Positions 1 through 20,672 of a DNA stretch of 20,672 nucleotides are shown in pieces (position 1 is the first letter of the stretch; each line of letters opens with the position of its first letter). The notes below the pieces were generated by a model, which was not told the DNA's origin, made no database searches, and worked only from the letters and a program-made list of their open reading frames with translations. Location of the stretch: positions 1 through 20,672 of the IMG/VR virus record IMGVR_UViG_3300037847_002674; one strand, written 5' to 3'. Made by a program: the position numbers and the translations under genes. Source of the DNA: a virus.

Positions 1-56
1 GATGGGTCAAATGTTTTATCATCTAACCTTTTTTGCAGTTCCTGTATTGTAGCCAT
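1..56 (-). CDS. N-terminus of a large virion-associated protein (truncated by window edge)
   Basis: Only the first 18 codons are present, reading MATIQELQKRLDDKTFDP, and the gene then runs off the left edge. Its ATG shares one base with the TAA stop of the 715-aa gene upstream (TAATG), which supports the start and suggests coupled translation. From memory, marine phage internal virion or ejection-type proteins often begin with a similar helical stretch (MAxxQELxxRL). The position directly after another internal virion-type protein fits that reading. Function cannot be decided from 18 residues. Confidence 0.6.
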   Translation of the reverse strand, partial: MATIQELQKRLDDKTFDP

Positions 57-2203
57 TATTCAATTGTCCCCAATATCTGTTCTTGGTTTTGTGCAATATT
101 TGCTTGTAGATTTTGGTTTGCTCTTTGAGCATAAATACTTCTAATATAAGGCATTTGTTCAAAAGTTAATAAAAAATCTTCATTACCGCCAGCTTCAATA
201 TAATTTTTAGATAATCTTAAAAACTGTGCCTCTAAATCTTTTGCAAGGTTTCTATAAGATGATTTAACTTCTTTCTCACCAGTAAATAGACCCATGATTT
301 TTGTTGCTTGTTCCGCATCTTGTACGTCAGCTCTAGTCAATCTATCCTCTGATTTGTTTGCATTGGCAAGAATATATTTCATACGTACTTCAATAAGTCT
401 CGCTCTAGTAATGTTATCTAATTCACCACCTGTTGTTTTAGCACCATCCATGATACCTCTGATTTCTTTTTTGTAATCATCAACTAACTCTTGTGTTTCT
501 TCTCTTTCATCTTTTGTTGAAGCAACAACATTTCCTGCATCATCTATCTTATCAGCTGTAATTAAATCTATAATTTCAGCATCTGCATTTGAACTTGCTG
601 ATCCTATATCACCAATGCCGAGTAATTCAAAAGTATCTCCTATCGCACCTGTTAATTTTTCAAAACCTAATTTACCTTTTGCTGTTAAACCAAAAGATTC
701 TTTTGGAAGCTGATCAACTATTTGTGTAAATTTATATCCTTGTTCAATACTAGATAATTGTTTTCTCATTTTATCTAATCTTGCTGGTGAAACTTTTACA
801 GGTGTGTATTCAGTATACTTCATAGGTACAGCCATAGTGCCTGAACCATCAGGTGTAGGTACAAACATTACATCTAAACCTGTTTTCTTATCAGTTCCAA
901 TCTGTACAGTTCTTGCACCGAAAGGTAGACTTGGATCTCTAACTACAACAGTTCTTCTTTCTTTATCAGCTGCAATTCCTAATGTTCCTTGTTTTTCTTT
1001 TGCTTTTAAAAATGCAACAGCTAAATCTTTTCTTCTATCTTGTTCTTTTGCAAATAAAGCTAATGCAGTATCAACAGTTCCTGACCCTGCTTGTCCAGCA
1101 ACATCTAAAAATCCTCTTACACCTGTTTGTGCTGTCTTACCTGACATCAAGCCAGATGCTAATTTTAATAACAACAAGTTGCTTGTTTGATCATTACCAC
1201 CTGTAAGATTTGTAATTCTATTGTAGAAAGCGTTAAACTCATCAGCCTCTTTACTTTTAGCCATTTTGTTTTTAATGATAGCTCCTTTATCAGCATCTTT
1301 TTGTTGTTTATCTGCTAAAAATTGAATTTCACCTTCACTTAAATCTGTTTCTTTGTTAATTTTAGGCAAAGCTCCTTCGTTTGTAATGTTTGCCCCTCCT
1401 GTAATTGTATTATCAAATTTAAACACATCAGAGATTTGATCTATTGTAGCTGTAGGAGTTGTTCCTGCTTCTTGTTCTGCTTTGTAAGCTTCATCTAATT
1501 TTTCTTGAGCAATCTTCTTGTAATCTGGAGACCCTATAACAACTTCTTTACCATCAATAACTGTTACTTTACCAATATTTGCTTTGTCTGATTTAACCGC
1601 ATCTAATACATCTTTAACTTTAAATGTTACTGGTTCTCCTAACACTTGTTCTTCTGCAGGAGATTTATCACCTAAAACAAGACCTGTACCTATTCCACCT
1701 AGACCAACTGCTGTTGTTCCTTTTGGAATTCTTTGTGTAAATTCTTTACCTGTTGTTCTCATAGCCTCAGCTGTTTTAGGCATTTTAGATTTTAAAGTTC
1801 TTTGTGAACCTGCAAGCCTTAAACCTTTTGCAGCAAAAGGAGTACCTAAAGCTAGACTTCCAAGACCCATAGCTATTTGTCCTATGTCTCCTTCTTTTGT
1901 ACCTTGCATGATATCTCCAACACCTTGACCACCAAGTAATAAACCAGATCCTAATTCTGTGCTTCCTGATGCACCTGGAAATTTTTTAGCTCCTCTAGCC
2001 ATTAATCCTTGAAGACCTGTACCTGAAGTTCCTTTTCCTAGTCCTGCACCTGTAGTACCTAAAGCTCTTTGATAACCCATAGGTATACCTTGGGCTGCTC
2101 TCGCCGCTCTTATTCCTCTAAGAGTACGATAGCCCATCATACCTGCACGACCTATATTAGCTAAACCTGCTAGTGCTGCTGGAATTCCAAACATTAATGG
2201 CAT
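56..2203 (-). CDS. Large internal virion / DNA-ejection-type protein, 715 aa
   Basis: No enzymatic motif is recognised. The N-terminal 180 residues hold several glycine/alanine-rich hydrophobic stretches (about residues 2-20, 86-97, 106-122 and 163-178) separated by Arg/Lys-rich segments, as in phage internal proteins that insert into or cross membranes during DNA ejection. A charged middle follows. A conserved-looking helical segment at about 341-385 includes LLLLKLASGLMSGKTAQTG, a type of sequence I associate with marine phage virion proteins. The C-terminus (about 560-715) is strongly charged and probably alpha-helical, ending Gln/Asn-rich. It lies 3 nt after the 282-aa gene and overlaps the next gene by one base. 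The internal virion role is inferred from size, composition and position; a tape-measure-like role is a less likely alternative. Confidence 0.65.
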   Translation of the reverse strand: MPLMFGIPAALAGLANIGRAGMMGYRTLRGIRAARAAQGIPMGYQRALGTTGAGLGKGTSGTGLQGLMARGAKKFPGASGSTELGSGLLLGGQGVGDIMQGTKEGDIGQIAMGLGSLALGTPFAAKGLRLAGSQRTLKSKMPKTAEAMRTTGKEFTQRIPKGTTAVGLGGIGTGLVLGDKSPAEEQVLGEPVTFKVKDVLDAVKSDKANIGKVTVIDGKEVVIGSPDYKKIAQEKLDEAYKAEQEAGTTPTATIDQISDVFKFDNTITGGANITNEGALPKINKETDLSEGEIQFLADKQQKDADKGAIIKNKMAKSKEADEFNAFYNRITNLTGGNDQTSNLLLLKLASGLMSGKTAQTGVRGFLDVAGQAGSGTVDTALALFAKEQDRRKDLAVAFLKAKEKQGTLGIAADKERRTVVVRDPSLPFGARTVQIGTDKKTGLDVMFVPTPDGSGTMAVPMKYTEYTPVKVSPARLDKMRKQLSSIEQGYKFTQIVDQLPKESFGLTAKGKLGFEKLTGAIGDTFELLGIGDIGSASSNADAEIIDLITADKIDDAGNVVASTKDEREETQELVDDYKKEIRGIMDGAKTTGGELDNITRARLIEVRMKYILANANKSEDRLTRADVQDAEQATKIMGLFTGEKEVKSSYRNLAKDLEAQFLRLSKNYIEAGGNEDFLLTFEQMPYIRSIYAQRANQNLQANIAQNQEQILGTIE

Positions 2204-2206
2204 TAT

Positions 2207-3055
2207 TTAGAACCTCCTATTCGCCATATTATAAGCAGCGTATGCACCAATTCCTGTTCCTGCGGCTTGAGCTAATGGATTAGTTCCTGGTGCCGTGGTT
2301 GCTGTAACGGCTGATTGTGAAGTTGGTAAGTTAGTCATAATACCTTTTAAGAATTCTAGTCTTTGATAAGGTTCATACTCTCTTGCCATTGTCGTTGCTC
2401 TTTGTGCATCAAGTGCTTGTTGACCTAACGCTCTTTGAACACCCCCTGCTTGTAATAAACTTGCTATGTCAGCTTGTTGCATTGCTTGTTGCTGACCACC
2501 TAAAGCACCAAGAAGCTGTCCACCAGCTTGTTGAATACCTTGTTGTTGAGCAGCCAAACCTGCAGCACTTTGAAAACCTTGTGCTAAAGACTGACCAATG
2601 TTGGCTTGAGTTGCTCTTTGTAATTCTGCTCTTTGTATACCTTCTCTCGCACCACCAAATGCACCTGCACCGACAGCTTGAGCTGATAATTGGTTTTGTG
2701 CCATTTGACCTTGTCTTGCGATCTCATCAGTTACATATTGTTGATAAGGATTTAAAAATTGATTAATGTTTGGTCCTTGCATGGATCCAAGAACACCTCC
2801 GATACCTGCAGTAGTTGCTGCTTGTCCTACACCTGTTGTTCCTGCTTGTTGAAATCCAGTTTGTTCTAAAGCTGATGGTCCTGCAACTTGAAACGCAGGT
2901 ATACCTACAGGCTTTTCTGCAAGTTTAGCAGCTTGATCGTAGAGTGCGAGTTTTCGGCTTTCTACTTCTGGTGCTTCTCTAGCTATCGATACTTGTGTTC
3001 CTGAAGTGGCTCCGCCTCCGCCTCCGCCACCTCCGCCTCCGAAGATGAAACTCAT
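2207..3055 (-). CDS. Gly/Gln/Ala-rich virion protein of marine-phage type, 282 aa
   Basis: The protein opens with MSFIF and an uninterrupted run of about ten glycines, followed by a Gln- and Ala-rich, probably helical body. A central stretch with FLNPYQQYVTDEI and QNQLSAQAVGAGAFGGAREG matches, from memory, a very common marine phage structural protein that also ends with a motif like YEPYQRLEFL, seen here near residue 230. A Gly/Ala-rich, weakly hydrophobic tail closes it. The start is one base after the stop of the GNAT-like gene (TAA-T-ATG). Company with the 715-aa and 308-aa proteins suggests a role in the virion interior or ejection apparatus. No catalytic residues are recognised. Confidence 0.7.
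   Translation of the reverse strand: MSFIFGGGGGGGGGGATSGTQVSIAREAPEVESRKLALYDQAAKLAEKPVGIPAFQVAGPSALEQTGFQQAGTTGVGQAATTAGIGGVLGSMQGPNINQFLNPYQQYVTDEIARQGQMAQNQLSAQAVGAGAFGGAREGIQRAELQRATQANIGQSLAQGFQSAAGLAAQQQGIQQAGGQLLGALGGQQQAMQQADIASLLQAGGVQRALGQQALDAQRATTMAREYEPYQRLEFLKGIMTNLPTSQSAVTATTAPGTNPLAQAAGTGIGAYAAYNMANRRF
3011..3041 (-). repeat. GGN tandem repeat encoding a polyglycine tract
   Basis: On the coding strand this is an imperfect run of GGAGGC, GGAGGT and GGCGGA units that encodes the N-terminal polyglycine of the 282-aa protein. It is a local GC-rich island in an AT-rich gene and a natural place for replication slippage, so tract length may differ between related phages. Confidence 0.75.
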
Positions 3056-3056
3056 A

Positions 3057-3518
3057 TTAAATTAACTCCTTTGTATATAAATATCTTTTTACTTTCCATT
3101 GCTTACCTTCTAAAAACTTTTGCCATCCAGGTCTTGCATGCACTGCTATTCTTTTGCAATCGTTTTGTATTGCAACATTCTCTATAGTTTCTGCAGCTTC
3201 GTCCTGCCATAGCTCTCTTTTTTCTCCTTTTAATAAAATGACTTCACATTGTTTAAAGTTTGGTAACTCTACTACTCTTGTAACAAAGACACCAAATACT
3301 TTGTACTTTATGCCGTCATCGGAACCAAACATTATAAATAATTGAAAGGCTCCTTTTTTTAATCCTTCGTGAAGATCTGTAATATCCATGGGGTCACCAT
3401 CATATTTCAAACCCTCCCTCAACATAAACTCAACAAGATTCCAATACTCATCAAGTTTTTTTGGCTCGATGTATAATACACCAACCTCTTTTCTAATTCG
3501 TTTCTTTTCTGGCCGCAT
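3057..3518 (-). CDS. GNAT-like phage protein, 153 aa
   Basis: The pattern of strands and helices resembles a compact GCN5-related N-acetyltransferase fold: an N-terminal helix (LDEYWNLVEFML), central strands (FQLFIMFG, YKVFGVFVTRVVEL, CEVILLKG), a helix over ETIENVAIQND, then RIAVHARPGWQKFL and the final KVKRYLYTKEL. From memory, this arrangement, with the HxRxGWxKxL segment near the C-terminus, is typical of a small protein found beside internal virion genes in podovirus-like marine phages. A clear acetyl-CoA P-loop (Q/RxxGxG/A) is not visible, so catalytic activity is doubtful. Its first 26 bases overlap the 308-aa gene; no later in-frame ATG gives a better start. Confidence 0.6.
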   Translation of the reverse strand: MRPEKKRIRKEVGVLYIEPKKLDEYWNLVEFMLREGLKYDGDPMDITDLHEGLKKGAFQLFIMFGSDDGIKYKVFGVFVTRVVELPNFKQCEVILLKGEKRELWQDEAAETIENVAIQNDCKRIAVHARPGWQKFLEGKQWKVKRYLYTKELI

Positions 3519-4419
3519 CTAATAAATCAAATATTCTTTTAAATTTAGCTTGCTGACCATAAAAGAAAGCAGCTCCTTTTTTTCTCATATCTTTGTAACT
3601 ACTAGGGTTAGCACCTTCCATAATTCCAGCACCTAAAATAGCATCAGCTCTAGATACAAATTCACCATCAGCTAATTGAGCTAACATTGTGTCTTCGTCT
3701 TTATCTCCATTGCCTGACCCATCTTCTACATACCCTTCTGCTCTCACATAATTGTTGTAATCTTTTTCATCATGATCTGTTTTTGATGGTAAATAGTTTA
3801 TACCACCTGTATTAAATTTTTTAACTTCTGCTATTCCACCTTTGTGAAAAGTAAATAATGAATTTCCTTGTTGATATGAGTAAGGCGATATACCTGCAGC
3901 CTCTCCCTCATAGTCGTAAGTATCTAAAATATTTGCTAATGCTTTATCTGCTTTTTCTTTTGCAGCTTTATAGTCTTCAGGTCTTGTACCCTCTGGCATT
4001 TCTACATCTTCATCTTCACCTAGTAAACTTGTTGCTGCTAAAGTTAAACCTAATTTTTCTCCTGTGCCTAATCCTCTAAAGCCAGATCCTTTGGTGACTT
4101 CTCCTGTAACTTCATTTGTAACTGTCGGTTCACCTATTAATCCTTTTATTCCTTCTCCCATAGATCCTGGAAGAGCTTGAAACTGTTGTGTTACTGTAGG
4201 CATTTGCCCTGGAAGAATTGTTCCTGATCCTGGAAGAAAATTACCTGACATTCCAGGTAATGATGTTGAACCGAAGGCTTGCATACCAGGTACTCCTGCC
4301 ATACCACCTAACTGACCTATACCACCTGCTATGGCAGCGTCTCTTAACGACCGTTTAGTTGATTTACCTCTTAGTTTTTGTATACCAAAGGTTGCAAGTG
4401 CTATTGTTACTGGATCCAT
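3493..4419 (-). CDS. Virion-associated protein with C-terminal 'LxDGEFVxxAxA' domain, 308 aa
   Basis: The first 60 residues are small and hydrophobic (MDPVTIALATFGIQKL, then Gly/Ala-rich). A low-complexity Gly/Pro/Met/Gln segment (about 45-90), an acidic stretch and a C-terminal module around QLADGEFVSRADAILGAG and RKKGAAFFYGQQAKFKRI follow. That module resembles, from memory, the A(M/Q)LSDGEFVxxAxAVxxAG element seen in many marine phage proteins encoded next to ejection proteins. This is the first gene after the only intergenic space with a good promoter candidate. No Shine-Dalgarno sequence stands before its ATG (the upstream bases are nearly all A/T), unlike several genes here. Biochemical function is unknown; a structural or ejection role is inferred. 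Confidence 0.65.
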   Translation of the reverse strand: MDPVTIALATFGIQKLRGKSTKRSLRDAAIAGGIGQLGGMAGVPGMQAFGSTSLPGMSGNFLPGSGTILPGQMPTVTQQFQALPGSMGEGIKGLIGEPTVTNEVTGEVTKGSGFRGLGTGEKLGLTLAATSLLGEDEDVEMPEGTRPEDYKAAKEKADKALANILDTYDYEGEAAGISPYSYQQGNSLFTFHKGGIAEVKKFNTGGINYLPSKTDHDEKDYNNYVRAEGYVEDGSGNGDKDEDTMLAQLADGEFVSRADAILGAGIMEGANPSSYKDMRKKGAAFFYGQQAKFKRIFDLLDAARKETN

Positions 4420-4456
4420 AATAATAATTTTAACTAGTTATTATGGTATTTTAACT

Positions 4457-4486
4457 TATATAGAGCTATTCTTCAATATCAGTCAA
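4457..4486 (-). promoter_or_regulatory. Candidate sigma70-type promoter for the late virion genes
   Basis: On the minus strand there is TTGACT (4486-4481), an 18-base spacer and TATATA (4462-4457). This matches 5/6 of the -35 consensus and 4/6 of the -10 consensus. Transcription would start near 4450, leaving a leader of about 30 bases before the ATG at 4419. The -35 box overlaps the last codons and stop of the upstream glycosyltransferase. This 59-bp space is the largest or nearly the largest gap in an otherwise overlapping gene array, which adds weight. AT-rich DNA yields such matches by chance, so it is only a candidate. Confidence 0.45.
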
Positions 4487-5237
4487 CTTTATAGAATTCG
4501 TCTTTGACTTTGCCTGAATACTTATATTCACCGATATGGCTTATTTCTTCATCACATAAAGCATGAATTTTACCACCTATTGATGTCCATAATTTACAAA
4601 AATAGAAATCTTCACCCATGTACGTTTTATTTTTTGGACTCCAATAAGTGTCAAAAAAGTTATAATAGTTAGGTCTATCTATAAGCTCTCCATTGACTAA
4701 TGTCTTTTGACTTATAATTAATTCCTTATAATGCTCTTTCAATTTATCAAATGCTGATCTTTTAATCATCATCATACCTGTAGGTCCTTTAGACACTTCT
4801 ATAAAACCATCTTTAGGTCTTATGTCATTTATATCTGGTATTTCTATAGGAAACAAATGTCCCATACTGTGAATACTATCATCAGGTCTTGTTTCAAAAT
4901 CTTTTCTAAATTTAGCATCTGTCTTTTGTTTCATTGGATAAGGTATTAAAGATACTTCGTGAGGTGATTTGAATAATCTATAAACCGATCTTGTACTAAA
5001 CTCAATATCAGAATCTATAAATAACATCTGATCTGCATCAGAATTCATAAACGCAGAGGCACACAAATTTCTACCCTGTGTAACTAATGAAGATTTCATT
5101 AGTTGAAATGTAATTTTTGTTTTATTTAAAATACATTCTTTTTGTAAATCTAAACAAGCTTTCATATAATGTATAGAAACATCAGAATGCACAGGAGTGC
5201 AGACCATCATATGATTTTTATTTATTTCGTTGGACAT
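4479..5237 (-). CDS. GT-A-fold glycosyltransferase-like protein, 252 aa
   Basis: This is probably a metal-dependent nucleotide-sugar transferase. After an N-terminal strand (MMVCTPVHSD) comes QGRNLCASAFM and then QMLFIDSDIEF, whose Asp75-Ser-Asp77 is the expected DxD motif for Mn/Mg and sugar nucleotide. GPTGMMMIKRSAFDKL (about 151-166) and GEDFYFCKLW (Glu209-Asp210) look like the acceptor and catalytic part of GT-A enzymes, and His234 in ISHIGEY is a candidate third metal ligand. The start at 5237 is fixed by a strong AGAGGAG ribosome site. It overlaps the GT4-type gene by 20 bases, so the two are probably made together. It lacks a membrane segment and should be cytoplasmic. The acceptor (virion protein, host glycan or DNA) is unknown. 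Confidence 0.75.
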   Translation of the reverse strand: MSNEINKNHMMVCTPVHSDVSIHYMKACLDLQKECILNKTKITFQLMKSSLVTQGRNLCASAFMNSDADQMLFIDSDIEFSTRSVYRLFKSPHEVSLIPYPMKQKTDAKFRKDFETRPDDSIHSMGHLFPIEIPDINDIRPKDGFIEVSKGPTGMMMIKRSAFDKLKEHYKELIISQKTLVNGELIDRPNYYNFFDTYWSPKNKTYMGEDFYFCKLWTSIGGKIHALCDEEISHIGEYKYSGKVKDEFYKVD

Positions 5238-6162
5238 GAATTACTCCTCTTAAAAAACTTTCCCAATTTTTAGCAGTGTTTCGCCAATCATAAAATCTTT
5301 TATAATATTCTTGTTGAAATTTAAATACATTAGTTAAATCGTTTTGTAATATCTTTTTTGCTTCGACACAACATTCAGCTACTTGTTGGGCTAATTTAGC
5401 TTTATCTCTTGTGAAAGGAATATAGATAGGAAACTCTGCACAGGTTTCAAACAATGCACCGAGATCCGTGGTTATTAATAATTGACCAGCTGCTAATGAT
5501 TCCATAGCTGATATACAAAATGTTTCTTCCCATATGCTAGGAAAACAATTTACGTCATATTCTTTTAATTTTCCCATTAAGGTTTTATGATCACAGTAAC
5601 CCATGTAATTAACATTAGGTAAATCTTTTGCTTTTTGATAAAGGTCTAAATATTCTTTATCGTTATGATTATGAAACTGTTTTCCATAAATAATCGTGCT
5701 TGAATAAACATCTAAAGTAATATCTGGATCTCTATCTTTTAATGAGTCCATCGCTGCTAAAGCGACTTCTAAGCCTCTCCAAGGTGTTGAGATGTAACAC
5801 ATCTTTAATTTTTTCTTAGGTGTAAAATCTGTTTTTAATTGTAATTCTTCATAGTCAATTCCATTTTTTATAACTGTACATTTATCTTCAGGAATTCCAA
5901 AAAACATACGATATTTTTCATAGCTCCAATGACTATTAAAAACATACCAATCATATTTAGAATGATTTTCTTTATTTTGAAACCAAGGGGCTAGGTTAGG
6001 TTGGTCATAAGAATTTTTTAACCAGAGTATATTTGCTCTTATGGGATCTAAAGGTTCTTTTTCTGGTATAGATGTAGTTATCTGTACTGAATCAAGTATA
6101 CCTTGATTCGCATACTTTTTTAAATAAGCTAATTGTAATTCGGTTCCACCTGCTGGTTGCAT
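5218..6162 (-). CDS. GT4-type (GT-B fold) glycosyltransferase, 314 aa
   Basis: This looks like a retaining glycosyltransferase transferring a sugar from a nucleotide donor. The glycine loop PAGGTEL sits at residues 3-9. Other family features are YDWYVFNSHWSYEKYRMFFG (about 70-89), the hinge-side VIKNGIDYEEL (97-107), YISTPWRGLEVALAAM (123-138), YMGYCDHKTL (186-195) and the donor-site E-x7-E (Glu213 to Glu221) followed by GQLLITTDLGALFE. At 314 residues it is shorter than typical GT4 enzymes and begins almost at the glycine loop, so the first strand of the fold is missing or minimal. TAATG coupling to the upstream gene supports this start. It is cytoplasmic and soluble. It is encoded as a pair with the GT-A-like enzyme. 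Confidence 0.85.
   Translation of the reverse strand: MQPAGGTELQLAYLKKYANQGILDSVQITTSIPEKEPLDPIRANILWLKNSYDQPNLAPWFQNKENHSKYDWYVFNSHWSYEKYRMFFGIPEDKCTVIKNGIDYEELQLKTDFTPKKKLKMCYISTPWRGLEVALAAMDSLKDRDPDITLDVYSSTIIYGKQFHNHNDKEYLDLYQKAKDLPNVNYMGYCDHKTLMGKLKEYDVNCFPSIWEETFCISAMESLAAGQLLITTDLGALFETCAEFPIYIPFTRDKAKLAQQVAECCVEAKKILQNDLTNVFKFQQEYYKRFYDWRNTAKNWESFLRGVIHVQRNK
5244..5250 (-). promoter_or_regulatory. Ribosome binding site AGAGGAG inside the upstream gene
   Basis: AGAGGAG lies 6-8 bases before the ATG at 5237 and within the 3' end of the GT4-type gene. It decides the start of the GT-A-like gene despite the 20-base overlap. Confidence 0.7.
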
Positions 6163-6386
6163 TATGATTTGGTTTTACCAAATACTGTAAGAGATGCAAC
6201 TGTTATTTTTTGGTTAATTTGAAGATCATCAGCAACAGTATCAGTATTGGAATCAGCAACATCATTATCAAAATCAGTTTTGCTAGCATATACCTTACCT
6301 GTTCTTTTGTTTTTTATTTCCTCTTCCGCTTTTGCTGGAACTACAGGAACTTCTTCGCCGTTAATAATTACTGTTTTTTGTGTCAT
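6162..6386 (-). CDS. Small acidic/polar phage protein, 74 aa
   Basis: A conserved hypothetical type. It starts with MTQKTVIINGEEVPVVP, continues with a charged helix (AKAEEEIKNKRTG), then KVYASKTDFDNDVADSNTDT, and ends with QKITVASLTVFGKTKS. From memory, small proteins with RTGKVYASKxxW and a C-terminal V(x)LxVFG motif occur in marine phage structural modules, so a minor virion or scaffold role is possible. The ATG shares a base with the previous stop (TAATG), and the stop shares one with the GT4-type gene. No enzymatic motif is seen. Confidence 0.6.
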   Translation of the reverse strand: MTQKTVIINGEEVPVVPAKAEEEIKNKRTGKVYASKTDFDNDVADSNTDTVADDLQINQKITVASLTVFGKTKS

Positions 6387-6514
6387 TATCGTCCTTGTCG
6401 ATTGTATTTTTTATAACATCTTTTTTCACTTTTGTTAAGTCTCTTCTTGTGACGACGTGGCCGCTTACGAGGTTTTGGTCTTGGTATAAAATTTACAAAT
6501 TTACGTTTAGCCAT
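6386..6514 (-). CDS. Very basic 42-aa protein
   Basis: Reading the minus strand from the ATG at 6514 gives MAKRKFVNFIPRPKPRKRPR, then RHKKRLNKSEKRCYKKYNRQ and GR. Twenty of the 42 residues are Lys or Arg and only one is acidic (Glu30). The start overlaps the 116-aa gene by 8 bases and the stop forms TAATG with the next gene, so it fits exactly between two overlapping genes. I recall nearly identical small basic proteins in uncultured marine phages. The charge suggests binding to nucleic acid or to acidic virion parts; this is inference. Such short ORFs are easily missed by gene finders. Confidence 0.8.
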   Translation of the reverse strand: MAKRKFVNFIPRPKPRKRPRRHKKRLNKSEKRCYKKYNRQGR

Positions 6515-6857
6515 TTTCTTGAGATCTATCTATGAGTGCATAAGTAATAGCACCTTGAATTTTACTGCTTCCTGTAGCTGCTGTAACTGTAACTGCATCA
6601 CCTGCCTCAAGATTTAAAGTTTGTGGTGTAGCATTAACTTGTGTTTTTGCTGGGACATCATCTCTAAAAAACTCATACTCAGCACTAGAATCAGAAGAAT
6701 CTACTAAATTCATATTAACTAAAATAGCTGATGAGGCGTCGTTGTTAGCAACATAAATACTTTTAATAATAATTGTTGCATTAGCAGGACATGTGAGTGC
6801 AGTTGTCTTACTTGTATCGGTCTGTTTAAAACCTTGATTTTTATATTGTATGGTCAT
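6507..6857 (-). CDS. Small beta-rich structural protein, 116 aa
   Basis: The sequence alternates short strands (TTALTCPANATIIIKSIYVAN, then SAILVNMNLVDSS, AEYEFFRDDVPAKTQ, TLNLEAGDAVTVTAA, SKIQGAITYALIDRS) as in small beta-sandwich proteins. The layout resembles, from memory, marine phage virion decoration or tail accessory proteins with a P-ANATxxIKSIxxxN core. It overlaps the 54-aa gene by ATGA and the basic 42-aa gene by 8 bases. A minor structural role near the tail hub is inferred from its neighbours. Confidence 0.65.
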   Translation of the reverse strand: MTIQYKNQGFKQTDTSKTTALTCPANATIIIKSIYVANNDASSAILVNMNLVDSSDSSAEYEFFRDDVPAKTQVNATPQTLNLEAGDAVTVTAATGSSKIQGAITYALIDRSQENG

Positions 6858-7018
6858 GATAAAAAATAATTAAATGTTTCAGTTTCATTTTTTTGTTCTC
6901 TTTGATAAGTAGTGTTCAATTGGTTTTGTAATTGTTCTAAAGCTAAGTTAATTTGTCTAAAACTTTCACTTGAAAATTCTTTTGGTGGTTCAGGTAAAAA
7001 TACTTGTACTTTAGCCAT
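6854..7018 (-). CDS. Small helical protein, 54 aa
   Basis: The ATG at 7018 forms TAATG with the stop of the gp10-like gene, and its stop forms ATGA with the next start. The product begins MAKVQVFLPEPPKEFSSESF and continues as a Gln/Asn-rich amphipathic helix (RQINLALEQLQNQLNTTYQR), probably a short coiled coil. Precise coupling at both ends is good evidence that it is real. Its position after a tail hub gene suggests a small tail or assembly factor. No known family is recognised with certainty. Confidence 0.75.
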   Translation of the reverse strand: MAKVQVFLPEPPKEFSSESFRQINLALEQLQNQLNTTYQREQKNETETFNYFLS

Positions 7019-8931
7019 TATCTTCTACCATCAGGTTGTATATCAAATCTAAATTGACCAAATCTCCAGCTTTCATTTGTGCTATCATTTTCTATTTTTA
7101 CAGCAGCTAATCTAGCTCTTGCTCTTGTGTCAACTTTATCTGTAGTTGACGTTACTGTAAAGGGGCCAAGTGGTGATCCCTGTTGTATATTAGCTGGATA
7201 ATCTCTTAATTCTAAAGTAACTTTACAGTTACCATTTAAATATTTAAAGTCAGGTATAAACCTTCTTACTTTTATAAAGTATTCACCATCACCCTGTGCG
7301 TCTAAATCAAAGTCACCTGATTTAATAAATGCAGATATAGCATTTGTTGTTCCATTAGCTAAAACTTCATTTGTACCTTTTTCATGATCAAAAACTCTTG
7401 AGGCACCATTTGATACTCCTTGAACTGTAGGGGTGTTTGGAGCAAGACTAGCTGTAAATTCAGTTGCTATAGGATCTGCAAATACATGGCTATCCTCATA
7501 CGTTGTTCTTGCTAAAGTTCCAGTAGTCCATGTTTGTTCAGCATAATTGTAAGTAACTACTCGATCTACATAGCTTGAACTTGCGCTTGCATAAAACCAT
7601 GATATCTCAGAAAATAAACTATTGTGAGATCCACATGTAAGCTCAGAACCGTTTGCAAAATTAAAACCTGGCGTATTATTATTTGTTTGAAATACAAAAT
7701 CTTCTACAAGTGAACCAAGTGATTTAACAGTTCCATCGAATACAAAAAACCCACCTGAATCTGACATCCAATAAACTGCACCATTTGCATAAACAATAGC
7801 GTGTTGACCGACACACCCACAGTTAGATCCCACTTGTCTTATACTAAATGTAAAAGGTGGCCCAACAAATTGCATTAAATAAGCTGAAGTATCAGTTAAA
7901 ATAAGAATATAATCTTTTGCTTTTGCTGCGCCTACAATTTTAGTACCACTATCAATTCTAAAAGACCCTGCTGTATTTGTGGATGTCGCTGTATAATCTG
8001 TCAGTGATTCCTGATCCGAGAATCTTATAAACATTTTATCTTGTGTGGTAGGCGACCCTATTGTTGTTTCTGTACCTAAAATAATTAAGTGTCTGTCTCT
8101 ATCTGAGACCATACTCATTACAGATCTTGTAGGAGCATTTGTTACTATTGTTGCTCTGTTAGCAACACCTGAGTTTGGATCCCAAGAAAATGTTTCACCA
8201 TTTTTAATAGTTGCTATTAACAATTCCCCATAATTATCTAATGACCATGAACCAGGATCTAGTATTGCATTTGATGTTGTTCTTGCAGTACCCCATGTAG
8301 AAGCACCATATAACCCTGTTCCCCATCCATATCCGTAGGCTTGTTGTAATGGACCTACTTTGTAATAAGGTTTTGAATCAAGTGTACCGTCGTTAGTGGC
8401 TCCTGTCCCTGTTTCTGCCGATGGCATTAATATTGTGAATGTAGTACTAGTAGGTGCTAATTGAACCTCAAACAATACATCATCAAAGTCTGTTGCTGTA
8501 TATGCAGTTTGTCCAGCTGTGAAGGATCCAGCATTTTCAAATGTAAGTATGTCACCTGGTTCGAGGCCGTGGTTCGTGGGACTTGTAATTGTAACCGTTC
8601 TAGAACCGGTCGTGGTTGTAATATCACATCCTGTTTTTGCTAAGGATGGATTAAAAGGTGTGATGTCATGATAGTCATCGCCATCATAAACATACAAAAT
8701 TTTGTTTGTGCCAAAAGCAATGTACCTTCTGCCATCTAGATCAGCCCAACTGTGCGACGCTCTTGCTGCGCCTATTAATTGTTTGTCCATAATCTCAGAC
8801 CAACCACCGATCTTTTCAGGCATAGCATATCTGAATCTAACAAAGTCACCATCTACCCATTGGTTTTCAGCTCCTGAAGCAGAAGCTTGTTTATTAAATC
8901 CAGGTGCAAATTGTACTTTTGTTAATGGCAT
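7018..8931 (-). CDS. P22 gp10-like tail hub / packaged-DNA stabilisation protein, 637 aa
   Basis: This is a large beta-rich protein of the podovirus tail tube or plug type. It opens MPLTKVQFAPGFNKQASASG, followed by WVDGDFVRFRYAMPEKIGGW, a start I recall from many marine phages. Repeated blade-like strands follow (RRYIAFGTNKILYVYDGDDY, RHLIILGTET, DYILILTDTSAYLMQFVG, GAVYWMSDSGGFFVFDG), as expected for a beta-propeller. The segment SNCGCVGQHAIVYANGAVYW corresponds to the region of P22 gp10 around its central blades; this alignment is from memory. An upstream in-frame ATG at 8949 would add six residues, but the internal ATG fits the family start and shortens overlap with the previous gene to 10 bases. 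It separates the oxygenase cassette from the glycosyltransferases. Confidence 0.75.
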   Translation of the reverse strand: MPLTKVQFAPGFNKQASASGAENQWVDGDFVRFRYAMPEKIGGWSEIMDKQLIGAARASHSWADLDGRRYIAFGTNKILYVYDGDDYHDITPFNPSLAKTGCDITTTTGSRTVTITSPTNHGLEPGDILTFENAGSFTAGQTAYTATDFDDVLFEVQLAPTSTTFTILMPSAETGTGATNDGTLDSKPYYKVGPLQQAYGYGWGTGLYGASTWGTARTTSNAILDPGSWSLDNYGELLIATIKNGETFSWDPNSGVANRATIVTNAPTRSVMSMVSDRDRHLIILGTETTIGSPTTQDKMFIRFSDQESLTDYTATSTNTAGSFRIDSGTKIVGAAKAKDYILILTDTSAYLMQFVGPPFTFSIRQVGSNCGCVGQHAIVYANGAVYWMSDSGGFFVFDGTVKSLGSLVEDFVFQTNNNTPGFNFANGSELTCGSHNSLFSEISWFYASASSSYVDRVVTYNYAEQTWTTGTLARTTYEDSHVFADPIATEFTASLAPNTPTVQGVSNGASRVFDHEKGTNEVLANGTTNAISAFIKSGDFDLDAQGDGEYFIKVRRFIPDFKYLNGNCKVTLELRDYPANIQQGSPLGPFTVTSTTDKVDTRARARLAAVKIENDSTNESWRFGQFRFDIQPDGRR

Positions 8932-9260
8932 GGCAGTATTATACACCATTCTAGCTTAGACGCCAATTCCTCTATATTTACCACACGTTTAGAGTTTTCT
9001 TTTAAATATTGATGAAGTTCTTCAACATCAACAATAATAAACTGATCCTTTAAATCATATACTATTTTATCTGCTTTGGTTTTAAATGAACCACCTTTGG
9101 CTTGATTCTTTAATGGACGTAAATCAAATTTAAATTTTTGGTTATGTAAAATTCCTTCTATATCCCAAAGTTCTCTTTTTTTCTGATTAGGGGTAGCTTC
9201 TTTTGTAATAATTAATAACTTTTTAAAATCATTTAATGACATATGTAGAATAAGGCTCAT
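8922..9260 (-). CDS. Unknown protein closing the oxygenase cassette, 112 aa
   Basis: I do not recognise a family. Visible features are an N-terminal helix (LNDFKKLLIITKEATPNQKK), ELWDIEGILHNQKFKFDLRP, a Lys/Gly segment KGGSFKTKADKIVYDL and KDQFIIVDVEELHQYLKE with alternating hydrophobics, then a final helix and WCIILP. The mix of basic loop and beta-alpha units could be a small nucleotide- or nucleic-acid-binding fold, but no motif proves it. An alternative ATG at 9242 would remove six residues and shorten the overlap with the upstream oxygenase gene from 32 to 14 bases. Its AT-rich composition matches the oxygenase genes, so it probably belongs to their cassette. Confidence 0.6.
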   Translation of the reverse strand: MSLILHMSLNDFKKLLIITKEATPNQKKRELWDIEGILHNQKFKFDLRPLKNQAKGGSFKTKADKIVYDLKDQFIIVDVEELHQYLKENSKRVVNIEELASKLEWCIILPCH

Positions 9261-9867
9261 TGCCTACTTTTCCCGTGAGAAAATAATTAGCTCCAAATAC
9301 AATTCTATTTTCGTCATGTTCATTAGGAGTTGTACCATGCCTAAGATCACCAGGAAAAATAACTACATCTCCTTGTTGAGGTTGAATAGTCCATTGACTA
9401 GAATTGTGTTCATTATATTTTTTTATATCATATTCAAAGTAAAAAGATTCTTCAATTGCAGACCGATCTACGTAAAATGTTAAAGCTCCACTTTTTATTC
9501 TAGCATAAAATACAACACTAAATAAACAATTAGGATGTCGATGTTCATGGTGGCTACGTCCTTTTGTACAAAGAGATATCCAATCGTTAACTCTAATTAA
9601 TTTATTAGTTATACCTAAAGCATTTTTTGCATAAGTATCTGACATTTTATCTATAAATTTTTTTACAGGTTCTAAAAATTTATCTTTAAACACATGAGTA
9701 TTATTACTTACTAAAGCACCTTTGGTTCCTTGTTTAGTAGTTTGTTTGCAATATTGTTTTTTAATTAATTTGTTTATAAATTCATCTGATAAACTAAAAT
9801 TTGTTTTATAGATCTTTATAGGAATTGCTTTTAAATTTAAAGAATATGTGTTTTTTATTTCCACCAT
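9229..9867 (-). CDS. 2OG-Fe(II) oxygenase-like protein of the TIGR02466 / 2OG-FeII_Oxy_5 type, 212 aa
   Basis: The double-stranded beta-helix core is visible from VNDWISLCTKGRSHHEHRHP to the C-terminus. The metal site follows the histidine-rich variant known for this family: His107-Glu-His109-Arg-His111 then PNCLFSVVFYA, where classical enzymes have HxD. The distal histidine is His177 in FPGDLRHGTTPNE, and Arg188 (ENRIVFGANYF) is the likely 2OG carboxylate binder. SGALTFYVDR forms the usual strand between them. It should hydroxylate an unknown substrate using O2 and 2-oxoglutarate. It is the last oxygenase of the cassette; its ATG overlaps the preceding oxygenase gene by 13 bases. The exact iron ligands cannot be settled by eye. 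Confidence 0.8.
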   Translation of the reverse strand: MVEIKNTYSLNLKAIPIKIYKTNFSLSDEFINKLIKKQYCKQTTKQGTKGALVSNNTHVFKDKFLEPVKKFIDKMSDTYAKNALGITNKLIRVNDWISLCTKGRSHHEHRHPNCLFSVVFYARIKSGALTFYVDRSAIEESFYFEYDIKKYNEHNSSQWTIQPQQGDVVIFPGDLRHGTTPNEHDENRIVFGANYFLTGKVGNEPYSTYVIK

Positions 9868-10391
9868 GGGCCTGTCTCAAAAATAGTACATGATATTCTT
9901 TCACCTTTAGTAACAGGAGTTACTTTATGTAAAAAATAAGATGGAAATATTATCATACTACCTGGTTGATCAAACTCTTTCACATGATATGGTTTACCAT
10001 CAAATAGTTTAAATACTCCTCCTTCATAAGGTTTTTCAGATAAATTAATTAATGTAGTCAATTTTAAAGTAAAATTTTGAGAATAAGGTTCTGCATCTAC
10101 GTGCCATTTGTATTGACCGCGATTAGAAGCTCTGTATTTATTTTGAATAACATCGTCATAAATATTATCATAAATATCAAAACCAAATACTTTTCTATTT
10201 ATCCATCTAATTGATTGTTTAATGTCTTTTATTTTTTGAATTTTACTATAAGCTGTTTGAGTAGCTACTGACGATTTTACAGTAGGTGCTTGTTTATAAA
10301 ATGGCTGAGGAGTTTTATCAAACTCTTTATTAATCTTTTTAATTTGAGTTTTAGTTAAATAATCGTTCACATAATAGTAAGTAAATTTCAT
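9855..10391 (-). CDS. 2OG-Fe(II) oxygenase, PKHD/PiuC-like, 178 aa
   Basis: A classical set of residues is present: His97-Val-Asp99 (YKWHVDAEPY), distal His155 (SYFLHKVTPV) and Arg165 (TKGERISCTIF) for 2-oxoglutarate. KLTTLINLSE and PYEGGVFKLF are the strands of the jelly-roll core, and PGSMIIFPS precedes the distal histidine. This is the prolyl/lysyl-hydroxylase-like (P4Hc, PKHD) pattern, so a hydroxylated protein or small molecule is expected. The ATG at 10391 shares a base with the previous stop (TAATG), which I prefer to a TTG start 15 bases upstream. Its C-terminal 35 residues resemble those of the first oxygenase in the cassette, suggesting paralogy. Confidence 0.87.
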   Translation of the reverse strand: MKFTYYYVNDYLTKTQIKKINKEFDKTPQPFYKQAPTVKSSVATQTAYSKIQKIKDIKQSIRWINRKVFGFDIYDNIYDDVIQNKYRASNRGQYKWHVDAEPYSQNFTLKLTTLINLSEKPYEGGVFKLFDGKPYHVKEFDQPGSMIIFPSYFLHKVTPVTKGERISCTIFETGPWWK

Positions 10392-10915
10392 TAAAAATAG
10401 TTCCAATTTATGTTTATTCTTGCATTTTGGTTTGTAGTAGATGTGCTTGAATGAGGTTTAGAAGCATCAAATAATAATAATCTATTTTCCACTGAATCTA
10501 TTTTAGTATCATCATCTAAAATAGTAGCTCCATCACAGGTATTAATAGAAAATAAAGCTGCTTTGTGTGGAAAGTTATAATCAATATGTGCTTTATGTTT
10601 TAATAACTTTGATGTAATTGGATATAAATTACATTTTATTCTTAATAGTGCTCTAGGATTTATTTTATCTATTAAAGGAAAAAGGATATCAAAATGTTTT
10701 GATTTTATAAAATGTGATCCTTCATAAAACATGTGGGTAAAATAACAAGATTTATCTTTTCTTTCAAATTCATTTATGTTTGGTTCGTAATGCCACGGAA
10801 AATCTGCATGCAGAATAGCATGTTTTAAATCTAAAAATTGGTGTCTTGGTAAGAAGTCATCTATTACTGTATACTTATCTTTAGCTAAAGCTATTTGTTT
10901 CTTTTTTTTATACAT
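10391..10915 (-). CDS. 2OG-Fe(II) oxygenase-like protein, 174 aa
   Basis: The core motif is His110-Ile-Asp112 (KHKAHIDYNFPHKAALFSIN), followed by the short strand GATILDDDTKI, SVENRLLLFDASKPHSS with distal His155, and Arg166 in ARININWNYF at the very end. The N-terminal half (YTVIDDFLPRHQFLDLKHAI, PWHYEP) is the substrate-shaping lid usual for such enzymes, and resembles phage proteins with a PWxY motif. The catalytic triad and the 2OG-binding arginine are all in place, so activity is likely; the substrate is unknown. It starts 4 bases after the previous stop and is coupled to the next oxygenase by TAATG. Confidence 0.82.
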   Translation of the reverse strand: MYKKKKQIALAKDKYTVIDDFLPRHQFLDLKHAILHADFPWHYEPNINEFERKDKSCYFTHMFYEGSHFIKSKHFDILFPLIDKINPRALLRIKCNLYPITSKLLKHKAHIDYNFPHKAALFSINTCDGATILDDDTKIDSVENRLLLFDASKPHSSTSTTNQNARININWNYF

Positions 10916-10919
10916 GTAT

Positions 10920-11486
10920 TCACACCCCTAAACGTTTCCACCAACCAGTTAAGATATATTTATTTTGTTTTTTAGGAGGATAGCCTTTGTGAGTATGAGT
11001 CCAGGTTGCAGGCCAAATTAGAGTTAATCCTTTCTTAGGTTTTATCTTTAACTTTTGATCCCAGAAAGCTGTCTCTCCCCCACTATTTACCGTGTTTAAA
11101 TAAGTCATAAAAACCAAATGTCTTTTATAAGTGGTTCTACTTCCACTATTTTCATTATGCCATATGTGATAACCCTCATTAGGTTTATATCTTTGTATCT
11201 TTGGCCATAATTCTAAATCCCAAGACTCTTGGCCTATGTCACAATATTTATATTTTTTTTTATATTTATTTAAACATTTTACTAGTTCAGAAATATATTC
11301 ATCCCATAAAGTTGTTTCTTGCTGTCTAAATATTACCTCTGTAGTTTCTTTTAGTTTAGGATCATACACATCATCGTTGCCCTGAAAAAAAGTGCCTCTA
11401 TATTTTGTATTATTATTTTCAAAATAATTTATTAACTCGTCACACAAGTTTTTATCTATGTAGCTTTTACCAATAAAGTCAGTCAT
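10920..11486 (-). CDS. 2OG-Fe(II) oxygenase-like protein with HxE-type metal motif, 188 aa
   Basis: The core reads IQRYKPNEGYHIWHNENSGS. His110-Asn-Glu112 takes the place of HxD, so the carboxylate ligand is probably glutamate. RHLVFMTYLNTVNSGGETAF and KIKPKKGLTLIWPATWTHTH (His164, His166) complete the jelly roll, and Lys176 in NKYILTGWWK is a candidate 2OG binder in place of arginine. From memory, this YHxWHxE...THTHxG...KYILTGW pattern defines a recognisable group in cyanophages and marine bacteria with no proven substrate. It overlaps the preceding oxygenase gene by 8 bases. Because glutamate versions of the triad can be active or altered, chemistry is less certain than for its neighbours. 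Confidence 0.82.
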   Translation of the reverse strand: MTDFIGKSYIDKNLCDELINYFENNNTKYRGTFFQGNDDVYDPKLKETTEVIFRQQETTLWDEYISELVKCLNKYKKKYKYCDIGQESWDLELWPKIQRYKPNEGYHIWHNENSGSRTTYKRHLVFMTYLNTVNSGGETAFWDQKLKIKPKKGLTLIWPATWTHTHKGYPPKKQNKYILTGWWKRLGV

Positions 11487-12081
11487 TTATTCTAAAATCA
11501 AAGTTAACAACAGTTCTATAAGTAGATTCTACAGGTGAATTACCTGCGTGATATCTATCTCCATCAAAATAAAAAGCAGATCCTTTTTTAGGAGTGTTCT
11601 TTTTAGCTATAGTAAGTTTAGTTTTGTCATAAAAATTTGGATAATCTTTATTATGTTTTTCTTTAAACATAATAGTATCTCCGTCTGAATCATGTAAATA
11701 GTATATTAATGACTTATATTTATCTAAGTCTGCAAGGTCTACATGTGGATAATTATATTTTTTTAAAGTATGTCCTTTACAATAAAATGTACGTCTAATT
11801 CTAACTCTAAGTATTTCTGTAATTTTTACTTTTTCTTTTTCTGCAAAAGCGTCAAGAATAATTTTAAATCTCTCAAAGAAATCTGAGTTAGCTCCTTTGG
11901 GTTGAAAATACAAAGTATGAATCCACCCGTATGTTTCAGTGATATTTTTATGTTTTATAAATTTTTCGTTTCTGTCATAGATTACATTTCCATAAAAAAA
12001 CCATGGAAACTCATCACTGTTGACTATGTTTTCTAAATAATCTTGTTGTTGTACAGATAATAAATTTTTAATTAATTTCAT
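11479..12081 (-). CDS. 2OG-Fe(II) oxygenase-like protein, 200 aa
   Basis: His113-Val-Asp115 (YPHVDLADLDKYKSLIYYL), distal His178 (SAFYFDGDRYHAGNSP) and Arg189 (STYRTVVNFDF) form a full iron and 2-oxoglutarate site. DGDTIMFKEKH is the intervening strand. The N-terminal domain contains SDEFPWFFYGNVIYD and YGWIHTLYF, of the same general type as the PWHYEP element of the 174-aa oxygenase, so these two may form one subfamily. It overlaps both neighbours (14 bases upstream, 8 downstream). Soluble and cytoplasmic; substrate unknown. From memory, similar proteins occur in T4-like cyanophages next to structural genes. Confidence 0.83.
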   Translation of the reverse strand: MKLIKNLLSVQQQDYLENIVNSDEFPWFFYGNVIYDRNEKFIKHKNITETYGWIHTLYFQPKGANSDFFERFKIILDAFAEKEKVKITEILRVRIRRTFYCKGHTLKKYNYPHVDLADLDKYKSLIYYLHDSDGDTIMFKEKHNKDYPNFYDKTKLTIAKKNTPKKGSAFYFDGDRYHAGNSPVESTYRTVVNFDFRIND

Positions 12082-12691
12082 GAAATTTCCTTTTTTTCTC
12101 AGTAGCAGAATTAGGTAATCCTAAATGCTTTCTTGAGTCATAAAGAGTATCCGCACTTGATAGAGTGTAATGTAAAAATAATTGACCACATATTTGACCT
12201 TTAAATTGTTCTCTCCAGTGTGGTAATTCTGTACCTTGATATAAAACTGCATCCCCAGGTTTTAAAGTAATATCTGTTTTAATTCCCTTTTTATCTAACA
12301 AAAATATAGGCCATTTATCACCGCCTAAATTAATTGTTAAAGAAACAGCGCATGCTTTCCTATCTCTGTGTTTACGCAAATCATCTCCTTTTTTGTAAAG
12401 TCTTGCATAACTATAGCTTTCTGTAAGTTTTAATTTAGTTTCTTTTTCTACTTTCTTTTTTAAAAAAGCTATAAGATTATCCATAGCTGCATCTCCATAA
12501 ATAGCAAATGTATTTGGACACATAGAATCACCTTTTCCTCCCCAATCTAAATTATAAGGAGATATTAAGTTCATATCCATCATGGTGTTAAATACTTTCT
12601 TTTTTAATTGTAAATATGAATATAGAAAATCAGCAAGTTGCTTATCTATTATTTGTTTTTGAATACAATAACCTCTATCTTTAAAAGACAT
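12068..12691 (-). CDS. 2OG-Fe(II) oxygenase-like protein, 207 aa
   Basis: The core is YARLYKKGDDLRKHRDRKAC with His108-Arg-Asp110, then AVSLTINLGGDKWPIFLLDK, ITLKPGDAVLYQGTELPHWR with distal His158, and GQICGQLFLHYT. The usual arginine about ten residues after the distal histidine is replaced by the GQICGQ stretch, so 2OG binding must use another residue (Arg160 or Lys164 are nearby). This layout (KHxDRxxC...W-PI...PGDxVLYxGxELxHWRE) is familiar from memory as a distinct phage/marine group. It overlaps the sulfotransferase gene by 11 bases and the next oxygenase by 14. The C-terminal 30 residues are Lys/Arg-rich and probably unstructured. Confidence 0.8.
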   Translation of the reverse strand: MSFKDRGYCIQKQIIDKQLADFLYSYLQLKKKVFNTMMDMNLISPYNLDWGGKGDSMCPNTFAIYGDAAMDNLIAFLKKKVEKETKLKLTESYSYARLYKKGDDLRKHRDRKACAVSLTINLGGDKWPIFLLDKKGIKTDITLKPGDAVLYQGTELPHWREQFKGQICGQLFLHYTLSSADTLYDSRKHLGLPNSATEKKRKFHEIN

Positions 12692-13442
12692 CTAAATCTT
12701 TGCACCTTTTAATAATGTGTTGAGGTAATAGGTTTTTACTTTTTAATTTTCTTGGTTTACCTAAAGTTAATTTATGTAAAGGAATTTCTGGGCCACCTAC
12801 ATCTCTAAATATTTCATCGTTATATTTGACACCATTATTTTCAAATTGTCCATTCACTGTGTAATTAACTTTGCTGTATTTTAAATTTAAATATTTAAAC
12901 ACTTTTTTAATTTCTTTTTCAGGGTTTTTTATTAAGTTTTTATAATGTATTACAATATAATCTAATTTATTTTCTTTAAGGTATTTACATGCTGCAACAA
13001 CTTTTCCCAATGATCCTGAAATACTCAACTTTTCAGCTGCAAAGTGTTCTATGTTTCTTCTTTCTTTAGGAATAAGAGATACAAATGAATTTAAACATTC
13101 ATGTAAAGGTCTGTATAAAATTATATGTTTTTGTTTATTAGGAGCTATTGTGTCTAATAAAATTTGATTGCCTTGTGTGCCCCAAGGACCTCTAATTAAA
13201 ATATTGTTTTGTTTCCAATGTTCAAAATAATTATCAAATATTTTTTTGTACATATTATCAAAAGATTGTTCGTCAGGAAAATTGTGAAAGTTTTCACCAG
13301 CTTTAATTCTATATAATTGGAGCAAGACATCAGGTAAAACAGAATTACCTGTCACTGCTATGTCTTTATGTTTATTAACTAAGTATCCAAAAAGAGTATT
13401 ACCCGCTCTTGGCATACCATTAAAAAAAATATAATTTTTCAT
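12681..13442 (-). CDS. PAPS-dependent sulfotransferase, 253 aa
   Basis: This enzyme should transfer sulfate from PAPS to a hydroxyl or amine of an unknown acceptor. The N-terminal strand and 5'-phosphosulfate loop are FFNGMPRAGNTLFGYL (residues 6-21). The 3'-phosphate site is IILYRPLHECLNSFVSL with Arg111 and Ser119. IVIHYKNLIKNPEKEIKKVF (from about 173) is the usual following helix, and a basic C-terminus closes the protein. I chose the ATG at 13442 because it overlaps the preceding oxygenase stop as ATGA with a GGAAGG ribosome site upstream; an open GTG 24 bases earlier is less likely. No signal peptide or membrane anchor is seen, so it acts in the cytoplasm. It is the only non-oxygenase enzyme recognised in the cassette. 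Confidence 0.87.
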   Translation of the reverse strand: MKNYIFFNGMPRAGNTLFGYLVNKHKDIAVTGNSVLPDVLLQLYRIKAGENFHNFPDEQSFDNMYKKIFDNYFEHWKQNNILIRGPWGTQGNQILLDTIAPNKQKHIILYRPLHECLNSFVSLIPKERRNIEHFAAEKLSISGSLGKVVAACKYLKENKLDYIVIHYKNLIKNPEKEIKKVFKYLNLKYSKVNYTVNGQFENNGVKYNDEIFRDVGGPEIPLHKLTLGKPRKLKSKNLLPQHIIKRCKDLDVF

Positions 13443-14068
13443 TTGAAAGGCCTTCCTAAGCACCACATAACTAAAGAATATCTTGTGCCTTTAGTAACAG
13501 GTGATACAGCGTGAAACTGAAAAGACGGAAAAACAACTAAAGACCCTTGTCTTTTTAGTTCTTTGGCTGTTAATTGAGTTATTTTAGTAGGGTCTTTTTT
13601 ATGATCTAAAAATTTTAATTCTCCTCCTTTATATTCAGAGGAGTCATTTAAAGAAACTGTTACAGATAATTTTCTAATTTTACCATGGATATTTGGACTA
13701 GAGGGATCATCATATGGTTGAACACCACAATCTTGATGAAAACCATAAAATTGATTTTTTTTATAAATAGTGAATTGTATGTTTTCTGCCTTATCTATTT
13801 CAAAATTCCAACCTGCATTTTTATTAGCAGTGTTTACAAAAGGAATAACAGTATCAAAAATCCATTGATCTTTTAACCAAACAATGTTTGAATTCCTAAG
13901 TTTTTTTAAATCTTTTGATTGTTTTTTGGTAAGTTTTTTTCGAGTATCAATTGCAAAAGTACCGCCCCTTCTTTCGTCTTTTTTAGCTAATGCATGTTGT
14001 ATAACGTCATTACAAAACGATTTAGGCAATGCTTTTTCAAAATACCAATATTTATACTGCAAATTCAT
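13439..14068 (-). CDS. 2OG-Fe(II) oxygenase, PKHD/PiuC-like, 209 aa
   Basis: The first gene of the cassette has the full hydroxylase site: His111-Gln-Asp113 (YGFHQDCGVQPYD), distal His186 (FPSFQFHAVSPVTKG) and Arg196 (RYSLVMW). LSVTVSLNDSSEYKGGELKF is the paired strand region of the jelly roll and QGSLVVFPS the strand before the distal histidine. This matches the prolyl-4-hydroxylase-like, PKHD-type branch (PiuC-like). The N-terminal KYWYFEKALPKSFCNDVIQ helix is typical of the same proteins. It follows the 136-aa gene after a 53-base space that may hold a promoter, and its stop overlaps the sulfotransferase start. Confidence 0.9.
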   Translation of the reverse strand: MNLQYKYWYFEKALPKSFCNDVIQHALAKKDERRGGTFAIDTRKKLTKKQSKDLKKLRNSNIVWLKDQWIFDTVIPFVNTANKNAGWNFEIDKAENIQFTIYKKNQFYGFHQDCGVQPYDDPSSPNIHGKIRKLSVTVSLNDSSEYKGGELKFLDHKKDPTKITQLTAKELKRQGSLVVFPSFQFHAVSPVTKGTRYSLVMWCLGRPFK

Positions 14069-14078
14069 GTTTTATCTC

Positions 14079-14107
14079 TGTATATAATAACTAGATCAAT
14101 CGATCAA
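14079..14107 (-). promoter_or_regulatory. Weak promoter candidate and TTGATC direct repeat before the cassette
   Basis: The 53-base gap 14069-14121 holds, on the minus strand, TTGATC (14107-14102), a 17-base spacer and TATACA (14084-14079), each a 4/6 match. A second TTGATC at 14099-14094 makes a direct repeat with two bases between copies, which could be an operator. Initiation would fall only a few bases before the ATG at 14068, nearly leaderless, which weakens the promoter reading. A T-rich run follows the upstream stop, but I see no stable hairpin before it. Confidence 0.25.
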
Positions 14108-14121
14108 GCTAAAAGAAAAAA

Positions 14122-14532
14122 CTATGCCGTTACCCAAGTAGAAGTATCAGCATTCCATATTAAAGCAGTACTATTACCGTTTTCATCTACTCTAGAAGTT
14201 CCATACCATCTTTGATTAGATTCATCCCATTCAATTGGAAACACATCAGTATCACCATATGCTGTTGAACTTGGGAAAGCAACTGGTGCTTGCCACTCAT
14301 TATTGGAGTCTAAAGTCCAACTAGGAAATGTTTTAACATTTATAAATACATCTTTAGCTGAATCATATGTGCCGTCTATTTGAGCATAACGTTGTCTTTG
14401 TGAACCATCTTCCCAAGTTTCTTTGTGAGTAGGTCCTAATAAAGAATCCATAGACGCTTCCGTAGCATCATCATCGCATTGAACTACGTTGATAACAACA
14501 TTATTTTCATCTAATTTAGCAAAATATTTCAT
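14122..14532 (-). CDS. Tail-fibre accessory-type protein of marine phages, 136 aa
   Basis: The start MKYFAKLDENNVVINVVQCD and the internal QRYAQIDGTYDSAKDVFI, followed by FPSWTLDSNNEWQAPVAFPS, match from memory a small protein common beside tail-fibre genes in cyanophages and pelagiphages (MKxFAKIxxNNxVxxVIVxD...GTYDxxxxxFI...PSWxLxxxxxWxAPxxYP). The C-terminus has several Trp-centred strands (IEWDESNQRWYG, LIWNADTSTWV). Fibre assembly or a short fibre component is plausible; proof is lacking. It is coupled to the glycine-rich gene by TAATG and is the last structural gene before the oxygenase cassette. Confidence 0.65.
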   Translation of the reverse strand: MKYFAKLDENNVVINVVQCDDDATEASMDSLLGPTHKETWEDGSQRQRYAQIDGTYDSAKDVFINVKTFPSWTLDSNNEWQAPVAFPSSTAYGDTDVFPIEWDESNQRWYGTSRVDENGNSTALIWNADTSTWVTA

Positions 14533-15401
14533 TAAGCAAACGACGCCGTTCCTGTAACTGTAAAGTTAGCAATTTTATCACCGTTAGGTGCTGTTGATGT
14601 TGAATTAGTTCCAGGAGCTACTGTCCATGTGATATCAGATGGTCCTCTCAATACAACTCTTCCTGAACCTCCAGGGCCACCGTTACCTCCGTCAGCTCCA
14701 GCACCTCCGCCTCCGCCGCCTTGGCCGTTAGATCCTGCGCCTCCCGTTCCACCTTGAACTGAGCCGCCATTTCCGCCGCCTCCGCTGCCTCCTGTTCCTG
14801 GGTTTTGACCGTGAATATATCCACCGCCTCCGCCACCGCCAGCATAAGTTACTGATGCGCCTGTAATGTCTACTGCATATCCTTGTCCGCCGCCTCGAGT
14901 CGGATTGTTTTCTCCTACGTTGGCTGCTCCTCCGCCACCGCCTCGTGGACCCGATCCTCCTGCCGTTCCTTCAGCTGGAGTATATCCTCCTTGGTTTCCA
15001 CCAGCAGGACCACCCTCTCCAGGGCCTCCTCCAGCAGATCCGCCATCTTGAGATTGTCCATTAGCTAAACCAGCTCCTCTCCCGCCACCAGTTGAGTTAA
15101 ATGCTGAAACTAAATCCCCTCCTGACACTCCTGAGTTTGCACCTTTAGATGCAACTCCTGTAGAACCCCCCACTGTTATAGTGTAAGTGTTATCAGGATT
15201 CATAATGAAAGGTTCGCCTGAGTCTAAACTTCCGCCACCGAAAGAAGTTCTAAAACCTCCTCCGCCTCCACCAGCAGCATAGTTTTGGCCTCCACCGCCA
15301 CCTGCAGCAAGAACCAAATAATCTATTTCAGTTCCGCCTCCGCCAGCTGTTAATCCAAATGCTCTTGAGCTTCCTGCTCCTATAGTTGCTAGTAATGGCA
15401 T
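14532..15401 (-). CDS. Glycine-rich adhesin / tail tip-like protein, 289 aa
   Basis: Residues about 18-250 are dominated by runs of three to six glycines broken by single polar or hydrophobic residues (DYLVLAAGGGGGQ, AAGGGGGGFRTSFGGG, AGGGGGGGYIHG). The ends are ordinary beta sequence (TWTVAPGTNSTSTAPNG, then ANFTVTGTASFA). There is no regular Gly-X-Y, so it is not collagen-like. Glycine-rich tips packing as polyglycine-II sandwiches are known for gp38-type adhesins of some T-even-like phages, and the location after the fibre gene fits a receptor-binding role. It has the strongest AGGAGG ribosome site in the window, suggesting high expression. The coding DNA is locally GC-rich because of GGN codons. 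It is a plausible substrate for the downstream modification enzymes; that is inference. Confidence 0.7.
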   Translation of the reverse strand: MPLLATIGAGSSRAFGLTAGGGGTEIDYLVLAAGGGGGQNYAAGGGGGGFRTSFGGGSLDSGEPFIMNPDNTYTITVGGSTGVASKGANSGVSGGDLVSAFNSTGGGRGAGLANGQSQDGGSAGGGPGEGGPAGGNQGGYTPAEGTAGGSGPRGGGGGAANVGENNPTRGGGQGYAVDITGASVTYAGGGGGGGYIHGQNPGTGGSGGGGNGGSVQGGTGGAGSNGQGGGGGGAGADGGNGGPGGSGRVVLRGPSDITWTVAPGTNSTSTAPNGDKIANFTVTGTASFA

Positions 15402-15410
15402 AGTCTTTCT

Positions 15411-15416
15411 CCTCCT
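15411..15416 (-). promoter_or_regulatory. Strong AGGAGG ribosome binding site
   Basis: A perfect AGGAGG lies nine bases before the ATG at 15401 of the glycine-rich protein, in a 21-base space. Most other genes here rely on overlap or weaker sites. Confidence 0.75.
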
Positions 15417-15422
15417 ATTTTA

Positions 15423-16493
15423 TTACGCAAACTGTGTTAGAGAAGCTAAAACTGTAAATGCAGCGTCTCCTGTTTTAATAACAGTGTAAGAGTAAACATC
15501 AAGTGAGTTAGCATTTCCTGCAGATGGTGCAGAACCACCTTGCCATTCAGGAGTTACTCCTGATCCATCAACTTGTACAGCTGAATTGTAATATGCTGAA
15601 CTACCTTGTTTTACTATGTGAGCTACTGTTATAGATTCTCCAGCGTCCATAATACTATTTAAAGAATTTGATCCATCACCTCTAATATTTAATGTCCAGT
15701 TTCCTGAAGCATCAGTAGTGAAGTTCCAAACTGCTTGTGTAATTACATCGTAGTTTACTGTTCCTGTAGCAGCCGTTGCTTCAGTCGTAACTTTTTCAGC
15801 AGTTTGTTGAATTTTTGCAGCACCTAAAGATACTCTTCCGACACCTTTTCCAGCAAAACTTAGATCAATGTTAGAATCACCACCTGTTGCAGTAACGCTT
15901 GGAGCGTTTCCTGTTGCAGCGTTAGTTACATCAATTTGGTTAACTGCCGATGCTGTAGTTTGGAATGTAATTTGTTCATTACCATTTTCGTCCTGTATTC
16001 CATGAGCATCATCAATTTTAATATTTTGTGAGTTAGTGTCTAGATCTCCACCAAGTTGCGGTGAAGTATCTTCTACGATATCTTTTAAGAAAAATACATC
16101 AACTGCATTTGTACCATCAACATAAATTATATGAGTTTTTCCCTCAACAAGCGTTACACCTGATCCACTGACAGTTTTAAAAGTTAATGAATTTCCTGAT
16201 CTTGTAGTACCATCTACAACAATGTATGTTTTTTCTATTCCATCTGGAACAGTTACAACTCTAGTTCCTGCAAGAGTTCCTGTTAATTTAAGAACTGCAT
16301 TTCTTGCATTTGATATTGTTGCGTTAGTCATCGCAAGAGCAACGTCTGATGACGCTACATCAATAGCTTCATAACCTGCAATTGCTTGTTGAACTAAGTT
16401 TAAATTTGTATTTGTTTTATCACCCCATGTACCAGCGTTTTCGCCAGTTACCATAAGTTCTAGTTTTAAATCTGTAGAATAACTTGATGCCAT
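15423..16493 (-). CDS. Tail-fibre-type structural protein, 356 aa
   Basis: The N-terminus (SSYSTDLKLELMVTGENAGT, then WGDKTNTNLN) is the start I recall for a widespread marine phage fibre-like protein with a GTWG-xxTNxNL motif. The following 100 residues are beta-rich (LKLTGTLAGTRVVTVPDG, KTYIVVDGTTRSGNSLTF). A middle segment, SPQLGGDLDTNSQNIKI, then a string of short strands including ITFQTTASAVNQIDVTNAAT and WNFTTDASGNWTLNIRGDGS, reads as a trimeric fibre shaft with a C-terminal head. It probably connects the tail to the adhesin. AAAGGA stands nine bases upstream of the ATG. Assignment rests on recalled family resemblance and gene order. Confidence 0.7.
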   Translation of the reverse strand: MASSYSTDLKLELMVTGENAGTWGDKTNTNLNLVQQAIAGYEAIDVASSDVALAMTNATISNARNAVLKLTGTLAGTRVVTVPDGIEKTYIVVDGTTRSGNSLTFKTVSGSGVTLVEGKTHIIYVDGTNAVDVFFLKDIVEDTSPQLGGDLDTNSQNIKIDDAHGIQDENGNEQITFQTTASAVNQIDVTNAATGNAPSVTATGGDSNIDLSFAGKGVGRVSLGAAKIQQTAEKVTTEATAATGTVNYDVITQAVWNFTTDASGNWTLNIRGDGSNSLNSIMDAGESITVAHIVKQGSSAYYNSAVQVDGSGVTPEWQGGSAPSAGNANSLDVYSYTVIKTGDAAFTVLASLTQFA

Positions 16494-16532
16494 AATTTTA
16501 ATCCTTTATTAAATACCTTAATTTTATTTCCA

Positions 16533-18065
16533 TTATGCTGCCTTGTCAACAACCGTCCAAGTTGGAGCAGTTCCTGGATCTACAACAGCCCATGCGTTTA
16601 GTCCTATTATACCTGTTGAAAACGTACTTGTCACTCCTGTAGGTGATACTAATACACTTAATCCTGCTGTAGGAACACCCATTGTTGATTGTAATCTAAT
16701 ACCTGTAGGGCTAGCTATTGTATTAGGTGTAGCGTCTTCGTTTCCAAGAGAAACACTTATTTGCTGACCTGTTAAGGTTAAATCTGCATTTGCAGTTATA
16801 GATATCGTACCCGTTGTAGAATTTGCTTGATTTCCTGTAATGTCTGTATCTGGCGCAGGATCAACTGTTCCTTCATTTGCAGTCATTGACATATCAACAG
16901 TAGCTTGTCCCCAAGACTGAGAACCCCAACCAACACTCGCTCCCCATCCAGGAGTAAATGTGCTTGTTACTTGTACATCGATTGAAATATCAACATCTGT
17001 AATGAAAGTACCACCCCATTCAGTTGTTGATGCACCCCATTCATCTTGACCCCAAGTTTCTCTAACTCCTGAGTCAACTGATAGAGATTGTCCTGTTAAT
17101 GAAACTGTTTCCCATATACCTTCTGCACCCCAAACTTCGACACCCCAATCATCTCTTCCCCAACCTTGTTCGTTTTGTGCTACTGCAGTTCCAAGACTTG
17201 CAGATAATTGTTGTCCTGTAGGAAAAGCATCAGTTCGATCAGCTAAACTTCCCTCTGAAATATTTAATGCACTTAAAGGGTTTTCACTTAAGAAAATTTC
17301 AGTTGCAGTTGTAATACTTACACTTGCTACAGTAGAATTAATTTGTTCACCTGTTTCAGCGATTTGTTGTCCAATTCTAGCTACAGGAGTAAAAGTTCCT
17401 CCCCATTTTATAAAAGGATCACCCCAAGTATTTTGTCCCCAAGTGTTTTGCTCACCAAAACCAAGAGATAAATCTAAACCAGTTAAAACAACTAAATTTC
17501 CACTTTCACCCCAATTTTCAGTTCCCCAAGTATCTGAACCCCAACCTTGGTTTGGAAAAGCTTCTACACTCCCTTGACTAGGTGTTAATTCAAAGCTTGA
17601 AGTAAGTACACTGACATTTGGCTGGTCTGACCAAGAGCCTGTATTCCAAGATAATGCTCCCCAAGTATTTTGAGTAATATCAAAAATACCACCCATGCCA
17701 ATACCGTGTACATAACATAAATAATAAAAATCTGTTTCTGATGAAGGAGTTACTTCAATGTATCTCGTGGTTGCAGCATTGAAGGTTGTAGTATTTGTGT
17801 AATTTGTCTGATTACTAGAACCATCCAAATAATAAGTTACACCTGATGAAATTATCCCTGATGTGTTTTGTGTAGTTGAAAAAATTAAAGGGTGGTTATC
17901 ATTAGAAGCATCGCTTTGATCAAATCGTAAAGTTGCTCCATTAACCCAATTTACAGTTCCAGGACCTGTAGAATTTCTTGCACCATCTAGATAAAAGACG
18001 TTGCCTGTACCACCACCATAAAGGTTACCCGACGCTACGGTAACTGTGTAAGTTAATTCTGCCAT
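16533..18065 (-). CDS. Tail/adhesion protein with cupredoxin-like domain and Trp-Gly clusters, 510 aa
   Basis: Residues 1-130 form a cupredoxin-like beta-sandwich. GATLRFDQSDASNDNHPLIF gives His58, and FYYLCYVHGIGMGGIFDI gives Cys117, His120 and Met124, the four ligands of a type 1 copper site in the right order. From residue 134 onward, clusters of W-G pairs (GWGSDTWGTENWG; NTWGQNTWGDPFIKWGG; GWGRDDWGVEVWG; ETWGQDEWGASTTEWGG; GWGASVGWGSQSWG) alternate with threonine/serine-rich strands such as VSLTGQSLSV and LTLTGQQISVSL. The end, WAVVDPGTAPTWTVV, is a repeated Trp motif known to me from marine phage structural proteins. A role in tail surface or host contact is inferred. Copper binding is predicted only from residues. 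Confidence 0.72.
   Translation of the reverse strand: MAELTYTVTVASGNLYGGGTGNVFYLDGARNSTGPGTVNWVNGATLRFDQSDASNDNHPLIFSTTQNTSGIISSGVTYYLDGSSNQTNYTNTTTFNAATTRYIEVTPSSETDFYYLCYVHGIGMGGIFDITQNTWGALSWNTGSWSDQPNVSVLTSSFELTPSQGSVEAFPNQGWGSDTWGTENWGESGNLVVLTGLDLSLGFGEQNTWGQNTWGDPFIKWGGTFTPVARIGQQIAETGEQINSTVASVSITTATEIFLSENPLSALNISEGSLADRTDAFPTGQQLSASLGTAVAQNEQGWGRDDWGVEVWGAEGIWETVSLTGQSLSVDSGVRETWGQDEWGASTTEWGGTFITDVDISIDVQVTSTFTPGWGASVGWGSQSWGQATVDMSMTANEGTVDPAPDTDITGNQANSTTGTISITANADLTLTGQQISVSLGNEDATPNTIASPTGIRLQSTMGVPTAGLSVLVSPTGVTSTFSTGIIGLNAWAVVDPGTAPTWTVVDKAA
16905..17560 (-). repeat. Tandem Trp-Gly modules in the 510-aa protein
   Basis: Five clusters of two or three W-G pairs spaced 4-6 residues apart occur at about residues 174-186, 209-222, 302-312, 338-351 and 374-386. 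They are separated by LTG(x)(x)LSxS-type strands. The repeats are diverged at DNA level, though TGGGG and CCCCA-like words recur. They look like repeated small beta modules rather than a recent duplication. Confidence 0.7.
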
Positions 18066-18082
18066 AGCATCGGGCTCCTAAG

Positions 18083-18514
18083 TTATGCGATTCTTAATAT
18101 AGCGGCGCTCGATGTAAAGTTTGGAAATTGAATTGTAAAAGTTCCAGAAGTTGCAGTTTTATCAGCACCAAAATCTAAAACACAAACTGCTTTGTTAGCT
18201 TCAGTTGAGTTATAGATTAAAGCACCTCTCGCAGTAAGTGTTACTCCTGTGAAAGATAAATCTGCAAAGTCTACGATCGCGACTCCGCCTGTTGCTAATG
18301 AAGTTTGTTGTGATGCTAAAGTTCCACCTTTTGCAGCATACTGTCCAGAAGCCGAAACTTCATTACCTGTAGTGTAAGAAGTAGTTGCTGAACTTAATGT
18401 TGCTTGTGATGTGTATAATGCTAGTTTAAATACATCGCCACCATTTTCTAAATCATGAACTCCTTCTAGAAGTTCTTTTTTAAATGAATTGGCTACTGCT
18501 TGTGTAATTGCCAT
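18083..18514 (-). CDS. Small structural protein of marine-phage type, 143 aa
   Basis: The N-terminus AITQAVANSFKKELLEGVHD, followed by FKLALYTSQATLSSATTSY, matches a pattern I recall from many phages (AxTxxxxxSFKxELLxGxHDF...FKIALYTSxA). These are annotated as putative virion proteins without known activity. The remaining sequence is beta-rich (GGVAIVDFADLSFTGVTL, ARGALIYNSTEANKAVCVLD, SGTFTIQFPNF). AAGGAG at 18523-18528 is a good ribosome site. It lies between head-tail adaptor genes and the first tail-surface gene, so a tail or neck role is likely. Confidence 0.7.
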   Translation of the reverse strand: MAITQAVANSFKKELLEGVHDLENGGDVFKLALYTSQATLSSATTSYTTGNEVSASGQYAAKGGTLASQQTSLATGGVAIVDFADLSFTGVTLTARGALIYNSTEANKAVCVLDFGADKTATSGTFTIQFPNFTSSAAILRIA

Positions 18515-18538
18515 AGTGTTTTCTCCTTAATAAATCTT

Positions 18539-19228
18539 TTAGTTATTAGGCGAAGGTGAAGGTATTTTTACCCTTGGCACCCCGTCCGTATACTCATCTC
18601 TACGTCTTCTGCCCATTTGCTCCAACGCAAAACTTTGTATAGATACATTATACTTGTCTGAATAGATTTTGTACATATCCATAGGACCTTTTAAAAACTC
18701 ATAAGCTTGAACCATTACTGCGTTAAATAATAGGTCAGGAGCATTTTTTGACACATAAGTTTCTGTATTTGTAGATGATAATGCATCTGGTGAGTATATA
18801 TAACTTAATTGAACCTGATATTGAGCATCGGGAGTAGGAGCCATAATTACGGTATCTTCCTTCCAATTAGCATAATATTTTGGAACTCCTGTTGATCCAG
18901 TTGAATTAAATTCAAAAATAAAACTCGTATCTCTTTTGTCTAAATATTCTTTAGTTGTTGGTGTTTGTGTAGAATCAAATACCAACATTGATCTTACTAT
19001 GATGGATGTTCTCGTAGATGAAGTTGCTGGAGAACTTGGTAAAAGTAGGTAAGGTGAACCGATATTTAAGTTAGCAGTAGCATACTGTCTTGTATAATCA
19101 GCATCAACTTCTCTAAAAATACGAAGCTCAGCATCTCTAATCATAGACTGTAAGATTGAATCACTTAAAACAGAACTACCAACTTCTGTGTAATCTCTAA
19201 CTTTTTGTAATAATTCTGCGTACGTCAT
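18539..19228 (-). CDS. Head-tail adaptor-like protein (SU10-adaptor-like), 229 aa
   Basis: The first 40 residues (TYAELLQKVRDYTEVGSSVL, then SDSILQSMIRDAELRIFREV) form the helical head typical of phage connector/adaptor proteins, where a helix ending in an acidic AExRI segment contacts the portal or next ring. Beta strands follow (SPYLLLPSSP, TSIIVRSMLVFD, DTVIMAPTPDAQYQVQLSYI), then helices DLLFNAVMVQAYEFLKGPMD and a long charged helix, ending in a disordered Pro/Ser tail. It is joined to the 114-aa gene by ATGA and is in the expected place just after a gp4-like adaptor. A T7 gp11-like tail-tubular role is an alternative name for the same position. Confidence 0.7.
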   Translation of the reverse strand: MTYAELLQKVRDYTEVGSSVLSDSILQSMIRDAELRIFREVDADYTRQYATANLNIGSPYLLLPSSPATSSTRTSIIVRSMLVFDSTQTPTTKEYLDKRDTSFIFEFNSTGSTGVPKYYANWKEDTVIMAPTPDAQYQVQLSYIYSPDALSSTNTETYVSKNAPDLLFNAVMVQAYEFLKGPMDMYKIYSDKYNVSIQSFALEQMGRRRRDEYTDGVPRVKIPSPSPNN

Positions 19229-19569
19229 GATATACTGATTGTAACACTCCCTACTGAAGAATCTACCTGTCTCTTTTTATTTTCTTCTAATGGATCTTCA
19301 GATGGTTGCATACCATTAGATGTAAATTGACCTGGCCAATATTGTGGGTCTAAATAAACTGTTACAGGCGCAGGTCTTTGCGGTCTAGCATTCCATAATG
19401 CAACAGGATCCGCCGTATGAGGTTTTGGATCTAGTTGAGGATGCTTTGCTTCAAATTCAGACGTATGTACCCATGAACCATTCCATTCTTTAACCATTTC
19501 TCTATATGGAAAAGCTTGTCCTGATCTATCGGATATTGATTGTGAATATTTACCCTTAGCGTAAGCCAT
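19225..19569 (-). CDS. Small conserved phage protein, probably a Cys-free version of a zinc-ribbon-like family, 114 aa
   Basis: The sequence AYAKGKYSQSISDRSGQAFP, then YREMVKEWNGSWVHTSEFEA and KHPQLDPKP, aligns in my memory with a widespread phage protein whose members often read CDRCG...L...EWNG..VCxECYExKHPQLxP. Here the cysteine positions are Ser or Thr (SDRSG; VHTSEFE), and the whole protein has no cysteine. The fold may be kept without the metal. The rest is Pro-rich and probably extended (ALWNARPQRPAPVTVYLDPQ). It sits between two adaptor genes, coupled to both by 1- and 4-base overlaps, so it is likely a connector-associated virion protein. Confidence 0.6.
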   Translation of the reverse strand: MAYAKGKYSQSISDRSGQAFPYREMVKEWNGSWVHTSEFEAKHPQLDPKPHTADPVALWNARPQRPAPVTVYLDPQYWPGQFTSNGMQPSEDPLEENKKRQVDSSVGSVTISIS

Positions 19570-20243
19570 TATGATCCTTGTGGGTAGTAAACATTAGGAG
19601 AAATATAAACAGATGTTCTTTGTCCATCTTCTTCTAATGCTCTTTTTAATTCATCTTCATATAATAATTTTAGTGCTTGTATTCTATCAGGTGCAATTTT
19701 TTGTGATAAATAAAAAGCTAATCCTGATACCATGCATGGAAAAAATCTAAAAGGCATATCAGCTGTATTTGTATATGCACCTACATCTTCAATTCTTGCA
19801 AGATAATAATAGAATATATTAGTCACTGCGCTCGTATCAGGAGCCAGATATAAACTAATAGTTGGTGTTAGTTGTCTATCAACATAATATTGCGAAGGTG
19901 TTCCCGTAGCAGTTTTATTTGGTATTGCTATATATTCTGATCTAGAAACTTTTGTTAAAGTTTGTTGATTACCACCTGAAACAGTTACAACAGCTTCAAG
20001 TACATCATTACAATCACTTGGTGCATTGTAAGTAACTTGACCGTTTACTAATGTTTCTGTTTTTGATTTTACTTTCCAGAGATTAATTCCTCTGTTGCCC
20101 CATTCAGAAAATAAAAGATTTAAACTTCTTCTAGCCGATTTAATATCATTACCAGAATTAGTTCTTACACCGCATCTTTCGTAAGCTTCTTCAATAACCT
20201 CATCAATTGATGGATTAAAACTTGTAGTTCCTGAACTAGCCAT
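19569..20243 (-). CDS. P22 gp4-like head-tail adaptor, 224 aa
   Basis: The N-terminal helices (SIDEVIEEAYERCGVRTNSG, then DIKSARRSLNLLFSEWGNRG and INLWKV) have the pattern of the P22 gp4 tail accessory family, where a helix pair ending in a LxxWxxxGI-type segment follows an AL/RK-rich helix. A beta insertion follows (VTYNAPSDCNDVLEAVVTVS, PTISLYLAPDTSAVTNIFYY), then a helical C-terminal half with GLAFYLSQKIAPDRIQALKL, a segment close in type to the LAxxIAPDY of gp4. The protein should form a dodecameric ring below the portal. Marine podovirus homologues are longer than P22 gp4 (166 aa) by such an insertion; this comparison is from memory. Confidence 0.75.
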   Translation of the reverse strand: MASSGTTSFNPSIDEVIEEAYERCGVRTNSGNDIKSARRSLNLLFSEWGNRGINLWKVKSKTETLVNGQVTYNAPSDCNDVLEAVVTVSGGNQQTLTKVSRSEYIAIPNKTATGTPSQYYVDRQLTPTISLYLAPDTSAVTNIFYYYLARIEDVGAYTNTADMPFRFFPCMVSGLAFYLSQKIAPDRIQALKLLYEDELKRALEEDGQRTSVYISPNVYYPQGS

Positions 20244-20249
20244 TTCATC

Positions 20250-20432
20250 CTATGCTTTTTTCATCATTTTGCCATACTTGGCTTTGCCAATTTGGCCTGT
20301 CATTTTATAATTTTTATGACCACCGCCTGCTGCCATTCCACCCGACATTTTTTTCATCATCTTAAAATCTTCAGCATCGATTCTGCCATTATTATTTTTA
20401 TCTAACTTTTTTTGATTACCTTTAAGTGCCAT
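20250..20432 (-). CDS. Lys/Met-rich small protein with one EF-hand-like loop, 60 aa
   Basis: Residues 11-22, DKNNNGRIDAED, fit the calcium-binding EF-hand loop: Asp1, Asn3, Asn5, Gly6, Ile8, Asp9 and Asp12. Helix-like sequence flanks it (GNQKKL before, FKMMKKMSGG after). The second half is Gly/Lys/Met-rich and basic. From memory, marine phages often carry such a small protein next to head-tail genes. The ATG shares one base with the upstream stop (TAATG). A single EF-hand usually needs dimerisation or acts structurally; a calcium role in the virion is only a guess. Confidence 0.75.
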   Translation of the reverse strand: MALKGNQKKLDKNNNGRIDAEDFKMMKKMSGGMAAGGGHKNYKMTGQIGKAKYGKMMKKA

Positions 20433-20599
20433 TACTTTACTCCTTCAAATTTTCCTCCCTTGATAGCGATACCCATACCACCACAAGATAGTTTTTGTAT
20501 TTTTGGTTTTTGTTTTTGTTTTTCCTTATCCTCTTTGACAGACTCTGTAGCCTTTCTAAGAGCTTCTAAGTATTTTTTATATTCTGTTGCTTCTTCCAT
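20432..20599 (-). CDS. Small Lys/Glu-rich protein, 55 aa
   Basis: The ATG at 20599 lies in TAATG with the stop of the truncated gene upstream, and the stop makes TAATG with the EF-hand gene. The product starts MEEATEYKKYLEALRKATES, a charged helix, followed by a Lys/Gln-rich linker (EDKEKQKQKPKIQKL) and a compact end SCGGMGIAIKGGKFEGVK. The double coupling shows that it is real. The GG(M/I)-rich ending resembles small proteins from marine phage neck regions. Function unknown. Confidence 0.7.
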   Translation of the reverse strand: MEEATEYKKYLEALRKATESVKEDKEKQKQKPKIQKLSCGGMGIAIKGGKFEGVK

Positions 20600-20672
20600 T
20601 ATAAATCTATCATACCACCATAATATAGTTTAGTAAATGTACCCTTTGATGCGTAGGTCTTAACATTTGTAG
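20599..20672 (-). CDS. C-terminal end of an upstream gene (truncated by window edge)
   Basis: The open frame entering from the right edge ends TNVKTYASKGTFTKLYYGGM, then IDL and TAA at 20601-20599, with the TAA overlapping the next ATG. There is too little to name the protein; the Gly-Met-containing end is like that of neighbouring small phage genes. Confidence 0.55.
   Translation of the reverse strand, partial: TNVKTYASKGTFTKLYYGGMIDL

Follow-up and report, generated by a model that had tools for sequence, protein, structure and literature searches.

The role of the abundant 2-oxoglutarate (2OG) oxygenase genes of marine phages has been a question since 2010. Clusters of such genes are already known from HTVC023P-type pelagiphages, for which the accessible text of a 2022 report describes 'ferrochelatases' next to eight distinct 2OG genes that lie together; that text interprets the set as metabolic, the neighbour serving in iron insertion, and does not mention adhesin linkage or swapping (mSystems 2022, PMC9599517). 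T4-like cyanophages likewise carry many diverged PF13640/PF13759 genes, the tryptophan halogenase prnA, a carbamoyltransferase and a 'ferrochelatase', and some of their oxygenase arrays lie among tail-fibre genes, as in the lineage described here (PMC9602691, PMC3037559). Cyanophage S-SCSM1 encodes 24 2OG genes (PMC9602691); unlike in our locus, many of these copies stand among replication genes rather than tail genes, on an unrelated phage backbone, which counts against a link with the tail. Arrays of oxygenases adjoin fibre or structural genes in HTVC008M, syn9, Sf-CH11 and also S-SCSM1. In the open-access literature, no direct report was found of such clusters hydroxylating or sulfating tail proteins of phages.

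The window analysed here is a stretch of 20,672 nucleotides from IMG/VR virus record IMGVR_UViG_3300037847_002674. Its tail hub is 53.5–53.8% identical to those of HTVC027P and HTVC023P, with which it has in common the order adhesins, 2OG genes, hub and glycosyltransferase. Judged by hub sequence and gene order, the window is classed as an HTVC023P-type pelagiphage. Pelagiphages infect the SAR11 bacteria, the commonest of the ocean, which would be the presumptive host here. The window shares phage type and clustered 2OG genes with the published cases, and differs from the accessible account of them (PMC9599517) in that its 'ferrochelatase' (g3) has a prolyl-hydroxylase fold in the model and in that the set forms part of a tail island that is hypervariable and holds further kinds of tailoring enzyme.

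Composition of the enzyme array

Nine ORFs were confirmed on the minus strand between positions 8922 and 14068 (Table 1), neighbours overlapping slightly or standing 4 bp apart. Seven of them encode diverged 2OG-Fe(II) oxygenases and one encodes a sulfotransferase; the remaining ORF is small and without assigned family. The preliminary description had named seven oxygenases and a PAPS sulfotransferase from the sequence, and both assignments held, the former through Pfam (four members), profiles and two AlphaFold models, the latter through a PF13469 score above the curated cut-off. The last ORF (g9), included in the range it gave for the enzymes, is not an oxygenase; the copy in the window has no Pfam match, and in those relatives that carry g9 it mostly adjoins the hub.

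Table 1. Predicted features of the island and its flanks (window coordinates).
Feature	Coordinates	Strand	Assignment	Support	Ligands or remarks
g1	13439..14068	-	2OG-Fe(II) oxygenase, PF13640	Pfam E 2.7e-17	H111, D113, H186, R196
g2	12681..13466	-	PAPS-type sulfotransferase, PF13469	38.3 bits vs curated cut-off 27 (Pfam)	
g3	12068..12691	-	prolyl-hydroxylase-fold oxygenase, core member	phrog_2954	H108, D110, H158
g4	11479..12081	-	diverged 2OG oxygenase	phrog_274	H113, D115, H178, R189
g5	10920..11486	-	2OG-Fe(II) oxygenase, PF13640	Pfam E 2e-12	H110, E112, H166
g6	10391..10915	-	diverged 2OG oxygenase, prolyl-hydroxylase fold		H110, D112, H155, R166
g7	9855..10406	-	2OG-Fe(II) oxygenase, PF13640	Pfam E 4.6e-12	H102, D104, H160, R170
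g8	9229..9867	-	2OG-Fe(II) oxygenase, PF13759/TIGR02466 type	Pfam E 1.1e-17	H109-x-H111, H177, R188
g9	8922..9260	-	small conserved protein, no assigned function	alignment of 16 relatives	
Small distal tail protein	14122..14532	-	phrog_7759		travels with island
Glycine-rich distal adhesin	14532..15401	-	PF21722	Pfam E 2.3e-10	travels with island; proposed substrate
t356	15423..16493	-	conserved tail protein	phrog_31104, phrog_5906	left flank of island
Hub	7018..8949	-	conserved tail hub / stabilization protein	phrog_3287 E 9e-91	right flank of island

Membership of the 2OG superfamily is predicted by Pfam for g1, g5, g7 and g8, the last also scoring above the TIGR02466 cut-off; g3, g4 and g6 gave no 2OG match in Pfam. 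Iterative profiles seeded with g4 or with g6 each retrieve all seven oxygenases, and g4, which can be aligned with g6, is assigned by this profile linkage alone. AlphaFold models, built from alignments without rows from named phage records, predict a double-stranded beta-helix (jelly-roll) fold in g3, where it spans the whole chain (pLDDT 93.0; best match P. putida P4H, Z 17.0, Foldseek E 3.4e-10), and in g6 (pLDDT 92.8; best Z 16.4 to a 2OG oxygenase and 15.9 to PHD2), against the possibility raised in the preliminary description that most of these proteins might not be 2OG jelly rolls. P. putida P4H, PHD2 and the chlorella virus collagen prolyl hydroxylase vCPH (4iw3, 3hqr, 5c5t), whose known activity is protein side-chain hydroxylation, have this fold in common with both models, at 9–19% sequence identity among the alignments listed. 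The best structural matches of the two modelled members are protein hydroxylases, although a shared fold does not fix the substrate.

The H-x-D/E...H iron-binding triad is conserved in g1, g3, g4, g5, g6 and g7, and metal ligands are kept in 96–100% of relatives, save the acidic ligand of g5 (83%); those of g1, a core member present in most relatives (40%-identity cluster of 44), are conserved in 100% of 40. The triad of g8 is atypical because it reads H-x-H...H, as in all 40 of its relatives. An arginine after the distal histidine, at the 2-oxoglutarate-binding position, is conserved in g1, g4, g6, g7 and g8; g5 has no clear counterpart, and g3, in contrast to P4H, PHD2 and vCPH, has an invariant Q170 there. 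Profiles and models together class all seven proteins as 2OG-type oxygenases, with predicted activity.

Several database labels were not retained. The 'ferrochelatase' label of g3 (phrog_2954) was rejected on the prolyl-4-hydroxylase fold of the model, Pfam having returned no ferrochelatase family for this protein up to E 1, and the correction undercuts the published iron-insertion reading; a single-protein scan of bacterial genome contigs found no relatives of g3. The PHROGs label 'DNA endonuclease V' was rejected for g4, whose profile links all seven oxygenases, and for g6 on fold and profile evidence. By its profile and its 5'-phosphosulfate loop (PRAGNT, which aligns with PRSGTT in protein-tyrosine sulfotransferase 1), g2 is classed as a putative PAPS-dependent sulfotransferase; it is weakly similar to protein-tyrosine sulfotransferases (E 0.011), and its true start is probably slightly 3' of the GTG.

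Slot contents and exchange of the island

Across 35 complete HTVC023P-type relatives, the same slot holds 3–10 oxygenases (median 6). Contrary to what had been proposed, the cluster is therefore not exceptional: seven is close to the lineage median, and the published HTVC023P-type cluster, as far as its accessible text describes it (PMC9599517), and the S-SCSM1 complement (PMC9602691) offer parallels. The proposed association with tail genes was upheld, since 311 of the 313 oxygenase ORFs counted across 80 related loci from a first search lie inside the slot and are not scattered, so that the placement of the array is not due to chance; in four complete related genomes, matches of the two profiles used also fall within it. 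Besides oxygenases, relatives often have in the slot enzymes that add halogen (tryptophan halogenases), carbamoyl (O-carbamoyltransferases) or sulfate (other sulfotransferases), and methyltransferases occur there as well. Two glycosyltransferases had been noted a few genes further on; only one was confirmed by Pfam, and both are conserved backbone genes on the far side of the hub, outside the island.

The slot is a hypervariable island bounded by two conserved tail genes, a feature described here for the first time. Among 21 pairs of loci with near-identical flanks (hub score ratio at least 0.9, t356 at least 0.85), 16 showed cassette similarity below 0.3. One relative (L002) has a hub 99% identical to that of the window, yet its enzyme set differs, and the DNA homology of the window with this locus and with L001 begins exactly at the hub start.

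The converse is exemplified by L095, a distant phage by its flanks (hub 53%, t356 63% identical), which shares the whole island, including the distal adhesin pair, at about 70–95% (glycine-rich adhesin 86%, small tail protein 71%, enzymes 75–95%), likewise a new observation. dS is 0.34–0.92 within the island, compared with 1.29 and 1.84 for the flanks. dN/dS of 0.06–0.23 for the seven oxygenases and the sulfotransferase reveals purifying selection on every enzyme of the array, also new here. The pattern recurs in L097 and L099, at about 44–58%. L064 retains a related adhesin with a different cassette, which counts against an adhesin-enzyme unit. Adhesin and cassette similarity are correlated (partial Mantel r 0.62), a coupling taken as weak support only because it is driven largely by one inverted-cassette clade, without which r falls to 0.20 (P 0.05), and is compatible with physical linkage; the correlation is higher for the adhesin-proximal half of the cassette, as expected from linkage alone. 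No robust relation emerged between adhesin Trp, Tyr, Pro, Lys, Asn and Gly content and either the presence of a halogenase or the number of oxygenases (many tests, uncorrected); that residue composition does not follow the halogenases counts against modification of the adhesin.

Possible targets of the enzymes

We favour, at a probability of roughly 0.5, the reading that the distal adhesin and the tailoring enzymes form one exchangeable unit in which the enzymes modify the adhesin. The adhesin genes (14122–15401) and the array (8922–14068) would constitute a single island between two conserved tail genes, with the array expressed along with virion proteins. The seven oxygenases would hydroxylate side chains on the distal adhesin or an adjacent tail protein, the sulfotransferase would sulfate part of the new or pre-existing hydroxyls, and in relatives halogenases, carbamoyltransferases and methyltransferases would attach further groups. 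A swap of the island could replace the tip together with the chemical groups it carries, and hence affect host range or escape from changes in the host surface. The tailoring idea of the preliminary description gains weight from the additional enzyme families in the slot, a mixture that fits tailoring of one polymer, and from co-transfer of the island with the distal adhesin pair. As the enzyme set can move between phages with tail-tip genes, a phage may modify the chemistry of the proteins with which it binds its host. More tentatively, at somewhat less than even odds, receptor-binding tips receive hydroxyl, sulfate, halogen, carbamoyl and methyl groups from a swappable set of tailoring enzymes inherited with them, so that adhesins vary on a second level in addition to their amino-acid sequence. 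If so, phage host-binding proteins bear enzyme-made chemical groups, with relevance to host range and to the discovery of new tailoring enzymes; the swappable adhesin island offers a concrete, testable substrate for the marine-phage 2OG genes.

Alternatively, the enzymes could act late in infection on a polymer of the host envelope, such as LPS, capsule or a surface protein, and might in this way block superinfection or progeny readsorption to debris. Adhesin and enzymes would then evolve in response to one shared receptor, and such receptor matching would likewise make them co-travel. The slot does contain carbamoyltransferases of NodU/Nol type and a galactose-3-O-sulfotransferase-like family, both of kinds known to act on sugars, and a glycosyltransferase lies beyond the hub. 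However, the glycosyltransferases belong to the backbone, and the slot and array also include tryptophan halogenases and P4H-fold oxygenases, whose substrates are usually aromatic or amino-acid; we consider this reading unlikely, though the strongest competitor to modification of the adhesin.

Less likely still is general host reprogramming, in which the oxygenases drain 2-oxoglutarate or hydroxylate host proteins (EF-Tu, ribosomal proteins) and the tail position is only an insertion hot spot. Among solved structures, the one closest to g3 shows the prolyl hydroxylase of P. putida complexed with EF-Tu, and such a role has been proposed for cyanophage 2OG genes (PMC3037559). Nevertheless, a single enzyme would suffice to drain 2OG, whereas here seven diverged oxygenases are exchanged together along with an adhesin; the near-confinement of oxygenases to the tail slot, seen both in the 80 loci and with the two profiles in the four complete genomes, also argues against this reading. 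The mix of 2OG oxygenase, FAD halogenase, carbamoyl-, sulfo- and methyltransferase also resembles natural-product tailoring, and a cyanophage halogenase has been suggested to serve antibiotic synthesis (PMC2984593). Production of a small molecule or modified peptide unrelated to the tail is nonetheless improbable, given that the family-scanned slot genes included no scaffold-making enzyme and that the small slot ORFs resemble coiled coils rather than precursor peptides.

Identity of the slot-encoded enzymes

The array lies in a slot between two conserved tail genes, t356 and the tail hub/stabilization gene (hub), as nine minus-strand ORFs with short overlaps (g1–g9; see table). Pfam assigned four of the nine to 2OG oxygenase families and one, g2, to the sulfotransferases. 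No 2OG match was returned by Pfam for g3, g4 and g6; in PHROGs these three are annotated as 'ferrochelatase' or 'DNA endonuclease V'. Iterative profiles started from g4 and g6 retrieved all seven oxygenases (g1 and g3–g8). AlphaFold models of g3 and g6 reached a mean pLDDT of 93; the best solved match of the g3 model was a Pseudomonas prolyl-4-hydroxylase (Z 17.0, 162 residues, 2.6 Å), and that of the g6 model a Burkholderia 2OG oxygenase (Z 16.4, 162 residues, 3.0 Å), followed by PHD2. The preliminary description had read seven 2OG oxygenases and one sulfotransferase from this stretch and had proposed structure prediction as a check; Pfam, the g4 and g6 profiles and the two models bear this reading out, with g4 classed as a probable 2OG oxygenase from its sequence.

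Iron ligands are kept among relatives. The g8 protein departs from the standard triad with an H-x-H arrangement, so that six of the seven carry the standard form, and g3 is without the usual 2OG-binding arginine.

The small protein g9 and its relatives form a conserved group in which certain acidic and basic residues are invariant and which resembles none of the known families; that it acts like a nuclease is no more than a guess. A second small family, of about 70–88 residues and coiled-coil-like, recurs in the cassettes. Elsewhere in the window, the second putative glycosyltransferase has a PHROG match alone (phrog_1574, unknown function) and no Pfam match.

Coordinates of the slot, its flanks and associated features
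Feature	Locus	Position	Strand
Second putative glycosyltransferase	window	4479-5237	
Hub	window	7018-8949	
-10-like box and likely hub start	window	8931-8949	minus
g9	window	8922-9260	minus
Cassette g1–g9	window	14068 -> 8922	minus
Small tail protein (distal adhesin pair)	window	14122-14532	
Glycine-rich adhesin (distal adhesin pair)	window	14532-15401	
Segment of GC difference	window	14645-15390	
t356	window	15423-16493	
Coiled-coil-like ORF	L003	7479-7745	
Coiled-coil-like ORF	L006	8684-8911	
Coiled-coil-like ORF	L054	5833-6060	

Distribution among relatives and in other phages

The window is a complete IMG/VR virus record of 20,672 bases, and 80 related viral contigs were retrieved using its hub. 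The pelagiphages HTVC023P and HTVC027P share its gene order, their hubs being ~54% identical to that of the window. At least two oxygenases occupied the slot in all 42 relatives having 3 kb or more ahead of the hub, and 311 of the 313 oxygenase ORFs on the 80 contigs sit there. Clustering at 40% identity divided 323 full-size proteins into 114 clusters, the two common ones being those of g1 and g3. An array of seven, initially regarded as exceptional, proved ordinary for the lineage, in which 35 complete slots hold 3–10 oxygenases each (median 6), and such clusters had already been published (PMC9599517; PMC9602691). The former source, from 2022, describes for HTVC023P-type phages eight 2OG genes that are co-located, non-orthologous and accompanied by 'ferrochelatases', and the latter reports 24 2OG genes in S-SCSM1.

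Slots of the relatives also encode flavin-dependent tryptophan halogenases (13 loci), NodU/Nol-type carbamoyltransferases (8 loci), methyltransferases and three kinds of sulfotransferase. Of 34 complete slots tested, 22 contain at least one match to the non-oxygenase reference set, an upper figure because the set takes in DUF6445, a family with some members that had been counted as oxygenases too. Four cassettes are mixed; the five that are inverted throughout (L056, L058, L065, L074 and L082, the last being HTVC027P) pair with a tail-collar distal adhesin, not a glycine-rich one.

Among phages picked as query matches rather than as a random sample, HTVC008M, syn9 and Sf-CH11 have oxygenase arrays with a halogenase or 'ferrochelatase' adjoining structural or fibre genes, and S-SCSM1 has seven oxygenases among its tail-fibre genes and many more elsewhere in the genome. 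The oxygenase cluster is already known; as far as the open-access literature can tell, our additions are the corrected identity of the 'ferrochelatase', a wider enzyme set and the adhesin–enzyme island.

Exchange of the island and the proposed role of its enzymes

Where two loci have near-identical hub and t356 genes, their distal adhesins and enzymes are both usually different, and cassette similarity was below 0.3 in 16 of 21 such pairs. Locus L002, for example, has a hub 99% identical to that of the window and encodes other enzymes, a halogenase and a carbamoyltransferase among them; DNA homology between the two begins at the hub start. The converse is seen in L095, whose backbone is diverged from that of the window (hub 53%, t356 63% identity), whereas its island is close: the glycine-rich adhesin is 86% and the small tail protein 71% identical, and the eight enzymes and g9 are 75–95% identical in unchanged order, with one additional oxygenase. 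Synonymous divergence between the two loci is 0.34–0.92 in the island against 1.29 and 1.84 in the flanks, and dN/dS is 0.06–0.23 for each oxygenase and the sulfotransferase. Together, the identities and synonymous divergence indicate that the distal adhesin pair was part of the transferred unit, whereas t356 and the hub were not.

In L097 and L099, the adhesins and the first four enzymes are shared at about 44–58%, whatever the backbone. The evidence for co-transfer is one clear transfer and one further related set, and not a statistical law, since the overall correlation comes mostly from one clade and is explicable by linkage, and since L064 retains a related adhesin with other enzymes.

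Distal adhesins in these viruses are of the glycine-rich or tail-collar family, and the simplest interpretation has the enzymes finishing the adhesin that travels with them. Several position-specific oxygenases would hydroxylate the adhesin, and g2 would sulfate hydroxyls. The main rival holds that the enzymes modify the host envelope, which would likewise account for co-transfer with the adhesin. We give tailoring of the virion by the island enzymes roughly even odds (about 0.5), with the adhesin as the presumed substrate.

Composition and junction of the island

In GC content the glycine-rich adhesin, at about 43%, stands far above the cassette, at about 28%. The likely hub start, ATGCCATTA, has a -10-like box, TGTATAAT, only a few bases upstream, in the 3' terminal part of g9, which suggests that the hub transcript may be leaderless. 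Most relatives have TGTATAAT or TGTAAAAT at this position before the hub start, and the position of the box coincides with the swap junction of the island.

Follow-up and report, generated by a model that had tools for sequence, protein, structure and literature searches.

The window, by which we mean the whole stretch of 20,672 nucleotides, probably belongs to an HTVC023P-like phage with a SAR11 host, as the nearest relatives of its adaptor, tail, and stabilisation-type proteins are found in the SAR11 phages HTVC027P and HTVC023P (48-69% identity). The locus considered here is encoded on the minus strand and is laid out as follows.

15423-16493, minus strand: 356-aa downstream protein (phrog_31104/5906), syntenic
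16533-18065, minus strand: open reading frame of the 510-aa tail-region protein
16533-17675, minus strand: hypervariable WG-repeat region (GWGxxxWG motifs), aa 131-510; median 25% identity to relatives, AlphaFold2 (AF2) pLDDT mostly <50
17676-18065, minus strand: predicted cupredoxin-like domain, aa 1-130 of the 510-aa protein; AF2 model with pLDDT 89.3, top Foldseek and VIA matches to cupredoxins, HMM family
17694-17696, minus strand: Met124 codon, putative axial ligand position (Gln in three relatives); conserved
17706-17708, minus strand: His120 codon, putative second His ligand position; conserved, aligns with the plastocyanin ligand segment
17715-17717, minus strand: Cys117 codon, putative thiolate ligand position and sole Cys of the protein; conserved, aligns with the plastocyanin Cys
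17892-17894, minus strand: His58 codon, putative N-terminal copper ligand position; invariant in the alignments, aligns with the plastocyanin His (hhalign)
18083-18514, minus strand: 143-aa neighbour (phrog_644), syntenic in nearly all relatives
18539-19228, minus strand: tail/adaptor protein (PF24175 SU10_adaptor, phrog_10775 tail), from Pfam/phrog assignment and synteny
19569-20243, minus strand: adaptor protein (PF24175), whose relative in phage 023Pt_psg01 bears the cupredoxin-like domain instead

The order adaptor, 114-aa protein, tail protein, 143-aa protein, cupredoxin-like protein, and 356-aa protein recurs in almost every one of about 97 related loci. It is on this gene order, with head-tail adaptor and tail genes upstream, and on annotated relatives that the label "tail protein" rests.

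Two other groups of minus-strand genes in the window are worth recording. In the run of 2OG-Fe(II)-oxygenase-like genes at 9229-14068, Pfam matches were found for four genes and none for three neighbours of similar size; a sulfotransferase (12681-13466) lies among them. Scattered 2OG-Fe oxygenases have been reported in HTVC023P-type phages (PMC9599517); a near-continuous array beside the tail genes may serve the modification of virion or host-surface molecules. At 4479-6162, in the structural region, a glycosyltransferase (PF00534, 5218-6162) adjoins a 252-aa gene without Pfam assignment.

The preliminary description had read His58, Cys117, His120, and Met124 of the 510-aa protein as lying in the order of a type 1 copper site, and the reading frame and codon positions bear this out, with the spacing H-x58-C-x2-H-x3-M. 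It had also placed an N-terminal domain at 17680-18065; the domain is there, but it ends slightly further on, at about aa 130 (17676). The protein has a single Cys (117) and two His (58 and 120), all three at ligand positions, and Met124 is one of five Met residues (1, 124, 392, 394, and 462). Beyond residue 140, the 75 distinct relatives contain just 8 cysteines and 73 histidines among 27,739 residues. The ligand set thus stands out against the Cys- and His-poor background of this tail-region protein. A disulfide role for Cys117 was considered and rejected, the Cys being the only one in the protein; since 253 of 258 intact domains likewise have a single Cys, no disulfide is formed. No signal peptide was found on the 510-aa protein.

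An AF2 model of residues 1-130, built with an alignment of 52 homologous domains, is a β-sandwich with a pLDDT of 89.3 and a pTM of 0.84. In the model, His58 stands just before the strand at 60-63, Cys117 closes the penultimate strand (111-117), and His120 and Met124 are at the turn and the start of the last strand (121-132). In this predicted structure, the four residues are placed as the ligands are in the topology of type 1 copper proteins: model DSSP and conservation together put a His before the middle strand and a Cys-x(n)-His-x(n)-Met/Gln segment between the last two strands. The window domain has an extra hairpin and short helices (aa 64-100) on the stretch from the first His to the Cys. 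The leading Foldseek matches in the PDB were multicopper oxidases, copper nitrite reductases, laccases, and the cupredoxin AcoP (E 5.8e-5 to 1e-3). VIA-align returned copper nitrite reductase (Z 7.6; 3.7 Å over 109 residues), rusticyanin (Z 7.3; 3.3 Å over 106 residues), and small laccases, with Z values of 6.5-7.6 that are moderate (below 8), fall in the range of common arrangements, and alone are not decisive. By AF2, Foldseek, and VIA, the predicted structure is a Greek-key β-sandwich of cupredoxin type, and the cupredoxin-like fold proposed earlier is therefore supported, since cupredoxins lead the listed PDB matches of the model. The best structural matches (rusticyanin, copper nitrite reductase, and the small laccases) share 10-18% identity with the window domain and are periplasmic or secreted electron carriers or enzymes. 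The full-length model of the 510-aa protein (pLDDT 46) is uninformative for the C-terminal part.

Sequence searches reach the known cupredoxins by way of intermediates. Searches of Pfam and NCBIfam with the domain itself gave no match, and neither single-sequence nor profile searches gave a significant direct match to a known cupredoxin, although auracyanin, plastocyanin, and pseudoazurin were among the few best, non-significant profile matches. A core-family HMM from which the bridging sequences had been left out found L191 at E 5.5e-10 and the domain at residues 353-461 of the phage protein L139 at E 1.2e-8; as a control, 160 shuffled sequences all scored below 5 bits. L191, which comes from a marine picocyanobacterium, is 139 aa long, begins with a signal-like segment, and has the loop C-x2-H-x4-M. 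Both intermediates exceed the gathering score of PF00127 (Copper-bind, plastocyanin/azurin), with 28.8 and 26.8 bits against 21.2. The same core-family HMM gave no significant match to plastocyanin (E 7.7-29). Since plastocyanin is not reached directly, superfamily membership rests on the intermediates and the fold. Alignments by hhalign to plastocyanins alone were weak (probability 6% and 61%); in them the His58 segment and the Cys117-His120-Met124 segment, separately, fall opposite the plastocyanin ligands and in register. From the sequence intermediates and the predicted fold, we take the domain to be a true member of the cupredoxin superfamily. It resembles PF00127 cupredoxins in fold, in how His, Cys, His, and Met are ordered and placed in the topology, and in its homology through L139 and L191, and it differs in going unrecognised by Pfam directly, in lacking a signal peptide, and in being an N-terminal module on a phage structural protein.

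Whether the four residues vary freely among homologues was a question raised by the preliminary description, and the alignments answer it in the negative. All four are invariant in 82 of 82 close rows (79-100% identity), in which much else is invariant too. In six divergent phage proteins, 34-42% identical to the window domain in that alignment, the invariant columns are the four ligands and a few fold positions. An HMM gathered a wider set of 280 distinct domains, of which 263 are complete; some of them came from a scan with a pattern upstream of His58. All four ligands are present in 253 of the 263, down to about 25-45% identity, a count to be read with the bias against ligand-less copies of an HMM that includes the ligand columns. 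Once redundant entries are down-weighted (effective number about 41), the nine most conserved columns include those of the ligands. By these alignments, the conservation of the ligands is far beyond chance. The ten remaining domains fall into two kinds: three have His-Cys-His-Gln, with an axial Gln for Met, and seven lack both the Cys and the second His, while neither residue is missing alone in any. A metal site would be expected to lose its ligands jointly while the fold persists; packing residues would not. Judging from the ligand-less copies, the fold can apparently serve without metal in a few members.

Family members that have lost ligands are L225, L152, L241, L242, L281, and L289, and some of the losses are recent. 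In L281, Glu and Asp replace the Cys and the His in a domain that is 79% identical to the intact copy in L498. The axial Gln occurs in L120, L131, and L139, phage proteins of about 1576 aa, as C-x2-H-x2-Q; L120 and L139 carry this domain together with a plastocyanin-like domain within one giant protein. Cupredoxin-like domains also stand in tandem, two or three per protein, in L102, L103, L106, L138, and L168. An axial Gln is known from stellacyanin, umecyanin, and auracyanin (PMC517927).

The length of the ligand loop sets the window domain apart from amicyanin and plastocyanin. The loop is C-x2-H-x2-M in 166 of the 280 distinct domains and C-x2-H-x3-M in 88, the clade of the window having the x3 form. 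Amicyanin, with Cys92, His95, and Met98, has the shortest loop (C-x2-H-x2-M), and in plastocyanin the ligands are at 84, 87, and 92 (PMC517927). Among marine phages, cyanophages included, most relatives share the amicyanin spacing, whereas the x3 loop of the SAR11-phage clade lies between the x2 of amicyanin and the x4 of plastocyanin. Plastocyanin (PetE), moreover, is a small secreted protein with C-x2-H-x4-M, and the window domain, with its x3 loop and no signal peptide, is part of a 510-aa protein.

The C-terminal part, a GWGxxxWG-repeat sequence found likewise in L314 (8618-9583), is hypervariable and nearly Cys-free, matches no known family, and has no confident model. When full-length relatives are compared, median identity is 86% over the domain against 25% over the other 375 residues, where GWGxxxWG motifs abound; these relatives were picked by the domain, which inflates the 86% but not the contrast. 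In HTVC027P, gp68 is the syntenic homologue without the cupredoxin-like domain, and its alignment starts at residue 134. In phage 023Pt_psg01 (L083, 8001-9098), the domain is fused to an SU10-type adaptor and not to the WG-repeat protein. Given the selection bias of relatives first collected with a domain query, prevalence was re-tested with neighbour genes as queries, namely, the neighbouring tail gene or the HTVC027P 143-aa gene, and the ORF after the 143-aa gene was examined. The two queries found the domain on 16 of 72 and 19 of 79 syntenic ORFs, always N-terminal. All 32 distinct copies from these loci keep the ligands, 29 with the x3 loop and 3 with the x2 loop. The x2 copies (L347, L416, and L498) are 43% identical to the window domain and lie in other branches of the tree, and two further subtypes occur at this gene position; therefore, at least two subtypes have become attached to this gene, each at its N-terminal end. 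The domain is thus present on some and absent from other orthologous structural proteins, and it occurs on unrelated ones as well. These distributions indicate that it is a mobile accessory module, fused to the tail gene more than once.

The same family extends to other marine phages and to cells. In cyanophages, the domain is found in the structural protein of S-TIM5/S-TIM61, P-HM2 gp7, the ACG-2014d baseplate wedge, the P-SSM2 tail spike, and gp9-type connectors; it is also found in the tail fibres of Pelagibacter phage Baldr and Methylophilales phage Melnitz. The proteins of S-TIM5/S-TIM61, P-HM2, ACG-2014d, and P-SSM2 have the ligands, and they are annotated as structural or hypothetical, with the copper site unmentioned in the records and papers found. 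Cellular copies occur in marine Prochlorococcus-type genomes, in DUF4214 proteins and a cadherin-like protein, with 7 of 201 genomes of that family carrying the domain. The copies in L171/L180, L188, L189, L190, and L191 are in DUF4214, cadherin-like, and small secreted-type proteins, and that of L171 adjoins an ordinary cellular gene. In the open-access literature, to which the search was confined, we found no account of phage particles that bear cupredoxin domains. A known fold and, as it appears, a known site are thus met in a setting that seems undescribed.

We regard it as probable that the 510-aa protein belongs to the virion of a phage like HTVC023P (SAR11-type) and bears an intact type 1-like copper site on an optional, mobile module. 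Three other explanations deserve to be weighed against this. The site might be one for another metal, zinc or Cu(I) held only as a sequestration or structural clamp, the C-H-H-M set being loaded in the cytoplasm and having no redox role. We consider this improbable, with points on both sides. The missing signal peptide implies cytoplasmic folding, zinc is more available than copper in the cytoplasm, and joint loss of ligands fits any metal site. The exchanges seen at the fourth position, on the other hand, are of Met to Gln and not to Cys, Asp, or His; the intermediates fall in the copper-binding family PF00127; and a Met or Gln in fourth place, with the order and topology of a cupredoxin, is a typical mark of copper sites (PMC517927).

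A copper-protein fold might also have been reused as a structural or receptor-binding domain, the residues being kept by descent or packing with nothing bound in the particle. Ephrins are the precedent: cupredoxins that became surface binding domains and lost the copper ligands (PMC6485061). The window domain shares with the ephrin receptor-binding domain a cupredoxin fold in a surface protein, it is located on structural proteins, and some family members have lost all three loop ligands. Ephrins, though, have their ligands substituted and have disulfides, whereas the window domain keeps the ligands and has a single Cys; the ligands stay while most other positions change, they vanish together, in some cases recently (L281 versus L498), and independently acquired copies all retain them. 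Fold reuse is accordingly a distinctly improbable account, and the concerted losses, with the pattern of presence and absence of the module, would favour bound copper over it. Scarcely credible is an ordinary phage Ig-like decoration domain with an accidental resemblance to copper proteins. The window domain does behave as such optional virion decorations do, being a β-sandwich module that moves between virion proteins, one relative is an Ig-domain protein by BFVD annotation, and phmmer against the PDB ranked NCAM1 first (E 5.5e-4). The phmmer matches to this Ig domain and to antibodies were rejected, as profiles and folds indicate cupredoxins: the NCAM1 match is lost with profiles, no Ig family was found in Pfam for the window domain, fold searches return cupredoxins, and the transitive link leads to PF00127. 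Ig-like decoration domains belong to another superfamily, and the window domain, with one Cys only, keeps a metal-ligand set.

A copper-binding, surface-exposed virion module is, then, the most likely reading of sequence and model. We would expect with good confidence that the isolated domain binds copper; that the virion carries copper in nature we hold to be only a little better than an even bet. Little copper is available in the cytoplasm, and type 1 sites in the apo form can also bind zinc or other soft metals. We propose that the apo-domain would fold in the cytoplasm, that one copper ion would be taken up on lysis or from seawater, and that the metal would lock the ligand loop. The displayed domain would then be a metal-stabilised surface-interaction module of the particle, and the same role is probable for the domain in the secreted adhesin-like proteins of marine cyanobacteria. 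A metal-stabilised role in surface interaction is our first choice because the domain is optional and also occurs on adhesin-like proteins of secreted type. Whether the role is mainly structural or adhesive rather than one in electron transfer seems to us evenly balanced, and redox chemistry or the handling of copper at the surface of the host seems a rather unlikely role.

Cupredoxins are cellular electron carriers and enzyme domains, and it is tempting to imagine abundant ocean phages with blue-copper virions, on whose tails or baseplates redox-active type 1 copper domains would act at the host surface by electron exchange, by delivery of copper to metal-uptake systems, or by protecting the particle from oxidants; we consider this quite improbable. 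As an analogy only, iron on phage tails is said to help at the host surface in the Ferrojan Horse hypothesis. The claim of a copper site is easily tested, since type 1 copper gives a visible colour, and phages both bearing and lacking the domain are in culture. If it is true, copper would be a component of ocean virions and phage infection would be linked to copper chemistry. The module spans unrelated marine phages of SAR11, Prochlorococcus/Synechococcus, and Methylophilales, and many virion proteins now called "hypothetical" would gain a new annotation.
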